From positions 1,426,001 through 1,490,000 of the forward strand of contig NZ_CP032570.1 of NCBI RefSeq assembly GCF_003626915.1: a stretch of 64,000 bases of DNA. Reading direction: 5' to 3'. The position numbers and the translations under genes are program-made. This document shows, one piece after another, positions 1-64,000 of this stretch. How positions within the stretch are numbered: the stretch's first letter is position 1; every line of letters starts with the position of its first letter. The notes beneath the pieces were generated by a model. It was not told the origin of the DNA. It saw nothing but the letters and a program-made list of their open reading frames with translations, and did not search any database. Origin of the DNA: Tsuneonella amylolytica (GTDB lineage: Bacteria > Pseudomonadota > Alphaproteobacteria > Sphingomonadales > Sphingomonadaceae).

Positions 1-78
1 CATGCACGCAACGAAGGCCTCGAACGGTCGCTTGCCGCGGATGCGGCGGGTCGCACCGGCGTCACCGAACAGGAGTAA
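1..78 (+). CDS. C-terminal end of an unidentified protein (partial)
   Basis: An open frame enters from the left edge and ends at TAA 76-78; only the last 25 residues (ending GRTGVTEQE) are visible, so the product cannot be recognised. The stop lies inside the AGGAG ribosome-binding site of the following amidotransferase gene (ATG at 82), which suggests this is the preceding gene of the same operon. Given the pathway gaps, it could be a nucleotide-sugar or cytidylyltransferase gene, but nothing in the short tail shows this. Confidence 0.55.
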   Translation, partial: HARNEGLERSLAADAAGRTGVTEQE

Positions 79-81
79 GAC

Positions 82-1284
82 ATGAAACGCTGCAACCCCT
101 GCGGCCTGCCCGAAACGCACGAAACCATCGCCTTCGATTCGGCGGGCACGTGCAACATCTGCCGCAACGTCGAATTCAAGCAGTCGGCGATCGACTGGGA
201 AGCGCGGCGCGAGGAACTCGGTCAGCTGATCGAGGAACATCGCGGCAAGTACGACTACGACTGCATCGTCCCGTTCAGCGGCGGCAAGGACAGCACCTGG
301 ACGCTGTACTACCTCGTTAAGGAATTCAACGTGAAGCCGCTGGTCGTCCGGTTCGACCACGGGTTCATGCGCCCCAACCTGGAAGACAACGTCAAGCGCG
401 TCTGCCGCGAACTGGGCGTCGACATCCACACTTTCACGCCGAACTGGCATGTCGTGCAGAAGCTGATGCTCCAGTCGTTCCTCGAGAAGGGCGACTTCTG
501 CTGGCACTGCCACACCGGCATCTTCAGCTACCCGATGTGGGTCGCGCTGGAGAAGCAGGTGCCGCTCATCTTCTGGGGCGAACCGTCGGCCGAATACACC
601 GCCTACTTCAGCTACGAGCAGGCCGAGGAAGTCGACGAGAAGCGCTTCAACCGCTTCGTGAACCTGGGCATCAGCGCCGACGACATGTTCGTGCGCCTGG
701 GCGGCGACGTCGATCCGCGCGATCTCAAGTGCTTCAGCTATCCGCCGCTGAAGGATCTTCGCAACCTCAACTACCGTTCGGTCTGCCTCGGTTCGTACAT
801 TCCCTGGGACGTCAAGAAGCAGTCGGCCATCATCATGGACGAGCTCGGCTGGCAGGGCGACGAGGTCGAGAACGTGCCCCCGCAGTACAACTACGAGAAG
901 ATCGAGTGCTACATGCAAGGGGTGCGCGACTACATCAAGTACATCAAGCGCGGGTACTCGCGCCCGTCGCACCTGGCCGCGATCGACATCCGCCACGGCC
1001 GCATCACGCCCGAGGAAGGCCGCAAGCTGGTCGCCGAGTACGAGGGCAAGCGTCCGCCGAGCCTCGACCTGTTCCTCGACTTCATCGGGATGAGCGAGGA
1101 GGAATTCCTCAAGGTCGCGATGAGCCATCAGGTGAGCCCTTACGAGCATCACCCGGAAGAAACCGAGGACGGGCGCAAGACGCACGACTTCGACCAGTGG
1201 ATGCGCGACGGTTCGATGGACCGCAACGTGGCCGAAAAGATGATCGAGCGCTGGCGGTCGAGGAACCGCATGGCGGACGCCTGA
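82..1284 (+). CDS. N-acetyl sugar amidotransferase (PseA/WbpG family)
   Basis: Probably converts an N-acetyl group on a nucleotide-activated sugar or nonulosonic acid to an acetamidino group, using ATP and ammonia from a HisH/HisF partner. The 400-residue protein has four N-terminal cysteines in two CxxC pairs (C4/C7 and C24/C27, zinc-ribbon-like) and a PP-loop ATP pyrophosphatase motif SGGKDS at residues 66-71. Length and layout match the WbpG/PseA/PtmG family of O-antigen and flagellin glycan loci. ATG at 82 has AGGAG at 71-75. The next two genes encode the glutaminase and ammonia-channel subunits, the same trio as wbpG-hisH2-hisF2 in Pseudomonas O-antigen clusters. The exact sugar substrate is inferred only from context. 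Confidence 0.88.
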   Translation: MKRCNPCGLPETHETIAFDSAGTCNICRNVEFKQSAIDWEARREELGQLIEEHRGKYDYDCIVPFSGGKDSTWTLYYLVKEFNVKPLVVRFDHGFMRPNLEDNVKRVCRELGVDIHTFTPNWHVVQKLMLQSFLEKGDFCWHCHTGIFSYPMWVALEKQVPLIFWGEPSAEYTAYFSYEQAEEVDEKRFNRFVNLGISADDMFVRLGGDVDPRDLKCFSYPPLKDLRNLNYRSVCLGSYIPWDVKKQSAIIMDELGWQGDEVENVPPQYNYEKIECYMQGVRDYIKYIKRGYSRPSHLAAIDIRHGRITPEEGRKLVAEYEGKRPPSLDLFLDFIGMSEEEFLKVAMSHQVSPYEHHPEETEDGRKTHDFDQWMRDGSMDRNVAEKMIERWRSRNRMADA

Positions 1285-1285
1285 C

Positions 1286-1921
1286 GTGTCGTTCGGGGCC
1301 TGCCACGTTGGGCTGATCGACTACGAGGCAGGCAACGTCCGGTCGATCGAGAACGCGCTCGATCACCTCGGCGCGCGCGTGTCGCTGGTCTCGCAGGCGA
1401 GCGATTTCGAAGGCAAGACGCACCTGCTGCTGCCGGGCGTCGGCGCGTTCGGGTACTGCGCGGACAAGCTGCGCGCGACCGGACTGGTTCCGCAGCTGAG
1501 ACAGTGGGCGATCGACGACGGTCGCCCGCTGCTCGGCATCTGCGTGGGCATGCAGCTCCTCGCCGACCGCGGTGAGGAACTGGGCACCCATGACGGGCTC
1601 GGCTTAGTCGGGGGCACCGTGCGCCCGCTGAAGGGCGACCCGCCGAGCGTGCGCATCCCCCACGTGGGCTGGAACGACGTGACCTTCGCCGACGATTTCG
1701 GCAGCTTCCGCGCGGGCGACACGGCCGACTTCTACTTCGACCACAGCTTCGCCTACCACGATCCCGTTCACGGCGAGACGCTGGGCACGGCCGAGCACGG
1801 CGAGCGGTTCTGCGCGATCGTGCGCCGGGGCAAGCTGGTCGCAAGCCAGTTCCATCCGGAAAAGAGCCAGCGGGCGGGCCTGCGCTTCCTCGAAGGTTTC
1901 CTGGGGATCGACCCGTGCTGA
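1286..1921 (+). CDS. hisH: HisH-like glutamine amidotransferase of the sugar amidotransferase system
   Basis: Class I glutamine amidotransferase that hydrolyses glutamine to release ammonia. The 211-residue protein keeps the full triad: nucleophile C86 in GICVGMQ, H190 and E192 in SQFHPEKS. It starts with GTG one base after the amidotransferase stop and its end overlaps the start of the HisF-like gene by 7 bases, so the three are translationally coupled. No other histidine biosynthesis gene is present here; by analogy with HisH2 of Pseudomonas it most likely feeds ammonia to the sugar amidotransferase rather than to imidazole glycerol phosphate synthesis. Confidence 0.9.
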   Translation: MSFGACHVGLIDYEAGNVRSIENALDHLGARVSLVSQASDFEGKTHLLLPGVGAFGYCADKLRATGLVPQLRQWAIDDGRPLLGICVGMQLLADRGEELGTHDGLGLVGGTVRPLKGDPPSVRIPHVGWNDVTFADDFGSFRAGDTADFYFDHSFAYHDPVHGETLGTAEHGERFCAIVRRGKLVASQFHPEKSQRAGLRFLEGFLGIDPC

Positions 1922-2703
1922 AGAAACGCATCGTGCCCAAGCTGCTCATTCGCCACCGGCAGGTGGGGCGTTCGATGCGCCCGGTGCTGGTGACGACGCG
2001 CGGCTATACCGAGACGATCGAGGTCGGCGACCCGGTCAGCCAGGCCAAGATCTACGAAGCGCAGATGGCCGACGAGCTCATCGTCCTCAACATCGACGGC
2101 ACGCCGATCGGCGGGGACGAGATGATGCTCGATCTCATCGCACGTCTCGCGAGCGAAACGTTCATGCCGCTCGCGGTGGGCGGCGGCGTGCGCACGGTGG
2201 AGGATTTCGGCACCCTGCTCGGCAGCGGGGCGGACAAGGTCTCAGTCAACCAGGCGGCGCTCGAAAACCCCGCGCTCATCGGGGAGGCGGCCGGCCGCTA
2301 CGGCGCGCAGGTCGTGGTCGTCTCGATCGACTACCGCACGGTCGAGGGCGCGCCGCAGGTATTCGTCGACAGCGCATCGAAGCCGACCGGGCGCACTCCG
2401 CAGGAGTGGGCGAAGGAAGCCGTATCGCGCGGAGCGGGCGAGATCCTGCTCACCAACGCCGATCGCGACGGCATGGGAAGCGGCCTCGACATCGATATCG
2501 CGCGCGAGATCGCCGACAGCGTCGACGTGCCGCTGATTCTTTCGGGCGGCTGCGGTCTGGGCGCTCACTTCGCCGCCGGCTTCATCGACGGCGGGGCCGA
2601 GGCGGTGGCTGCCGGGACCTATTTCTGCTTCCGAGACCAGAACCCGTTCCAGGCGCGGTCGCACATCGCCAACGCCGGCGTGCCGATCCGGATGGAAGTC
2701 TGA
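1915..2703 (+). CDS. hisF: HisF-like ammonia-channel subunit, sugar amidotransferase system
   Basis: TIM-barrel homologue of the HisF cyclase (262 residues), preserving glycine-rich phosphate-binding motifs such as LAVGGGVRT and LILSGGCG. The N-terminus differs from true HisF: the catalytic aspartate at position 11 (CLDV in bona fide HisF) is a leucine here (PKLLIRH), while the second catalytic aspartate region (VSIDYR) is kept. That argues against cyclase activity and for a role only in passing ammonia from HisH to the sugar amidotransferase, as in the WbpG-HisH2-HisF2 trio. Start is GTG at 1915, overlapping hisH by 7 bases; the stop TGA overlaps the next ATG by one base. Confidence 0.88.
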   Translation: MLKKRIVPKLLIRHRQVGRSMRPVLVTTRGYTETIEVGDPVSQAKIYEAQMADELIVLNIDGTPIGGDEMMLDLIARLASETFMPLAVGGGVRTVEDFGTLLGSGADKVSVNQAALENPALIGEAAGRYGAQVVVVSIDYRTVEGAPQVFVDSASKPTGRTPQEWAKEAVSRGAGEILLTNADRDGMGSGLDIDIAREIADSVDVPLILSGGCGLGAHFAAGFIDGGAEAVAAGTYFCFRDQNPFQARSHIANAGVPIRMEV

Positions 2704-3263
2704 TGGAGCTAACGCCCACCGCCGCGTGGCAGGACGACGAGGTTGAGCTGTTCCTGCTCGGCCCCGACGATGCCACCGAGGAATATGTCGGCTGGCTCAA
2801 CGATCCGCCGATCGCACAGTACCTCGAGAGCCGCTTCGCCCGGCATGACATCGAAGGGACGCGGCAATTCGTCGCCGACCAGCGCGCCCATCCCGGCGTG
2901 CTGTTTCTCGGCATCCGGAGCACGCCGCTCGGCCGCCACGTGGGCAACATCAAGCTCGGCCCCATTTCGCGTCAGCACGAGACCGGCGACATCGGCATCA
3001 TGATCGGCGCATCCGAAGCCTGGGGTCGTGGCATTGCCACCCGCGCCATCCGCCTGATCTGCGCCATCGCCCGCGACGAGCTCGGGCTGCGCAAGGTGAC
3101 GGCGGGTTGTTATGCCTCCAACGTGGGCAGCGAGCGCGCGTTCGAGCGCGCCGGCTTCGCGATCGAGGGGCGGCGGCCCGCGCAATTCCTGCTCGACGGC
3201 AAGCCCGAGGACATGATCCTAATGGGCCGCGTTTTCACCTCCGAGACCACGAAAGACGACTGA
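2703..3263 (+). CDS. GNAT-family N-acetyltransferase of the glycan locus
   Basis: A 186-residue GNAT acetyltransferase of the RimJ/RimL type. Visible features are a surface-glycan-style N-terminus (YVGWLNDPPIAQYLESR), the acetyl-CoA loop around EAWGRGIATRAIR, and a C-terminal GFAIEGRRPAQFLLDGK strand. Chosen start is ATG 2703, sharing one base with the hisF stop, which gives a normal GNAT length. Relatives acylate amino sugars in nonulosonic-acid and O-antigen pathways (PseH is one). As the locus also holds a GNAT domain fused to PseG, this may be the second of two acyltransferases acting on different amino groups; substrate unknown. Confidence 0.78.
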   Translation: MELTPTAAWQDDEVELFLLGPDDATEEYVGWLNDPPIAQYLESRFARHDIEGTRQFVADQRAHPGVLFLGIRSTPLGRHVGNIKLGPISRQHETGDIGIMIGASEAWGRGIATRAIRLICAIARDELGLRKVTAGCYASNVGSERAFERAGFAIEGRRPAQFLLDGKPEDMILMGRVFTSETTKDD

Positions 3264-3267
3264 CCCG

Positions 3268-4554
3268 ATGCGCAGCTTCACCACCTCGGAAGAATGGCTC
3301 GACCGCGCCGAACGCACGATCCCGCTCGGCAGCCAGACGTTCTCCAAGAGCCGGACCCAGTTCCCGCGCGGCATCTCGCCCTATTTCATCACCCGGGCCG
3401 ACGGCGCACGGGTATGGGACGCCGACGGCAACGAGTACGTCGACTTCATCAACAGCCAATGCTCGGTGACGCTCGGCTACAACGATCCCGACGTGACCGC
3501 CGCGGTGAAGGCGCAGCTGGAAAACGGGGTGATCTTCTCGCTCCCCCACCCGCTCGAGATGGAAGTCGCCGAGCGCATCGTCGCCATGGTGCCCTGCGCC
3601 GAGAAGGTGCGGTTCGGCAAGAACGGCTCCGACGCGACCGCCGGCGCGATCCGCATCGCACGCGCCTTCACCGGGCGCGACCGGGTGGCGGTGTGCGGCT
3701 ATCACGGCTGGCAGGACTGGTACATCGGCTCGACCGCGCGCAACCTCGGCGTGCCGCAGGCGACCCGCGATCTCACCAGCACGTTCGCCTTCAACGACGC
3801 CGATTCGCTCAAAGCCCTGCTCGATGCGCATCCGGGCGAGTTCGCCGCCGTCATCCTCGAGCCGATGAACGTCGCCTACCCCACGCCCGACTTCCTCGGC
3901 GCGGTGAAGGACCTTGCACATGCGCACGGTGCGCTGCTGGTGTTCGACGAGACCATCACGGGTTTCCGTTTCGCGAACGGCGGCGCGCAGGAGATGTTCG
4001 GCGTAACGCCCGACCTCGCGACTTTCGGCAAGGGGCTCGCCAACGGATACCCCGTTTCGGCGGTAACCGGCCGGGCCGACGTGATGAAACTGATGGAAGA
4101 CGTGTTCTTCTCGTTCACTTTCGGCGGCGAGACGCTGTCGCTCGCCGCGGCCAAGGCCACGCTCGACAAGCTGGCAAGCGGCCCGGTTCTGGCCAACATG
4201 CGCAAGACCGGCGAAGAAGTGTGCGCCGGGATCGAGGCGTTGATCGGCAAGCACGATCTTGGGCACATGCTGGCGGTCAGCGGCGACCCGACCTGGTCGT
4301 TCGTGAACTTCCGCGACACCGAAAACTACACCATGTGGGAGCTCAAGACGCTCTTCATGCAGGAGATCTTCGAGCGCGGGGTGCTGTCCTACGGCACGCA
4401 GAACATCTCGGCTTCGCACGGGCCGGAAGAAGTGCGCGCTCTGCTCGATGCCTACGACGCTGCCTTTGCCGCACTGGCCGATGCGGACGCCAACCGGTCC
4501 CTGGCGCAAGTGCTGCGCTGCAAGCCGCTCGAGCCGCTGTTCAAGGTTCGGTGA
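3268..4554 (+). CDS. Class III aminotransferase, glutamate-1-semialdehyde aminomutase-like
   Basis: Fold-type I PLP enzyme of 428 residues in the glutamate-1-semialdehyde 2,1-aminomutase family. Lys255 in TFGKGLANGYP should bind PLP and Asp227 in VFDETITGFRF should contact the pyridine nitrogen. The start (ATG 3268) lies 4 bases after the acetyltransferase stop. True HemL makes 5-aminolevulinate, but this copy lies inside a nonulosonic-acid operon, where such homologues are recurrent and probably aminate a sugar or an acyl precursor. It is not a DegT/PseC-type sugar aminotransferase, so it is not an obvious substitute for PseC. Reaction unknown. Confidence 0.8.
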   Translation: MRSFTTSEEWLDRAERTIPLGSQTFSKSRTQFPRGISPYFITRADGARVWDADGNEYVDFINSQCSVTLGYNDPDVTAAVKAQLENGVIFSLPHPLEMEVAERIVAMVPCAEKVRFGKNGSDATAGAIRIARAFTGRDRVAVCGYHGWQDWYIGSTARNLGVPQATRDLTSTFAFNDADSLKALLDAHPGEFAAVILEPMNVAYPTPDFLGAVKDLAHAHGALLVFDETITGFRFANGGAQEMFGVTPDLATFGKGLANGYPVSAVTGRADVMKLMEDVFFSFTFGGETLSLAAAKATLDKLASGPVLANMRKTGEEVCAGIEALIGKHDLGHMLAVSGDPTWSFVNFRDTENYTMWELKTLFMQEIFERGVLSYGTQNISASHGPEEVRALLDAYDAAFAALADADANRSLAQVLRCKPLEPLFKVR

Positions 4555-4562
4555 CCCGCGCG

Positions 4563-6128
4563 ATGCGGATCGTCTTCCGCACCGACGCATCCGACGCGAT
4601 CGGCACCGGCCACCTGATGCGGTGCCTGACGCTGGCGGATGCAGCCGCCACCGAAGGCCACATATGCACGTTCGTGATGCGCGAACATCCCGGCCGGCCC
4701 GAGGGGTTGGTCGAGGCCCGCGGCCATGCGCTCGTGGTGCTGCCGAGCAAAGCCGGTTTTCTTGGCGAGGACGATACCGGCGGCCCCAGTCTCGACCACG
4801 CGGATTGGCTTGGCGCTTCGCAGGCGGTCGATGCGCGGCAGACGGCTGCCGCCGTGGGCGACGGGTACGACTGGCTGGTGGCCGACCACTACGCGCTCGA
4901 CCATCGATGGGAGAGCTCGATGCGCGCCGCGGGCGGCGGGCGCATCATGACGATCGACGACCTTGCCGACCGGCTCCACGATTGCGACCTGCTGCTCGAC
5001 CAGAATCTGCAGGGAAGTGCCGGACGGTATGCGGGTCTGGTGCCGGCAGGCTGCCAGACCCTGATCGGCCCGCGCCATGCCCTGCTGCGTCCCGAGTTCG
5101 CCGCCCTCGCCAAGGAGATCGAGGGACCGCGCGCATTGCAGGCCGGCGCGCGCGTGCTCGTATACTTCGGCGGAATCGATCCCGACGGGGCGACGCTGGT
5201 CGTGCTCGAAGGTCTCGGCGCGCTCGACAAGGGACTGGCAGTCGATGTCGTGGCGGGTGCGCGCAATCCCCATCTGGCGGCGATCCGCGAGGCTGCCCGG
5301 CGGATGCCCGACACGCGCCTGTTCGAGGGAAATGCCGACATGCCCGCTCTGATGGCCGGAGCATCGCTGGCGATCGGCGCCGCCGGGGCAACCGCTTGGG
5401 AACGGTGCTGTCTCGCCCTACCCACAATCCTGATTACCATCGCCGAGAACCAGAAGCCGGGCGCCGCGGCGCTGGCCGACGCGGGGGCCGCGCTGTGGCT
5501 CGGCGACGTAGGCGAGGTGACACCCGGCGATGTAGCCCGGTCGGTCGCGGCGTTGACGGACGATCCCGTGCGCGCGGCCGCGCTCGGCGAGACGGCACGC
5601 TCGCTGTGCGACGGGGCCGGCGCCGGCCGTGTGCTCGCGGCGCTGTCCGCGCCCCGCACCCGGCTGCGCCTCGCCGCGCCCGACGACTGCGAAACCGTTT
5701 TCGCCTGGCGCAACCATCCCGATACACGCCGTTTCTTCCACGATCCCGCGCCCGTCGCGATCGCCGACCACCGCGCGTGGTTCGCCCGGACCATCGCAGA
5801 TCCCGATCGCAGGCTGTGGATCGGCGAGGAAGACTCTGGCGCCACCGGGGTCGTGCGGTTCGACCGCGATGCCGACGAAGCGAGCGCGCTGATCTCGGTC
5901 TATCTCGTTCCCGGCGAGGGCGGCCGCGGCGCCGGTGCGCGGCTGATCGCGGCCGGGTGCGCCGAAGCGGCCGCCGGCTGGCCCGGCCTGACCGCCATCG
6001 ATGCGGAAATCCTGCCCGAGAATATCGCCTCGGCGGGGGCCTTCGCAAAGGCGGGCTTTGTGCCCTATGGCGCCCGCGACGCGCATCGCTGGCGCCTGAC
6101 ACTGCCCCGAGGAGCACGACCGCAATGA
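4563..6128 (+). CDS. pseG: PseG-type UDP-sugar hydrolase fused to a GNAT acetyltransferase
   Basis: Two-domain protein of 521 residues. Residues 1 to about 360 match PseG, which releases UDP from UDP-2,4-diacetamido-2,4,6-trideoxy-beta-L-altropyranose in pseudaminic acid synthesis: the GTGHLMR motif carries the putative catalytic His17, and GAAGATAWERC forms the UDP-binding C-lobe of this GT-B-like fold. Residues from about 363 form a GNAT domain (RLRLAAPDDCETVFAWRNHP at its start, GEGGRGAGARLIA as acetyl-CoA loop), resembling PseH, the N4-acetyltransferase of the preceding step. A fusion would join consecutive steps in one chain. ATG 4563 follows the previous stop by 8 bases, and the stop overlaps the next ATG (ATGA). 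Confidence 0.85.
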   Translation: MRIVFRTDASDAIGTGHLMRCLTLADAAATEGHICTFVMREHPGRPEGLVEARGHALVVLPSKAGFLGEDDTGGPSLDHADWLGASQAVDARQTAAAVGDGYDWLVADHYALDHRWESSMRAAGGGRIMTIDDLADRLHDCDLLLDQNLQGSAGRYAGLVPAGCQTLIGPRHALLRPEFAALAKEIEGPRALQAGARVLVYFGGIDPDGATLVVLEGLGALDKGLAVDVVAGARNPHLAAIREAARRMPDTRLFEGNADMPALMAGASLAIGAAGATAWERCCLALPTILITIAENQKPGAAALADAGAALWLGDVGEVTPGDVARSVAALTDDPVRAAALGETARSLCDGAGAGRVLAALSAPRTRLRLAAPDDCETVFAWRNHPDTRRFFHDPAPVAIADHRAWFARTIADPDRRLWIGEEDSGATGVVRFDRDADEASALISVYLVPGEGGRGAGARLIAAGCAEAAAGWPGLTAIDAEILPENIASAGAFAKAGFVPYGARDAHRWRLTLPRGARPQ

Positions 6129-6832
6129 CCACCGTACTCGTCGTCGCCGCCCATCCCGACGACGAATTGCTCGGATGCGCCGGCACGCTCGTCCGCCACG
6201 TGCGGGCCGGCGACCGGGTCGCGATCGCGATCCTGGCCGAAGGCGCCACCTCGCGTTCCTCGGCGGACGGCCGCGACGAGCACGCCGCCGAACTCGAGCG
6301 GTTGCGCGATGCCGCGCGCGCCGCAGCCGCCACGATCGGTGCGGAACCGCCGGAGTTCTTCGGACTGCCCGACAACCGGATGGACGGCGAGGTGCTGCTC
6401 GACGTCGTCCACCGGCTGGAGGCGACGGTGGCGCGGGTGAAGCCCGACATCGTCTACACCCACCATCGCGGCGACGTGAACATCGACCACGACGTGACCC
6501 ATCGCGCGGTCATTACCGCCTGCCGTCCGCTTCCCGGCCACACCGTGACGCGCATCCTTGCGTACGAAACCGTATCGAGCACCGAATGGATGAGCCCGGC
6601 GAGCGCCCCGCCCTTCGCCCCCAACTGGTTCGTCGACATCTCGGACGCGCTCGAGACCAAGATAGCCGCGCTGCGTTGCTACGAGGCCGAAATGCGCCCC
6701 TTCCCGCACCCGCGTTCGTACCAGGCGGTCGAGCACCTCGCCCGCTGGCGCGGCGCAAGCGCCGGATTCAAGGCGGCCGAGGCGTTCATGCTCGTGCGCC
6801 AGACGGTGCCGAAAGGTGGCCAGGACCGATGA
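6125..6832 (+). CDS. PIG-L family N-acetyl sugar deacetylase
   Basis: LmbE/PIG-L zinc-dependent deacetylase of 235 residues. The metal-binding motif AHPDDE (H10, D12, D13) is at the N-terminus, and HHRGDVNIDHDVTHR supplies the second histidine cluster typical of the family. These enzymes remove acetyl from N-acetyl sugars or conjugates. Its start overlaps the PseG-GNAT stop and its end overlaps the formyltransferase start (both ATGA), tying it to its neighbours. The likely role is to free an amino group on a sugar or nonulosonic acid so that the next enzyme can place a formyl or other group on it; that coupling is inference. Confidence 0.85.
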   Translation: MTTVLVVAAHPDDELLGCAGTLVRHVRAGDRVAIAILAEGATSRSSADGRDEHAAELERLRDAARAAAATIGAEPPEFFGLPDNRMDGEVLLDVVHRLEATVARVKPDIVYTHHRGDVNIDHDVTHRAVITACRPLPGHTVTRILAYETVSSTEWMSPASAPPFAPNWFVDISDALETKIAALRCYEAEMRPFPHPRSYQAVEHLARWRGASAGFKAAEAFMLVRQTVPKGGQDR

Positions 6833-7524
6833 CCGAAGTCGTCGTCTCCAGTCGTCCGTGGCATGGCGGACTGGCGGAGCGCCTCGCGCGCAAGACCGGC
6901 CGGCCGTTCGTACAGATCGGCACGCGGGGGGAATTCACCGCGGACCACCTCGCGGCGATCGGGGCCACGCGCGTGTTCGTGCCGCACTGGTCGAAAATAA
7001 TTCCCGAATCCGTCTTCGGCGCATTCGAGACGATCATCTTCCACATGACGGACCTGCCCTATGGCCGGGGCGGATCTCCGTTGCAGAACCTGATCGTGCG
7101 CGGACACGGCGAGACGATGATCAGCGCGCTGCGCTGCGAGGCGGGGCTCGACACCGGGCCCGTCTACATGAAGCGCCCGCTGTCGCTCGAAGGTACGGCA
7201 CAGCAGATTTTCGAGCGCGCGGGCGACATTATCGAAGGCATGATTGCCGAGATTGTCGCGAACGATCCCGAGCCGCAGGCGCAAACGGGCGAGGTAACCG
7301 AGTTCCGCCGGCGCAAGCCCGCCGACGGTGATCTCGCCCCGCTGTCCGATCCGGAACGGGTATTCGACCATATCCGCATGCTCGATGCAGAGGGGTATCC
7401 ACGCGCGTTCGTCGATTGCGGACCGTGGCGCATCGAGTTCGAGGACGCTCGCTTCGACGGGCAGGAAACAACCGCGAAGGCACGCTTTGTGCTGCGCGAC
7501 GCCGACGCTAAAGGGAAGCCATGA
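6829..7524 (+). CDS. Formyltransferase-like enzyme of the nonulosonic-acid locus
   Basis: A 231-residue relative of methionyl-tRNA formyltransferase and sugar N-formyltransferases, which use N10-formyl-tetrahydrofolate. The motif FHMTDLPYGRGGSP (71-84) replaces the usual NxHxSxLPxxRG, and LDTGPVY carries Asp108. Against the Asn106/His108/Asp144 triad of E. coli Fmt, His72 and Asp108 are kept with identical spacing (36) but the asparagine position is Ile70. The same motif occurs, to my recollection, in the PseJ-type formyltransferases of pseudaminic acid loci. The ATGA overlap with the deacetylase gene suggests a deacetylate-then-formylate pair. The C-terminal third looks like a small accessory domain. 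Confidence 0.78.
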   Translation: MTEVVVSSRPWHGGLAERLARKTGRPFVQIGTRGEFTADHLAAIGATRVFVPHWSKIIPESVFGAFETIIFHMTDLPYGRGGSPLQNLIVRGHGETMISALRCEAGLDTGPVYMKRPLSLEGTAQQIFERAGDIIEGMIAEIVANDPEPQAQTGEVTEFRRRKPADGDLAPLSDPERVFDHIRMLDAEGYPRAFVDCGPWRIEFEDARFDGQETTAKARFVLRDADAKGKP

Positions 7525-8573
7525 CACCTTTTCAGATCGAAGACTTCACCATCGACACCTACGCCCCGCCGCTGGTGATCGCCGAGGTCAGCGCCAACCA
7601 CAACCACTCGCTCGACCGGGCGCTGGAGATCGTCGATGCGGCCGCCGCGGCAGGCGCCAACGCGATCAAGCTGCAGACCTACACCGCCGACACGATGACG
7701 ATCGATCACTCGGAAGGCGAATTCTTCATCTCCGACCCGAACTCGCTGTGGAACGGCACGTCGCTCTACGACCTCTACAAGGAGGCCTACACCCCCTGGG
7801 AGTGGCACAAGCCGATCTTCGACCGCTGCCGCGAACACGGCATGATCGGCTTCTCCACCCCGTTTGATCCAACGGCGGTCGACTTTCTGGAAGATCTCGG
7901 GGTCCCCTGCCACAAGATCGCCAGCTTCGAGAACGTCGACCTGCCGCTGATCGCCAAGGTCGCGCGGACCGGCAAACCGATGATCATGTCGACCGGGATG
8001 GCGACTGCCGCCGAGATCGACGAGGCGGTCCGCACCGCGCGCGAGAACGGGTGCGAAAACCTCATCCTGCTGAAATGCACGAGTTCGTATCCGGCCGATC
8101 CGGCGAGCTCCAACCTGCTCACCATCCCCCACCTGCGCGAGATGTTCGGCTGCCACACCGGCCTGTCCGATCACACGATGGGCATCGGCGCGGCGGTCGC
8201 GGCCACGGCGCTGGGCGCAGTCGCGATCGAAAAGCACCTGACGATCGCCCGCGAGGACGGCGGGGTCGATTCGGCATTCTCGATGGAGCCGGACGAGCTC
8301 GCCGCGCTGGTCCGCGAGACGCGGACCGCCGCCGCGGCGCGGGGCACGGTGTCCTACGGCCCGAGCGAGGCCGAGAAGGGCAGCCTCGTCTTCCGCCGGT
8401 CGATCTACGTGGTGGAGGACGTCGCCGCTGGCGAGGAGCTGACCGAGACGAACCTGCGTCTCATCCGCCCCGGCCTCGGCCTCGCGCCCAAGCACTACGC
8501 CGACCTCGTCGGCAAGCGCGTCTCGCGCGACGTCAAGCGCGGTACGCCGGCGAGCTGGGACCTGATCGGCTGA
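7521..8573 (+). CDS. pseI: Pseudaminic acid synthase
   Basis: NeuB-family enzyme of 350 residues that condenses a 6-deoxy amino hexose with phosphoenolpyruvate to give a nonulosonic acid. The TIM-barrel NeuB domain (about 1-280) carries EVSANHNHSLDRALEIVDAA, KLQTYTADTMT and the metal-site region GLSDHTMG, and the C-terminal SAF (antifreeze-like) domain starts near residue 290 with RRSIYVVEDVAAGEEL. The wording of the N-terminal motif and the neighbouring PseG favour pseudaminic acid (PseI) over sialic (NeuB) or legionaminic (LegI) acid synthase. The start overlaps the formyltransferase stop by 4 bases; it is the last gene of the operon. Confidence 0.9.
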   Translation: MTPFQIEDFTIDTYAPPLVIAEVSANHNHSLDRALEIVDAAAAAGANAIKLQTYTADTMTIDHSEGEFFISDPNSLWNGTSLYDLYKEAYTPWEWHKPIFDRCREHGMIGFSTPFDPTAVDFLEDLGVPCHKIASFENVDLPLIAKVARTGKPMIMSTGMATAAEIDEAVRTARENGCENLILLKCTSSYPADPASSNLLTIPHLREMFGCHTGLSDHTMGIGAAVAATALGAVAIEKHLTIAREDGGVDSAFSMEPDELAALVRETRTAAAARGTVSYGPSEAEKGSLVFRRSIYVVEDVAAGEELTETNLRLIRPGLGLAPKHYADLVGKRVSRDVKRGTPASWDLIG

Positions 8574-8595
8574 CGCACGGGCCGCCGCCGCGTTC

Positions 8596-9822
8596 TCAGG
8601 GGCGCGGCGCGGCTCCGTTCCCTCGCTGCAGAAAGCGCCGCGGGATCAGCGAGCCGGTGAGGATCGCAAGCTGCACCGACTTCGCGGCCGCCATCGCAAG
8701 AAGATAGCCCGTCGTCCCGGCGCCCTGCGTCCACGCCGCCCCCGCCCCGATCACGAGCACCGCCGCCGCCGACCCCGCCGCCAGCGTCACGACCCGCTCC
8801 CGGTCGATCGCCACTACGGCGTATTCCAAGACCACGCACAGGAACGTGATCGAGACGAAGCAGGCGATGCCGACCTCGAGCAGGCCGATGTCGTACTTGG
8901 CCAGAAGGGCGTGGCCCACTTCGAAGTTCACTCCCCCGAATGCGGCCGCCAGGAGCGCGAGCGAAGTGCCGACGATGGCGGCCGCCGGAAACGACAATAG
9001 CCGCAGCGTGGGGCGCAGGCTCGCGCCCGCGCGCTGGACCTTGATGATCTGCGGCCCCGTCTTCTGGGCGAGGATGTTGACCACCACCTGACCGATCTGC
9101 GCGAACATCAACGCAAAGGCATAGGAGCCCGCAATGGCCGGCCCGGCCAGCGCCGCGACGACAGCGCGGTCGCCGCTGCCGATCATGTTCACCAGCAGGG
9201 CCGAGGTATAGAGATTGTAGTCGGCGGGTGCCTTCACCGGCGCCGCGCCGAACGGCAGCAGGTGCCGCAACGACCATGTGCCTTGCACCGTGATGAGCGC
9301 CATCGCCGCGATCTCGCCCACCAGGGCGCCGGTCCAGCCGTAAAGAAAACCGCCCAGCGGAACGAGCACGAACGCGGAGATCGAGCGGATGAAGCTGTAG
9401 CGCCAGATGAGGCCGGCATCGCCGATGCTGAGGTTGAGCGCGGACACCACGCGCCCGATGAGCGTGATGAGCGCCAGCGGCACGGCCAGCACCGTGAACA
9501 CGACTCCGTCCACACCCGCGATCAGGTAGCCGGCCGGGACCGCTGCGAGCGAACCCGCCAGGGTCAGCTTCGTCACGCGGAGCGATATCCACTTCGACGC
9601 GCCCACGAGCAAATCGGTCTCGCCGTCGGCCCAGTAGCGGGGGAAGCGCTTTATCGTCCCCTCGAGCAGGCCGAAGGACAGCAAGGCGGAGCCGACCGTC
9701 GCGGCACCCGCGGCACCCGCATAGGAACCGAACTGCGCGGCCGGCATTACCAGCGCCAGCACGAGCAGCTTGGCAAAGCCGAACGCGGCGGCCGCCCCCA
9801 TCATGACGATATAGACTGGCAT
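8596..9822 (-). CDS. Polytopic flippase-like polysaccharide export protein (Wzx type)
   Basis: Integral membrane protein of 408 residues with about 10 to 12 hydrophobic segments, alternating with short arginine-rich loops such as KRFPRYWADGETD. The pattern and length fit the MATE-like oligosaccharide flippase superfamily (Wzx, PST), which moves lipid-linked repeat units across the inner membrane. It is convergent with pseI (22 bases between stops) and divergent from the polymerase-like gene. Context in the glycan locus supports the role; the assignment rests on hydrophobicity and position rather than on a catalytic motif. Confidence 0.7.
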   Translation of the reverse strand: MPVYIVMMGAAAAFGFAKLLVLALVMPAAQFGSYAGAAGAATVGSALLSFGLLEGTIKRFPRYWADGETDLLVGASKWISLRVTKLTLAGSLAAVPAGYLIAGVDGVVFTVLAVPLALITLIGRVVSALNLSIGDAGLIWRYSFIRSISAFVLVPLGGFLYGWTGALVGEIAAMALITVQGTWSLRHLLPFGAAPVKAPADYNLYTSALLVNMIGSGDRAVVAALAGPAIAGSYAFALMFAQIGQVVVNILAQKTGPQIIKVQRAGASLRPTLRLLSFPAAAIVGTSLALLAAAFGGVNFEVGHALLAKYDIGLLEVGIACFVSITFLCVVLEYAVVAIDRERVVTLAAGSAAAVLVIGAGAAWTQGAGTTGYLLAMAAAKSVQLAILTGSLIPRRFLQRGNGAAPRP

Positions 9823-10059
9823 TGCTGGCAGGACTTCTTCGGGCCGAAACGCGGTGCGCGGCGGACGGTTCGAACAAGTCGGACGGCAAGTCCAGCCAAT
9901 TCTGGGCGTGCAAGGGCATCGAAGGGTCCCGGGTTCCGCCGCGCCCGTCCGATCTCTTGCCCCACCGGCAGCGAGGCGCTAAAGCATTGCGACAGACGCC
10001 GTTTCCGGGCCGTGCCGATATATTTGCGGGCCCGCGTCGACCAGCCGGAAAGGTGTGAC

Positions 10060-11313
10060 GTGAAGAAAGCGCTTTATCTCGTCGCGCTATTGTTTTGCCT
10101 GTTTCCCTATACGCAGATCATTCCGCTTGCGTCCTACACCCAGCCCTACGCTCTGGTGTTCAGTACGATGGCGGCAATCGTCGCGATACCGTTGGTGCAG
10201 GACAAGTTTCCGCGCGGCGACCTCACCGCACTGACGATCCTGGCGATGGCCGGCGTCCTCGGCTTCGTGGTGTCTTGCCTGCCGAACCCCTCCCCGCAGG
10301 ACTTCAAATACCTGCTGATTTACGTCTCGCCGCTCGTTTTCGCGGTGGCCGCCTTCGCGGTGACGCTGGAAGACCCCAAGATGGCCGATCGCGTCATCGT
10401 GTTCGCAGCCGGGGCATGGGTCCTTGTCGGTCTGATTCAGACGGTCATCAGCCCATCGTTCATGACGCAGCTCGTCGGCGAATTCAGCGATGCGGGCGAG
10501 GTTGTTATCGAATCGGGGCGCGGTACGCTCGGCTTCGCGCCCGAACCGACCCACTTCGGGTTTCACATGATCATCCTCGCCGCGCTCCTAGCGCTCGTCG
10601 GTGGGCGCAACCTCTTAGCGCTAGCCTGCCTGGCGACAGCCGTCCTTATCGCCCGTTCATCGAGCGCGGTGCTCGCGCTGTCGCTGGGCACGATCATCTA
10701 CCTTGCCGTATTCGGCCGGTGGGGCCGCTGGCTGCTGATCGCGATCGTGCCGCTCTATTTCATTCTCGGCGGCATTCTCGATTCCGGGCTGCTGCCAAAC
10801 GACCTGCGCGTGGTCCAGTTGCTCAAGTCATTCTACGAGGATCCGTGGTACCTGATCACCGCCGATACCAGCGCGAACATGCGTCTGGGAGGTATCTGGG
10901 TCGGGCTGCAGGAAAGCTTCGAACGCGGCTTCATCCCGGCCGGGCTCAATTCGGCGCAATGGGAAGCGGCCGTAGGCCCGATCATGGCGAGGAACCCGTG
11001 GCTCATCGGCCTCAGCCCGGCCGGCATCGCATCGGGCCTGCTCATCGTCGTCTATCAGCTCGGTGTGCTCGGGCTGGGACTCATGATCTATTTGACGGTG
11101 CGGATGCTGCGCGGCCTCCGATCGCATTTCGAGACCTTCCTGCTGTGCTCGGTCGTCTTCGTGTTCATGTCGCAGTACATGATCTCGACCCCGGGATACG
11201 GCCTGATCCTCGGCGTACTGGCGGCACGCCGCGTGCTTGCCGAGCGGGCCGATCTCGGGCAACGGCTGTCCGCCCCGACCACGCCGCCCAACCGGGCCCT
11301 GGCGGTCGCCTGA
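10060..11313 (+). CDS. O-antigen polymerase/ligase-like membrane protein
   Basis: A 417-residue polytopic protein with about 10 transmembrane helices and one large hydrophilic loop (about residues 240-310, from SGLLPNDLRVVQLLKSFYED to VGPIMARNPWLIG), the layout of Wzy polymerases and WaaL ligases. GTG at 10060 is taken as start because AAAGG lies 6 bases upstream and the hydrophobic N-terminus MKKALYLVALLFCLFPYT begins there; a longer in-frame reading upstream is not coding-like. It probably polymerises or transfers repeat units made by this locus, working with the divergent flippase. Family members share little sequence, so the role is inferred. Confidence 0.65.
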   Translation: MKKALYLVALLFCLFPYTQIIPLASYTQPYALVFSTMAAIVAIPLVQDKFPRGDLTALTILAMAGVLGFVVSCLPNPSPQDFKYLLIYVSPLVFAVAAFAVTLEDPKMADRVIVFAAGAWVLVGLIQTVISPSFMTQLVGEFSDAGEVVIESGRGTLGFAPEPTHFGFHMIILAALLALVGGRNLLALACLATAVLIARSSSAVLALSLGTIIYLAVFGRWGRWLLIAIVPLYFILGGILDSGLLPNDLRVVQLLKSFYEDPWYLITADTSANMRLGGIWVGLQESFERGFIPAGLNSAQWEAAVGPIMARNPWLIGLSPAGIASGLLIVVYQLGVLGLGLMIYLTVRMLRGLRSHFETFLLCSVVFVFMSQYMISTPGYGLILGVLAARRVLAERADLGQRLSAPTTPPNRALAVA

Positions 11314-11334
11314 TCCAAGCGAAAGAATGATCCC

Positions 11335-12459
11335 GTGAAAATTGCGATTACCGGAGGGATGGGCTTCATCGGCCAGGCGCTGGCGCGCCGCCTGATGAAC
11401 CAGGGGCACGCGGTGCTGCTGATCGACAACCTGTCTCCGCAGATACACGGCGAGCAGCCCTCGGTCACCGTGCCCGATGGGGCGGAGTTCCGCCGACTGG
11501 ACGTGCGCGACGTGATCGACGAGCCGTCGCTGTTCGAAGGCGTCGACGCGGTCTACCACTTCGCTGCCGAGACGGGGACGGCGCAGTCCATGTACCGCAT
11601 CCGCCACTACGTCTCCGTCAACGAAATGGGTACCGCCGCCCTTCTTGAGGCGCTGGCGAAGTGCGAGCGGCGGCCTTCACGGCTGATCCTGGCCTCCAGC
11701 CGCAGCGTCTACGGCGAAGGTGCCTATGCCGACCCGCGCGATCCGGGCCGCATCGTCCAGCCGGCCAGTCGTACGCCCGCCCAGCTTGCCGCAGGCGAGT
11801 GGGAGTTCCGCACGGCGGACGGACACCCGCTCGAGGCGGTGCCCACGCGCGAAGACATCGCCTTCGCGCCGGGTTCGGTCTATGCCGCGAGCAAGGCCGC
11901 GCAGGAGCTCCTGATCCGCTCGGCCGCCCCGGCGCTGGGCATCACGCCGGTCGTCCTGCGTTTCCAGAACGTCTACGGCGAGGGGCAGTCGCTCCAGAAC
12001 CCCTACACCGGGATCATTTCGATCTTCTTCAACCGCGCACGGCAGGGCCTGCCGATCGCGCTGTTCGAAGACGGTAAGGAAAGCCGCGACTTCATCCACA
12101 TCGACGACATCGTCGCGGGCCTCGTTGCCGCGCTGTCGGCCGACGTGCCGGACGGGGCCGCGATCAATCTCGGCGCAGGCGTCCCGACCACCGTGACCGA
12201 CCTTGCCGATGCGCTGCTGTCGGCAAGCGGCCACGCCGTGCCGGTCAGCGTGACAGGCGAATACCGGGTCGGCGACATCCGCCATTGCTACGCCGATCTC
12301 GGCAATGCGCGGAAGTACCTCGGTTTCGATCCGCAGGTGGACTTGGCGCAGGGGCTGATGCGCTTCTGCGCCTGGGCCGAGGGGCAGCCGACCTTTGCCG
12401 ACCGGTCCGAGAAGGCCATGGCGGAATTGCGCGAGCGCAAGCTCGCCTCGGCCGACTGA
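11335..12459 (+). CDS. NAD-dependent epimerase/dehydratase (sugar nucleotide modifying)
   Basis: Extended short-chain dehydrogenase of 374 residues. The NAD-binding motif TGGMGFIGQAL is at the N-terminus, the substrate serine region reads LASSRSVYGEG, and the YxxxK pair is Tyr183/Lys187 in YAASK. A segment of about 50 residues between them (from RIVQPASRTPAQ to PTREDIAFAPGS) is longer than in GalE and recalls dTDP-L-rhamnose 4-epimerase-type enzymes. The start is GTG 11335, shortly after the polymerase-like gene. It probably makes a nucleotide sugar for the repeat unit; specificity cannot be read from sequence. Confidence 0.78.
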   Translation: MKIAITGGMGFIGQALARRLMNQGHAVLLIDNLSPQIHGEQPSVTVPDGAEFRRLDVRDVIDEPSLFEGVDAVYHFAAETGTAQSMYRIRHYVSVNEMGTAALLEALAKCERRPSRLILASSRSVYGEGAYADPRDPGRIVQPASRTPAQLAAGEWEFRTADGHPLEAVPTREDIAFAPGSVYAASKAAQELLIRSAAPALGITPVVLRFQNVYGEGQSLQNPYTGIISIFFNRARQGLPIALFEDGKESRDFIHIDDIVAGLVAALSADVPDGAAINLGAGVPTTVTDLADALLSASGHAVPVSVTGEYRVGDIRHCYADLGNARKYLGFDPQVDLAQGLMRFCAWAEGQPTFADRSEKAMAELRERKLASAD

Positions 12460-12479
12460 GCGAGCGAGAGCGCAAGGCC

Positions 12480-13529
12480 ATGAGCGGGCCAGCCAGCCTC
12501 ACGGGGTCGCGCGTCCTGCTGATCGCGCCCCGCTTCTTCGGTTACGACGAGGCGATGACGCGCGAACTGAGGCGGCGGGGCGCAATCGTCGACGCGATCC
12601 CCGACCGCCCGATAAATTCGCCGTGGTACCACGCCGCGGCTCGCTTCGCGCCCGCCGCCACGAGACGCGCGACCGAGCGATACTATCGCCGGGCACTGAA
12701 GTCCTTTGGTGCCGATCGGTACGACCATGTCTTCGTGGTCAACGGGCAGACCGTCTCGCCGGCGTTGGTCCGCGACCTGAGGCGCGCGCATCCCGAAGCG
12801 CGCTTCGTGTTTTATCTCTGGGATTCGCTCGCCAACCGGCCGACCGCGCTCGGTCTCGTGCCGCTGTTCGACGTAGCGTTCTCGTTCGAGCGCGAGGTCG
12901 CGCGCAAGCACGGTATGCGCTTCCGCCCGCTGTTTTCCGACGACCACGCGAGCGCCGCCGGGCAGGGCGAGGCGTACGACATCTCTTTCATCGGAACTGC
13001 CCACACCGACCGGCACCGGGTGGTCGAGCGCCTTGACGCAACGTTGCCGCCGGGCACACGCCGATACTGGTACCTATTCCTCAAGGCGCCTTGGGTGCTC
13101 GCGGCCTATCGGCTGACCAATCCCGCATTCCGTGGTGCGAAGGCGGAAACGTTTACCTTCGCTCCGCTGGCGCGGGCCAAGGCACAGCAGGTCTTCGAGA
13201 GCAGCCGCGCCATCCTCGACATCGAACACGCTCGGCAGGACGGGCTGACGATGCGCACGCTGGAGGTGCTGTGCGCCGAGAAAAAGCTCGTGACGACCAA
13301 CGCCGACATTCGCGCCTACGCCTTCTATGACCCGGCGCGGATCGAGGTGATCGACCGCCAGGCGCCGCGCATCTCAGACGGTTTCCTGGACACCGCCGCG
13401 CCGCCGCTGGCGGAGGACGTCCGCCAGCGTTATACCATTGCGGGATGGATCGACGAACTCCTGTCGGACGAGGACCGCTCCGCCGTCCACCTGAAGGATG
13501 GATACTGGACGGGAACGGGTGATGAGTGA
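12480..13529 (+). CDS. Putative glycosyltransferase, CgeB-like
   Basis: A 349-residue protein I recognise only loosely. It has Rossmann-like N-terminal segments (SRVLLIAPRFFGYDEAMTRELRRRGA), a DHVFVVNGQTVSP strand, a YLWDS motif, then DISFIGTAHTDRH and a C-terminal part with SSRAILDIEHARQDGLTMRTLEVLCAEK. The last resembles the donor-site E-x7-E region of GT-B glycosyltransferases such as CgeB and capsule enzymes. ATG 12480 lies 20 bases after the epimerase stop, and the 3' end overlaps the acyltransferase gene by 8 bases. It is the only glycosyltransferase candidate in the locus. Confidence 0.55.
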   Translation: MSGPASLTGSRVLLIAPRFFGYDEAMTRELRRRGAIVDAIPDRPINSPWYHAAARFAPAATRRATERYYRRALKSFGADRYDHVFVVNGQTVSPALVRDLRRAHPEARFVFYLWDSLANRPTALGLVPLFDVAFSFEREVARKHGMRFRPLFSDDHASAAGQGEAYDISFIGTAHTDRHRVVERLDATLPPGTRRYWYLFLKAPWVLAAYRLTNPAFRGAKAETFTFAPLARAKAQQVFESSRAILDIEHARQDGLTMRTLEVLCAEKKLVTTNADIRAYAFYDPARIEVIDRQAPRISDGFLDTAAPPLAEDVRQRYTIAGWIDELLSDEDRSAVHLKDGYWTGTGDE

Positions 13530-14088
13530 TCCCCGCTCGCTCGGCTCGCTGCTCGCGTCCGATCTCGAACGCTATTACTATTACTACGGCCAGGCCGGAC
13601 GGCCCGTGCGCCGGCGCGACCTGTGGCGCAACTTGCTCATACCGCGCTGCGCGCCGGTCGGCTGGTATCGCCTAGCCCATGCGGCGCACCGCAACGGCCG
13701 GACCGGTATCGCCAAACTGTTGACGTGGCTCAATTTCTACCTCTACGGGGTGGAAATCAGCTCGGCTTGCGAGATCGGACCGCATTTCTTCATGCCGCAC
13801 GCGTCGGGCACGGTCATCGGCGCGAACCGCATCGGGGCCTACGCCGTGATCTACCATCAGGTGACGCTGGGCGCGAAGGAGGTCGAGCCTGCGCATGACC
13901 AGCGGCCCGTGGTGGGCGACCGCACCTTCATTGCATCGGGCGCGCGGATCATCGGACCGATCGTGCTGGGCGACGACGTTGCGGTCGGTGCGAACGCGGT
14001 CGTGACGAAGTCGTGCGGAAACGCGGTAACGCTCGTCGGTATTCCCGCGCAGGAAAGGCCGCGCGCCCTTACCGACGCCCGCGGATAG
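13522..14088 (+). CDS. Serine O-acetyltransferase-like hexapeptide-repeat acyltransferase
   Basis: Left-handed beta-helix acyltransferase of 188 residues. The helix begins near GVEISSACEIGPHFFMPH and continues through VIGANRIGAYAVIYHQVTLG to GDDVAVGANAVVTKS, ending in GIPAQ, the pattern of CysE-like proteins found in exopolysaccharide loci. Full-length CysE has a larger alpha-helical N-domain, so this shorter form more likely acylates a sugar or lipid-linked glycan than serine. ATG 13522 is preferred over an upstream ATG at 13498 because it gives the usual overlap with the preceding gene (8 bases). Confidence 0.72.
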   Translation: MSDPRSLGSLLASDLERYYYYYGQAGRPVRRRDLWRNLLIPRCAPVGWYRLAHAAHRNGRTGIAKLLTWLNFYLYGVEISSACEIGPHFFMPHASGTVIGANRIGAYAVIYHQVTLGAKEVEPAHDQRPVVGDRTFIASGARIIGPIVLGDDVAVGANAVVTKSCGNAVTLVGIPAQERPRALTDARG

Positions 14089-14091
14089 ACC

Positions 14092-15393
14092 TCAACTCGC
14101 CAGCCTGAGCGGCGGACGCGCGGGCGAGCGCGAGGCATCCGGCCAGATCCCGCGCGTGTCGTAGATCGCTGCGCCCACGCGCTCTTCCGGCGGGACGACG
14201 CGGAAGACGTCGTGATCGACCAGCACCACCAGCACGCCGCACGTCTCCAGCGCGGTGTCGATGTCGACCAGCGTCGCCCCGGTCCCTTCGAATTCGCGCG
14301 GGAGTTCGCGGGCGTAGGGCTCGACGATCCGCACCCGTTCGCCGAACTTTCGTGCCAGGCTGGCGGCGACGTAGCGCGCCGGGCTCTCGCGAAAGTCGTC
14401 GATGTTCGCCTTGAACGCCAGGCCTAGACAGGCGACCGGCACGCCCGGATGTGCCTCGACCAGCTCGGTCGCTTTCGCGACGACGTGGTGCATCTTGGCG
14501 TCGTTGACCTCGCGCGCGGTGCGGATGATCTTCGCTTCTTCCGGTGCGCCGTGGACGATGAACCACGGATCGACCGCGATGCAGTGCCCGCCCACGCCGG
14601 GGCCTGGCTGGAGGATGTCGACCCGCGGGTGCCGGTTGGCGAGGCGGATGACCTCCCACACGTCGAGCCCCATGCGATCGGCGATCATGCTGAGTTCGTT
14701 GGCGAACGCGATGTTGGTGTCGCGATAGGCGTTCTCAACCAGCTTGGTCATCTCGGCGCTGCGCGCATCGGTGGTGACGCAGGTACCGCGCACGAAGAGC
14801 TTGTAGAACGCCAGCGCCTTCCTCGCGCAGCGCGGGGTGATTCCGCCGATCGAGCGGTCGTTGTGCGTCAGTTCTTCCAGGATGCGTCCCGGCAGCACGC
14901 GTTCGGGGCAATAGGCGATCGACACGTCGGGCCGCCCCTCGGCGATGCCGGGCATGGCGAGATCGGGGCGGAGCGCCGCCAGCCGGTCGCGCAGCGCTTC
15001 GGTGGTGCCCACCGGCGAGGTCGATTCGAGGATTACGCAGTCGCCCTTTTTCAGCACCGCGGCGACATTGGTCGCGGCCGCGATCACGTAGCTGATGTCG
15101 GGCGTGTGATTGCCGTCCTTTTCGAACGGGGTCGGCACCGCGATGACGAAGACGTCGGCCGCCGCGATCTCGGTCGACGCGCGCAAGGTGCCGCGCTGAA
15201 CCATCGCCTGGACCAGACCGTCGAGATCGGCTTCCTCGATGTGGATTTCGCCGCGGTTGATCGTGTCGACGACGCGTTGGCTCACGTCGATACCGGTCAC
15301 ACGGCAATTGCTGCGCGCGATCACCGCCGCGGTCGGCAGCCCGATATAGCCGAGGCCGATGACGCACACTTCCGGATTGGTTTCGCCGCGCAT
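14092..15393 (-). CDS. wecC: UDP-N-acetyl-D-mannosamine dehydrogenase
   Basis: Oxidises UDP-ManNAc at C6 to UDP-ManNAc uronic acid with two NAD+. The 433-residue protein has an N-terminal Rossmann motif VIGLGYIGLPTA, the central helix ENAYRDTNIAFANELSMIA, the catalytic-cysteine motif GVGGHCIAVDPWF and a C-terminal domain starting GLAFKANIDDFRESPA, all typical of WecC/UDP-sugar 6-dehydrogenases. It lies downstream of wecB on the same strand, 68 bases away, so substrate and enzyme are encoded together. Its last bases run up to the convergent acyltransferase gene with a 3-base gap. Confidence 0.93.
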   Translation of the reverse strand: MRGETNPEVCVIGLGYIGLPTAAVIARSNCRVTGIDVSQRVVDTINRGEIHIEEADLDGLVQAMVQRGTLRASTEIAAADVFVIAVPTPFEKDGNHTPDISYVIAAATNVAAVLKKGDCVILESTSPVGTTEALRDRLAALRPDLAMPGIAEGRPDVSIAYCPERVLPGRILEELTHNDRSIGGITPRCARKALAFYKLFVRGTCVTTDARSAEMTKLVENAYRDTNIAFANELSMIADRMGLDVWEVIRLANRHPRVDILQPGPGVGGHCIAVDPWFIVHGAPEEAKIIRTAREVNDAKMHHVVAKATELVEAHPGVPVACLGLAFKANIDDFRESPARYVAASLARKFGERVRIVEPYARELPREFEGTGATLVDIDTALETCGVLVVLVDHDVFRVVPPEERVGAAIYDTRGIWPDASRSPARPPLRLAS

Positions 15394-15437
15394 GATATTC
15401 CCGCAATTGGTTTCGCGCGCAGGCTATAGGCGGAAGG

Positions 15438-15449
15438 GGTAAATTTACC
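15438..15449. promoter_or_regulatory. 12-bp perfect palindrome between wecB and wecC (possible operator)
   Basis: GGTAAATTTACC reads the same on both strands and is flanked by a further GGTAAC half-copy at 15450-15455. It sits in the 68-base wecB-wecC gap, upstream of wecC, next to a TATAGC stretch (15423-15428, minus strand) that could be a -10 element. AT-rich symmetric sites are rare in this GC-rich window. A regulator-binding function is inference only. Confidence 0.3.
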
Positions 15450-15461
15450 GGTAACGGTGTT

Positions 15462-16586
15462 TCAGCGCGCGGCCATCAGATCGACTATGCGTGCGGTCGC
15501 CCTGCCGTCGCCGAACGGATTGTGCGCCTTCGCCATCGCCTCGTAGGCGTGCGGATCGTCGAGCAGCCGGTTTGCCTCCGCCACGATGCGGTCCGCGTCG
15601 GTGCCCACAAGCCTGGCGGTCCCGGCCGCAATTCCTTCCGGCCGCTCGGTCGTCTCGCGCATCACCAGCACCGGCTTCCCCAGCGCGGGCGCTTCCTCCT
15701 GTACTCCGCCGCTGTCGGTCAGCATCAGGGTGCTGATCGCCAGAAGGCGCGCGAAGTGCGGGTAGTCGAGCGGCTCGATCAGGGCGACGTTGTCCAGCCC
15801 CGCGAGCCGCTCGTTCATCACGGCGCGCACGTTGGGATTGAGGTGGACGGGAAAGATCACCGCAACGTCGTCGCGTTCGGCGAGGCGGCGGACCGCCGAG
15901 GCGATTCCCTCCATCCCGTCGCCGAAGTTCTCCCGCCGATGGCTGGTCATCCCGATGATGCGCTTGCCCGCGAACCGCCGCTCCAGATCGGCGAGACCCG
16001 CCGCGAGAGCGGGCTCGCGTTCGATCTTTGCGGTCACCCAGTGGAGCGCGTCGATGACCGTGTTGCCGGTCACGTGTATCGTCTCGGGCGCGACGTTCTC
16101 GCGGCGCAGCGCTTCCGCCGCGGTTTCGGTGGGGGCGAAGTGCAGCGCGGCGAAGGCGCCCACGATTTTGCGGTTAACCTCTTCCGGCCACGGATGGTGG
16201 ATGTTGCCGCTCCGCAGGCCGGCTTCGACGTGCGCGACAGGAATCTTGCGGTAATAGGCTGCCAGAGCGCCGGCCATCGCGGTCGCGGTGTCGCCCTGCA
16301 CCACGACCCAGTCGGGCCGTTCGGCGTCGAGCACGCGGCCGATCCCGGTAAGGAGGTTGGCGGTCAGCGCGTCGAGCGTCTGGTCGGGCTGCATAAGGTC
16401 GAGATCGTGGCCCGGCACGATGCCCGCAATCTCGAGAACCTGGTCGAGCATGCCGCGATGCTGGCCCGATACGCAGGTCCGGCTCTCGAACCGCTCGTCG
16501 GCGGCCAGCGCATGCACAAGCGGGAAGAGCTTGATCGCTTCCGGCCGGGTGCCGAACACGGTGAGGACCTTGCGGACGTTCGTCAT
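15462..16586 (-). CDS. wecB: UDP-N-acetylglucosamine 2-epimerase (non-hydrolysing)
   Basis: Interconverts UDP-GlcNAc and UDP-ManNAc. The 374-residue length and motifs fit the family: FGTRPEAIKLFPL at the N-terminus, VQGDTATAMAGALAAYY, HVEAGLRSGN, TSHRRENFG and the UDP-site motif DSGGVQEEAP. It lies between rmlB and wecC on the minus strand, so it can make the substrate for the adjacent dehydrogenase. Gap to rmlB is 50 bases, compatible with one transcript rmlB-wecB-wecC. Confidence 0.94.
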   Translation of the reverse strand: MTNVRKVLTVFGTRPEAIKLFPLVHALAADERFESRTCVSGQHRGMLDQVLEIAGIVPGHDLDLMQPDQTLDALTANLLTGIGRVLDAERPDWVVVQGDTATAMAGALAAYYRKIPVAHVEAGLRSGNIHHPWPEEVNRKIVGAFAALHFAPTETAAEALRRENVAPETIHVTGNTVIDALHWVTAKIEREPALAAGLADLERRFAGKRIIGMTSHRRENFGDGMEGIASAVRRLAERDDVAVIFPVHLNPNVRAVMNERLAGLDNVALIEPLDYPHFARLLAISTLMLTDSGGVQEEAPALGKPVLVMRETTERPEGIAAGTARLVGTDADRIVAEANRLLDDPHAYEAMAKAHNPFGDGRATARIVDLMAAR

Positions 16587-16636
16587 GACCGCAGGCCCCT
16601 ACACCCCAAATGCTACGAAAACGCCAACCGGGGCGG

Positions 16637-17692
16637 TCAGCCTTCGCCCAGCCGCTCCCCGGCATATTTGCCCGATCGAATGGGCTCCCACCACCAGCCG
16701 TTGTCGAGATACCAGTCGATGGTCTTGGCGAGGCCGCTTTCGAAGGTTTCGGCCGGGGTCCAGCCGAGCTCGCGCTCGATCTTGCTGGCGTCGATCGCGT
16801 ATCGGCGGTCGTGTCCGGGACGGTCGGCGACGAAGGTGATGAGCTCGCGGCGGGGCTTGCCGCCGTCGAGCGGCCGCCGGGCATCGAGCGCGTCGCAGAT
16901 CGCCTCCACCACCGCCAGGTTCGTGCGTTCCTGGTTGCCGCCGACATTGTAGCTTTCGCCGACGGCGCCCTTCGTCAGCACCGCTTCCAGCGCCGCGGCG
17001 TGATCGTCGACGAACAGCCAGTCGCGCACGTTGTCGCCCTTGCCGTAGACCGGCAGCGGCTTGCCCTCGAGCGCGTTGAGGATGACGAGCGGGATGAGCT
17101 TCTCGGGGAAGTGATACGGGCCGTAGTTGTTCGAGCAGTTCGACAGCACGACCGGCAAGCCATAGGTTTCGTGCCAGGCGCGCACGAAGTGGTCGCTTGC
17201 CGCTTTGCTGGCCGAATAGGGCGAGGACGGCGCGTAGGGCGTGTCCTCGGTGAACAGGCTGTCGTCGAACGGCAGGTCGCCGAACACCTCGTCGGTCGAA
17301 ACATGGTGGAACCGGAAGTTCTCCTTCGCCTCGCCCTCGAGCCCGCGCCAGTATTCGAGCGCGGCCGACAGCAGGCGGAACGTGCCGACGACGTTCGTCT
17401 CGACGAACGCGCCCGGGCCGTCGATCGACCGATCGACGTGGCTCTCGGCCGCGAGATGCATGATACCCTCGACCGCGTGTTCGCGCACCAGGCGGAGCAC
17501 CAGATCGCTGTCGGCGATGTCGCCTTCGACGAGCACGTGGTTCGGCGCGTTCTCGATGACCTTCAGCGACGCGGGATTGCCCGCATAGGTCAGCTTGTCG
17601 AGCGTGACGACGTTCGCCCCGCCGCGCACGAGGCGGCGGACGACGGCTGATCCGATGAAGCCGGCGCCGCCGGTGACGAGGATCGATTTCAT
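16637..17692 (-). CDS. rmlB: dTDP-glucose 4,6-dehydratase
   Basis: Makes dTDP-4-keto-6-deoxy-D-glucose, the branch point to L-rhamnose and amino-deoxy sugars. The 351-residue protein has [15 protein letters not shown] at the N-terminus, the catalytic region [26 protein letters not shown] with the YxxxK pair, and [14 protein letters not shown], all diagnostic of RmlB. ATG 17692 is preferred over an upstream start at 17746 because the dinucleotide motif then lies 7 residues from the start as usual. No rmlA, rmlC or rmlD is present in the window. Confidence 0.92.
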
Positions 17693-17814
17693 CGGGGCGC
17701 CACGGAGCTCGGAATCGGCGTCATGTCGTTGGAAGTCCTGCTGCAAGGAAAGCCGGTGGATCGGCGCTCCCTAGGCAGCAAACCGGCGCGAGACAACCGG
17801 AGCCGTGCGCCGGA

Positions 17815-18399
17815 TTACTGGCCCGGTGGCACCATGATCGGCGCGGCGTCGCCCGGCTGCGTGGTTGGTACTTCATCGGGAGTGGGGCCGGCCCGCTCGG
17901 CTTCGAGGCGCTTCATGTATTCGCGCTCGATCTCCTCGACGCGGCTCTGCTCGCTGGCGGCGTCGGCATCGATCGTCGACAGGCGTTCGGCGCGTGCCGC
18001 GGCAATCAGGGCGGAGAACCGCACGTCGGCGCCTTCGCGCTTGTCGGCATAGGCCGCGTCGATGAGCTGCTGGGTGCACCCGGTGAAGCCGCCCGCGCCC
18101 GCGGTGGAGCACGAATTGGTGCCGAACCTGGTCACCAGCTCCAGTTTCTCGACCCGGCGCGCCCAGGCCATGTTCGCAGGATCCTCGCTGAAACGCAGCG
18201 CCTCGGGAATGCGGTAGCGGTCGCCCTCGGGCATGCGCGCGACGACCAGGATCTCGTCGGGATCGGTCGGGGCCGGCGCCGCGTCGTCGCCGTAGACGAT
18301 GACCATGCGGACCTTGTCCCCGCCGGCGTCCTGCGCGGCGGCGGGGGCCGCGACCAGCGCGGCGGCGGCGAATAACGGCAGGGCGAACAGGCGGTTCAT
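17815..18399 (-). CDS. Secreted protein of unknown function
   Basis: A 194-residue protein with a clear signal peptide (MNRLFALPLFAAAALVAAPAAAQ, cleavage probably after AQ). The mature part has no motif I recognise; it contains a cysteine pair region (TNSCSTAGAGGFTGCTQQ) that could form a disulfide, a charged helical stretch (about residues 120-165) and a proline-rich tail. It is likely periplasmic. It stands alone between rmlB and the COQ7 gene with about 120 free bases on each side, so context says nothing about its role. Confidence 0.75.
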   Translation of the reverse strand: MNRLFALPLFAAAALVAAPAAAQDAGGDKVRMVIVYGDDAAPAPTDPDEILVVARMPEGDRYRIPEALRFSEDPANMAWARRVEKLELVTRFGTNSCSTAGAGGFTGCTQQLIDAAYADKREGADVRFSALIAAARAERLSTIDADAASEQSRVEEIEREYMKRLEAERAGPTPDEVPTTQPGDAAPIMVPPGQ

Positions 18400-18513
18400 C
18401 GTGGTGTCCTCAAATCTTTGGCGGGGTCGAAGTCGGGCGTGAGAGAGCCCTATGCGCCGTGAATACCCAATGAAGCGCTCGTCGCCCCGTCCCGGTTCCG
18501 GGTTGCGGCGGCG

Positions 18514-19047
18514 TTAGATGCGCTTCGACAGTCCGATCGCGACCCTGCAGCCGAGACGGATCGCCGAACTGAGCAGGGGATAGCCGGGCGCGCGCTCCGC
18601 CCCGGCGGCGAGCGCCGCGTCGCGGTGGGCGCGTTCGTCCTCGCGGAATTCGGCGATCATGCCGGCAAGTTCGGGGTCGTCGCCGCTCGCTTCCAGCTCG
18701 TCCAGCTGCTCCGAATAGTGCCTGTCGATCTCTTCCTCGACCGCGGCGGTGCAGGCCATCGCGGCTTCCGGTCCCATCAGGGCGGTCGCGGCACCGAGAG
18801 CGTATCCCGCAGCAGACCAGAACGGCTGCAACGCGGTGGGGCGTACCCCCCGCTTCGCCATCAGCGCGTCGAACTTCTCGCGGTGGCCGCGTTCCTGTTC
18901 GGCCATCGCGGCGATCTCGCCCGAATGCGGCCCGCGATTGCCCATGACGGCGAGTTGCCCCGCATAGATCCGGGTCGCGCCGAATTCGCCCGCCTGGTCG
19001 ACGCGGATCATCTGCGAGCGGTCGGGTCGGGAAGATGCGAAAGTCAT
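18514..19047 (-). CDS. coq7: COQ7-type demethoxyubiquinone hydroxylase
   Basis: Membrane-associated di-iron monooxygenase for a late hydroxylation in ubiquinone biosynthesis. The 177-residue protein has the DQAGEFGA motif, an ExxH pair in EQERGHREKFD, a glutamate in AAVEEEIDRHY and a second ExxH in EDERAHRD, giving the ferritin-like iron ligands. A longer reading exists upstream, but ATG 19047 overlaps the dsbB stop by 4 bases and matches the family N-terminus. Operon position after dsbB is notable since DsbB is reoxidised by ubiquinone. Confidence 0.88.
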   Translation of the reverse strand: MTFASSRPDRSQMIRVDQAGEFGATRIYAGQLAVMGNRGPHSGEIAAMAEQERGHREKFDALMAKRGVRPTALQPFWSAAGYALGAATALMGPEAAMACTAAVEEEIDRHYSEQLDELEASGDDPELAGMIAEFREDERAHRDAALAAGAERAPGYPLLSSAIRLGCRVAIGLSKRI

Positions 19048-19523
19048 GTGCGGCGCCCGATCAGCACGAGAATGGCGATACCCGAGACTGCCGAAATGAG
19101 GAAATTCCACCCCGCAAGAGATATGCCCAGCAGGCTCCACTGCACGTCGTCGCAGCGGACCAGCGGCGCGTTCATGATCGCCTCGAGCGGATCGCCGCCG
19201 CCGCTGGAAATGGTGCTGCACGCGGTCAGCCCCTCCCACCAGCCGTATTCGACCCCGGCGTGGAATGCGCCGATCGCACCCGAAACGAGAATCGCGAGGG
19301 CAGCCAGCGCGATCCACAGCCGGCGGGGCGGCGCGAAGAACGAGATCGCCGCCAGCGCGATTGCCGCGAAGTGCGGGTAGCGCTGCCACCAGCACATCTC
19401 GCACGGGTAAAGGCCGAACGCGTATTGCCCGACATAAGCGCCGCCGAGCAGCAACAGCGGCACGCCGAGTGCCAGCCGCTGGGCGAGCGCGGTGGACCGG
19501 CTTGCGGTTCCCCGTCCCGGCAT
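19044..19523 (-). CDS. dsbB: Disulfide bond formation protein B
   Basis: Inner-membrane protein of 159 residues with about four transmembrane helices. The first periplasmic loop has C41 and C44 in YPCEMCWWQRYPH and the second has C102 (TACST) and C124 (VRCDD), the two redox pairs of DsbB, which reoxidises DsbA and passes electrons to quinone. Its start overlaps the ctpA stop by one base and its stop overlaps the coq7 start, so ctpA-dsbB-coq7 form one coupled unit. Shorter than E. coli DsbB (176). Confidence 0.87.
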   Translation of the reverse strand: MPGRGTASRSTALAQRLALGVPLLLLGGAYVGQYAFGLYPCEMCWWQRYPHFAAIALAAISFFAPPRRLWIALAALAILVSGAIGAFHAGVEYGWWEGLTACSTISSGGGDPLEAIMNAPLVRCDDVQWSLLGISLAGWNFLISAVSGIAILVLIGRRT

Positions 19524-20860
19524 CAGTTCTTGCGCGCCACTGCGTTCGGGGCAGTCCGGCGGAGCGTGCGAAGCGCGTAGTCGAGCTGGAAGTCCTCGAC
19601 CCCTTCCTTCTTGAGCTGTTCGGCGGTCAGCTGGAAGCGCGGATCGTCGATCCGGTCCTTCTCCAGATCCTTGTCCTTCAGTGCCGCCTCGTTGACGAGA
19701 TGACCGCGCAGGTCCGATTCGCGCATCCGGAATTTCTCACGCTTGGCGAGATCGGGGTCGGACAGCTGCGGCACGCGGATGTCGGGATCGATGCCGCCTT
19801 CCTGCACCGAATGGCCCGACGGGGTGTAGTATCGCGCCGTGGTCAGCTTGAGCGCGGCGGTCTGGCCCAGCGGCAGCAGGGTCTGCACGCTGCCCTTGCC
19901 GAAGCTCGTTTCGCCCATGATCACCGCGCGATGTTGGTCCTGCAGCGCTCCGGCGACGATCTCGCTTGCGCTGGCGGAGCCGGCATCGATCAGCACGATC
20001 ACCGGCACGCCCTTGGCCATGTCGCCCTTGAACACGCTCTCGGCCTCGTACCGGAGCGACTCGCCGCGCGCGCGGCCCCGCTGCGAGACGATCTCGCCCT
20101 TCTCGAGGAACAGGTCGGACAGCGCCACCGCCTCGTCGAGCGAGCCGCCCGGGTTCTGGCGCAGATCGAGAACTAGGCCATTGAGCCGCCCCGACGCCTG
20201 CTTCTTGAGGTCGTTCCAAGCGGTGAACACGTCCGAACCGACGTCGCGGCTGAACTCGTTGACCGAGATGTAACCGATATTGCCCGCCTTCAGTTCGTGG
20301 GTCACCGGTTCCAGCTCGATCACGCCGCGCGTCACGGTCACGTCGAACGGCTCGTCGCGGCCGGTGCGAAAGATCGTCAGGCGAATGCTGGTGCCAGCCT
20401 GTCCGCGCATCCTGGCCACCGCTTCGTCGAGCTCGCCGCCGTAAATCAGCTGGCCGTCGAGGTGGGTGATGTAGTCGCCGGCCTTGATTCCGACCTTGTC
20501 CGCCGGGCTGCCCTTGAACGGGCTGACCACCTTGACCGCCCCGTCGTCCATCACGACCGACAGGCCGAGGCCCGAATAGTTGCCGTCGATCATCGTCTCG
20601 AGGCGCTGAAGATCCCCGCCGTCGAGGTAGGCCGAATGCGGGTCGAGGCTGGCAAGCATCCCGTCGATGGCGCCGCGGATCAGCTTGTCGTCGTCCACCG
20701 GCTCGACGTAGCTCGCCTTGATCCGCTGGTAGACCGCGAACAGCTTGGCGAATTCCGGGCCGGCGCGCCCGTCGACCTGCGCCATGCCGGCGGTCGTGGC
20801 CGGGATCAGCGCGATGGCGCTAACGAGCGCTGCGGATTTGACGAGTGAGCGGAGATTCAT
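19523..20860 (-). CDS. ctpA: C-terminal processing peptidase, S41 family
   Basis: Periplasmic serine protease of 445 residues. A signal peptide (MNLRSLVKSAALVSAIALIP, cleavage near residue 28) is followed by the N-terminal helical part, a PDZ domain at about 85-170 (GLGLSV, GIKAGDYITHLDG) and the S41 core. Ser297 in DAGSASASE and Lys322 in SFGKGSVQT are the probable catalytic dyad, with the same 25-residue spacing as in E. coli Prc. CtpA homologues trim or degrade envelope proteins, including peptidoglycan enzymes; the gene is immediately downstream of an EnvC-like LytM factor. Confidence 0.93.
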   Translation of the reverse strand: MNLRSLVKSAALVSAIALIPATTAGMAQVDGRAGPEFAKLFAVYQRIKASYVEPVDDDKLIRGAIDGMLASLDPHSAYLDGGDLQRLETMIDGNYSGLGLSVVMDDGAVKVVSPFKGSPADKVGIKAGDYITHLDGQLIYGGELDEAVARMRGQAGTSIRLTIFRTGRDEPFDVTVTRGVIELEPVTHELKAGNIGYISVNEFSRDVGSDVFTAWNDLKKQASGRLNGLVLDLRQNPGGSLDEAVALSDLFLEKGEIVSQRGRARGESLRYEAESVFKGDMAKGVPVIVLIDAGSASASEIVAGALQDQHRAVIMGETSFGKGSVQTLLPLGQTAALKLTTARYYTPSGHSVQEGGIDPDIRVPQLSDPDLAKREKFRMRESDLRGHLVNEAALKDKDLEKDRIDDPRFQLTAEQLKKEGVEDFQLDYALRTLRRTAPNAVARKN

Positions 20861-20941
20861 GCGGGGGTTCCCATCCTTCGACCCGCTTCTATCGCGCAGG
20901 CCAAGTTAATGCCAGATGAGGCGTAAGGCGGCAGACCGCGA

Positions 20942-22177
20942 TCACCGCAGATATTCCGCCGGATTGACCGGTGCCCCGTCGCGTCTCAGTTCGAACCCGA
21001 CCGCCGGACGGTCGATACCCGCAACCCCCAGCGGCGAACCCGCGACGACCGACTGTCCCACCGCCACGTCGACCCGCGCGAGGCCCGTGACGAGGCTGGT
21101 GAAGCCCCCCGAATGCTCGATGATGACGATCCGGTCGAACCCCCGGAACGGTCCCGCGAAGGCGATCCGGCCCGCCCCCGGCGAGACGACCTGCGCGCCG
21201 TCCGCGGGAGCGAGCGAGATGCCGCCCGAGCGCACGCCGCCCTCGCCCGCCGCGCCGAAGCCGGCGATGGTGCGCCCGGCGACCGGAAGCTGGAACGCTG
21301 GTCGTGCGGATCCAGCGGGCGCAGACGATGATGGCGGACCCGCATCGACGTCCGAAACAAAACCGCTGTCCTCGGGGCGCGCCGGGCGGAGGCGTGGCCC
21401 CGGCAGGGCGGCGAGCGTGCGCCGCAAGTCGCCGATCCGGTCGAGGCTGCCGACGAGCCCGTCGAGATCGCGTGCTTCTTCGGCCAAGGCCAGCGCGCGC
21501 TCCGCCTCGCGCGCCGCCGCGCCGCTCGCCGAACGCAGCGCCATGCGCTGGCGCGATTCGACCGCGGCAAGCTGACGCCGGCGGCTCTCGAGTTCGCTCT
21601 CGCCCGATCGCAGCGCGGCCAGCGCGTCGCCAGCCTCGGCCTCGATGGCGCGTGCCCGCGCGATCTCGCCGCGCAGCGCGGCGGTGCGGCGGCGAACCTC
21701 GGGCAGCGTGGTCTCGAGAATTGCGCGCACGTGGACGGTGTCGGTGAGGCTGCCGGGACGCAGGATCGACAGCGCGAGCGGGCGGCGCGCCAATTTCTGC
21801 AGGCCCGCGGTCAGCCGGATGAGCGGGCCGCGGCGCACCGCCAGCCGCCGATCGAGCGCCGCGCGCTGCTGACCGGCGAGCGCGATGCGCGCCTCGGCGG
21901 CGGTGATGCCAGCTTCCGATTGCTGGATACGCGCCGCGAGCGCAGCGGCCTCGCTCGCGGTCTTGTCAGCTGCTTGCCGGGCGGAGCGCGCCCTCGCCTC
22001 CAGCGCGTCGGCGCGGCTTGCGGCATCGCGCGCTTGCTCGCGCGCACGGGCGAACGCCGCCCGCGTTTCGGCCGCATCGCCGCCGTAACCTTGCGCGCGC
22101 TGCGCCATTGCGCCCTGCACCGCGAGGATGGCCGCGACGGCCGCGATCAAGGCGAGAATGGGCATGAAGCGATGCAC
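20942..22177 (-). CDS. envC: EnvC-like murein hydrolase activator with degenerate LytM domain
   Basis: A 411-residue periplasmic protein with an N-terminal signal/anchor (MHRFMPILALIAAVAAILAV), long alanine-, arginine- and glutamate-rich coiled coils from about 30 to 250, and a C-terminal LytM/M23 domain. The zinc ligands are missing: the HxGxD position reads SGGISLAPADG and the HLHFE position reads VGFELR. That is the pattern of EnvC/NlpD-type factors, which activate amidases at the division site rather than cutting peptidoglycan. It precedes ctpA with an 81-base gap, as is common in alphaproteobacteria. Confidence 0.87.
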   Translation of the reverse strand: MHRFMPILALIAAVAAILAVQGAMAQRAQGYGGDAAETRAAFARAREQARDAASRADALEARARSARQAADKTASEAAALAARIQQSEAGITAAEARIALAGQQRAALDRRLAVRRGPLIRLTAGLQKLARRPLALSILRPGSLTDTVHVRAILETTLPEVRRRTAALRGEIARARAIEAEAGDALAALRSGESELESRRRQLAAVESRQRMALRSASGAAAREAERALALAEEARDLDGLVGSLDRIGDLRRTLAALPGPRLRPARPEDSGFVSDVDAGPPSSSAPAGSARPAFQLPVAGRTIAGFGAAGEGGVRSGGISLAPADGAQVVSPGAGRIAFAGPFRGFDRIVIIEHSGGFTSLVTGLARVDVAVGQSVVAGSPLGVAGIDRPAVGFELRRDGAPVNPAEYLR

Positions 22178-22284
22178 GTCACCGCCCTAGCGGCGATTGG
22201 CGCGATATCGAAGGGCGATGGTAACCGCGATTGTCTAAGGCGGCGCGAAAACCTACGCCGCCGGCAGTCCAGCGAAAGGCATCC

Positions 22285-23298
22285 ATGCGAAAAGTCCTCG
22301 TCACCGGCAGCGCCGGCTTCATCGGCTATCACCTGTCGCAGCTATTGCTGGACGACGGGTTCGTGGTCGTCGGCTACGACGGGATGACCGACTACTACGA
22401 TGTCCGCATCAAGGAACGGCGACATGCCATGCTGTCGCAGAACGAGAGGTTCAGCGCCCATGTCGGGATGCTGGAGGACTTCGACGCGCTCCACGCGCTT
22501 GCGATGGCCGAGAAGCCCGACGTGATCGTCCACCTCGCCGCGCAGGCGGGGGTCCGCTACAGCCTCGAGAACCCGCGCGCCTATATCGATGCCAACATCG
22601 TCGGCACGTTCAACGTGATGGAATGCGCGCGCGAACTCGGCGTCGATCACCTGCTCATGGCCAGTACCAGCAGCGTCTATGGCGCGAACGAGGATATGCC
22701 CTTCGACGAGCTCGAGCGGGTCGAGACCCAGATGACGCTCTACGCCGCCACGAAGAAGGCGAACGAGGCGATGGCGCACAGCTACGCCCACCTCTGGACC
22801 CTGCCGACGACGATGTTCCGCTTCTTTACGGTCTATGGGCCGTGGGGCCGGCCGGACATGGCGTTGTTCAAGTTCACCCGCGGCATTCTGAACGGCGAGC
22901 CGATCGATATCTACAACGACGGCGAGATGTACCGCGATTTCACTTACGTGACCGACCTCGTACGCGGGATCCGCCTGCTGATCGATGCCGCCCCGGTCCG
23001 CCCAAGCAGTCGCGATGCGATCTCGCCGGGCGACAGCCTGAGCCCGGTCGCCCCCTTCCGGGTGGTCAACATCGGCAACGGCGAGAAAGTCCGCCTGCTC
23101 GATTTCGTGGAGGCGATCGAGGCCGAATGTGGGACCGAGGCGAAGCGCAACTACATGCCGATGCAGAAGGGCGACGTTCCCGCCACGTGGGCCGACACCG
23201 CACTGCTCCAGCGGCTGACCGGTTACACGCCGAAGACGGATTTTCGCGACGGGGTGCGGCAGTTCGTCGCATGGTACCGCGACTACTACGGCGTCTGA
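22285..23298 (+). CDS. UDP-glucuronate 4-epimerase-like sugar nucleotide epimerase
   Basis: Extended short-chain dehydrogenase of 337 residues: VTGSAGFIGYH binds NAD, HLAAQAGVRYSLENP is the signature of the UDP-GlcA 4-epimerase (LpsL/Cap1J) group, STSSVYG carries the catalytic Ser/Thr, YAATKKANE holds YxxxK and VYGPWGRPDMALFKF is again typical of that group. ATG 22285 is chosen because AAAGG lies just upstream; a longer reading from a TTG at 22231 adds residues before the Rossmann motif. It lies on the opposite strand between envC and rlmH and may supply UDP-galacturonate. Confidence 0.85.
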   Translation: MRKVLVTGSAGFIGYHLSQLLLDDGFVVVGYDGMTDYYDVRIKERRHAMLSQNERFSAHVGMLEDFDALHALAMAEKPDVIVHLAAQAGVRYSLENPRAYIDANIVGTFNVMECARELGVDHLLMASTSSVYGANEDMPFDELERVETQMTLYAATKKANEAMAHSYAHLWTLPTTMFRFFTVYGPWGRPDMALFKFTRGILNGEPIDIYNDGEMYRDFTYVTDLVRGIRLLIDAAPVRPSSRDAISPGDSLSPVAPFRVVNIGNGEKVRLLDFVEAIEAECGTEAKRNYMPMQKGDVPATWADTALLQRLTGYTPKTDFRDGVRQFVAWYRDYYGV

Positions 23299-23721
23299 TC
23301 AGCCGCTGCGGTGATAGGGATGGCCGGCGTCAATCGTGGTCGCGCGGTAGAGCTGTTCGGCGAGCATCGCGCGGGCGAGCAGGTGCGGCCAGGTCATCGC
23401 GCCCATTGCCAGCAGCAGGTCGGCATTCGCGCGCTCCTCGTCCGAATGACCGTCCGCCGCACCCAGCACGAAACGTGCCTCGCGCACGCCCTCGTCGCGC
23501 CACCGCCCCAGAATCGCGGCGAACTCCTCCGACGACAGAGCCTTTCCGCGCTCGTCGAGGAGGACGGTGCGGCATGGCGCAAGGGCTTCCGGCACCTTGC
23601 CGCCGGTTTCGGGCAGTTCGGTATGCCGGAACGGCCAGGTCAGCCGCTTTTCATAGCGCGCCACCAGCTCGGCCTCGGGCGAACGGCCCAGCTTGCCGCG
23701 CCCGACAACGTGCAGAAGCAC
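23299..23721 (-). CDS. rlmH: 23S rRNA pseudouridine-1915 N3-methyltransferase
   Basis: SPOUT-class methyltransferase of 140 residues that methylates pseudouridine 1915 in helix 69 of 23S rRNA. The start [16 protein letters not shown], the SAM-knot region [18 protein letters not shown] and the C-terminal [26 protein letters not shown] match RlmH. It directly abuts rsfS (stop-to-start distance zero), the usual pair. Its stop is immediately next to the stop of the convergent epimerase gene. Confidence 0.95.
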   Translation of the reverse strand: [140 protein letters not shown]

Positions 23722-24144
23722 TCAGGCCGTGCCCGATGCTGCCGGTTTCTCGTCGCCGAAGCCCCACATGCGTTCCAGGTTGTAGAAGCTGCGCACTTCG
23801 GGACGGAAGAGATGGACGACCACGTCGCCCGCATCGATCAGCACCCAGTCGGCGGCCGGGAGGCCTTCGATTCGCGCGTTGCCGAAACCGGCGGCCTTGA
23901 CCTTTTCGGCGAGATGCTGGGCCATCGCGGCAACCTGCCGGGTCGAACGACCCGACGCGATCACCATGTGATCGGCGATGGACGACTTGCCCGCGAGCGG
24001 GATGGTCACGAGATCCTGCGCCTGGTCGTCGTCGAGCTGGGCGAGGACGAGCGCATGGAGCCGCTCGGCCGGGGTTCCGGGATCGGTCACTGCACCTCCG
24101 GGGATGGCACCGGCGGTCGCCGGCAGGGATTGCGCCTGTTGCAT
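23722..24144 (-). CDS. rsfS: Ribosomal silencing factor RsfS
   Basis: Binds protein uL14 of the large ribosomal subunit and blocks subunit joining under starvation. The 140-residue reading has the family core: LDDDQAQDLVTIPLAGKSSIADHMVIASGRS, ALAEKVK-type helix and AADWVLIDAGDVVVHLFRPEVRSFYNLERMWG. The start is uncertain: ATG 24144 gives 140 residues, ATG 24174 would add ten (MDNQGVRFPP); an AAGGAG lies 14 bases before 24144, rather far. It abuts rlmH, which it precedes in transcription. Confidence 0.92.
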   Translation of the reverse strand: MQQAQSLPATAGAIPGGAVTDPGTPAERLHALVLAQLDDDQAQDLVTIPLAGKSSIADHMVIASGRSTRQVAAMAQHLAEKVKAAGFGNARIEGLPAADWVLIDAGDVVVHLFRPEVRSFYNLERMWGFGDEKPAASGTA

Positions 24145-24511
24145 GGGCGGGAAACGAACTCCTTGATTGTCCATTCGGGCTGCAGCGGAGACTGCAAGAG
24201 GGCATCGGCGCGCGTCATGTGCGCCGGAGTGTCCTCCGGGCGGGGTGAAGACGGTCTGAATGAGCCGGGTAGCGGGGCGGCCGACGACCGGCCGTACCGA
24301 TCGCCATTGCTGTGCGTGGTCACGGTGGGCGTGGTCACGAGAGGCCGGTGTACTCCCTTGCCCGCGATCCGTAAAAATCCTCCGGCGGGCACGGGCAGCC
24401 TGCCGATGCCTTACAGATAGCCTGCCCGGCGCTTCGCCGCAATGGCGCTGCTTGCCCCGCCGCGCCGCCACTGCGATAGGGCGGCGATCCCCTGCGACGA
24501 GGCGAGACGGC
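24145..24511. other. 367-base intergenic region between rsfS and galE
   Basis: Divergent promoters for rsfS (minus) and galE (plus) should lie here. I see no convincing gene: the minus-strand open frame through it has shadow-like composition, rich in Arg and Ala. The one notable feature is a pair of 11-base direct repeats at 24314-24339. No RNA gene or terminator was recognised. Confidence 0.5.
24314..24339. repeat. Pair of 11-bp direct repeats, each containing a short dyad
   Basis: GCGTGGTCACG occurs at 24314-24324 and again at 24329-24339, 15 bases apart. Each copy contains CGTG-GT-CACG, an interrupted inverted repeat. The position in the divergent rsfS/galE promoter region would suit an operator, but no regulator is known to me for this motif and chance is possible. 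Confidence 0.3.
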
Positions 24512-25528
24512 ATGAACGACGCGAAGCACCCGGTCCCCGTCCTCGTCACCGGCGGCGCGGGCTACATCGGCAGCCACGCCGTCCTCGCGCTGCGCGATGC
24601 CGGCCATCCGGTCGCGGTGATCGACAACCTCAGCACGGGGTTCCGGTTCGCAGTCCCGGATGACGTCCCGTTCTACGAAGGCGACATCGCCGACGAAGCC
24701 CTGCTGGCGCGAATTTTCGCCGAACAGGGCACGCGGGCGGTCATGCATTTCGCGGGCTCCATCGTGGTACCCGAATCGGTCGAGAAGCCGCTCGACTACT
24801 ACCTCAACAACACCGTGAAGAGCCGCGCGCTTATCGCCGCCGCGGTCGCCGCCGGGGTGCCGCATTTCATCTTCTCCAGCACCGCTGCGACCTACGGCAT
24901 GCCCGATGCCGAGCGCGTGTCGGAGGATACACCGCAACAGCCGATCAATCCGTACGGCTGGTCGAAGCTGATGACCGAGCGGATGCTCGCCGACACCGCC
25001 GCGGCGCACACGCTGAATTATTGCGCGCTGCGCTACTTCAACGTCGCCGGCGCCGATCCCCACGGGCGCAGCGGGCAGTCGACGGCGGGCGCGACGCATC
25101 TCATCAAGGTCGCGGTCGAGGCGGCGCTGGGCAAGCGCGCCCACGTGGCGGTCTACGGCACCGACTACAAGACGCCCGACGGCACCGGTGTGCGCGACTA
25201 TATCCACGTGTCCGATCTTGCCGCCGCGCATGTCCTCGCGCTGCAGGCGCTGGTTGCCGAGCCGGGGCGGTCGCTGCAGATGAACTGCGGTTACGGGCGC
25301 GGATTTTCGGTGATGGAAGTGCTCGACGCAGTCGACCGGGTGACCAACATGGCGATCGACCGCCGGATCGAGGGGCGCCGTGCCGGCGATCCCGGGGCGC
25401 TGGTGTCGGACAATGCGCGGATCATGGCGACCCTGCCGTGGGAGCCGAAGTATGCCGACCTCGACACGATCGTCGCTCACGCGCTCGCTTGGGAGCGCAA
25501 GCTCAGCGAATTTCGCAATCAGGAATAA
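24512..25528 (+). CDS. galE: UDP-glucose 4-epimerase
   Basis: Interconverts UDP-glucose and UDP-galactose (or the N-acetyl forms) with bound NAD. The 338-residue protein has VTGGAGYIGSHAVLAL at the N-terminus, HFAGSIVVPESVEKP, the SSTAATYG serine/threonine region, NPYGWSKLMTE with YxxxK, and YFNVAGADPHGRSGQ, all classic GalE motifs. ATG 24512 fits. The 3' end overlaps the convergent nadD by 10 bases. It could supply UDP-Gal/GalNAc for the surface glycan genes upstream. Confidence 0.93.
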   Translation: MNDAKHPVPVLVTGGAGYIGSHAVLALRDAGHPVAVIDNLSTGFRFAVPDDVPFYEGDIADEALLARIFAEQGTRAVMHFAGSIVVPESVEKPLDYYLNNTVKSRALIAAAVAAGVPHFIFSSTAATYGMPDAERVSEDTPQQPINPYGWSKLMTERMLADTAAAHTLNYCALRYFNVAGADPHGRSGQSTAGATHLIKVAVEAALGKRAHVAVYGTDYKTPDGTGVRDYIHVSDLAAAHVLALQALVAEPGRSLQMNCGYGRGFSVMEVLDAVDRVTNMAIDRRIEGRRAGDPGALVSDNARIMATLPWEPKYADLDTIVAHALAWERKLSEFRNQE

Positions 25529-26103
25529 CGGCGCACCCAGTCCGGATCGGCCTTGCGCAGTTCGGTGGCCGAGATCGGGTCGGGATCGAAGCTGAGCCAG
25601 ACCAGCATGGGCGTGCGCCAGTCCCCCCGGCGCAATACCGCGGGCGGAACGCGATAACGGCGAAGCCACGCCATCGCGGGGCTTGCGAAGGCCTTCGCCT
25701 CGTACCCAGGGCGGGCGAATACCGCGATGGGGACCGTCCGCGCGATGGCGCGCCAGTCCTTCCAGCGGTGGAACTGGGCGAGGTTGTCGGCACCCATGAT
25801 CCACACGAAGCGGCGGCGGGGGTAGCGCCGCTTGAGGGCGCGCAGGGTGTCGATGGTGTAGCGGGTGCCCAGGTCACGCTCGATCGCAGTGGCGCGGATC
25901 GGTGCCCGCCGCGCCTGTTCCCGCGCGCTGGCGAGCCGGACCGCGAGCGGGGCCATGTCCTTGCCAGATTTGAGCGGGTTGCCCGGCGACACCAGCCACC
26001 ACACTTCGTCGAGCGCGAGCAGGCGCAAGGCGGCGAGGCTGATCTGCCGGTGCCCCCGGTGCGCCGGGTTGAAGCTGCCGCCGAGAAGCCCGGTGCGAAT
26101 CAC
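25519..26103 (-). CDS. nadD: Nicotinate-nucleotide adenylyltransferase
   Basis: Adenylates nicotinate mononucleotide in NAD synthesis. The 194-residue protein has the nucleotidyltransferase motif GGSFNPAHRGHR at the N-terminus and ISATELR (ISSTxxR type) near the C-terminus, with WIMGADNLAQFHRWKDW between, typical of NadD. GTG 26103 is taken as start because it forms a GTGA overlap with the aldo/keto reductase stop and places the motif at residue 7; a longer upstream reading exists but lies inside the reductase gene. Confidence 0.93.
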   Translation of the reverse strand: MIRTGLLGGSFNPAHRGHRQISLAALRLLALDEVWWLVSPGNPLKSGKDMAPLAVRLASAREQARRAPIRATAIERDLGTRYTIDTLRALKRRYPRRRFVWIMGADNLAQFHRWKDWRAIARTVPIAVFARPGYEAKAFASPAMAWLRRYRVPPAVLRRGDWRTPMLVWLSFDPDPISATELRKADPDWVRRYS

Positions 26104-27155
26104 TCTTCGCCCGGAACCCGGCGCGGCGAGACGCTGCGATAGCCGCCCTGGCGCGCGAGCATCCAGCCGGGATATTCGCGCGGCAGGCGGCTTAAGGTGC
26201 CGAGTTTCTGCAGTTCCTCGGCGCCGAATTCCACGTCGCAGGCGCCGATATTGTCGGCCAGCTGGTCGGCGCGCTTGGCCCCGACGATGACGGTCGAGAC
26301 CGCCGGCTGGTACAGCAGCCACGCCAGCGCAAGCTGGGCGACCGTCTTTCCCTTCGCATCTGCCATTTCGCGCAAGGCGTCGATCACGTCCCATGCTCGG
26401 TCCTTTTCGACCGGCGGGAAGTCGAACTTCGCCCGGCGCCCTTCCCCGCCGCTCAAGCCGTCATCCTCTCGCGTGTACTTGCCGCTGAGCAATCCGCCCG
26501 CCAGCGGCGACCAGACCATCAGCCCCACGCCTTCGCTTTCGAGCATCGGCACGATTTCGCGCTCGAGGTCGCGCCCGGCGATCGTGTAATAGGCCTGGAG
26601 CGAAGCGAACTTCTCCAGCCCCAGCCGCTCCGAAATGCCGAGCGCCTTCATGATCTGCCACGCCGCCCAGTTCGAAACGCCGATGTAGCGTGCGCGCCCG
26701 GTCCGCACGATGTCGTCGAGCGCGCGCAGCGCCTCGTCCATCGGGGTCTGCGAATCCCAACCGTGGATCTGGTAGAGATCGACGTGATCGATCCCCAGCC
26801 GCTCCAGGCTGGCGTCGATCTGATGCAGCAGGTGATAGCGGCTGGTGCCCGCGTCGTTGGGCCCTTCGCCCATGGAACCCATCGCCTTGGTCGCGATCAC
26901 CACGTCGCTGCGGGCAACGCCGAGGTCCTTCAGCGCCTGGCCGACGAAACGTTCGGACTGGCCGCGGGTGTAGACGTTGGCGGTATCGATGAAATTGATC
27001 CCGGCATCGAGCGCCTGCTTCACCATCGAAGTCGACGCGTCCTGATCGAGGCCTGCGATGGCGGCGAACATGCCGGGGTCGGTGCCGAAGGTCATCGCAC
27101 CCAGGCACAGTTCGGATACGATGAGGCCGGTGGAGCCCAGTCGGTTGTAGCGCAT
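26100..27155 (-). CDS. Aldo/keto reductase
   Basis: NADPH-dependent oxidoreductase with a TIM-barrel fold, 351 residues. The catalytic tetrad is visible: Asp and Tyr in FIDTANVYTRG, Lys in VIATKAMGSM and His in LYQIHGWD. SNWAAWQIMKAL and VSTVIVGAKRADQLADN are the cofactor-binding strands of the AKR7/YghZ-like group. The substrate is unknown. It sits between proA and nadD, overlapping nadD by 4 bases, an insertion into the more usual proA-nadD order. Confidence 0.9.
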   Translation of the reverse strand: MRYNRLGSTGLIVSELCLGAMTFGTDPGMFAAIAGLDQDASTSMVKQALDAGINFIDTANVYTRGQSERFVGQALKDLGVARSDVVIATKAMGSMGEGPNDAGTSRYHLLHQIDASLERLGIDHVDLYQIHGWDSQTPMDEALRALDDIVRTGRARYIGVSNWAAWQIMKALGISERLGLEKFASLQAYYTIAGRDLEREIVPMLESEGVGLMVWSPLAGGLLSGKYTREDDGLSGGEGRRAKFDFPPVEKDRAWDVIDALREMADAKGKTVAQLALAWLLYQPAVSTVIVGAKRADQLADNIGACDVEFGAEELQKLGTLSRLPREYPGWMLARQGGYRSVSPRRVPGEE

Positions 27156-27180
27156 GTCGTCTCCTAACCGCGAACGTCTC

Positions 27181-28443
27181 TCATCCGCGCGTCTGTCCCG
27201 TCCCCCGCACGATCCACTTGTAGGTCGTCAGCCCCTCCAGCGCCACCGGCCCACGCGCGTGGAGGCGCCCGGTCGCGATGCCGATCTCCGCGCCGAGGCC
27301 GAATTCGCCTCCGTCGGCGAACTGGCTGGAGGCATTGTGCATCACGATCGCCGAATCGACCCGGGCGAGGAATTGCGCCGCAATGGCGTCATCCTCGGTC
27401 ACGATCGCATCGGTATGGTGCGACCCGTGCGCGGCAATATGCGCCATTGCCGCGCCGACCCCGTCGACGACCGCGACGCTGAGCACCGCGTCGAGGTATT
27501 CGGTGTCCCAGTCCTCGTCCGACGCCGCCAAGACCCGCGGGTCGATCGCCTGCGCCCGCGCATCGCCGCGTAGCTCGCACCCGGCGTCGAGCAGTGCAGC
27601 CAGCAACGCCGGCGCATCCGGGTAGGCGGCGTCCACGAGCAGCGTCTCCATCGCCCCGCAAATGCCCGTCCGCCGCATCTTTGCATCGAGCGCGATGGCG
27701 GTCGCCTTGGCCGGGTCGGCGGCGGCGTGGACGTAGGTCGCGTTGTTACCGTCGAGATGGGCGAGCACCGGCACCCGCGCATCGGCCTGGACCCGCGCGA
27801 CGAGGTTCTTGCCACCGCGTGGCACGATCATGTCGATGAGGCCCGCCGCCCCCAGCATCGCCCCCACCGCGGAGCGATCCTGCGTCGGCACGAACTGGAC
27901 GGTGGCGCGCGGCACGCCTTCGGCTGCCAGCCCCTGCACGAAGGCCGCGTGGATTGCGCGGTTGGTGCCCGCCGCTTCACTCCCGCCGCGCAGCAGCACC
28001 GCGTTGCCGCTGGCGAAGCACAGCGCCGCGGCGTCCGCGGTCACGTTGGGACGGCTTTCGTAGACGATGCCGACGAGGCCGATGGGAATGCGCACCCGCT
28101 CAAGCACGAGGCCGTTGGGCCGTTCCCCGCGCGAGATCGTTTCGCCGAGCGGCGACGGCAGCGCGGCCACCGCTTCGATGGCGGCGGCGATCCCTTCCAG
28201 CCGGGTGGGATCGAGGCAGAGCCGGTCGAGCATCGCGAGGGTAAGGCCAGCCCGTTCTCCGACGGCGCAGTCGAGCGCGTTTGCGTCTAGTATGCATGCA
28301 GCGTCCGCGCGCACGGAAGCGGCTGCCGAGCGCAGCGCGGCCGAGCGGTGCGCCGCGCTTATTTCTGCGAGTAACGGCAGGGTCGCGCGCGCTGATTGCG
28401 CAAGACGCGCGATCAGTTCGGCGGGACGTTCGCTGTCGGCCAT
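27181..28443 (-). CDS. proA: Glutamate-5-semialdehyde dehydrogenase (gamma-glutamyl phosphate reductase)
   Basis: Second enzyme of proline synthesis, reducing gamma-glutamyl phosphate with NADPH. The 420-residue protein shows GVPRATVQFVPTQDRSAVGAML, the IVPRGGKNLV motif, HLDGNNATYVH, the catalytic cysteine in MRRTGICGAME and the C-terminal GPVALEGLTTYKWIVRG, which is diagnostic for ProA. No proB is adjacent in the window; upstream is a 233-base divergent promoter region shared with the M23 peptidase gene. Confidence 0.95.
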   Translation of the reverse strand: MADSERPAELIARLAQSARATLPLLAEISAAHRSAALRSAAASVRADAACILDANALDCAVGERAGLTLAMLDRLCLDPTRLEGIAAAIEAVAALPSPLGETISRGERPNGLVLERVRIPIGLVGIVYESRPNVTADAAALCFASGNAVLLRGGSEAAGTNRAIHAAFVQGLAAEGVPRATVQFVPTQDRSAVGAMLGAAGLIDMIVPRGGKNLVARVQADARVPVLAHLDGNNATYVHAAADPAKATAIALDAKMRRTGICGAMETLLVDAAYPDAPALLAALLDAGCELRGDARAQAIDPRVLAASDEDWDTEYLDAVLSVAVVDGVGAAMAHIAAHGSHHTDAIVTEDDAIAAQFLARVDSAIVMHNASSQFADGGEFGLGAEIGIATGRLHARGPVALEGLTTYKWIVRGTGQTRG

Positions 28444-28676
28444 GCCATGATCGCTAGCAGCGCAATTGCCTCAAGTCAGGCAAGGAAAGCGATAGGCGCG
28501 CGAACGCCGATTGCCACTTCGTGTTCCCGACAAAATGCAAAAAAAGCGCGATTGCGAACGTTTCACCGCACGACTCGTCCGACTCGCCCCGAGTCCCCGC
28601 TCGTGGATTCGACCTTCAGGTTAACTTTGGCTAGCCGGCGCCCGGGATAAAAACGGGTCGTAGGGGTCTCGGACAC

Positions 28677-29843
28677 ATGACAGCAACCGCCGGCGGGCCG
28701 CTTGCCCGCCTGCGCGCCTGGTTTCCCGATCGCGAGTTTTTCATGCGGTCGCAGGGACAGGTTCGTTTCATCAAGATAACATCGCGCGTCCAGATGACCG
28801 TCGCGGGCATCGTGCTCGCCGCGCTCGTCGCCTGGGGCGTGTCGATGGCGGTCATGGGCTGGCTGCAGTATCGCGCCGCCGCCGACCGAATGTCTCTGCT
28901 CGAGCGCGAGGCCAAGGTCGCAACGTCCGAAGAACGGTTTGACGCCTACAGCCGCGATCTCGGCAAAACGACCGCCGATCTCGCCAAGCGGCAGGAGTTC
29001 CTCGAGGAGATGGTGGAATCACTGCCCGCCGACATGCGCAGCGACGAAACCGTGACCGATTCGACCGGCGAGGCGGCCGCGACCGTCGAAAAGGTCAGCG
29101 CACTGTTCCCGCAAGCCGCCGGGCTCGCCCGGATCGAAGCGCGTCAACTCGCCTTCGCCGAAAAACTGACCCGCTATGCCGACCGCCGCGCTGAACGAAG
29201 CGCTGCGGCGATCCGCAAGCTGGGGCTCGATCCCAACGCCATGATCCGGACCGCCCGCAAAGGTGCGATCGCGCGCGGCATGGGTGGTCCGCTCAAACGT
29301 CTCGCGACTTCGGTCGACGGATCGATCGATCCGCGCTTCGAACGCCTCGGGCTTAGCCTCGCGCGGATGGAAGCGCTCGACACGAGCCTTGCCGCCATTC
29401 CGCAGTATCGCCCCGCCGCGGTAGAGATGCTGACTTCGAGTTACGGTTTCCGCAGCGATCCGTTCACGGGCGAATCGGCCATGCACTCGGGCCTCGATTT
29501 CCGCGGCCCGGTGGGCGCGCCGATCTATGCCGCCGCAAACGGCCGGGTCACCTTCGTCGGCCGGAAGGGCGGTTACGGCAACGTCGTCGAAATCAGCCAC
29601 GGCAACGGGATGATCACCCGCTACGCCCACATGAGCCGGTTCCAGTCGCGCGTCGGCCAGGAAGTCGCCGCGGGCGATGTGATCGGCGCGATCGGCAGCA
29701 CCGGTCGCTCGACCGGACCGCACCTCCACTTCGAGGTGCGCGTCAACGACCGCGCGGTGAACCCGCGCCCCTTCCTGGAGGCAGCCCCCCGTGTTCTCAA
29801 AGAAGCTCGACGAGTTCAGCCCGAGCAGCGCGCCGATGGCTAG
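28677..29843 (+). CDS. M23 family metallopeptidase, bactofilin-associated (LmdC-like)
   Basis: Membrane-anchored peptidoglycan endopeptidase of 388 residues: a cytoplasmic N-terminus of about 38, one transmembrane helix (about 39-62), a coiled-coil periplasmic stretch, and a C-terminal LytM domain with intact zinc ligands (HSGLDF and HLHFE). Its 3' end overlaps the bactofilin gene by 53 bases in another frame. M23 peptidase and bactofilin pairs are known from alphaproteobacteria, where the bactofilin polymer positions the hydrolase through its cytoplasmic tail to shape the cell; the same is inferred here. The start ATG 28677 is preceded by AGGGG. Confidence 0.9.
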   Translation: MTATAGGPLARLRAWFPDREFFMRSQGQVRFIKITSRVQMTVAGIVLAALVAWGVSMAVMGWLQYRAAADRMSLLEREAKVATSEERFDAYSRDLGKTTADLAKRQEFLEEMVESLPADMRSDETVTDSTGEAAATVEKVSALFPQAAGLARIEARQLAFAEKLTRYADRRAERSAAAIRKLGLDPNAMIRTARKGAIARGMGGPLKRLATSVDGSIDPRFERLGLSLARMEALDTSLAAIPQYRPAAVEMLTSSYGFRSDPFTGESAMHSGLDFRGPVGAPIYAAANGRVTFVGRKGGYGNVVEISHGNGMITRYAHMSRFQSRVGQEVAAGDVIGAIGSTGRSTGPHLHFEVRVNDRAVNPRPFLEAAPRVLKEARRVQPEQRADG

Positions 29844-30234
29844 GCAGTCCGCCAGCGGCTCGACTTTCTCGGTCATCGGCAGCGACGTCGTCATCAAAGG
29901 CGATATCGAAGCGAGCGCGGACCTCCACATCGACGGCCGCGTGGAAGGCGACATTGCCTGCGCCAGCCTGGTGCAGGGCGAAGGCAGCCACATCCAGGGC
30001 GGCATCACCGCCGAAAGCGCCCGCATCGGCGGGGCGGTGACCGGATCGATTGCGGCGCGCGAACTCGTGGTCCTGCGCAGCGCGCGGATCAACGGCGACG
30101 TGAACTACGACGCGCTGACGATCGAACAGGGCGCCGAGGTCGAGGGCCGCTTCGCCCATCGCGTGCCGCAGCAAAACAGTGCGCCGGTCGCCGTTGCCGA
30201 AGACGGCGAACCGCGGCTCACGCTGGCGAACTGA
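29791..30234 (+). CDS. Bactofilin
   Basis: Polymer-forming cytoskeletal protein of 147 residues (DUF583). The central beta-helix, about residues 22-120, runs FSVIGSDVVIKGDIEAS, LHIDGRVEGDI, ARIGGAVTGSIAARELVVLRSARINGDV to IEQGAEVEGRF, with short disordered tails on both sides as usual for bactofilins. It starts with GTG 29791, inside the upstream M23 gene, so expression of the pair is probably coupled. In relatives the N-terminal tail contacts membrane and the filament recruits the adjacent peptidase. Confidence 0.92.
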   Translation: MFSKKLDEFSPSSAPMARQSASGSTFSVIGSDVVIKGDIEASADLHIDGRVEGDIACASLVQGEGSHIQGGITAESARIGGAVTGSIAARELVVLRSARINGDVNYDALTIEQGAEVEGRFAHRVPQQNSAPVAVAEDGEPRLTLAN

Positions 30235-30274
30235 TCGAAGCCGTCCCCCCGGCGCACGCTGGGGTCGCCAAGGA

Positions 30275-31954
30275 TCAAGCCACTTCGGCCTTCAGCGCCT
30301 TGCGGTCGAGCTTGCCGATCATCGTCTTGGGCAGATCGTCGCGGACGACCACGGCGCTCACCCGTTCGTGCTTGCCGACGCGGGTATTGAGCCACTTCGC
30401 CAGATCGTCGCCCGTGGCCGCCGCGTCTTCGGCGAGCGTGACGTAGGCGCGCGGCATCTCGCCGTGATAGTCGTCGGGCAGTCCGATCACGAGCGCTTCC
30501 TTCACAGCCGGATGTTCGAGCAGCACCGCCTCGACCTGGCTCGGGAAGACCTTGAACCCGCCGACCGCGATCATGTCCTTGATCCGGTCGACGATGGCGA
30601 TGAAGCCGTCGGCGTCGATCTCGGCCACGTCGCCGGTGCGCAGCCAGCGGGTGCCGTCGATCTCGGCGAAGGCGTCAGCGGCGGCATCGGGGCGGTTCCA
30701 GTAGCCCTGCATGACCTGCGGGCCGGCGACGACCAGTTCGCCCGGTTGCCCGTCTGGTGCGGGCCGGGTCGCATCCTCCTTGTCGAGCAGGCGGATGCGG
30801 GTGTGCGGCAGGACTTGGCCGATCGTGCCCGGCTTGCGCAAACCTTCGTAGGGGTTGGTCGAGACGACGCCCGAACTCTCGGTGAGGCCGTACCCTTCGA
30901 CCAGCCGCGATTTCGTTTCGGCTTCCCACCGTTCGCGGACCGGCGCGGGCAGCGGCGCGCCGCCCGAGATGCAGACCCGGAGCGAGGAGAAGTCGGTCTT
31001 CGCCAACTGCGGATGGTCGAGCAGCGCCTGGTACATCGTCGGAACCCCGGGGAAAGCGGTCGCCCGCACCCGCTCCAGCGCCTTAAGCGCCTGCTTCGCA
31101 TCGAACCGCGGCAACATCGCGATGCACCCGCCCCTGGCGACCGTACGGTTGAGCACGCAGGTGTTGGCGAACACGTGGAACAGCGGCAACACGCCGAGGA
31201 TCACGTCGCGCGTATCGCGCTCGGGATCGATCGCATCGACCTGCAGCGCGTTGGTGGCGAGGTTGGCGTGGGTGAGCATCGCCCCCTTGGGCCGCCCTGT
31301 CGTCCCGCCGGTGTATTGCAGCAGCGCGAGGTCGTCGCGCGCAACGCGCGGCAGGGCGGCAGTCTCGCTCGACAGCATATGCCGCCAGCGCACGACGTCC
31401 GCCCGCTCGGGGATCGCCGCGATGGACTTGCGCCCCAACAGCTTCAGCGCGATCCGCTTGGGCCACGGCAGCATGGCACCCAGGCTGCCCACGACCAGCG
31501 TTTCGAGTTGCGACCCGTCGAGCACCTTCGATGCGGTCGGCAGCAGGCTGGCGACATTCACCGTCACGAGCAGCCGCGTGCCCGAATCGGCGACCTGCGC
31601 GCTCAGTTCCTCCGCGGAATAGAGCGGCGAGAAGTTCACCACGGTCGCGCCCGCCATCATCGCGCCGTAGTAGGCCGACAGGTAAATGGGCACGTTGGGC
31701 AGGAACAGCCCGACCCGGTCGCCCTTCCCGATGCCGCGCAGGGCAAGGCCCGCCGCCACGCGGCGCGCCTCGTCCAGTATCTCGGCATAGGAATAGGTCC
31801 GCCCTAGGAAATCGACCGCCGCCGCCCGCGGGGTGCGCGCGGCCGCCCTTTCGAGCAATTCGGGCAGCGTGGGCGCGCCGAGATCGACGTCCCACGCGCA
31901 CGGATGCGCATAGGCCTGCGAGGATGGGTGGTCCGGTCCGTTGCTGACATCCAT
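30275..31954 (-). CDS. fadD: Long-chain fatty-acid-CoA ligase
   Basis: AMP-forming acyl-CoA synthetase of 559 residues. The ATP/AMP signature YTGGTTGRPKGAM lies mid-protein, followed by GYGLTESSGVVS, the LRTGDVAEIDADGFI motif and the C-terminal lysine region MIGKLDRKAL. The linker and GGFKVFPSQVEAVL match FadD-type ligases that activate fatty acids for beta-oxidation or lipid synthesis. It lies 51 bases downstream of trcR on the same strand. Chain-length preference cannot be read from sequence. Confidence 0.9.
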   Translation of the reverse strand: MDVSNGPDHPSSQAYAHPCAWDVDLGAPTLPELLERAAARTPRAAAVDFLGRTYSYAEILDEARRVAAGLALRGIGKGDRVGLFLPNVPIYLSAYYGAMMAGATVVNFSPLYSAEELSAQVADSGTRLLVTVNVASLLPTASKVLDGSQLETLVVGSLGAMLPWPKRIALKLLGRKSIAAIPERADVVRWRHMLSSETAALPRVARDDLALLQYTGGTTGRPKGAMLTHANLATNALQVDAIDPERDTRDVILGVLPLFHVFANTCVLNRTVARGGCIAMLPRFDAKQALKALERVRATAFPGVPTMYQALLDHPQLAKTDFSSLRVCISGGAPLPAPVRERWEAETKSRLVEGYGLTESSGVVSTNPYEGLRKPGTIGQVLPHTRIRLLDKEDATRPAPDGQPGELVVAGPQVMQGYWNRPDAAADAFAEIDGTRWLRTGDVAEIDADGFIAIVDRIKDMIAVGGFKVFPSQVEAVLLEHPAVKEALVIGLPDDYHGEMPRAYVTLAEDAAATGDDLAKWLNTRVGKHERVSAVVVRDDLPKTMIGKLDRKALKAEVA

Positions 31955-32005
31955 GTCAGCGAGACTGCGACAACCCTTGCCTCATGGCAAGGGCCGCGCG
32001 CGGGG

Positions 32006-32713
32006 TTACTGTTCGCCCGCAGCCTCTTCGGCGCGCTTGTTCTCGAGCCAAGCGGCCGCTTCGGCTTCCTGGCTCGCCTCGACCGCGGCTTTGGCGGCGG
32101 CCTCGCGCTCGGCGCGCAGTTCGGTGATGAGCGCTTCGCGATCGTTGCCGAGCCGCGTCTCGCGGGCACCGGTGTCGTCCTCGATCCCGGCCTTCTTCGC
32201 CGCCTTGGCGACGGTCGCGTCGAGCTCGCGCTGCGAGCACAGGCCGAGCGTGACCGGATCCTTGGGATTGATGTTCTGGATGTTCCAGTGGCTGCGGTCG
32301 CGGATCGCGGCGATCGTGTTGCGGGTCGTGCCGATCAGTTTGCCGATCTGCGCGTCCGACACTTCGGGATGGTTGCGCAGGATCCACGCGATGCCGTCGG
32401 GCTTGTCCTGCCGCTTCGACACAGGCGTGTAGCGCGGCCCCTTGGTCCGGCTGACCGCGACGGGGGCCTTGTGCATCTTCAGCGCGTAATCGCTGTCGGA
32501 TTGCCCCTTCTCGATCTCCTCGTTGGTCAGTTCGCCCGCGTGCACGGGGTCCCGGCCGGTGTACTTGGCACCGGCGAGATCGTCGGCCATCGCCTGCACT
32601 TCGAGGATGTGAAGGCCGCAGAACTCCGCGATCTGTTCGAACGACAGCGCGGTGTTATCGACCAGCCAGGTGGCGGTCGCGTGCGGCATCAGCGGCTTGG
32701 GTTGGTCGGCCAT
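32006..32713 (-). CDS. trcR: DUF1013 protein, TrcR-type RNA-polymerase-associated cell-cycle regulator
   Basis: A 235-residue protein of the alphaproteobacterial DUF1013 family. The core has KPLMPHATATWLVDNTALSF, EQIAEFCGLHILEVQAMAD and AQIGKLIGTTRNTIAAIRD, an HTH-like segment; the C-terminal third is an alanine- and glutamate-rich coiled coil. In Caulobacter the homologue TrcR tracks with RNA polymerase and influences cell-cycle gene expression. ATG 32713 is preferred over a start at 32767 because the conserved part begins there and AGGA lies 9 bases upstream. Confidence 0.87.
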   Translation of the reverse strand: MADQPKPLMPHATATWLVDNTALSFEQIAEFCGLHILEVQAMADDLAGAKYTGRDPVHAGELTNEEIEKGQSDSDYALKMHKAPVAVSRTKGPRYTPVSKRQDKPDGIAWILRNHPEVSDAQIGKLIGTTRNTIAAIRDRSHWNIQNINPKDPVTLGLCSQRELDATVAKAAKKAGIEDDTGARETRLGNDREALITELRAEREAAAKAAVEASQEAEAAAWLENKRAEEAAGEQ

Positions 32714-32800
32714 GAGATCGGGTCCTGAAAATGCGAGAGGCCGCCCCTCGCGGGACGGCCGTTGCACCCGATCTAGGCTATCCGGCCCGCGACCGCAAGC

Positions 32801-32953
32801 CTAGGCGGCGCGGCGCAGGACGGTCTCCCCGCTCGCAGCCTGAACCTCGCCGAACGCGCGGACGAGCACTTGCGCGAACGTTTCCCGCCGCGGAAGACCG
32901 GAAATCCGGCCGGCGTTGTTTCCCACGAACCCGTTTTCCCATTCCTGCAGCAT
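32801..32953 (-). CDS. Small 50-residue protein of unknown function
   Basis: A 50-codon reading (MLQEWENGFVGNNAGRIS at its start, GETVLRRAA at its end) preceded by a near-perfect AAGGAG ribosome-binding site 8 bases before ATG 32953. It occupies an otherwise empty stretch between trcR and the quinone oxidoreductase gene. No domain is recognised, there is no signal peptide or membrane segment, and the protein is amphipathic and basic at the C-terminus. The strong ribosome-binding site is the main reason to call it a gene. Confidence 0.55.
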   Translation of the reverse strand: MLQEWENGFVGNNAGRISGLPRRETFAQVLVRAFGEVQAASGETVLRRAA

Positions 32954-33081
32954 CGGATGCACTCCTTCGCGTCGAGACTGCAGCGGCAGATAGCGCGCCC
33001 ATGCGAAACGATCGCGACGGTTGGGGGTCGGGCCCGCGACAATGTGACGGACCCGTGACGGCGCCGAGCCATGCGCGCGGA

Positions 33082-34104
33082 TCAGCCGCCGGCAACCTCG
33101 AGCACGATCTTGCCGACGAGTTCGCCGCTTTCCATCAGCGCGTGCGCCTTGCCCACTTCGCGCAAGGGAAAGGCCGAGTGCATCACCGGGCGCACGGTGC
33201 CGTCTTCGAACAGCGGCCAGGCGACCTGGTGAATCTCCTCGGCGAGCAGCGCCTTGAAGTCTTCGGTTCGCGGTCGCAGCGTCGAGCCGGTGAGGGTCAG
33301 CCGCTTGCGCATGACCAGTGCCATGTCGATCGTCGCCTTGAGCCCGCCGAGCACCGCGATCGTCACGTGCCGGCCGTCTTCGGCAAGGCACTGCAGGTTG
33401 CGCGCCACGTAGTCGCCCGACACCATGTCGAGCACGACGTCGACACCCCGCGCATCGCCCGGACCGCCGGTGAAGGCCTTCACCTCCTCGACGAAATCCT
33501 GCGTCTTGTAGTTGATCACGAGATCCGCGCCCAGATCGCGAATGACCCCGCATTTCTCGTCGCTGCCGGCAGTGGCGATCACCGTGATACCGAACGCCTT
33601 GGCAAGCTGGATCGCCATCGTGCCGATACCGCTGGTGCCACCATGGACGAGGAACGTGTCGCCTTCGGACGCCATCCCGCGCTCGAACACGTTGTGCCAC
33701 ACCGTGAACAGCGTTTCGGGTATCGCGCCCGCATCCTTCAGCGACATGCCGCGCGGAACGGGCAGGCAATGGCGCGCGTCGGTGACGCAGTACTCGGCAT
33801 AGCCGCCGCCCGGGGTCAGCGCGCAGACGGTCTGGTTGAGGAGTTCCGGCTCCACCCCGTCGCCGATCGCCACGATCGTGCCCGACACCTCGAGACCGCA
33901 TATTGGCGAGGCACCCGGCGGCGGCGGATAGAAGCCCTGCCGCTGGATCACGTCGGGCCGGTTGACCCCCGCCCAGGCAACCCTGATCAGGACCTGGCCC
34001 GGCGCCGGAACGGGTACCTTTACGGTCTCGGCCCGAAACACGTCGGCTTTGCCCGGCGCGTCGTAGCCCATCGCGGTCATCGTTTCCGGAATGGTATCGG
34101 CCAA
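33082..34104 (-). CDS. NAD(P)H:quinone oxidoreductase, zinc-independent MDR family
   Basis: Medium-chain dehydrogenase of 340 residues in the quinone oxidoreductase/PIG3 group. AGVNRPDVIQRQGFYPPPPGAS, GLEVSGTIVAIGDGVE, a Rossmann motif VHGGTSGIGTMAIQLAKAFG and GSTLRPRTEDFKA are visible; the structural zinc cysteines of alcohol dehydrogenases are absent. TTG 34104 is proposed as start: AGGGGG lies 5 bases before it and the resulting N-terminus (ADTIPETMTAMGY) resembles relatives. ATG 34080 and 34143 are alternatives. It is divergent from the DUF1192 gene. Confidence 0.87.
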   Translation of the reverse strand: MADTIPETMTAMGYDAPGKADVFRAETVKVPVPAPGQVLIRVAWAGVNRPDVIQRQGFYPPPPGASPICGLEVSGTIVAIGDGVEPELLNQTVCALTPGGGYAEYCVTDARHCLPVPRGMSLKDAGAIPETLFTVWHNVFERGMASEGDTFLVHGGTSGIGTMAIQLAKAFGITVIATAGSDEKCGVIRDLGADLVINYKTQDFVEEVKAFTGGPGDARGVDVVLDMVSGDYVARNLQCLAEDGRHVTIAVLGGLKATIDMALVMRKRLTLTGSTLRPRTEDFKALLAEEIHQVAWPLFEDGTVRPVMHSAFPLREVGKAHALMESGELVGKIVLEVAGG

Positions 34105-34207
34105 GCGCGCCCCCTGTTGCCCGATTGCGACAGCCTGCCGCATCGCCCGTTCGCCTAGCGGGGCGGGGCATTGACAGCAAGCGCCGCGAGGGGCGATGAT
34201 TGGATCC

Positions 34208-34408
34208 ATGGACGACGACCGTCCCCGGCCGAAAGGCGATGCGGCAAGCCTCCTCGCGAAGGAGGACCTTGCCCCCTATTCGCAGGACGAACTGCGCGAA
34301 CGCATCTCGCTGCTCGAAGCGGAAATCGCCCGGGTGGAGAAGCACCGGCTGACCGCCGCCGCGCACCGCGATGCGGCCGACGCCCTGTTCGGGAAGCCCG
34401 CGTCGTGA
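34208..34408 (+). CDS. DUF1192 family small protein
   Basis: A 66-residue cytoplasmic protein. The core (LAPYSQDELRERISLLEAEI followed by ARVEKHRLTAAAHRDAADALF) matches DUF1192, a short coiled-coil family common in alphaproteobacteria with no established function. ATG 34208 is preferred over ATG 34196. It is divergent from the quinone oxidoreductase gene, with about 100 bases between the two starts, and is followed by a 142-base gap before clpA. Confidence 0.82.
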   Translation: MDDDRPRPKGDAASLLAKEDLAPYSQDELRERISLLEAEIARVEKHRLTAAAHRDAADALFGKPAS

Positions 34409-34550
34409 TCCGCGCGGCCCTCGCAATCGGCGGGCCGCTTCCTATATCGTCGGATATTCCCCGAACCGTAGAGCGTAAAAGCGCCGTTAACCGACCTTCT
34501 TCATACTTCCGCGTCGGCGGAGCCCGCCGCGTCGCACCGAAAGACACCTG

Positions 34551-36947
34551 ATGCCCAGTTTCGCGCAGAACCTCGAAAAGACCCTCCATGCCGCGCTCGC
34601 CGGTGCGGCCGAGCGGCGCCATGAATACGCGACCCTCGAACACCTGTTGCTCGCGCTCGTCGAAGACGACGATGCCGCTGCGGTCATGGTGGCGTGCGGG
34701 GTCAGTCTCGACGAACTGGGCGAAGTCGTCCGCCGTTACCTCGACGAGGAATACCAGAAGCTGGAAACCAGCGAGGATGCCGATCCCCAGCCCACCGCCG
34801 GGTTCCAGCGTGTGATCCAGCGCGCGATCCTGCACGTGCAATCGAGCGGCAAGGACACCGTGACCGGCGCCAACGTCCTCGTGGCGCTGTTTTCCGAGCG
34901 CGACAGCTACGCCGTCTATTTCCTGCAACAGCAGGACATGAGCCGGCTGGATGCGGTCAGCTACATCAGCCACGGGATCGGCAAGGGCGGCAAGCAGGTC
35001 GAAAGCAAGACCGCGCAAGGATCCGCCGGTGAACCGGCGGCCGAAGCGAAGGGTGACGCCAAGGGCGCAAAGGACGCGTCTGCGCTCGACCAGTTCACCG
35101 TCAACCTCAACGAGAAGGCGAAGAACGGCAAGGTCGATCCGCTGATCGGCCGCGGACCGGAAGTCGATCGCACGGTCCAGATCCTCTGTCGCCGGAGCAA
35201 GAACAACCCGCTCTACGTGGGCGATCCGGGCGTCGGCAAGACCGCCATCGCCGAAGGGCTCGCGCGCAAGATCGTCGAGGGGCAGGTGCCCGAAGTGCTC
35301 GAGGAAGCCGTGATCTACTCGCTCGACATGGGCGCGCTGCTTGCCGGCACCCGCTATCGCGGCGATTTCGAGGAGCGGCTGAAGCAGGTCGTCTCCGAAC
35401 TCGAAAAGATGCCGCACGCGGTGCTTTTCATCGACGAGATCCACACCGTGATCGGTGCCGGCGCGACCAGCGGCGGGGCGATGGACGCCTCCAACCTCCT
35501 GAAGCCCGCCCTTTCCGGCGGGACGATCCGCTGCATCGGGTCCACCACCTACAAGGAATTCCGCAACCACTTCGAGAAGGATCGCGCGCTGCTGCGCCGG
35601 TTCCAGAAGATCGACGTGAACGAGCCGACGGTCGAGGATACGGTCAAGATCCTGAAGGGCCTGCGCTCCGCGTTCGAGGATCACCACAAGGTCACCTACA
35701 CCCCCGATGCGATCAAGACCGCGGTCGAGCTGTCGGCGCGCTACATCAACGACCGCAAGCTGCCGGACAAGGCGATCGACGTGATCGACGAGGTCGGCGC
35801 GATGCAGATGCTGGTGCCGCCGTCGAAGCGGAAAAAGAAGATCACCGCCCGCGAGATCGAGGCGGTGATCGCCACGATGGCGCGCATCCCGCCCAAGAGC
35901 GTGTCGAGCGACGACAAGAAGGCGCTCGAACATCTGGAGCGCGATCTCAAGCAGGTCGTCTATGGCCAGGACGCGGCGGTGCACAAGCTGTCGACCGCGA
36001 TGAAGCTCTCCCGGGCTGGCCTGCGCGATCCGGACAAGCCGATCGGCTCGTTCCTGTTCTCGGGTCCCACCGGCGTCGGCAAGACCGAGGTCGCGCGCCA
36101 GCTCGCCAGCATCATGGGCATCCCGCTGCAGCGCTTCGACATGTCGGAATACATGGAAAGGCACTCCGTGAGCCGCCTGATCGGCGCGCCTCCGGGTTAT
36201 GTCGGTTACGACCAGGGCGGCCTACTGACCGACGCGATCGACCAGAACCCGCACTGCGTGCTCCTGCTCGACGAGATCGAGAAAGCGCATCCCGACCTGT
36301 TCAACATCCTGCTGCAGGTGATGGATAACGGCCGCCTGACCGATCACCACGGCAAGACGGTCGATTTCCGCAACGTCGTGCTGATCATGACGACCAACGC
36401 GGGCGCGTCCGACATGGCGCGGCAGGGCATCGGCTTCGGCGACGTCAGCAAGGAGGATGCGCAGGACGAGGCGGTGAAGAAGATGTTCACGCCCGAGTTC
36501 CGCAACCGTCTCGATGCGATCGTGCCGTTCACCTACCTCGGCCGCGAAACCGTGGCGCGGGTAGTCGACAAGTTCATCCTTCAGCTCGAACTCCAGCTCG
36601 CCGAGCAGAACGTGCACATCCAGTTCGATTCGGATGCGCGGGGCTGGCTGGCCGACAAGGGCTATGACAAGCTCTACGGCGCGCGGCCGATGGCTCGCCT
36701 GATCCAGGAAAAGATCAAGCAGCCGCTGGCCGAGGAACTGCTTTTCGGCAAGCTGGCCGATGGCGGCGAGGTGCACGTGGGCCTGAAGGACGGGCAACCC
36801 TCGTTCGAGCTTACCCCGGCCCCGCCCAAAGCCAAGTCGACGCGCAAGAAGACCGCGACCTCGCAAAAGACCGCGCAGGACAGCGACACCACCGCCGACG
36901 ACGCAGCCAGCGAAAACGCATCCGGCACGGACGACAGCGAAAGCTGA
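34551..36947 (+). CDS. clpA: ATP-dependent Clp protease ATP-binding subunit ClpA
   Basis: Hexameric AAA+ unfoldase for the ClpAP protease. The 798-residue protein has a Clp N-domain (about 1-145), first AAA module with Walker A GDPGVGKTAIAEG (about 224) and FIDEIHTV, second module with GPTGVGKTEVARQ (about 505) and LLDEIEKA, and a ClpP-docking IGF loop in RQGIGFGDVS. After the ordinary C-domain it carries a low-complexity tail of about 45 residues, first basic (KAKSTRKKTATS), then acidic (ending SGTDDSES). No clpS gene is adjacent although clpS-clpA is the common order in proteobacteria. Confidence 0.95.
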   Translation: MPSFAQNLEKTLHAALAGAAERRHEYATLEHLLLALVEDDDAAAVMVACGVSLDELGEVVRRYLDEEYQKLETSEDADPQPTAGFQRVIQRAILHVQSSGKDTVTGANVLVALFSERDSYAVYFLQQQDMSRLDAVSYISHGIGKGGKQVESKTAQGSAGEPAAEAKGDAKGAKDASALDQFTVNLNEKAKNGKVDPLIGRGPEVDRTVQILCRRSKNNPLYVGDPGVGKTAIAEGLARKIVEGQVPEVLEEAVIYSLDMGALLAGTRYRGDFEERLKQVVSELEKMPHAVLFIDEIHTVIGAGATSGGAMDASNLLKPALSGGTIRCIGSTTYKEFRNHFEKDRALLRRFQKIDVNEPTVEDTVKILKGLRSAFEDHHKVTYTPDAIKTAVELSARYINDRKLPDKAIDVIDEVGAMQMLVPPSKRKKKITAREIEAVIATMARIPPKSVSSDDKKALEHLERDLKQVVYGQDAAVHKLSTAMKLSRAGLRDPDKPIGSFLFSGPTGVGKTEVARQLASIMGIPLQRFDMSEYMERHSVSRLIGAPPGYVGYDQGGLLTDAIDQNPHCVLLLDEIEKAHPDLFNILLQVMDNGRLTDHHGKTVDFRNVVLIMTTNAGASDMARQGIGFGDVSKEDAQDEAVKKMFTPEFRNRLDAIVPFTYLGRETVARVVDKFILQLELQLAEQNVHIQFDSDARGWLADKGYDKLYGARPMARLIQEKIKQPLAEELLFGKLADGGEVHVGLKDGQPSFELTPAPPKAKSTRKKTATSQKTAQDSDTTADDAASENASGTDDSES

Positions 36948-36957
36948 CGACGTTCGT

Positions 36958-36989
36958 CCGCCCGTATCGCCCCTTCGGCGAGCGGGCGG
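36958..36989 (+). terminator. Hairpin downstream of clpA (possible terminator)
   Basis: CCGCCCG (36958-36964) pairs with CGGGCGG (36983-36989), and inside it TCGCC (36967-36971) pairs with GGCGA (36977-36981) around a 5-base loop. The hairpin begins 11 bases after the clpA stop. No U-run follows (TTG only), so it may be a weak or Rho-assisted terminator, or simply a processing hairpin between clpA and the ABC transporter genes. Confidence 0.4.
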
Positions 36990-37037
36990 TTGCCGGCGCG
37001 ACGCCGCCGCGATAGCCCTCTTCGCAGGGGGAAAATC

Positions 37038-37976
37038 ATGGCCGTTCTCGAAGTCGACCGACTGACAAAGCGTTTCGCCGACGTGCTCGCGGTGGACGAC
37101 CTGTCTTTCCGCGTCGAACCGGGGGAGATCTTCGGGTTCCTCGGCGGTAACGGCGCGGGCAAGACCACGACCTTGCGGATGGTGCTCGACATCATCCGGC
37201 CGACCTCGGGCACGATCTCGGTGCTCGGCACCGCGCCCGACCGGCGCAACACCGGCGCGATCGGCTTCCTGCCCGAGGAACGCGGCCTCTATTCGAACAT
37301 GAGCGCGATCGACGTGATCGCCTATTTCGGCCGGATGAAGCGGATGTCCGCCGCCGACGCGAAGGCGCACGGGATGGAGCTGCTCGAACGATTCGATCTC
37401 GCCCCGCGCGCCAAGTCGAAGATTTCCGAAATGTCCAAAGGCATGGCGCAAAAGGTCCAGCTGGCGACCGCGCTGGTCAACCGGCCGCAGCTCCTCATTC
37501 TCGACGAACCGTTCTCCGGCCTCGATCCCGTGAATCAGGGCTTGCTGGAGGATGAGATCCTGCGCGCTGCCAGCAGCGGCTCAGCGGTCGTGTTCTCGAC
37601 CCACGTGATGCAGCATGCCGAGCGCCTATGCGACCGCCTGCTCCTGCTACGCAAGGGCGCGAAGCGGTTCGAAGGAACGCTCAACGAAGCGCGGGACGAA
37701 CTGCCCGCGACGATCGACGCGGTCGCGCGCGACGGCATCCGCACGGTTCCCGGCGTAACCGAGGCGCGCGCGAAGGCGGATCTCGGGGACGGTTGGCATC
37801 AATGGGCGCTCGACCTGGCGCCCGGGGCGTCCGCCGGCGACATACTTGAACGCTGCACCGAACAGGGCGTCGCCCTGCGCCGGTTCGAGGAACGGCGCGC
37901 GACCTTGCACGACGTGTTCGTCCACCTGGTGGGGGACGACCCTGCCGCGGGCTCTGCCCGGAAGGAGGCCGCGTGA
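37038..37976 (+). CDS. ABC transporter ATP-binding protein, NatA-like
   Basis: A 312-residue ATPase of the ABC-2 type exporters. Walker A is GGNGAGKTTT near residue 38, Walker B is LLILDEPFSGLDP, and the signature reads EMSKGMAQK instead of LSGGQ, a known variant in the NatA group. The C-terminal 90 residues form the extension typical of sodium or drug exporters of this type. ATG 37038 is preceded by AGGGGGAAAA. The stop overlaps the permease start by one base. Confidence 0.9.
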   Translation: MAVLEVDRLTKRFADVLAVDDLSFRVEPGEIFGFLGGNGAGKTTTLRMVLDIIRPTSGTISVLGTAPDRRNTGAIGFLPEERGLYSNMSAIDVIAYFGRMKRMSAADAKAHGMELLERFDLAPRAKSKISEMSKGMAQKVQLATALVNRPQLLILDEPFSGLDPVNQGLLEDEILRAASSGSAVVFSTHVMQHAERLCDRLLLLRKGAKRFEGTLNEARDELPATIDAVARDGIRTVPGVTEARAKADLGDGWHQWALDLAPGASAGDILERCTEQGVALRRFEERRATLHDVFVHLVGDDPAAGSARKEAA

Positions 37977-39478
37977 TGGACATCGGCAACATCCTCCTCG
38001 TCGCCAGGCGCGAGTTCCAGCAGGTCGTCGCGCTCAAGAGCTTCTGGCTCACCCTCGCCCTCATTCCCGTCGCGCTCGCCATCGGGCCTTTGCTGGGCGA
38101 CAAGCTAAAGGACGACGAGCCCACCCGCATCGTCGTGCTCGACCGGTCGGGCGGCTCGGTCGCCGAGGCACTGGAGGCGCGCTTCGCGTTCGAGGACGAC
38201 CGAAAGGAACTCGACGCGTTGTCCCGCTTCGTCCGGCGTCACGACCTTGCCAAGGCGGACCCGGCCGCCCCCTGGGCCGCTAGCGACAGGTGGTACACGC
38301 CCGCCGATGTCGCCGCCTATCGCCACGCAGGTGGGCTCGATGCGGCGCTGGCGAAAATCAACCGGGTGAAGGCCGCCGAAACTCCCGAATTCGACGCGCC
38401 CAACCGCGACTACGCTTTCGCCGCCCCGCCCGCCGCTCTCGCGGGCAAGGACGGCGCGGAGCTGAAGGCCGCCGCCGACGCTCTGCTCGATGCCGACAAG
38501 GATGCACCCGCCGAAACCCGCGCCGACGTGGTGATGGTGGTTGGCCGCGACTACCCGGCCGATCCCACAGTGAACCTGTGGGCGAACGAACAGCCGCGCA
38601 GCACTTTCGTCCAGCCGGTGCAGGAAGTCCTCACCGCCGATCTTCGCCAGCGGCTGTTGACCGGCAGCGGTTTGTCGCCGACGCAAGCCGCCGCGGTGCA
38701 GAACGCCGCCCCGGCGCTTGCCATCTCCACCCCGCGCCCCGGCGGCGGGGCGAAGGAAGCGATGCTGGTCCGTTCGATCGTCCCGCTGGCACTCGCCTAC
38801 ATCCTGATGATGGGCCTCGTCCTGTCGGGCAGCTGGATGTTGCAGGGTTCGATCGAGGAGCGATCGAAGAAACTGCTCGAATCGATCCTCGCCTGCATTT
38901 CGCCCGAAGAACTGATGTACGGCAAACTGCTCGGCGCGCTCGCGATCGGGCTGTCGATGCTGATCGTCTGGCTCGGCGCGGGGGTGGCGGTCGCATTCGC
39001 CACCCACGGCGCGATCGCCGACATGATCCGACCCGCGCTCGCCCCCATCTCGTCGCCCGGCGCGATCGCCACGCTGATCTTCTTCTTCATTGCGGGCTAC
39101 ATCGCCATCTCGATCGTCTTCGTCGCCATCGGCAGCCTCGCCGATTCGATGAGCGAGGCACAAGGCTACCTGATGCCGGTCCTGCTCGCGATCCTGCTGC
39201 CGGTGACGTTCCTCATCCAGGCGATCCTGTCGGGAAACAGCGGGCCGCTGGTGGGCGTGCTGACATGGGTGCCGATCTGGACGCCGTTCGCGGTGCTTGC
39301 CCGGCTGGGCTCGGGCATCCCGCCGCTGGAGCTTGTGGGCGCCGCCGTCTTGCTGACCGCTTTCATCGCGGTCGAGGTCGTCTTCCTCGGCCGGATATTC
39401 CGCGCCAGCCTGCTCGCGCAGGGACAGAAGCCGGGGCTGAAGGTCCTGATCGAACGCCTGCGTCCCGCCGCGGAGTAA
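37976..39478 (+). CDS. ABC-2 type permease, NatB-like
   Basis: Membrane subunit of 500 residues pairing with the ATPase upstream. One N-terminal transmembrane helix (about 25-42) is followed by a large extracytoplasmic domain (to about 260) and six C-terminal helices, beginning after AMLVRSIVPLALAYILMMG, with the cytoplasmic motif EERSKKLLESIL characteristic of NatB. ATG 37976 is chosen because AAGGAGG lies 7 bases upstream; the in-frame GTG at 37973 is an alternative. The substrate (sodium, peptide or drug) cannot be told. Confidence 0.9.
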   Translation: MDIGNILLVARREFQQVVALKSFWLTLALIPVALAIGPLLGDKLKDDEPTRIVVLDRSGGSVAEALEARFAFEDDRKELDALSRFVRRHDLAKADPAAPWAASDRWYTPADVAAYRHAGGLDAALAKINRVKAAETPEFDAPNRDYAFAAPPAALAGKDGAELKAAADALLDADKDAPAETRADVVMVVGRDYPADPTVNLWANEQPRSTFVQPVQEVLTADLRQRLLTGSGLSPTQAAAVQNAAPALAISTPRPGGGAKEAMLVRSIVPLALAYILMMGLVLSGSWMLQGSIEERSKKLLESILACISPEELMYGKLLGALAIGLSMLIVWLGAGVAVAFATHGAIADMIRPALAPISSPGAIATLIFFFIAGYIAISIVFVAIGSLADSMSEAQGYLMPVLLAILLPVTFLIQAILSGNSGPLVGVLTWVPIWTPFAVLARLGSGIPPLELVGAAVLLTAFIAVEVVFLGRIFRASLLAQGQKPGLKVLIERLRPAAE

Positions 39479-39525
39479 TCGCGCCCGCGGGAACGCATCG
39501 CGCGGCGCGGGCTTGAGTCGGCACG

Positions 39526-40557
39526 ATGGCGCGCGACTTCGCATGGATCAGGCCCGAGCCGCACGGCATCCACGTCGTCCCCGCGGACACATGGATCGAC
39601 CCTTCGCGCGCGGTCGGCCATGCGCTCGTCACCCACGGCCACGCCGACCACGCGCGCGGCGGCCACGGCGAGACCGTCGCCACGCCCGAGACGCTGGCGA
39701 TCATGGAGCTGCGATACCGCACCGGGGCCGAGGACGACGCAGGCGAAATTCCCCACCGCGCCGTGCCGGTTGCCTACGGCGAGACGATCCGGCTGAAGGG
39801 CGGCGTCGATGCGACCTACATCCCGGCCGGGCACGTCCTTGGCAGCGCGCAAATCCTGCTCGAGCACGCGGGCGAGCGGGTGATCGTTACTGGTGACTAC
39901 AAGCGGCGACCCGATCCCACCTGCCCGCCCTTCGTCGTCACCCCGTGCGACATCTTCATCACAGAAGCGACATTCGGCCTCCCGCTGTTCACCCATCCGC
40001 CGATCGCCGATGAGATGGCGAAGCTGCTCGGCCGGCTCGTCGCCCATCCCGACCGGTGCGTGCTGGTGGGGGCCTATGCTTTGGGAAAGGCGCAGCGGGT
40101 CATCGCCGAACTGCGCGCCTCAGGCCACCATGAGACGATTTACCTCCACGGCGCGCTGGAGAAGATGTGCCGCCTTTACGGCGAATTTGGCGTCGATCTC
40201 GGTCCTTTGAAACTGGTGAGCGAGGCGACGAAGGATGAGATGCGCGGGCATGTCGTGGTTGCACCGCCATCCGCGCTCAACGACCGCTGGAGCCGCCGCC
40301 TGCCCGATCCGATAACCGCGATGGCATCGGGCTGGATGCGCGTCCGCCAGCGCGCCCGCCAGCGCAACGTAGAACTGCCGCTGGTGATCTCCGACCACGC
40401 CGACTGGGGCGAACTGACCCGCACCGTAGAGGAGGTGAACCCGGCCGAGACCTGGATCACCCACGGACGCGAGGAAGCGCTCTTGCGCTGGCACCAGCTG
40501 CACCAGCGCAAGGCCCGCGCCCTCGCCCTTGTCGGCTACGAGGACGAGGATGACTGA
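39526..40557 (+). CDS. Ligase-associated DNA exonuclease (metallo-beta-lactamase fold)
   Basis: A 343-residue beta-CASP-like nuclease. The metal site THGHADHARGG carries HxHxDH, with further ligands in PAGHVLGSAQ and VTGDYKR, and a C-terminal VISDHADWGEL histidine. This is the family found next to bacterial ATP-dependent DNA ligases of the ligase-associated DNA repair set. Its ligase partner is 400 bases downstream on the same strand, separated by an opposite-strand gene for a small secreted protein. The other usual members, an Lhr-like helicase and a metallophosphatase, are not in the window. Confidence 0.9.
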   Translation: MARDFAWIRPEPHGIHVVPADTWIDPSRAVGHALVTHGHADHARGGHGETVATPETLAIMELRYRTGAEDDAGEIPHRAVPVAYGETIRLKGGVDATYIPAGHVLGSAQILLEHAGERVIVTGDYKRRPDPTCPPFVVTPCDIFITEATFGLPLFTHPPIADEMAKLLGRLVAHPDRCVLVGAYALGKAQRVIAELRASGHHETIYLHGALEKMCRLYGEFGVDLGPLKLVSEATKDEMRGHVVVAPPSALNDRWSRRLPDPITAMASGWMRVRQRARQRNVELPLVISDHADWGELTRTVEEVNPAETWITHGREEALLRWHQLHQRKARALALVGYEDEDD

Positions 40558-40561
40558 CCCG

Positions 40562-40876
40562 TCACTTGATGGCGGCGAGGTCGGCCTTCGTCTTCGCCAG
40601 CGCGGTGGCGGGCATCCTGTCGCCGGCCATCGGGGCAATCTGGTTGAGGGTCATGCCCTTGAACATCTCGTAGTGTTCATGCGTCGTCAGGCCCGGCAGG
40701 TTCGCGTCGAGCACGGCCTTGGCCTTCTCGTCAGCGACAAGCGTGGCGATCGGCGTGTCGAGCGAGAACTTCGCCGCCGCATCGGCATGACCCGCGTGCA
40801 TCGAATGGTCGGCGGTCTGGGCAATGGCGGGCGCGGCGACGACCAACGCGGCCGCAGCAAGAACGATCGATTTCAT
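40562..40876 (-). CDS. Small secreted protein of unknown function
   Basis: A 104-residue protein with a signal peptide (MKSIVLAAAALVVAAPAIAQ). The mature part has a histidine-rich start (DHSMHAGHADAAAKF), then FSLDTPIATLVADEKAKAVLD, a helical DANLPGLTTHEHYEMFKGMTLNQIAPM and a lysine-rich end. I recognise similar short periplasmic proteins in sphingomonads but no function. The His/Met content could suit metal binding, which is a guess. It lies opposite to and between the exonuclease and ligase genes. Confidence 0.7.
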   Translation of the reverse strand: MKSIVLAAAALVVAAPAIAQTADHSMHAGHADAAAKFSLDTPIATLVADEKAKAVLDANLPGLTTHEHYEMFKGMTLNQIAPMAGDRMPATALAKTKADLAAIK

Positions 40877-40957
40877 GGTGGCGGTTCCCTCTCCCTACAC
40901 GTCCCGCAGTCGGACGGGCGTGGCCCGCGTATAACCGCACTGGCGGAACGCGCCTAG

Positions 40958-42550
40958 ATGGAAGAGTTCGCCGCCCTCATCGACGCACTCGTCTATACCC
41001 GCAGCCGCAACGAGAAGCTGCGCCTGATAGCGGAATACTTGCGCGCGACCCCCGATCCCGATCGCGGATGGGCGCTTGCCGCGCTAACCGACGGGCTCGA
41101 CTTCCCGGCGGTCAAATCGAGCACGATCCGCAACCTCATGAAGGAGCGGGTGGATCCGGTCCTGTGGACCCTGAGCCGAGATTTCGTGGGCGATACGGCG
41201 GAGACGGCGAGCCTGCTGTGGCCTGCGCCGCCGGACCCGCCCGATCCGCCGAGCGTGACCGAGACGGTCGAAATGCTGAACGCGATGAACCGCAAGTCGG
41301 TGCTGACGGAGCTGCCGCGCCTGCTCGACCGGCTCGATGCCTCGGGCCGGTATGCGTTGCTGAAACTGGCCACGGGCGCGATGCGGATCGGCGTGTCGAG
41401 CCGGCTCGCCAAGGTCGCCTTCGCGCAGGCGTTCGAGGTGCCGGTGGAGGAGGTGGAGGAGCACTGGCACGGCCTTGCCCCGCCGTACGATCCGCTGTTC
41501 GACTGGGCCGCGCATGGCCACGCGGCGCCCGACACCGCGAACATGCCGACCTTCCGCCCCTTCATGCTGGCGCATCCACTGGAAGAGACGGTAGTCGACC
41601 TCGCCGACTACGCCGCCGAATGGAAATGGGACGGCATCCGCATCCAGCTCGTCCGCATCGGGGGCGAGGCCCGGCTGTATTCGCGCGGCGGCGACGACAT
41701 CTCGGCGACCTTTCCCGAACTGCTCGACGTGCTGCCGATGGACGCGGTGCTCGACGGCGAACTGCTCGTACGCGGCACCCACCAGGGCGGTGAAGAAGGC
41801 GGCGCGGCGAGCTTCAACGCGCTGCAGCAGCGGCTTGGGCGCAAGACCGTGTCGAAGAAGATGCTGGCCGAGTATCCGGCGTTCGTCCGGCTCTACGATG
41901 TGCTGATCCTGGAAGGGCTGGACCTGCGCGAACGGCCGTGGAGCGAGCGGCGCGCGGCGCTGGAGGCGCTGATGCCGCGCCTGCCCGAAAGCCATTTCGA
42001 TCTCAGCCAAGTCATCGATGCGGCGCAGTTCGACGATCTCGCCGTCATCCGCGGTCGCACGCGCGACGACGCGATCGAGGGACTGATGCTCAAGCGGCGC
42101 GATTCGCCGTACATCGCAGGGCGGCGCGTGGGGCTGTGGTACAAATGGAAGCGCGACCCGCTGCTGATCGATTGCGTGCTGATGTATGCCCAGCGCGGGT
42201 CGGGCAAACGGTCGAGCTTCTATTCGGACTACACCTTCGGATGCTGGGACGGCGACCCCGACGAAGGGGCGGAACTGCTTCCCGTCGGCAAGGCTTATTC
42301 GGGCTTCACCGACGAGGAACTGAAGAAGATCGACCGCCACGTCCGTACCCACACGGTCGCCCGCTTCGGCCCGGTGCGCGAGACCGACCGCAGCCTGGTG
42401 TTCGAGGTGGCTTTCGACTCGGTGCACGAGAGCAAGCGGCACAAGTCCGGTCTCGCCATGCGGTTCCCGCGCATCCACCGCATCCGCTGGGACAAGCCGG
42501 TGCACGAGGCCGACCGGATCGAAGCGCTGAAGGCCCTGATCCGAGACTAA
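40958..42550 (+). CDS. ATP-dependent DNA ligase
   Basis: A 530-residue DNA ligase of the bacterial LigB/PP_1105 group, with an N-terminal helical DNA-binding domain (1 to about 200), an adenylation domain and an OB domain. Lys223 in EWKWDGIR is the adenylated lysine (motif I); YSRGGDDIS is motif Ia/III-like, DGELLVRG is motif III, EGLMLKRRDSPY is motif IV, and VGLWYKWKRD is motif V. It works with the exonuclease upstream in a repair pathway that is separate from the NAD-dependent replicative ligase. Confidence 0.93.
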   Translation: MEEFAALIDALVYTRSRNEKLRLIAEYLRATPDPDRGWALAALTDGLDFPAVKSSTIRNLMKERVDPVLWTLSRDFVGDTAETASLLWPAPPDPPDPPSVTETVEMLNAMNRKSVLTELPRLLDRLDASGRYALLKLATGAMRIGVSSRLAKVAFAQAFEVPVEEVEEHWHGLAPPYDPLFDWAAHGHAAPDTANMPTFRPFMLAHPLEETVVDLADYAAEWKWDGIRIQLVRIGGEARLYSRGGDDISATFPELLDVLPMDAVLDGELLVRGTHQGGEEGGAASFNALQQRLGRKTVSKKMLAEYPAFVRLYDVLILEGLDLRERPWSERRAALEALMPRLPESHFDLSQVIDAAQFDDLAVIRGRTRDDAIEGLMLKRRDSPYIAGRRVGLWYKWKRDPLLIDCVLMYAQRGSGKRSSFYSDYTFGCWDGDPDEGAELLPVGKAYSGFTDEELKKIDRHVRTHTVARFGPVRETDRSLVFEVAFDSVHESKRHKSGLAMRFPRIHRIRWDKPVHEADRIEALKALIRD

Positions 42551-42577
42551 GTCGCGCGGCGCAACTGCCGCAGCAAA

Positions 42578-43180
42578 TCAGCCTTGCGTCCGGCCGTCGT
42601 CGGGATGTGGACCGGGCGCGCCGGCGACCGCCAGAGCGTGCGCCTTCGCGTTCTCCACGTAGTGCGCGGCGCCCATCTTCATGCCGGCGACGGCCATGCC
42701 GTCGAGGTCGCGCATCTTGCGCGCCGGCCGGCCACCCCACAGTTCGCGGGGCGCCATCACCTTGCCCTCGGTCAGCATCGCACCCGCCGCGAGCATTGAA
42801 TCGGACGCAATGACCGCCTTGTTCATCGCGATCGCGCCGAGCCCAATGAACCCGCGATCCTCGATCCGGCAGCCGTGGAGCATGCACATATGACCCACCA
42901 GCACGTCGTCGCCGATGATCAGCGGGCTACCGTCTGCATCCCCGGGCCGTTCGGGATCGCAATGGAGCACGCTGCCATCCTGGATGTTCGTCCGCTCGCC
43001 GATCTCGATCCGGCTCACGTCGGCGCGCAGCACGCAGTTGTACCAGACCGAGCTCATCGCCCCGATCGTCACGTTGCCGACGATGATGCAACCCGGCGCG
43101 ATGAAGGCGGTGTCGTGGATCCGCGGCGCGTGGCCGTTGATGGGTATGATGGTCACGCCCGGGCGATGGATGGTGGTCAC
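42578..43180 (-). CDS. Gamma carbonic anhydrase family protein
   Basis: Left-handed beta-helix hexapeptide protein of 200 residues. The three zinc histidines of gamma carbonic anhydrases are at H73 (SVLHCD), H97 and H102 (VGHMCMLHG). The helix starts near FIAPGCIIVGNVTIG and ends at LWGGRPARKMRD, with a C-terminal alpha-helix. GTG 43180 is used because it forms a GTGA overlap with the preceding gene. Many members of this family (YrdA/PaaY) have weak or no carbonic anhydrase activity, so the reaction is not certain. Confidence 0.88.
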   Translation of the reverse strand: MTTIHRPGVTIIPINGHAPRIHDTAFIAPGCIIVGNVTIGAMSSVWYNCVLRADVSRIEIGERTNIQDGSVLHCDPERPGDADGSPLIIGDDVLVGHMCMLHGCRIEDRGFIGLGAIAMNKAVIASDSMLAAGAMLTEGKVMAPRELWGGRPARKMRDLDGMAVAGMKMGAAHYVENAKAHALAVAGAPGPHPDDGRTQG

Positions 43181-45375
43181 AGGAAATTGCTCCAGTTGAA
43201 GTCGGGAAGGATCGAGGCGTAGTCGTCGGTCCAGAGGGCATGGCCGCGATCCTCGAGCGGCGCCCAAGGTTTCGCGCTGGCCGCCCGAAGCGCTGCAATC
43301 CGTGCGGGATCGCGCGCCAAGGCGACCCAGGCGGATGGCGACAGCGGACGTTCGATGTCGACGTCGCGGCGCTCAATGGCGGTGAGGCCGTTCGCCCGCG
43401 CCAAAGCGGCGACCGCCGGGGCGAGATCGACGTAACGGTTGGAAATGTGCAGCAGCAGAAGACCGCCCGGCTTCAACGCACGCAGGTACACCTTCATAGC
43501 CTCGTCGGTCATCAGGTGCAGCGGCACCGCGTCGGAGGAGAATGCATCGATGGCGAGGAGGTCGTAGCTCGCCGGCGCCGCCCGCGCGAGTTCGAGGCGC
43601 GCATCGCCGATGACTATGCGCGCATCGGGTGTACAGCGGCGCATGAACGTGAACGTACCGTCGCGCGAATAGGCCAGCACCGCCGGGTCGATCTCGTAGA
43701 ACGTCCACGTCTGCCCCGGCCTTCGGTAGCAGGCGAGCGTACCCACTCCGAGGCCGACGATGCCGACCGACGCATTCGGCGCCAGCCCACCGGCTTCCGA
43801 CAGCGCAAGGCCGATGCCCGAGGTCGGGCCGTAATACGTCGTGGGTTGGAGCGCCCGTTCGGGCTGGCGATGCTGGACGCCGTGCAGCGTCGTGCCGTGG
43901 GCGAGCGTACGCAAGCCGTTCCGGTTGTCGTCCCGCACCGTATAGACCCCGAAGTAGCTGCGCGACCGGTCGCCCGCGAGCGTCTGCTTCACCGCGTCGA
44001 GGCCGCCGAGCGAAAGCATCGCAAAGGCGAGGATGCTCGCAAACGCGATCCGCCAGCGGACCAGCAACAGGCCGATGACGACGACAACCGCGAGCAGGAA
44101 CTGGACCGCCAGTTCCGACCAACCCGGGGTGCCGTAGACTTCGGTGAGCGCGCTGAGGATGAACAGCGCCGCAGCGAACAGTGCCGCCATAGCGATGCGC
44201 CCGCGCTGCGGGGACCATCCGGCGCGCTCGGTCCAGCGGGCATAGGCCGGCATCGGCACCAACAGCGCTGCTGCAACGATCCACAGCGGATGCTCCCACG
44301 TCCAGTCGAACACCAGCGGCGCGGCGAGCGCGGTGATGGCGCCCCCGAGCGCCCCGCCCGCCGAGATCACGAGATAGAACAGCGTCAGCCTCCGCGGCGA
44401 CGGGCGCAGATCGTAGAGCCGGGAATGCAGCGCGATCGCCACCACGACCAGCAGCGCGATGCTCGCCAGCGCGGCGGGCACCGACCCGTTTGCCGACACC
44501 ATGATGGTGATCGCGCCGAGCACGATGACGAACGCCGCGGCGAAGCGCTTGAACCAGCAGGCGAGCGCGCGCCGTTCCGAGAAGGCGATCGAGAACGACA
44601 GCAGGTAAAGCCCCAGCGGAATGACCCAGAGCAGCGGGGTCGCGACGATATCGGTGGTCAGATAGGTCGTGGTGGAAAGCATCAGCCCCGACGGCACCGC
44701 CGCCAGCGCCAGCCACATGAGGATACGTTGCCAGCCGGGCGAGGCGTCGTCCGCATCGCCTACGCTGCTTTCCGCAACCATTGAGGCATTTGCGGGCAGC
44801 GTTCGTCCGGCGATCATGACCAGTACCACCAGCAGCGCATAGCCCGCCGCCCACAGCCCGCTCTGCCAGCGAAGCGGCATCAGCGGCTCCAGCAAAAGCG
44901 GATAGGCGACGAGGCCGGCAAAGCTGCCGAAGTTGCTCGCCGCATAGAGCGGATAGGGGTCGCCCGCGCCCGGCTGCGCGGCGAACCAGCGCTGCATCAG
45001 CGGGGCCTGCGCCGAAACCGCGAAGAACACCGGCCCGATCGTCGCGAGGAACAGCAGCGGCACCCACAACGCTTCCAGCCCGGGGCGAGGCGGCGCTAGG
45101 CTGGCGAGCCCGATCGGCAGCGTCAGGCCCGCCAGCAGCAAGACGCCGATATGAATCAACGCCTGACGGCGCAGCGGCAACCGTCCAATCGCGTGGGCAT
45201 AGGCGTACCCACCTAGCAGCAGCGCCTGATAGACGACCATCGCGCTGTTCCACACGTTGGGCGCGCCGCCGAGCCGGGGCAGCGCCATGCGCGCGACCAT
45301 CGGCTGGACGAGGAACAGCAGGAAGCTGCCCGTCAGGATCGTCGCGAGAAACAGCGCGCGCCGCGATCCGCTCAT
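43177..45375 (-). CDS. Membrane-fused spermidine-synthase-like protein
   Basis: A 732-residue two-part protein. The N-terminal half (to about 440) is polytopic, with roughly 11 to 13 hydrophobic segments; FLVQPMVARMALPRLGGAP is the start of the family called fused MFS/spermidine synthase. The C-terminal half has a Rossmann SAM-type domain: VGIVGLGVGTLACY, FYEIDPAVLAYSRD and DLLAIDAFSSDAVPLHL. A polyamine-forming role is not shown; the aminopropyltransferase active site is only partly present. It overlaps both neighbours by 4 bases, in the order GNAT, this gene, carbonic anhydrase. Confidence 0.82.
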   Translation of the reverse strand: MSGSRRALFLATILTGSFLLFLVQPMVARMALPRLGGAPNVWNSAMVVYQALLLGGYAYAHAIGRLPLRRQALIHIGVLLLAGLTLPIGLASLAPPRPGLEALWVPLLFLATIGPVFFAVSAQAPLMQRWFAAQPGAGDPYPLYAASNFGSFAGLVAYPLLLEPLMPLRWQSGLWAAGYALLVVLVMIAGRTLPANASMVAESSVGDADDASPGWQRILMWLALAAVPSGLMLSTTTYLTTDIVATPLLWVIPLGLYLLSFSIAFSERRALACWFKRFAAAFVIVLGAITIMVSANGSVPAALASIALLVVVAIALHSRLYDLRPSPRRLTLFYLVISAGGALGGAITALAAPLVFDWTWEHPLWIVAAALLVPMPAYARWTERAGWSPQRGRIAMAALFAAALFILSALTEVYGTPGWSELAVQFLLAVVVVIGLLLVRWRIAFASILAFAMLSLGGLDAVKQTLAGDRSRSYFGVYTVRDDNRNGLRTLAHGTTLHGVQHRQPERALQPTTYYGPTSGIGLALSEAGGLAPNASVGIVGLGVGTLACYRRPGQTWTFYEIDPAVLAYSRDGTFTFMRRCTPDARIVIGDARLELARAAPASYDLLAIDAFSSDAVPLHLMTDEAMKVYLRALKPGGLLLLHISNRYVDLAPAVAALARANGLTAIERRDVDIERPLSPSAWVALARDPARIAALRAASAKPWAPLEDRGHALWTDDYASILPDFNWSNFL

Positions 45376-45929
45376 CCGCGCGCGTCCCACGCAGCCTTGT
45401 CGATGGAATAGACGGTCGTCGGATTGAGGTCCGCTCCGTAGCGGGGATCGACGTAATCGAGATCCTCGCGCCGCCGCATGCCGAGGCGCAGCATCAGCCC
45501 CCAGCTTGGCGCGTTGCCGTCCACCGTCAGCGCCACGACCTCGTCCGCGCCGAACCGACCGAACGCGGCATCGAGGGCGGCGGTTGCGGCCTCTCGGGCA
45601 TAGCCCTGCCCCCACGCGTCCTCGCGCAGGCGCCAGCCGACCTCGAACTGGCCGGTCACCGTCGATCCGGGCGCATCGGCACGCTTGAGCCCGCAGAAAC
45701 CGAGCACCGCACCGTCGCTTTTGCGCTCGACGATCCAGAAGCAGAACCCGTTGCGCGCACGGCATCCGGTCACCCGCTCGACCAGCGCGGCCTGCCCGCT
45801 CTCGTCCATCACTCCGCCGAGCCAGCGCATGACGGCCGGGGTGTTCGTTCCCTCGAGGAACCGCGGCAGATCGCCTTCGCGCCAGTCGCGCAGGACCAGC
45901 CGATCGGTTTCGATGCGGACGTCATCCAT
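45372..45929 (-). CDS. GNAT N-acetyltransferase (RimJ/RimL type), first of tandem pair
   Basis: A 185-residue acetyltransferase: RIETDRLVLRDWREGDL at the N-terminus, VGWRLREDAWGQGYAREAA as acetyl-CoA loop, and a C-terminus LDYVDPRYGADLNPTTVYS. The last segment also occurs, modified, in the neighbouring upstream gene, so the two are paralogues. ATG 45929 is chosen because GGAG lies 8 bases before it; a GTG at 45938 would add three residues. The substrate is unknown; relatives acetylate ribosomal proteins or small amines. Confidence 0.85.
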   Translation of the reverse strand: MDDVRIETDRLVLRDWREGDLPRFLEGTNTPAVMRWLGGVMDESGQAALVERVTGCRARNGFCFWIVERKSDGAVLGFCGLKRADAPGSTVTGQFEVGWRLREDAWGQGYAREAATAALDAAFGRFGADEVVALTVDGNAPSWGLMLRLGMRRREDLDYVDPRYGADLNPTTVYSIDKAAWDARG

Positions 45930-46485
45930 TGCGCACACTCCAGTCCCGGGCGGTCACCGACCATACGGTCGTGGGGTTGTCGGCGGCGGGATATTCGGGG
46001 TCGACATAGTCCAGTTCGGCCCGGCGCCCCAATCCCAGACGGTGCATCATCCGGGTCGATGCGCGGTTCGAATCGCTCGTCTGGGAAAAGGCCTCGCCGA
46101 TGCCGCAGCAGAATGCCCAGTCGAGCACCGCACGGGCCGCTTCGGTGGAGAATCCCCGCCCCTGATGCGCTTCGGCGAACATCCAGCCGATCTCGCGCTG
46201 GCCGCGCAGCCGCTCCGGCGCGGCCTCACTGCGGACATGAAACAGACCGACGCGGCCCACCCGCTCCTCGCCGTGCCACACGGTCCAGCGGCGGTGTCCG
46301 CCGGGATCGCCGAACGCGCCGATTTCGCCTTCGAGGCTCTCGCGAACTTCGCTCTCGCTGCGCACTTTGCCGCCGAGATGCCGCATCATGCCGGGCGTGT
46401 TGATGGCCACAAGGCACCAATCGAGGTCGTTCATAGACGGCGGGCGCAGGACGAGGCGCTCGGTACAGAGCGAACCGTCAGCCAT
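45922..46485 (-). CDS. GNAT N-acetyltransferase (RimJ/RimL type), second of tandem pair
   Basis: A 187-residue acetyltransferase beginning MADGSLCTERLVLRPPSMND, with the acetyl-CoA loop IGWMFAEAHQGRGFSTEAA and a C-terminal LDYVDPEYPAADNPTTVWS. The end shares LDYVDP-Y and NPTTV with the downstream copy. It is followed by that copy with an 8-base overlap and is preceded by hemB, which it also overlaps by 8 bases. Substrate unknown. Confidence 0.85.
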   Translation of the reverse strand: MADGSLCTERLVLRPPSMNDLDWCLVAINTPGMMRHLGGKVRSESEVRESLEGEIGAFGDPGGHRRWTVWHGEERVGRVGLFHVRSEAAPERLRGQREIGWMFAEAHQGRGFSTEAARAVLDWAFCCGIGEAFSQTSDSNRASTRMMHRLGLGRRAELDYVDPEYPAADNPTTVWSVTARDWSVRNG

Positions 46486-47473
46486 TCAGCAGGCGGGCGG
46501 CGTGCGCGGCGTGATAGGTCAGCACGCCGGCACACCCGGCCCGCTTGAAGGCGATCAGCGTCTCCAGCACCAGCGCGTCGCGATTGCCCGCACCCGCCGC
46601 CGCGGCGGTTTCGATCATCGCGTATTCGCCGCTCACCTGGTAGGCGAATACCGGCACCTCGAACCGATCCTTCACCCGGCGCACGATGTCGAGATAGGGC
46701 AATCCGGGCTTCACCATCACGCTGTCCGCCCCCTCGGCGAGGTCGAGCGCGACCTCCCGCAGCGCTTCCTCGGCGTTGCCGGGGTCCATCTGGTAGCTCT
46801 TCTTGTCGCCATTCAGCAGTCCCCCCGACCCCACGGCGTCACGGAACGGCCCGTAGAAAGCGCTCGCATATTTCGCCGCGTAGCTCATGATCTGGACGTT
46901 GGGATGGCCGTTCATCTCGAGCGCCATGCGGATCGCGCGGACCCGGCCATCCATCATGTCGCTGGGCGCGATCACGTCGGCACCCGCATTCGCCTGGTTG
47001 ATCGCCTGGTCGACGAGCACGGCCACGGTATCGTCGTTGGTGACGTAGCCCGCATCGTCGAGCAGCCCGTCCTGTCCGTGACTGGTGTAGGGATCGAGCG
47101 CGACATCGGTCAGCACGCCGATATCGTCGCCGCAAGCATCCTTTACCGCCTTGATCGCGCGACACATCAGGTTGTCGGGGTTGAGCGCTTCGGCTCCGTC
47201 GTCGCTGCGTCGATCGGTTTGGGTGTTGGGGAACAGCGCGATGCAGGGGATGCCGAGGCCCACCGCTTCCTTCGCGCGGGCGGCAATACCGTCGACCGAC
47301 CAGCGGGATACGCCGGACAAGGACCGGATCGGCTCCTCCACGCCCGATCCGTCGGTCACGAACAGCGGCCAGATCAGGTCTGCGGGGGTCGGCACCGTCT
47401 CGCGGTGGAGCGCGCGGCTCCAGGCGGCGGCGCGGGGACGGCGGAGGCGGAGGTTCGGATAGGCGGCGGTCAT
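46478..47473 (-). CDS. hemB: Delta-aminolevulinic acid dehydratase (porphobilinogen synthase)
   Basis: Joins two 5-aminolevulinates to porphobilinogen in heme and cobalamin synthesis. The 331-residue protein has Schiff-base lysines in YAAKYASAFYGPFRDA and VMVKPGLPYLDIV. The metal-site loop reads DVALDPYTSHGQDG, with aspartates where zinc-type HemB has three cysteines, so it should be the magnesium or potassium dependent type common in alphaproteobacteria. The start follows the M23 peptidase gene by 48 bases on the same strand. Confidence 0.95.
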   Translation of the reverse strand: MTAAYPNLRLRRPRAAAWSRALHRETVPTPADLIWPLFVTDGSGVEEPIRSLSGVSRWSVDGIAARAKEAVGLGIPCIALFPNTQTDRRSDDGAEALNPDNLMCRAIKAVKDACGDDIGVLTDVALDPYTSHGQDGLLDDAGYVTNDDTVAVLVDQAINQANAGADVIAPSDMMDGRVRAIRMALEMNGHPNVQIMSYAAKYASAFYGPFRDAVGSGGLLNGDKKSYQMDPGNAEEALREVALDLAEGADSVMVKPGLPYLDIVRRVKDRFEVPVFAYQVSGEYAMIETAAAAGAGNRDALVLETLIAFKRAGCAGVLTYHAAHAARLLNG

Positions 47474-47521
47474 CGCTGCCCGCTCTGCCGCAAGCGGCGC
47501 GGCCGTGCAATTACCGCAGGC

Positions 47522-49180
47522 CTATTCGCCCAGCCGGTCGATCTCGCGAACGGGCAGGTCGCTGTCAGCCTCGGCGGCGGACGGGGTGAGGTCGGACAGT
47601 GCGGCGCCCGCCCCTACCGTCTTCAATTGCGCGAGGACTTGGCGGAACCGGCGCAGGTTCTCGCCGGTCAGCTGGGCCCGGGTGACGAAGGCAACGCTTG
47701 CCGGGTTCACCGGCTGCCCGCCGCGATACATCTCGTAATGGAGGTGCGCGCCGGTAGAGAGGCCGGTGGACCCGACATAACCGATCACCTGCCCTCGTCG
47801 CACGCTCTGTCCGGCGGCGACCGCCATGCGGCTCATATGGCAATAGCGGGTCTGGATATTGCCGCCGTGCGCCAGCCGCACCGTATTGCCGCAGCCGCCC
47901 GCGCGCCCGGCGCTGAGTACCCGGCCGTCGGTCACCGCGACGATCGGTTGGCCGTAACTCGCCTTGAAATCCATGCCCGCGTGACGGCGCATATATCCGA
48001 GGATCGGATGGCGCCGCATGCCGAAGCTGGAGGTGATCCGCCCCGGGACCGGTTGCAGCAGCCCGCTACGCTGCTCGCCCACGCCCGAGGCTTCGTAGAA
48101 CTTGCCGTCGCTGCCCCAGCGCATCAATTGGGTGCGGGGTTTCCCGCCGCGTTCGATGCCGGCGTAGAGCAGCTGGCCCGCTTGCCGCTCGCCCGTTGCG
48201 GCGCGCTTGTAGCTGATGATCATGTCGAACGTGTCGTCGGGCCGGACGCCGTCGTCCAGGTCGACCTGCTGGCCCAGTTCTTTGAGATAGGCCTGCACAG
48301 CCCCCGCCGGCGCACCCGCCGACCGCATCGCGCGATAGAGGCTGCTGCCGGCGACCCCGCGGATGCGCAGCGGCGTGTTGTCCACCCGGATTGCCTTGCG
48401 TTCGAGCGCGAGCCCTCCGCCGTCCCCACGGGCGACCTCGAGCGCGAGGTCGAACCGGGCGCGGAACGCCAGAGCATCGAGCGGGCGCGCTGTGCCGGGC
48501 GCCGGCCGGCGGCCGAGGGTGATGTCGATCTTGGTACCCGGAGCGATCTCGTCGACCGGCATCGCCTGTCCGACCAGGCCGAGCACGCGCGCGGCATCCG
48601 CGCCGCCGATGCCCGCGCGCTGGAGCATGCGGGCGAAGCTGTCGCCGTTCGCCAGCGTTGCCACGACCTCGATGCGCGGCCGTTCCGGCGCGGCCTTGAG
48701 CGGAGCGACCGCCTGCGTCGCAGCCATGCGCCGGCCGCTGTCGCCGCCCAGCGCGAGCGGCATGATCATCTGGCTGCGAAACTCGTCGCGCACGGCATCG
48801 TCGACCCGCGTGGCCGGCGCCGCCTCGAGCGGAGCGAAGCCGGGCCAGAACGCGAGACTGAATGCGCTGAGACCGATGAAGGTGCCGAGCCCGCGAAACC
48901 AACGGCGGCTGCCGATACCCTGCGCGAGGTCGGGTGCGAGGTCGACGCGTGCGAGTTTCTCCTCCGCCCGCCAACGCCACGCGTCCCATCGTTCGCCGAT
49001 GCCGCGCACGCGGCGCAGGACCGCGCGGTCGCCGTCCTCGACGGTACGGGCGCGGGCGATCTGGGAATGCGTGAGCGCGGCGGCGCGCCAGCCGGGCACG
49101 CCGTCTGCGGGGCCGTGCCCCGATGCGTCCATCTCACGCGGCTGGAACAGCGCGTCCTCCATCTTCGACGGGCCGCGCAC
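47522..49180 (-). CDS. M23 family metallopeptidase with N-terminal membrane anchor
   Basis: A 552-residue peptidoglycan endopeptidase candidate. A cytoplasmic N-terminus of about 90 residues precedes one hydrophobic segment (FRGLGTFIGLSAFSLAFWPGF); the periplasmic part has a LysM/OapA-like region with GDSFARMLQRAGIGGADAA and the C-terminal LytM domain has intact ligands in HAGMDF and HLHYE. GTG 49180 is preferred because AGGG lies 5 bases upstream; ATG 49162 is the alternative. It is divergent from the helicase gene, with about 160 bases between. Confidence 0.9.
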   Translation of the reverse strand: MRGPSKMEDALFQPREMDASGHGPADGVPGWRAAALTHSQIARARTVEDGDRAVLRRVRGIGERWDAWRWRAEEKLARVDLAPDLAQGIGSRRWFRGLGTFIGLSAFSLAFWPGFAPLEAAPATRVDDAVRDEFRSQMIMPLALGGDSGRRMAATQAVAPLKAAPERPRIEVVATLANGDSFARMLQRAGIGGADAARVLGLVGQAMPVDEIAPGTKIDITLGRRPAPGTARPLDALAFRARFDLALEVARGDGGGLALERKAIRVDNTPLRIRGVAGSSLYRAMRSAGAPAGAVQAYLKELGQQVDLDDGVRPDDTFDMIISYKRAATGERQAGQLLYAGIERGGKPRTQLMRWGSDGKFYEASGVGEQRSGLLQPVPGRITSSFGMRRHPILGYMRRHAGMDFKASYGQPIVAVTDGRVLSAGRAGGCGNTVRLAHGGNIQTRYCHMSRMAVAAGQSVRRGQVIGYVGSTGLSTGAHLHYEMYRGGQPVNPASVAFVTRAQLTGENLRRFRQVLAQLKTVGAGAALSDLTPSAAEADSDLPVREIDRLGE

Positions 49181-49344
49181 AGGATCCCTACCGGCGCGAC
49201 CCGGACCCGGCGGGGTCCTTAGCCCGAAAACCCTGCCGAAATGAAGTTAATAGCCGCCTAAAATCGTCCCGGCGGTCGCACATCGGGCACGGGCTGTGGG
49301 CTGCGACGGGCGCGCGGTTGTAGCCGGGGACGGGCGATGCCACA

Positions 49345-51840
<2,496 letters not shown>

Positions 51841-51852
51841 GGGCAATTGCCA

Positions 51853-52164
51853 GTGCGGATCGATAAGCTGCTGTGCCAGTTGCGGTTCACGAAGACCCGC
51901 GGCCTTGCCCACGACCTGGTGGTTGCGGGTCATGTCCGGCGCAACGGGGCCCGCGTGACCCGCGCGAGTCAGTTGGTCGCGGTCGGCGATACGCTGACCC
52001 TGCCGCTGCCCGCTGGAGTCCGCGTGATCGAACTTCTCGCCCTGCCTTCTAGACGCGGACCGCCCGCCGAAGCGCAGGCCTGCTATCGCGTGCTTGACCC
52101 GCACGCCCCAGTCGCCTTAGCAGCGCCATCTGGACAACAGCCCGAGGAAGGCCCGCCCCAATGA
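51853..52164 (+). CDS. S4 domain RNA-binding protein
   Basis: A 103-residue protein whose S4 fold occupies about residues 1-65 ([46 protein letters not shown]), like Hsp15/YrfH-type ribosome-associated proteins. The tail is proline- and alanine-rich. GTG 51853 is preferred over TTG 51847 because AGGGG ends 9 bases upstream of it. It lies 12 bases after the helicase stop and overlaps the ferredoxin start by 4 bases. Confidence 0.87.
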
Positions 52165-52499
52165 CCTACGTCGTCACCGACGCGTGCATCAAGTGCAAGT
52201 ACACCGACTGCGTCGAGGTCTGCCCGGTCGATTGCTTCTACGAAGGCGAGACGATGCTCGTCATCAATCCGTCCGAATGCATCGACTGCGGCGTGTGCGA
52301 GCCGGAGTGCCCGGCCGAGGCGATCCTGCCCGACACGGAGGACAACCTCGAGAAATGGCTGGAGCTCAATACAAAGTTCAGCGCCGAATGGCCGAACATC
52401 ACCACCAAGAAGGACCCGCCGCCCGACGCCGACGAGCACAAGGGCGAGGACGGCAAGTACGAGGCGTATTTTACCCCCGAACCCGGCGAAGGCGACTGA
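52161..52499 (+). CDS. fdxA: 7Fe ferredoxin FdxA
   Basis: A 112-residue ferredoxin with one [3Fe-4S] and one [4Fe-4S] cluster. By alignment with Azotobacter ferredoxin I (offset one residue), C9, C17 and C50 should bind the 3Fe cluster and C21, C40, C43 and C46 the 4Fe cluster; C12 and C25 are extra. The acidic tail ([16 protein letters not shown]) is common in alphaproteobacterial FdxA. It overlaps the S4 gene by 4 bases and is followed by carD, a conserved neighbour. Confidence 0.94.
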
Positions 52500-52594
52500 C
52501 TTCGGCGCCGGGGCGTTTCGTCCCGGTTCGCAACATTTCGCGTCTGTCGCACTCCGCTCGCGGGCGGGGTGGAAATTTTGTTGCGATAGTGTTA

Positions 52595-52600
52595 TATAAT
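52595..52600 (+). promoter_or_regulatory. Candidate -10 element upstream of carD
   Basis: TATAAT occurs at 52595-52600 within the AT-rich stretch GTTATATAATTG, 162 bases before the carD start; such a stretch is rare in this GC-rich sequence. No good -35 hexamer is visible 16-18 bases upstream (GGAAATTT there). A carD transcript with a long leader would follow. The call rests on base composition and position only. Confidence 0.35.
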
Positions 52601-52761
52601 TGACCAAACGCCCCGCCGATTCCCGGCGCGGCGCGTGAGTATTCGCAAGAAGGCACGACAACCGCCGCTTCGCCAGGACCGCCGGTCCGATCGCGCCCGT
52701 CGTGGGGTCCGGTCGCCGGAGCGCCTGACCGCTGGTCGCCCGTGCCGCAGAAAGGACGCAC

Positions 52762-53301
52762 ATGGCCACTTCCGCCCCCGCCCTCGCATTCGATGTCGGC
52801 GACTATGTGGTCTATCCCAAGCACGGGGTAGGCCGGGTGATCGAACTGCAGAGCGAGGAAATCGCCGGCATGCAGCTCGAACTCTATGTCCTGCGCTTCG
52901 AAAAAGAGCGGATGACGCTTCGGGTTCCGGTCAACAAGGTCGAATCGATCGGCATGCGCAAGCTGTCGAGCGACAAGACCCTGAAGGAAGCGATGGAGAC
53001 CCTGAAGGGCAAGCCCAAGGTCAAGCGCACCATGTGGAGCCGCCGTGCCCAAGAGTACGAGGCAAAGATCAACTCGGGCGAGATCGTGCTCATTGCCGAA
53101 GTGACCCGCGATCTGTTCCGCCCGGAAGACCAGCCCGAACAGAGCTATTCGGAACGCCAGATTTTCGAGGCCGCCTCGAGCCGCCTCGCGCGCGAACTTG
53201 CCGCGATGGAAAAGACCGACGAGCCGACCGCGCTGGAAAAGATCCTGAATGTGCTGCGCGAACACGCGCCGCAGTATTACGAGAACACCGAGGAAGCATG
53301 A
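52762..53301 (+). CDS. carD: CarD family transcription factor
   Basis: A 179-residue regulator that binds RNA polymerase beta subunit and stabilises open promoter complexes, mostly at rRNA-type promoters. The N-terminal RNA-polymerase-interacting domain (FDVGDYVVYPKHGVGRVIEL to about 65) and the C-terminal helical DNA-interacting domain (KPKVKRTMWSRRAQEYEAKI, then RDLFRP) fit the CdnL/CarD family. It stands alone between fdxA and the GIN-domain gene, with its own likely promoter at 52595 and a terminator at 53325. Confidence 0.93.
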   Translation: MATSAPALAFDVGDYVVYPKHGVGRVIELQSEEIAGMQLELYVLRFEKERMTLRVPVNKVESIGMRKLSSDKTLKEAMETLKGKPKVKRTMWSRRAQEYEAKINSGEIVLIAEVTRDLFRPEDQPEQSYSERQIFEAASSRLARELAAMEKTDEPTALEKILNVLREHAPQYYENTEEA

Positions 53302-53324
53302 ACCTGGCTTCTCGATGCACAAAC

Positions 53325-53356
53325 GGGGCGCTGGTCGGATCGGCCAGCGCCCTTTT
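53325..53356 (+). terminator. Intrinsic terminator after carD
   Basis: GGGCGCTGG (53326-53334) and CCAGCGCCC (53344-53352) form a 9-base-pair stem with a 9-base loop, followed by TTTT (53353-53356). It lies 25 bases after the carD stop and is the clearest terminator seen in the window. Confidence 0.75.
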
Positions 53357-53467
53357 CGCATGCGCGCTGCATCGACGAGCGACATGCGCGAACCGACCGG
53401 CGGCCATTGCCCGCGGGGTCTTGCTGTATTAGATCGCCAATACGGATAACGAGGAAAGGCCCCGACC

Positions 53468-54298
53468 ATGTTCAATCGAATCTTCAGGGGCGTTGCCCCC
53501 GTCGTCGCCATGGCCGCCGCGCTCGGCGCGGGCGCATGCAACGGCAAAGTTACGATCAACGGCGACAAGGGTGTGCCGCTGTCGGAACTGGACACTGCAG
53601 GCAAGACGCCGACCGGGATCGTTCTCGCCGGACCCGACAGCGTCGTGGTGAAGGATGGCGGGACGCTTTCGATCGATGTCTCGGGCGACCCGCAAGCGGT
53701 CGCAGCGCTCCGCTTCACGCTGGATGACGATACGCTCGGCATCATGCGTCAAAACGGTTCGAACGACCGTGGGAAGGCCACCGTGACCGTCACGATGCCG
53801 GGCCTCGAAAAGATAACCTTGGCCGGATCTGGCTCGATCGAGGCCGCGTCGCTGGCCGGCAAGCCCGAAGTCGTCATCGCCGGCAGCGGGACTGCGCGCA
53901 CCGCACGGGTCGCCGCCTCCAAGCTCGAAGTCACCATCGCCGGGTCGGGCACTTACCGCGCGGCCGGTACCGCCGATGCGCTGGACCTCACCGTCGCCGG
54001 GTCCGGCACCGCCGACATGGCTGGTCTGAACGCGAAGAGCGCCGAAGTCACGATCGCCGGCTCGGGCGATGCGGCGTTCGCATCGGACGGTACGGTCGAG
54101 GCCACGATCATGGGTTCGGGCGACGTCACCGTCACCGGATCGGCGCGCTGCACCATCAAGTCGATGGGGTCGGGTACGCTGACCTGCGAACGCGGAACAG
54201 TCCGGGACGATGCGCGCGGCGCCGGAAACTCGAGCGAGACCCCGCCCGTCGCCCCCACGCCCCCGCCCGCCCCGTCGCCGCCGGCAACACCGCAATAA
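53468..54298 (+). CDS. GIN domain (DUF2807) secreted protein
   Basis: A 276-residue exported protein. A signal peptide with an ALGAGAC lipobox-like end (C about 23) precedes a beta-helical body made of repeated short strands containing GSGT or GSGD (for example ITLAGSGSIEA, VTIAGSGTYRA, VTIAGSGDAAF), the GIN/DUF2807 pattern of head-domain proteins. The C-terminus is a proline-rich tail (PPVAPTPPPAPSPPATPQ). Function unknown; family members are cell-surface or periplasmic. It follows carD after a terminator. Confidence 0.78.
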   Translation: MFNRIFRGVAPVVAMAAALGAGACNGKVTINGDKGVPLSELDTAGKTPTGIVLAGPDSVVVKDGGTLSIDVSGDPQAVAALRFTLDDDTLGIMRQNGSNDRGKATVTVTMPGLEKITLAGSGSIEAASLAGKPEVVIAGSGTARTARVAASKLEVTIAGSGTYRAAGTADALDLTVAGSGTADMAGLNAKSAEVTIAGSGDAAFASDGTVEATIMGSGDVTVTGSARCTIKSMGSGTLTCERGTVRDDARGAGNSSETPPVAPTPPPAPSPPATPQ

Positions 54299-54358
54299 TT
54301 CATCGACCGGCAACGGTGTCCCCCGTAGGGCTGCGCATCGATCGAAGGATTGCAACCG

Positions 54359-54691
54359 ATGCGCGGCCCTACACCCTATCTTGCCCCCCTGCTGGCCTTC
54401 GCCCTGTCGGGGTGCATCGCCAGTACCTTGGTGGACGTCGCGACGGCGCCGGTGAAAGTCGCTTCGAAGGCGGTCGACTTGGCGACCACCAGCCAGTCCG
54501 AAGCCGACGAGAAGCGCGGCCGCGAACTCCGCAAGCGCGAGCAGCGCCTCGGCGAACTGCAGCGCCAGCGCGACAAGCTCGAAAAGAAGTGCATCTCGGA
54601 CCGCGATCACCGCGCCTGCGACGAGCTGTCGGCCGTGAATGCCGAGATCAAGGTCATGTTGCCGCAAGTCCCTTACGCGCCCGGCCGCTAA
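54359..54691 (+). CDS. Small putative lipoprotein
   Basis: A 110-residue protein starting MRGPTPYLAPLLAFALSGC, with a lipobox (LSGC) that predicts an N-acylated cysteine at residue 19. The mature part has a long, highly charged coiled-coil helix (EADEKRGRELRKREQRLGEL onward, about residues 45-80) and a second cysteine pair (KKCISDRDHRACDE). ATG 54359 has AAGGA 9 bases upstream; TTG 54350 is less likely. Function unknown. Confidence 0.72.
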   Translation: MRGPTPYLAPLLAFALSGCIASTLVDVATAPVKVASKAVDLATTSQSEADEKRGRELRKREQRLGELQRQRDKLEKKCISDRDHRACDELSAVNAEIKVMLPQVPYAPGR

Positions 54692-54698
54692 GGATCGG

Positions 54699-55658
54699 TC
54701 AGGCGGCCGCGCGCCGCAACCGGTCGTTGATTGCCCGCCCGATACCGGCATCCGGTACCGGCGCAATTGCGATCCGGGACTTGGGCGATGCCGCCGCCAG
54801 ATGGAGACAGGCGTAGAGCCGCGACGCCGCTTCGACCGGATCGCCAGTTGCCGAAAGGGTCGTGTCCCCTGCGATCTCGCCGAACCCGATTATGAACTCG
54901 CCTTCCCGCGCCGATCGCGCGCCCAGCCGGACCGGTTTGCCCGGCGCATAGTGGCTGGCGAGTTGCCCGGGTGCTTCGATCCCCGCATCCCCGCGCCCGA
55001 CAGGTGCGTCGCTCTCCGGCCGGAGAAAGCGGCGGAGTCCCGACAGGTCCACCGGGCCCGGGCGCAATTCGTCCCACGCTCCATCGGCACGGATGGCGAG
55101 GATCGTCGATTCGATTCCGCCGGGGCAAGCCGACCCGTCGTCGATCACCGCATCGATCCGGCCGTCGAGCGTCGCGAGCACGTGCGCCGCACTCGTCGGA
55201 CTGACGAAGCCGCTGCGATTGGCCGACGGAGCGGCGAGCGGCAGTTCGCAAGCATCCAGCACGGCCCGCATCACCGGATGCGCCGGACATCGTAGCGCGA
55301 CGGTGTCGAGACCCGCAGTCACCGCGGGCGCGAGACCGGCACCGACCCTCAAGGGGCACACCAACGTCAAGGGCCCGGGCCACGCCTGCGCCATCACGAC
55401 GTCGGCCCCCGGCGGGAGTGTCGCGAACGCTTCGGCCTCGGCCCGGCTGCGAACATGGACGATCAGCGGATTGAAACCGGGCCGGCCCTTCGCCTCGTAG
55501 ATATGCGCCACCGCGGCGGCGTCGTCGGCCCGGGCGGCAAGGCCGTAGACGGTTTCGGTCGGCACCGCGACGAGCCCGCCGGACGCGAGTATCGAAGCGG
55601 CCCGTGCGATTCCCGAATCGTCCGCGGCGAGCGTTTCCGTAGCGTATTTGCCGTCCAT
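54699..55658 (-). CDS. tsaC: Threonylcarbamoyl-AMP synthase (Sua5/TsaC)
   Basis: Makes threonylcarbamoyl-AMP for the t6A modification of tRNA adenosine 37. The 319-residue protein is of the longer Sua5 type: the YrdC domain (about 15-200) has GGLVAVPTETVYGLAARAD and AQAWPGPLTLV, and the C-terminal Sua5 domain holds SHYAPGKPVRL. ATG 55658 is chosen; GTG 55664 is an alternative. It is divergent from the acyl-CoA dehydrogenase gene with about 60 bases between starts. Confidence 0.93.
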   Translation of the reverse strand: MDGKYATETLAADDSGIARAASILASGGLVAVPTETVYGLAARADDAAAVAHIYEAKGRPGFNPLIVHVRSRAEAEAFATLPPGADVVMAQAWPGPLTLVCPLRVGAGLAPAVTAGLDTVALRCPAHPVMRAVLDACELPLAAPSANRSGFVSPTSAAHVLATLDGRIDAVIDDGSACPGGIESTILAIRADGAWDELRPGPVDLSGLRRFLRPESDAPVGRGDAGIEAPGQLASHYAPGKPVRLGARSAREGEFIIGFGEIAGDTTLSATGDPVEAASRLYACLHLAAASPKSRIAIAPVPDAGIGRAINDRLRRAAA

Positions 55659-55718
55659 CCCCACGCGCTATAAGCGATGGACAACTCCGGCAAGTCGCCC
55701 GAGAAGGAGAATGCCCCC

Positions 55719-57449
55719 GTGTACCGTCCCGCCACCGCCGACCAGTTGCTTGCCCTGTCGGTCAACGCCGGCATCGGCGAACTCGCGCAAAGCGAACGGT
55801 TCGCCGCCTCCGAACCCGATATGGTCGAAGCGATCGTCGAAGGCATCGGCGCGTTCGCAGCGGGCGAATGGGCACCGCTCAACCGGATCGGCGACACCGA
55901 AGGCGCCAAGCTGGAGAACGGCGTCGTCCGCCTGCCCGACGGGTTCGCCGACGCATACGCGCACTACGTCGAGCAGGGCTGGAACGCGATCGCCGGGCCG
56001 GCGGATTTCGGTGGTCAGGGTTTGCCCTTCGCGCTGGGATGCAACGTGCTCGAGAACCTCGGCACCGCGAACTACGCGTTCAACCTGTTACCGATGCTCA
56101 CGACAGGCGCGATCGATGCACTCGAGCAGCATGGTTCGGCCGACCAGAAGGCAACATATCTGCCCAAGATGATCAGCGGCGAATGGTCCGGTACGATGAA
56201 CCTTACCGAACCGCAGGCCGGCAGCGATCTCGGAGCCCTGCGCGCGACGGCCACCCCGGTTATCGATGGCGAGCACGCCGGCAAGTACCGGATCGCTGGC
56301 ACCAAGATCTTCATCACCTGGGGCGATCACGAACTCGCCGAAAACATCATCCACCTCGTGCTCGCCCGCCTGCCCGATGCGCCCGAGGGCAGCCGCGGCA
56401 TCTCGCTGTTCGTGGTGCCCAAGTACCATGTGAAATCCGACGGCAGCCTGGGCCCGCGCAACGACCTTCGCGCGGTCAGCCTAGAGCACAAGCTCGGCAT
56501 CAACGCGTCACCCACCTGCATCATGTCCTACGGCGACAACAACGAATGCATCGGCGAAATCGTCGGGGCGGAACACCGCGGGCTGATGGCGATGTTCACG
56601 ATGATGAACAACGCGCGGATCAATGTCGGTAACCAGGGCGTGCAGATCGCCGAACGCGCGACGCAGGCGGCGATGGCCTACGCCCGCGACCGCGTGCAGA
56701 GCGCGCGCGCCGGTGCCGCCGACCGCGCAGCCATCGCGATCGCCGACCATCCCGACGTGCGGCGGATGCTGCTGCGGATGAAGGCGCTGACGGAAGCTAC
56801 GCGCGCCCTGCTGTATTACACGGCGGGTCAGGTCGACCGGGGCACGCTGGGCGATGCCTCCGCCGCGGCGCGCGGCGAATGCCTGGTGCCGATGCTGAAG
56901 GCCTGGGGCACCGACATAGGGGTCGAAGTCGCGAGCCTCGGCGTGCAGGTCCACGGGGGCATGGGCTATGTCGAGGAAACCGGTGCCGCCCAGCACTACC
57001 GCGATGCGCGGATCGCCCCGATCTACGAAGGCACCAACGGCATTCAGGCGGCCGATCTCGTCACCCGCAAACTGGGGCTCGAAGGCGGCGAGGCGCTGGA
57101 TCGCCTGCTCGGCGACGTCGAGCGCGAAACGGATGGCGCGCTGCGCGATCTGGCCGCCGAATGCCGCGCGACGGCGCAATGGATGCGCGGCGAGGCTTCG
57201 CTCGACGACCGGCTGGCGGGATCGGTGCCGTTCACCACGATGTGCGCGGTCGCAGTCGCGGGTTGGCAGTTGCAGCGACAGGCACGCGCGGTCGAAGCCG
57301 GCGAAGTCCCCGCGCTCGCCACGACCAAGCCGGTCACCGCGCGCTATTTCGCCGAGCAGATCGTACCCGAGGCTCTGGGTCTCGTCGCATCGGCCCGGGG
57401 CGGGTCGGGCCTACTGTACGAACTCACGGCCGAGCAGCTCGCCGGATGA
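55719..57449 (+). CDS. Acyl-CoA dehydrogenase
   Basis: FAD-dependent dehydrogenase of 576 residues for beta-oxidation of acyl-CoA. The N-terminal AcylCoA_DH_N-like part, the middle domain MNLTEPQAGSDLGALRATA and the C-terminal GMGYVEETGAAQHYRDARI with YEGTNGIQAADL (catalytic glutamate region) are typical of the large bacterial group that also has an extra C-terminal domain. GTG 55719 is preferred over ATG 55677 because AAGGAG lies 9 bases upstream and the N-terminus MYRPATADQLLAL fits. Overlaps the next gene by 4 bases. Confidence 0.93.
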   Translation: MYRPATADQLLALSVNAGIGELAQSERFAASEPDMVEAIVEGIGAFAAGEWAPLNRIGDTEGAKLENGVVRLPDGFADAYAHYVEQGWNAIAGPADFGGQGLPFALGCNVLENLGTANYAFNLLPMLTTGAIDALEQHGSADQKATYLPKMISGEWSGTMNLTEPQAGSDLGALRATATPVIDGEHAGKYRIAGTKIFITWGDHELAENIIHLVLARLPDAPEGSRGISLFVVPKYHVKSDGSLGPRNDLRAVSLEHKLGINASPTCIMSYGDNNECIGEIVGAEHRGLMAMFTMMNNARINVGNQGVQIAERATQAAMAYARDRVQSARAGAADRAAIAIADHPDVRRMLLRMKALTEATRALLYYTAGQVDRGTLGDASAAARGECLVPMLKAWGTDIGVEVASLGVQVHGGMGYVEETGAAQHYRDARIAPIYEGTNGIQAADLVTRKLGLEGGEALDRLLGDVERETDGALRDLAAECRATAQWMRGEASLDDRLAGSVPFTTMCAVAVAGWQLQRQARAVEAGEVPALATTKPVTARYFAEQIVPEALGLVASARGGSGLLYELTAEQLAG

Positions 57450-58294
57450 GCGATAGGGCCGCGCAGTCCGAGGCGTTCGAGCGACTTGGCGAACGCATCG
57501 CCGCAGCGCTCGAACGGATCGCGCCGCCGTCAGCGCCGCCTGTCGACTGGACCGCTGCCCCCGCCTACGTGTGGGACGGTGCAGCAGCGCGTCCAGTGCC
57601 CGCCATCGAAGCGCCTGCGCTCGACCAACTGCGCGGCATCGACCGGCAGAAGGACACCGTCGTCGGCAACGTCGCCCGGCTTGCCGCCGGCCATGCGGCG
57701 CATGACATGTTGCTGTGGGGCGCGCGCGGAATGGGGAAGAGCGCGCTCGTCCGGGCTGCGTCACGTGCGGCGGCGGCGGATAGCGGTGGCGACCTGGCGC
57801 TGGTGCAGGTCGCACCGCATGCGCTCGCGAGCCTGCCCACGCTCTTCTCCGCGCTGGAAGGTGTATCCCGCAACTTCCTTGTCTACCTCGACGACCTCGG
57901 TTTTGCCGACGGGGACAGCGCCGGCCCCCGCCAGCTTCGGTCTTGGCTGGAAGGCGGTGTAGAGGCGCGACCAGTCAACGTGCGTCTGGCCGTCACCAGC
58001 AACCTACGGTCGCTCGTCCCGAAGCGCTTGTCGGACCAGGATGATCCGGTGAACCCGCGCGACGCACTGGACGACCTGCAGGCGCTGTCCGACCGCTTTG
58101 GGCTATCGGTCGGCTTTCACGCCGCATCGCAGGACGATTACCTGGCCATCGTCGCCGCCTACGCCGATTCGCTCGGGCTTGCGTGGGACGCAAGCGAAGC
58201 GCTCGAATGGTCGCGGCGACGCGGCGCGCGGTCGGGGCGCACGGCGTGGCAGTTCGTCACCGAGCTCGCCGGCCGCGCCGGCCGCGCGTTCTAG
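57446..58294 (+). CDS. DUF815-type AAA ATPase
   Basis: A 282-residue P-loop ATPase. Walker A is GARGMGKSALVRA (about residues 88-100) and a Walker B-like FLVYLDDLGFADGD follows, with an arginine-rich end. The pattern matches DUF815 (YjoB/AAA_PrkA-adjacent small ATPases), a family without a defined role. Overlap with the acyl-CoA dehydrogenase stop (ATGA) suggests coupled expression. The N-terminal 60 residues are a helical, weakly conserved segment. Confidence 0.83.
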   Translation: MSDRAAQSEAFERLGERIAAALERIAPPSAPPVDWTAAPAYVWDGAAARPVPAIEAPALDQLRGIDRQKDTVVGNVARLAAGHAAHDMLLWGARGMGKSALVRAASRAAAADSGGDLALVQVAPHALASLPTLFSALEGVSRNFLVYLDDLGFADGDSAGPRQLRSWLEGGVEARPVNVRLAVTSNLRSLVPKRLSDQDDPVNPRDALDDLQALSDRFGLSVGFHAASQDDYLAIVAAYADSLGLAWDASEALEWSRRRGARSGRTAWQFVTELAGRAGRAF

Positions 58295-58301
58295 AAAGCC
58301 C

Positions 58302-59768
58302 TCAGTCCTCGTTGGTGACGCGGGCGTAATCCTCCGCCCCGAAGGTCGCTTCCTGCCCGCGCAGTTCGCGCTTCGGCGGCAGCCGGGCGCCGGTGACGCG
58401 CTCGATCGCCGGGGAAGGGGCCGCGCCTGGAGCGGTGACGCGCCACACGATGCCCGCGGTATCGTCGGTGACGAGCAGCGAGCCGTCGTTGGCGAATGCG
58501 ACCCAGGTCGGGCGGCCCTTCGTGGTCTCGCCGTCCTTCGACAAGAAGCCGGTAAGGACCGGGATCGGTTCGCCCGTCGGATTGCCGCGCGCATCGAACG
58601 GCACGTAGATCACGTCGTAGCCCGACTTGGGCTCCCGGTTCCATGACCCGTGGCGCGCAATCACCGCGCCGCTCGCGAACCGGTCGCCCAGCGTGGATCC
58701 GTTGCCCGTGAAGGCAAGGCCGAGCGCGGCGACATGCGGCCCGAGAGCGTAGCGCGGCAGGCGGATGTATTCGGGATTGAACCAGCCCGGTGTCGGCGCA
58801 TCGACGCGGTCGTCGAAGTTGTCGCGCCACCAGACCCACGGCCAGCCATACTGCGCGCCGATCGGCACATTGGTCAGGTAATCGGGAACCAGGTCGCTGC
58901 CGAGCATGTCGCGCTCGTTGACCGTAGTCCACAATTCCCCGCTCCAGGGGCTGATCGCAAGGCCGTTGGGATTGCGCAGGCCGCCCGCGAACTGGCGCTG
59001 GCGGTTGGTTTCGAGGTTGTAGTCCCAGATCGCCGCGCGGCCTTCCTCCACGTCCATGCCCTGTTCGCCGACGTTGGACGCCGATCCGACCGCGACATAG
59101 ATGTGGGTCCCGTCGGGCGAGAGGAGGATGTTGCGCATCCAATGGTTGCCCGCTGCGGGCAGGTCCATCAGCTTGCGGGGTGTGCCGGTCAGCGCGGTGG
59201 CGCCTTCCTTATACGGGAAAGCCAGCAGCGCATCGTGGTTGGCGACGTAGAGCGTGCCGTCCTTCCACGCCATGCCCGAGGGCGAGGACAGCGCCGCGTT
59301 GGTCAGCGTCGCGACCCGCTCGGCCTTTCCGTCGCCGTTGGCGTCGCGCAGAACGGCGATCGCATTCGCGGACGGTGCGGCAGCACCGGCTTTCTCGAAC
59401 AGCCAGCCCATCACGAGCCCGGTGATGCCGCCCGGGCCCCGGCCCGCAGGGCCGTTGGTCAGCGCGACGAGAACGTCTCCGTTCGGCATGACGTGCATCG
59501 TGCGCGGATGGTCGAGCCCGTCGGCAAAGCGCGTGACCGCGAGGCCCTGCGCGGCGACGGGGACTTCGTTGGCCTTCCAACCCACCGGTTCGGCGATACC
59601 GACCGTGGGAATGGTCTCGTAGCGCGGCCGCAGCAGCGTCGGGTCGGTCCCGGTCAGGGTGCCGATCGGCTGTTTGGCTTCGTCGGGCTGGAGGAGATAG
59701 GTGACCACGCCGACGAGCAGGAGGATCGCCACGAGGACACCGACGAGGATCTTGCGGCCGGTGGTCAT
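58302..59768 (-). CDS. Sorbosone-dehydrogenase-like beta-propeller protein
   Basis: A 488-residue protein anchored by an N-terminal membrane helix (residues about 6-25, KILVGVLVAILLLVGVVTYLL). The rest is a PQQ/glucose-sorbosone dehydrogenase-type six-bladed propeller: LDHPRTMHVMPNGDVLVAL, NILLSPDGTHIYVAVGSASN, LRNPNGLAISPWSGELW and NDGSLLVTDDTAGIVWRV are visible blade motifs. ATG 59768 is used; a longer frame starts at 59804. Substrate unknown. Convergent with the ATPase gene. Confidence 0.87.
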   Translation of the reverse strand: MTTGRKILVGVLVAILLLVGVVTYLLQPDEAKQPIGTLTGTDPTLLRPRYETIPTVGIAEPVGWKANEVPVAAQGLAVTRFADGLDHPRTMHVMPNGDVLVALTNGPAGRGPGGITGLVMGWLFEKAGAAAPSANAIAVLRDANGDGKAERVATLTNAALSSPSGMAWKDGTLYVANHDALLAFPYKEGATALTGTPRKLMDLPAAGNHWMRNILLSPDGTHIYVAVGSASNVGEQGMDVEEGRAAIWDYNLETNRQRQFAGGLRNPNGLAISPWSGELWTTVNERDMLGSDLVPDYLTNVPIGAQYGWPWVWWRDNFDDRVDAPTPGWFNPEYIRLPRYALGPHVAALGLAFTGNGSTLGDRFASGAVIARHGSWNREPKSGYDVIYVPFDARGNPTGEPIPVLTGFLSKDGETTKGRPTWVAFANDGSLLVTDDTAGIVWRVTAPGAAPSPAIERVTGARLPPKRELRGQEATFGAEDYARVTNED

Positions 59769-59831
59769 GTCCCAAGCATTAGGCGCGTGCGGCGCTTGCG
59801 GCAACGGCGCGGTGCGCTAGGGCGGGCCGCG

Positions 59832-60314
59832 ATGTACGACTTCCGCCCCGACGCCGAACTGGCGAAGCCCGAGCTGTACCGCCAGCTGCACGATGCCGCC
59901 GCCGCTTTGACCGATGGCGAACCGGATGGGATCGCCAACATGGCCAACGTTGCGGCCCTAATGTGGGAGTATGTGCCCGGTCTCAACTGGGCGGGGTTCT
60001 ACCGGATGGTAGACGGCGGGCTCGTGCTCGGTCCGTTCGCAGGTCGGCCCGCGTGCATTCGCATTCCTTTCGGGAGCGGGGTCTGCGGAGCGGCTGCGGC
60101 GAGCGGCGAAACCCAGCTTGTCGAGGACGTCCACGCCTTCCCCGGACACATCGCCTGCGACGCGGCAAGCCGCAGCGAACTCGTCGTGCCGGTGATCCGC
60201 GACGGGGATGTAATTGCGGTGATCGATCTCGACAGCCCCCACCTCGCGCGCTTCGATGGCGAAGATGCAGCAGGGATCGAGGCGTTGGCTGCGATGCTGG
60301 CGACCCGCATCTAG
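59832..60314 (+). CDS. msrC: Free methionine-(R)-sulfoxide reductase
   Basis: GAF-domain enzyme of 160 residues that reduces free methionine-R-sulfoxide. C75 (RPACIRI), C85 (GSGVCGAA) and C109 (HIACDAA) have the same spacings, 10 and 24, as Cys84, Cys94 and Cys118 of E. coli MsrC, so the redox-active set is complete. GSGVCG and IDLDSP are GAF-core motifs of this family. ATG 59832 fits. Divergent from the sorbosone-like gene with about 60 bases between starts. Confidence 0.92.
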   Translation: MYDFRPDAELAKPELYRQLHDAAAALTDGEPDGIANMANVAALMWEYVPGLNWAGFYRMVDGGLVLGPFAGRPACIRIPFGSGVCGAAAASGETQLVEDVHAFPGHIACDAASRSELVVPVIRDGDVIAVIDLDSPHLARFDGEDAAGIEALAAMLATRI

Positions 60315-60464
60315 TTCCCGAAGCGACGCGGAACGACCCGTTTCGGGACAGCGCCGCGCTCCCTTCTTGGGCGGGCGCGGGCGGCGATGCTAAATTTTCC
60401 TTTAACGCGCGGCGACTCGGGTCAGATACTCGTCGGTCGGCGGGCACAGAACAGGGAAATCTGC

Positions 60465-61370
60465 ATGACCGCTACTCGCCTTCGCCCCGCTCGACTTGTC
60501 CCTGCCGCGATCGCGTCCGCCGGCCTTATCTTATCGGCGCCCGCCTTCGCGCAGAACGGCCCGGATCCGGCGGTGCCCTATCAGTATGCGGTTCCGGCTG
60601 GCGCGGTCGTTGCCGGCGCGCCCGTCATGCAGCCCGCCGGGCAGGCGACAATGGAGTGGTACGACGCGGGCGCGGCGCTGCCGCTTCCGCCCCCCCCGCC
60701 GCCGGCCGTACCCTACCCTTCTCCCTATCCGCACGCGGGCGTTCCCGGCCCCGGTTCATATCCCGCGCCTTACCCTGCCGCTGCCGGGCCGCGGTTCGAT
60801 CGCTCGGCATGGCTCGACGACTGCCAGGCGCGCACCCGCGGCCTCAGCAAGCGCGAGGAACGCGCAAGCGTGATCACGGGCCTGCTCGGCGCCGTGGCCG
60901 GGGGCGTGATCGGCAACCGGGCTTACGACAGCGAACGTCTCGCGGGGACCCTGATCGGTGCGGGCGTCGGCGGACTCGCCGGCCTTGCCATCGGCGCCGC
61001 GATCGGGGCGGCCGGCAAGATCAAGCGCAGCGACGAATGCTCGTGGTATCTCGACCGCTACATGGGCGGCGGCTTCGGCGCACACGGATATGCCTACAGT
61101 GCAGGATACCCGGGCTACGGCGCGGCCGGCGGTTACGGGTACGGATACAATTACGGCTATGAATACGGATACGGCGGCGTCGCTTACGTACCCGTTCTCG
61201 TGGCGGTGCCCCAGCAGCAGGTCGTGCGCGAAACCGTGACCGAGGAATGGGTCGACGTGCCGGTCCGCGCCCGCACGATCCAGCGCACACGGACGAAGGC
61301 GGTCCACCACCCGGCGCCGGTCCGCCATACGAAAACGGTTTCCGACAAGCGCATCCGTTACAGCAAGTAG
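60465..61370 (+). CDS. Glycine-zipper 2TM domain secreted protein
   Basis: A 301-residue exported protein. After a signal peptide (LVPAAIASAGLILSAPAFAQ) come a proline-rich stretch (PLPPPPPPAVPYPSPYP), a glycine-zipper segment of two hydrophobic helices (GLLGAVAGGVIGNRAY, then GTLIGAGVGGLAGLAIGAAIG), a Tyr/Gly-rich repeat (GYGYGYNYGYEYGYG) and a basic C-terminus. Glycine-zipper 2TM proteins are typical of outer-membrane or envelope stress proteins. ATG 60465 is used; a CtrA-like TAAA-N7-TTAAC sequence lies at 60391-60406. Confidence 0.78.
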   Translation: MTATRLRPARLVPAAIASAGLILSAPAFAQNGPDPAVPYQYAVPAGAVVAGAPVMQPAGQATMEWYDAGAALPLPPPPPPAVPYPSPYPHAGVPGPGSYPAPYPAAAGPRFDRSAWLDDCQARTRGLSKREERASVITGLLGAVAGGVIGNRAYDSERLAGTLIGAGVGGLAGLAIGAAIGAAGKIKRSDECSWYLDRYMGGGFGAHGYAYSAGYPGYGAAGGYGYGYNYGYEYGYGGVAYVPVLVAVPQQQVVRETVTEEWVDVPVRARTIQRTRTKAVHHPAPVRHTKTVSDKRIRYSK

Positions 61371-61377
61371 GGCGCGA

Positions 61378-63864
61378 TCAATTCCGCGCGGCGATGGCAG
61401 GCGCCCTACGCCGGTCGCCGCGCGAGCGATCCTTTGCGCGCGATCCCTCGACCGCTGTATAGGACGCATCACCCTCCGCCGCGATCGCTCGCGGCGTGCA
61501 GACGAGTGGCGCAGCGTCGTCCTTCTCGAGGTCGATACCGGCCAGTTCGACGACGCAGGCCGAACCCGGCCGGCCGACGATCAGCCGCTTCTCGCGCGCG
61601 CCGGCGTTGAGCTCGACCATGCCGTCGAATCCCGTCAGGCCCAGATCGCCCGAGGGCTGCGCGCGCACCGGCAGGCCCGCCGGAAGGGCGTTGCCGGTCG
61701 GATCCACCAGCGCGCGGAGCACGGGCACGAACCGCACGGCATCGATCTGCACCAGCGCGACCGAGCGCCGGGCAACCCGGATGATCTTTTCCGTCGAGCG
61801 GACCAGCGCGTCGACGGGCAGCTTGTCGGCATCCACGTCGATCCGCACCCCGGCCTGGGCCGCGACATTCTGGATGAGCAGCCGCCCGTTCTTGTCGGTG
61901 TAGCCGACCAGCCTGTTCTCGTACGTGATCGGCACGCCGCCCACCTCACCGGTCCGCACAAGTGCAAGGCTCGATCCCGCGGTATTGCGCGCGAATACCC
62001 CGCCACCGGCCACGATCAGCGATCCGCGCATGTTCGCGCGCGCGGCGATCTGGCCGTTCACTTCCTCGGCCTGCCCCACCAGCCGGAAACCGCGTTGCCG
62101 CCACGAGAGTTCGCCGCCCAGGCGGTGCGTGTTCTCGGACAGGCTGGCGGTGGCCCGGTAGCCAAAGTCTCCTTCGCGCAGGTCGTCCTTCTGGAAGGTC
62201 GCGCCCCCGCTCGTGCGCCCGCCGTTGTGCGTTACGAATGCCGCCGCGTGGCGCTCCGGCCCGATGTTGAACGACAGGCCGATCGATGCGGCGAAGTCGC
62301 GTTCGCCCGAGCCCCAGCGATATCCCGCCGAGGTATACATCCGCAGACGATTGCTGACCTGGGTCTCGAAATTCGCGCGAGCGGAGTTGGTCTGACGCGG
62401 TCGGCTAAGACGAAAGCGGTCGGCGCGACTTTCTTCACGAACGAAGGAAAGTTGCGCCTGCGCCTGTGCACCCAGCCGGTAGGAGGCGTTGGCGAAGTAA
62501 CGCCGGTTGAGCACCGGGTCGCCAAGCTTCGTCGCTACGTCGCGATAGCCGGCGGACGGCACGACGGCACCGGCCGCCAGCGCGAGGCGGGGCCCGACCG
62601 ATTCGACAGTCGCGGACAGCAAAGTGCCGCTCGTAGCTCCCCCGTCACGGCTGTACCGAGCCTCGACCATGGCCTTGGCGAAACCGCCGACGACGAAATC
62701 GGCGCGCACGCCTGCATTGAGCAGGCCGGCGGTCCACTCCCCGCTTCCCTCCACGGTCAGGACGGACGAAATCCCCCGCCTGACATATGCGGAGGCGGCG
62801 AGTTGTCCGTAGTCGTTGCTGCGTTCGCCATACCGTCGCCGGACGAAACCCGCATTGACTGCGTATCCGGTCGTCGTCGGGGCCAGGAGATCGCGCGAGT
62901 TGTAGAACCGCGCGGTCTGGATCGTCTCGCGCCCCAAAGTGTCGCGCAGCACAACCGACAGCTCGCCCCGTCCCGGTGCGACCGGAATGTTGCGAACCGT
63001 GAATTCACCGGGTTCGATCTTGCCGACTTCGTAGCGCCGGTCTGCACCCACGATGTCGAGGGTCGTCGGTACCGCGACCTGGCCGCTGAAGGCCGGCAGC
63101 GGAATGGTGACGAGATCGGGTCGCAGGTCGAAATCGCTGGCGATCTGCAGGCCGCCCATTCGCACCGCGCGTTGCGATTGCGACCCGGCGCTCACGAAAT
63201 CGCCCGCAGTTGCGATGATCCCCTTTTGTTCTCCAGCCCAACGGATCGCGCTGTCGAGCCGGAGGATCGCGTCCGACCTCGGCCCGGGGGATGTGGTCGC
63301 GCGCAAGCTGGTGAACGCAGCGAGATTGCCGCGGACGAGTGTTGCCTCGGCAAAGCCGCCGAGCACGCTGTCGCCTGGCGACCAGGCGGCGTTGAGGTCG
63401 TAATCGATGCGCAGGGCGAGGAGCGGCGAACTCTGTCCTTCGCGGCGCTCCTGTGCGGTCAGGTCGCGGAAGTTGCCGCCGTCGCTCTTGCGGAACAGCG
63501 CGACGGAAAGTGTCTGGCGCAACTTGTCGAAGCGCCACTCGTACACCTTGAGGTCCGACAACTTGACCGGACCCTGCACCCCCTGCGGGACGGGAAGGCC
63601 GGCGGCCCGCGCGTCACCGGCGTCGATCGCGATATCGTCTCCGGTTCCACTGAGCGAGACCATGCGCGCGCGAGCACGCCCGTCGACCACGATCTCGGAA
63701 AGACCGGGCGCGGCTTCGCTCAGCGCGACGCTCTGGACCGTCAGGTCCTTGGGAAGGGCGAAAGGATCGTCCTGCGCGCGGGCCGGGGGCCCGAGGAAAG
63801 CGGCGCCGGTGGCCGCGATCAGCGCAAGGAGATGCCTAGCTGCACACGGACGTGGGCTGGACAT
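61378..63864 (-). CDS. Fimbrial outer-membrane usher protein (FimD family)
   Basis: An 828-residue outer-membrane usher that exports and assembles chaperone-bound pilins. A signal peptide (cleavage after residue about 30, PPARAQ) is followed by the N-terminal domain and a long beta-barrel with regular amphipathic strands, and a Cys pair at the C-terminus (GSACVVEL and PLVCTP). PapC/FimD-specific motifs are weak, as in alphaproteobacterial ushers, so the family rests on length, order and the chaperone-like gene upstream. The start overlaps that gene by 29 bases. Confidence 0.83.
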   Translation of the reverse strand: MSSPRPCAARHLLALIAATGAAFLGPPARAQDDPFALPKDLTVQSVALSEAAPGLSEIVVDGRARARMVSLSGTGDDIAIDAGDARAAGLPVPQGVQGPVKLSDLKVYEWRFDKLRQTLSVALFRKSDGGNFRDLTAQERREGQSSPLLALRIDYDLNAAWSPGDSVLGGFAEATLVRGNLAAFTSLRATTSPGPRSDAILRLDSAIRWAGEQKGIIATAGDFVSAGSQSQRAVRMGGLQIASDFDLRPDLVTIPLPAFSGQVAVPTTLDIVGADRRYEVGKIEPGEFTVRNIPVAPGRGELSVVLRDTLGRETIQTARFYNSRDLLAPTTTGYAVNAGFVRRRYGERSNDYGQLAASAYVRRGISSVLTVEGSGEWTAGLLNAGVRADFVVGGFAKAMVEARYSRDGGATSGTLLSATVESVGPRLALAAGAVVPSAGYRDVATKLGDPVLNRRYFANASYRLGAQAQAQLSFVREESRADRFRLSRPRQTNSARANFETQVSNRLRMYTSAGYRWGSGERDFAASIGLSFNIGPERHAAAFVTHNGGRTSGGATFQKDDLREGDFGYRATASLSENTHRLGGELSWRQRGFRLVGQAEEVNGQIAARANMRGSLIVAGGGVFARNTAGSSLALVRTGEVGGVPITYENRLVGYTDKNGRLLIQNVAAQAGVRIDVDADKLPVDALVRSTEKIIRVARRSVALVQIDAVRFVPVLRALVDPTGNALPAGLPVRAQPSGDLGLTGFDGMVELNAGAREKRLIVGRPGSACVVELAGIDLEKDDAAPLVCTPRAIAAEGDASYTAVEGSRAKDRSRGDRRRAPAIAARN

Positions 63865-64000
63865 CGACCGTCTGGTTGTCGATCATCGCGGTGACGCGCA
63901 CCGCCCCTTTCGAACAACCACTTTCGATTGGCCAGGCGATCGTCGAGTTGCCCTGCACGTAGCGGAGCACGTTGCTGCCCACTTGGACCGGTTGCCCTCC
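63836..64000 (-). CDS. Periplasmic pilus chaperone-like protein (C-terminal part)
   Basis: The last 54 residues of a protein running in from the right edge, ending at TAG 63836-63838. It contains SNVLRYVQGNSTIAWPIES, similar to the end of the second domain of PapD-type chaperones, and a pair of cysteines (GCSKGAV and TSVCS). The stop lies inside the usher gene, which overlaps it by 29 bases, as usual in chaperone-usher operons. The identification is inferred from context and limited similarity. Confidence 0.6.
   Translation of the reverse strand, partial: GGQPVQVGSNVLRYVQGNSTIAWPIESGCSKGAVRVTAMIDNQTVDVQPTSVCS

What the first reader, a model, noticed from the sequence alone, without database searches (positions are those of the whole stretch)
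82..8573. Nonulosonic-acid operon with three kinds of N-substituent chemistry
One tightly overlapping operon combines a sugar amidotransferase with its own HisH/HisF, two GNAT acyltransferases (one free, one fused to PseG), a PIG-L deacetylase, a formyltransferase, a class III aminotransferase and PseI. Each family is known in glycan loci, but together they suggest a pseudaminic-type acid carrying amidino and formyl or other acyl groups, which could be an undescribed sugar. PseB, PseC and PseF are not visible and may lie to the left.
Basis: partly seen in the sequence, partly recalled or inferred. Interest (0 to 1): 0.7.

Follow-up and report, generated by a model that had tools for sequence, protein, structure and literature searches.

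The report
Operon for a triamino sialic-like sugar
A 14-gene bacterial operon makes an unusual sialic-acid-like surface sugar that probably carries a third amino group plus formyl, acetyl and amidino decorations, which would explain a widespread but unexplained pair of genes in sugar clusters of many bacteria and some phages.

Summary
The genome to the left supplies the missing steps: pseB, pseC, an aldo/keto reductase (AKR) and an SpsF-type CMP-transferase (no PseF equivalog). It is one 14-gene, 13.6-kb operon in a Wza/Wzc/Wzy polysaccharide locus; no flagellin was found in the genome.

PseB, PseC, PseG and PseI pass their curated cut-offs, so the skeleton is pseudaminic-type. A WbuX-type amidotransferase with dedicated HisH/HisF predicts an acetamidino group. 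New here: the class III aminotransferase (AT3) goes with AKR. Among complete Pse loci, AKR occurs in 11 of 13 with AT3 but 1 of 21 without (p=3e-6); AKR or a Gfo/Idh oxidoreductase, both only once, lies near AT3 in 87 of 119 loci. I read AKR+AT3 as an OH-to-NH2 module, most likely at C8, giving a 5,7,8-triamino acid. PIG-L accompanies the formyltransferase-like gene in 20 of 20 loci, suggesting acetyl-to-formyl exchange.

The core order is in print for Aeromonas islands, and most of the set for a Legionella O-antigen locus, without a function for the pair. C8 amination is inferred, not shown.

The parts
1..78 (+). 3' end of the SpsF-type cytidylyltransferase gene (starts at window coordinate -716); candidate CMP-nonulosonate synthetase
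   Evidence: PF02348 93.8 bits; PseF TIGR03584 only 23.6 of 205.7
82..1284 (+). N-acetyl sugar amidotransferase (WbuX/WbpG type), predicted to turn an N-acetyl into N-acetimidoyl
   Evidence: TIGR03573 329 bits over cut-off 203; one PDB relative at E <= 0.001, 8wex; SGGKDS PP-loop at residue 66
1286..1921 (+). HisH-type glutaminase, ammonia source for the amidotransferase
   Evidence: PF00117; TIGR01855 175 bits; Cys and His-Glu motifs GICVG and FHPEK
1915..2703 (+). HisF-type (WbuZ-like) partner, not the housekeeping HisF
   Evidence: PF00977 183 bits; best NCBIfam WbuZ (below cut-off); two stronger HisF/HisA-type matches elsewhere in the genome; Asp of the CLDV motif of that HisF lost here (KLLI)
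2703..3263 (+). free GNAT acyltransferase, proposed to acylate the amine that is then amidinated
   Evidence: PF13302 69 bits; GNAT1-type gene next to HisF/NatAT in 4 of 10 AT3 loci that have NatAT
3268..4554 (+). class III aminotransferase (AT3), GSAM-like fold, proposed to aminate the C8 ketone
   Evidence: PF00202 175 bits; HemL equivalogs below cut-off; AlphaFold model pLDDT 91; closest PDB folds GSAM and FumI; Lys255 and Asp227 invariant
4563..6128 (+). PseG UDP-sugar hydrolase (N-terminal) fused to a PseH-like GNAT (C-terminal, about 5655-6062)
   Evidence: TIGR03590 285 bits over 154; PF13302 46.8 over 25.4; TIGR03585 50.8 below 93.1
6125..6832 (+). PIG-L family de-N-acetylase
   Evidence: PF02585 92.5 bits; AHPDDE at residue 9, HRGDVNIDHDVTH at residue 114
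6829..7524 (+). formyltransferase-like protein of the PF21553 / PDB 1zgh type (FMT)
   Evidence: PF21553 66.5 bits; PDB 1zgh E 5.6e-57; His and Asp of the triad kept, Asn replaced
7521..8573 (+). PseI, pseudaminic acid synthase; last gene of the operon
   Evidence: TIGR03586 488.5 bits over 340

Best explanation
The operon (window -5074 to 8573) makes a CMP-activated nonulosonic acid of pseudaminic skeleton for a Wzy-type surface polysaccharide. PseB and PseC turn UDP-GlcNAc into the 4-amino-L-altro sugar; the PseH-like GNAT fused to PseG acylates it; PseG frees the sugar; PseI adds pyruvate; SpsF makes the CMP sugar. AKR and AT3 form an added OH-to-NH2 module: AKR oxidises a free hydroxyl (Pse has only C4 and C8), most likely C8, to the methyl ketone, and AT3 aminates it, giving a 5,7,8-triamino-3,5,7,8,9-pentadeoxynonulosonic acid. 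PIG-L removes one N-acetyl (probably N5) and the formyltransferase-like enzyme re-acylates that amine. The free GNAT acetylates a third amine, which NatAT/HisH/HisF convert to acetamidino. Predicted product: three amines bearing acetyl, formyl and acetimidoyl (residue 342.154 Da). Shown here: gene content, family membership, operon structure, AKR-AT3 and PIG-L-FMT linkage. Inferred: every chemical step specific to AKR, AT3, PIG-L and FMT, and all positions.
For: Pse skeleton enzymes over curated cut-offs. AKR in 11 of 13 complete Pse loci with AT3, 1 of 21 without, p=3e-6; PIG-L 8/13 vs 0/21; FMT 5/13 vs 0/21; NatAT no difference, 2/13 vs 4/21. Three of the 21 come from genomes that have an AT3 elsewhere; without them AKR is 11/13 vs 1/18, p=1e-5. 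Within 6 kb of AT3, AKR or Gfo/Idh in 87 of 119 loci, both in 1 (Gfo/Idh identity of three seeds by Pfam): alternative oxidoreductases beside one aminotransferase, the recalled logic of WbpB/WbpE and GnnA/GnnB. SpsF fused to AT3 in 35 of 119. AKR tetrad Asp/Tyr/Lys/His (recalled) kept in 24 of 24. The AT3 model fits FumI with TM 0.91-0.92 by target length, the highest of the 50 chains listed; FumI acts on a carbon next to a methyl (recalled). An 8-amino NulO of manno type is known from Flexibacter maritimus (PMC3210612, passages). Aeromonas subgroups IA-IC have pseB-pseC-reductase-pseF-class III aminotransferase-pseG-pseI (PMC7874193), and A. hydrophila AH-1 flagellin carries a 403 Da glycan (PMC4691044, abstract start only): odd mass, so an odd number of N. 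FMT over 60 bits always with PIG-L, 20 of 20. Two amines are too few for two GNATs, FMT and amidotransferase.
Against: Legionella Sg6/Sg12 list AKR-, AT3-, SpsF- and amidotransferase-type genes (PMC3694923), yet the O-chain of non-1 serogroups is reported as a 5,7-diamino acid (title of a cited paper, not read). 403 Da also fits a diamino core with seryl or with acetamidino plus glyceroyl, and AH-1's subgroup was not stated in what I read. AKRs usually reduce. In some phage loci AT3 follows PseB with no PseC found, which could mean 4-amination. AKR or Gfo/Idh was not found near AT3 in 32 of 119 loci, and in 12 of the 39 cellular ones. GSAM structures have slightly better fold E-values than FumI, and by query length FumI (0.88) ties with one. 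The FMT family lacks the canonical Asn, and four further AT3 loci have weak formyltransferase matches (26-34 bits) without PIG-L. The two samples were drawn by different queries, the HMMs were trained on AT3 loci, and loci are not phylogenetically independent.
Confidence: 0.5

Rival explanations
1. Diamino pseudaminic acid with amidino and formyl or other acyl groups; AKR and AT3 only change stereochemistry, for example by oxidation, transamination or reduction at C5, C7 or C8.
For: Legionella Sg6 lists AKR-, AT3- and amidotransferase-type genes while the reported non-1 O-chain is a 5,7-diamino acid with acetamidino; epimerising modules that act on a CMP-activated NulO are proposed in Acinetobacter (PMC5595891, passages).
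Against: Leaves more N-modifying enzymes than amines; oxidoreductase-aminotransferase pairs usually add nitrogen (recalled); an 8-amino Pse-like sugar exists; odd mass in AH-1.
Confidence: 0.2
2. The pair runs the other way: PIG-L frees an amine, AT3 removes it as a ketone, AKR reduces the ketone to a hydroxyl.
For: AKRs are typical reductases (recalled); PIG-L is enriched with AT3 (8/13 vs 0/21).
Against: PIG-L was not found in 5 of 13 complete AT3 loci; installing an amine with PseC only to remove one would be wasteful; no such product known to me.
Confidence: 0.08
3. The OH-to-NH2 step is at C4 of the nonulosonic acid, not C8.
For: C4 and C8 are the only free hydroxyls of Pse.
Against: The only precedent found is 8-amino; FumI, the best-fitting fold by target length, acts next to a terminal methyl (recalled).
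Confidence: 0.1
4. AT3 is a second nucleotide-sugar 4-aminotransferase acting on the PseB ketone, making a different sugar or replacing PseC.
For: In phage loci such as L088, L091, L093 and L098 AT3 follows PseB and no DegT enzyme was found in the held stretch.
Against: In the window and 12 other complete loci PseC is present as well; ring 4-ketone aminotransferases of sugars are DegT-type (recalled).
Confidence: 0.12

Closest known systems
Aeromonas Group I flagellin glycosylation islands (PMC7874193; section 16 whole, other passages)
   Same: subgroups IA-IC: pseB-pseC-'alpha/keto reductase' (taken by me as AKR)-pseF-class III aminotransferase-pseG-(pseH)-pseI, the same core order; ID and IE share it up to the aminotransferase but lack pseG; IE has a deacetylase; Group I strains put a single NulO on flagellin
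   Different: subgroups IF and IG lack reductase and aminotransferase; no amidotransferase set or formyltransferase listed for Group I; flagellar location, whereas no flagellin was found in this genome and the operon sits with Wza/Wzc/Wzy; no function given to the pair
Legionella pneumophila Sg6/Sg12 O-antigen locus Lp6_762-775 (PMC3694923; section 10 and passages)
   Same: table lists GNAT, PseG, GSA-aminomutase, acylneuraminate cytidylyltransferase, acetyltransferase, HisF, HisH, 'LPS biosynthesis protein' at the NatAT place, aldo/keto reductase, DegT, CapD, capsule protein, NeuB
   Different: no PIG-L or formyltransferase listed; order differs; sequences not compared here; product reported as a 5,7-diamino acid
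Flexibacter (Tenacibaculum) maritimus O-polysaccharide sugar (PMC3210612; passages)
   Same: an 8-amino-3,5,7,8,9-pentadeoxynonulosonic acid of manno type, the product class predicted here
   Different: free 8-amine; 3-hydroxybutyryl and acetyl on N5/N7 (the passage gives both assignments), C8 configuration undetermined; biosynthetic genes not examined by me
Campylobacter/Helicobacter CMP-Pse pathway
   Same: PseB, PseC, PseG, PseI
   Different: SpsF instead of PseF; AKR, AT3, PIG-L, FMT and a HisH/HisF-dependent amidotransferase added
Shewanella Kdo8N module KdnA/KdnB/KdsB (recalled)
   Same: works like: alcohol oxidation, transamination, dedicated CMP transferase
   Different: not tested for homology; KdnA is DegT-type and KdnB an alcohol dehydrogenase (recalled)

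Membership tests
Pseudaminic acid pathway | PseB, PseC, PseG, PseI over curated cut-offs | tested here: met
   TIGR03589 505.5/407.8, TIGR03588 530.4/423.5, TIGR03590 285/153.6, TIGR03586 488.5/340.3
Pseudaminic acid pathway | PseH equivalog | tested here: not met
   fused GNAT scores 50.8 against 93.1; the free GNAT has no TIGR03585 match at E <= 0.001
Pseudaminic acid pathway | PseF equivalog | tested here: not met
   23.6 against 205.7; SpsF-type CTP_transf_3 instead
N-acetyl sugar amidotransferase system (WbuX/WbpG with HisH/HisF) | amidotransferase over cut-off next to HisH and HisF distinct from the histidine enzymes | tested here: met
   TIGR03573 329/203; two stronger HisF/HisA-type matches elsewhere in the genome; catalytic Asp lost in operon HisF; WbuZ model itself below cut-off, 233/300
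Glutamate-1-semialdehyde aminomutase (HemL) | HemL equivalog cut-off | tested here: not met
   TIGR00713 253.8/527.3; PRK06209 388/486
Glutamate-1-semialdehyde aminomutase (HemL) | conserved substrate-binding Arg32 (recalled numbering) | tested here: not met
   residue 29, aligned to it by my reading, is Arg in 2 of 17 and 5 of 24 rows; Lys27 is invariant instead
Formyltransferase | Asn-His-Asp catalytic triad (recalled) | tested here: not met
   His and Asp conserved in 18 sequences, Asn position replaced; Formyl_trans_N 25.6 against 26.1
PIG-L de-N-acetylase | family cut-off and AHPDDE motif | tested here: met
   PF02585 92.5/28.2; motif at residue 9
8-amino nonulosonic acid pathway | C8 amine in the product | not testable with these tools
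   needs chemistry; paper searches listed no pathway for it

The most novel reading that the evidence does not exclude
AKR (or Gfo/Idh) plus AT3 is the general C8-amination module of nonulosonic acids, spread through bacteria and tailed phages, and this operon is its most decorated form seen here: an 8-amino-8-deoxypseudaminic acid carrying acetyl, formyl and acetamidino groups on its three amines.
Probability: 0.4. Interest if true: 0.75.

Novelty: new variant of a known kind. Interest (0 to 1): 0.6.

Why it matters
If right, it assigns a function to a reductase and a class III aminotransferase that occur beside pse genes in many bacteria (for example Aeromonas flagellin islands) and were listed without one in the papers I saw. 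It would give a gene-level route to 8-amino nonulosonic acids, which I found only as a polysaccharide structure, and would let surface sugars with three amines be predicted from genomes. It also predicts masses that existing flagellin and polysaccharide data can be checked against.

Tried and rejected
Rejected: AT3 as a true HemL (below cut-offs, key Arg not conserved); HisH/HisF as the histidine genes; flagellar role in this genome (no PF00669 match). Led nowhere: two scans of genome contigs meant to reach Tenacibaculum maritimum, by a 16S pattern and a fusA primer, gave 0 hits each, so the planned test of the 8-amino precedent by its genome failed. H38, a 'phage' record with AT3, is a 74% GC contig without annotation whose AT3 has diverged at the GYHGW motif; not used. 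The paper on the T. maritimum O-antigen cluster is not held. In one search the stretch window:10200-11310 was read in the wrong frame; read in the right frame, again without a family.

Dropped before counts: 26 of 39 loci of the AT3 sample and 19 of 40 loci of the PseC sample did not hold PseB, PseC and PseG or PseI over my thresholds (some are cut by contig ends). Of the 50 PseC places over the cut-off, 40 were fetched; the other 10 are this genome and nine genomes already held from the AT3 sample. Three loci counted as without AT3 (L193, L204, L212) lie in genomes with an AT3 outside the stretch, L212 about 12 kb from it; the counts without them are given. L198 and L202 come from one genome. 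A loose search of the 21 loci (E <= 10) gave no PIG-L or AT3, and one weak formyltransferase match, in L204. At 90% identity the 119 AT3 proteins form 110 groups.

What I saw of each paper: PMC11812311 whole text; PMC7874193 section 16 and passages; PMC3694923 section 10 and passages; passages only of PMC3210612, PMC5595891, PMC7371886, PMC7439481, PMC7867332, PMC5109656, PMC13317340, PMC7281560, PMC4052302, PMC9853564, PMC13414609, PMC5561996; PMC4691044 listing with the start of its abstract.


Full report
What is there. The window is bases 1426001-1490000 of a single-contig 2.79-Mb genome. Reading left of the window (L005; window coordinate = L005 coordinate - 14000) adds five genes: pseB (-5074 to -4061), a capsule-synthesis-type gene (PF05159, 20.3 bits against 20; -4052 to -2727), pseC (-2730 to -1573), an aldo/keto reductase (-1576 to -698) and an SpsF-type cytidylyltransferase (-716 to 78). 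All 14 genes are on one strand, with spacings of -19 to +8 bp over 13,648 bp.

Families. PseB, PseC, PseG and PseI pass their NCBIfam equivalog cut-offs; PseH and PseF do not. The amidotransferase passes TIGR03573. Its HisF partner scores best with the amidation-associated WbuZ model (below cut-off), lacks the first catalytic Asp when aligned to the HisF-type protein elsewhere in the genome, and the genome has two stronger HisF/HisA-type matches. So the acetamidino function is well supported by family, though not shown. B. subtilis spsF is needed for legionaminic acid to reach the spore surface, not for its synthesis (PMC7439481, passages), which fits SpsF as the CMP-sugar step.

Setting. Upstream lie a sugar transferase, a nucleotidyl transferase, Wzy_C, Wza-type export and Wzc-type genes. 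Downstream on the + strand are an epimerase, a protein with only a weak GumK_N match and a hexapeptide transferase; on the - strand UDP-GlcNAc 2-epimerase, a UDP-sugar dehydrogenase and a GDP-mannose/dTDP-glucose dehydratase-type protein. No flagellin match was found in the genome. The product therefore most likely goes to a surface polysaccharide, not to flagella. None of the 18 same-family genomes listed has an AT3 match at E <= 1e-100 (four candidates per genome were scored there), so the locus looks sporadic in its family.

AT3 and its partners. AT3 matches occur in 29 of 289 genomes of the class (E <= 1e-60) and 19 of 398 of the phylum (E <= 1e-100), this genome counted in both. I annotated 119 AT3 loci (own, 38 cellular, 80 IMG/VR contigs, the latter the best 80 of 90) with HMMs made from the operon's proteins and their relatives. 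L046 has a counterpart of 13 of the 14 genes, all but the capsule-type one, with SpsF fused to AT3. SpsF and AT3 share one ORF in 35 of 119 loci. To see which genes go with AT3 rather than with Pse in general, I compared complete Pse loci: AKR 11 of 13 with AT3, 1 of 21 without (p=3e-6); PIG-L 8/13 vs 0/21 (p=7e-5); FMT 5/13 vs 0/21 (p=0.005); SpsF 11/13 vs 8/21 (p=0.013); PseF-type motif 2/13 vs 8/21 (p=0.25); NatAT 2/13 vs 4/21 (p=1). Three of the 21 lie in genomes with an AT3 outside the stretch; without them AKR is 11/13 vs 1/18 (p=1e-5), PIG-L 8/13 vs 0/18 (p=2e-4), FMT 5/13 vs 0/18 (p=0.008). Loose searches of the 21 (E <= 10) found no further AKR and no PIG-L, and one weak formyltransferase match in L204. 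Of the two AT3 loci without AKR, L039 has a Gfo/Idh-type oxidoreductase beside AT3 and L050 has one 3.2 kb away. Over all 119 loci, AKR lies within 6 kb in 36, Gfo/Idh in 52, both in 1, neither in 32 (three Gfo/Idh seeds confirmed by Pfam); about 16 would hold both if independent. I read them as alternative partners for one step. The amidotransferase looks like an independent add-on.

Mechanism. An NAD(P) oxidoreductase next to an aminotransferase is a usual way to turn a sugar hydroxyl into an amine (recalled: WbpB/WbpE, GnnA/GnnB, KdnB/KdnA). After PseB, PseC and PseI, only the hydroxyls at C4 and C8 are free. C8 is a CHOH next to a methyl. The AT3 model (pLDDT 91) fits FumI with TM 0.91-0.92 by target length, the highest of the 50 chains listed, while GSAM structures have slightly better E-values and one ties by query length; FumI acts on a carbon next to a methyl (recalled). 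An 8-amino nonulosonic acid of manno type is known from Flexibacter maritimus (PMC3210612, passages). With a third amine the enzyme set balances: PseH-like GNAT, free GNAT, FMT and amidotransferase for three amines. FMT genes over 60 bits were found in 20 of 119 AT3 loci, always with PIG-L and adjacent to it in 18; PIG-L without FMT in 10; four more loci (L095, L101, L120, L130) have weak formyltransferase matches of 26-34 bits and no PIG-L. This suggests that PIG-L frees the amine that FMT acylates.

Independent hint. The core order is printed for Aeromonas subgroups IA to IC, where the 'alpha/keto reductase' (which I take as AKR) and the class III aminotransferase have no stated function; ID and IE share it up to the aminotransferase, IF and IG lack both (PMC7874193, section 16). 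A. hydrophila AH-1 is cited there as a single-NulO example for Group I or III; the A. hydrophila strains of those groups are 27 in IA, 2 in IB and 2 in IIIC. Its flagellin glycan is 403 Da (PMC4691044, abstract start in a listing), an odd mass and so an odd number of nitrogens; AH-3, of Group II, for which no such pair is described, carries 376.14 Da. Diamino solutions exist for 403 (seryl, or acetamidino plus glyceroyl), so this is a hint, not proof.

Against. L. pneumophila Sg6/Sg12 lists most of the set without PIG-L and FMT (PMC3694923 Table 1), and the non-1 O-chain is reported as 5-acetamidino-7-acetamido, a diamino acid (reference title; paper not read). Either that analysis missed an amine, that serogroup differs, or AKR/AT3 do something else. 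The FMT family keeps His and Asp but not the Asn of formyltransferases in 18 sequences, so 'formyl' is the least certain substituent. In some phage loci AT3 replaces PseC in position. In 32 of 119 loci no AKR or Gfo/Idh was found near AT3.

Novelty. The library searches led to gene lists with this core but, in what I read, to no paper giving AKR and AT3 a function in nonulosonic acid synthesis; most subscription journals are absent from the library. I rate it a new variant of a known kind: each enzyme family is known, the core is in print, and the full set with PIG-L, FMT and amidotransferase and the proposed C8-amination logic are new to me.

Noticed in passing
L094, L098, L088, L071 and other IMG/VR loci: Phages carry nonulosonate cassettes with AT3, PseB, PseI, SpsF, FMT and PIG-L. 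L094 has portal and major head genes on one side and a virion structural gene on the other; L098 has a late sigma factor, L088 a clamp loader and exonuclease, L071 an exonuclease (10 flanking proteins of four loci scanned, 7 with a match).
   Followed up: partly
L088, L091, L093, L094, L098, L102: AT3 close after PseB with no DegT-type PseC found in the held stretch; a Gfo/Idh oxidoreductase or AKR is nearby in some of them.
   Followed up: partly
6829-7524 and 17 relatives: Formyltransferase-like family (PDB 1zgh type) with the catalytic Asn position replaced and a conserved (S/T)PxQN motif.
   Followed up: partly
L180: SpsF::AKR fusion in a Pse locus without AT3 but with NatAT, HisH and HisF; a bifunctional SpsF-like/aldo-keto reductase protein is described in a Vibrionaceae/Moritella study (PMC7371886, passages).
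   Followed up: no
window -4052 to -2727 (L005:9948-11273): A capsule-synthesis-type gene (PF05159, weak) sits between pseB and pseC; Legionella Sg6 lists a capsule polysaccharide protein in its cluster.
   Followed up: no
8596-9822 (-) and about 10201-11313 (+): Hydrophobic-looking proteins where Wzx and Wzy would be expected; no Pfam family at the limits used.
   Followed up: no
14092-16586 (-): UDP-GlcNAc 2-epimerase and UDP-sugar dehydrogenase on the other strand suggest ManNAcA in the same polysaccharide.
   Followed up: no
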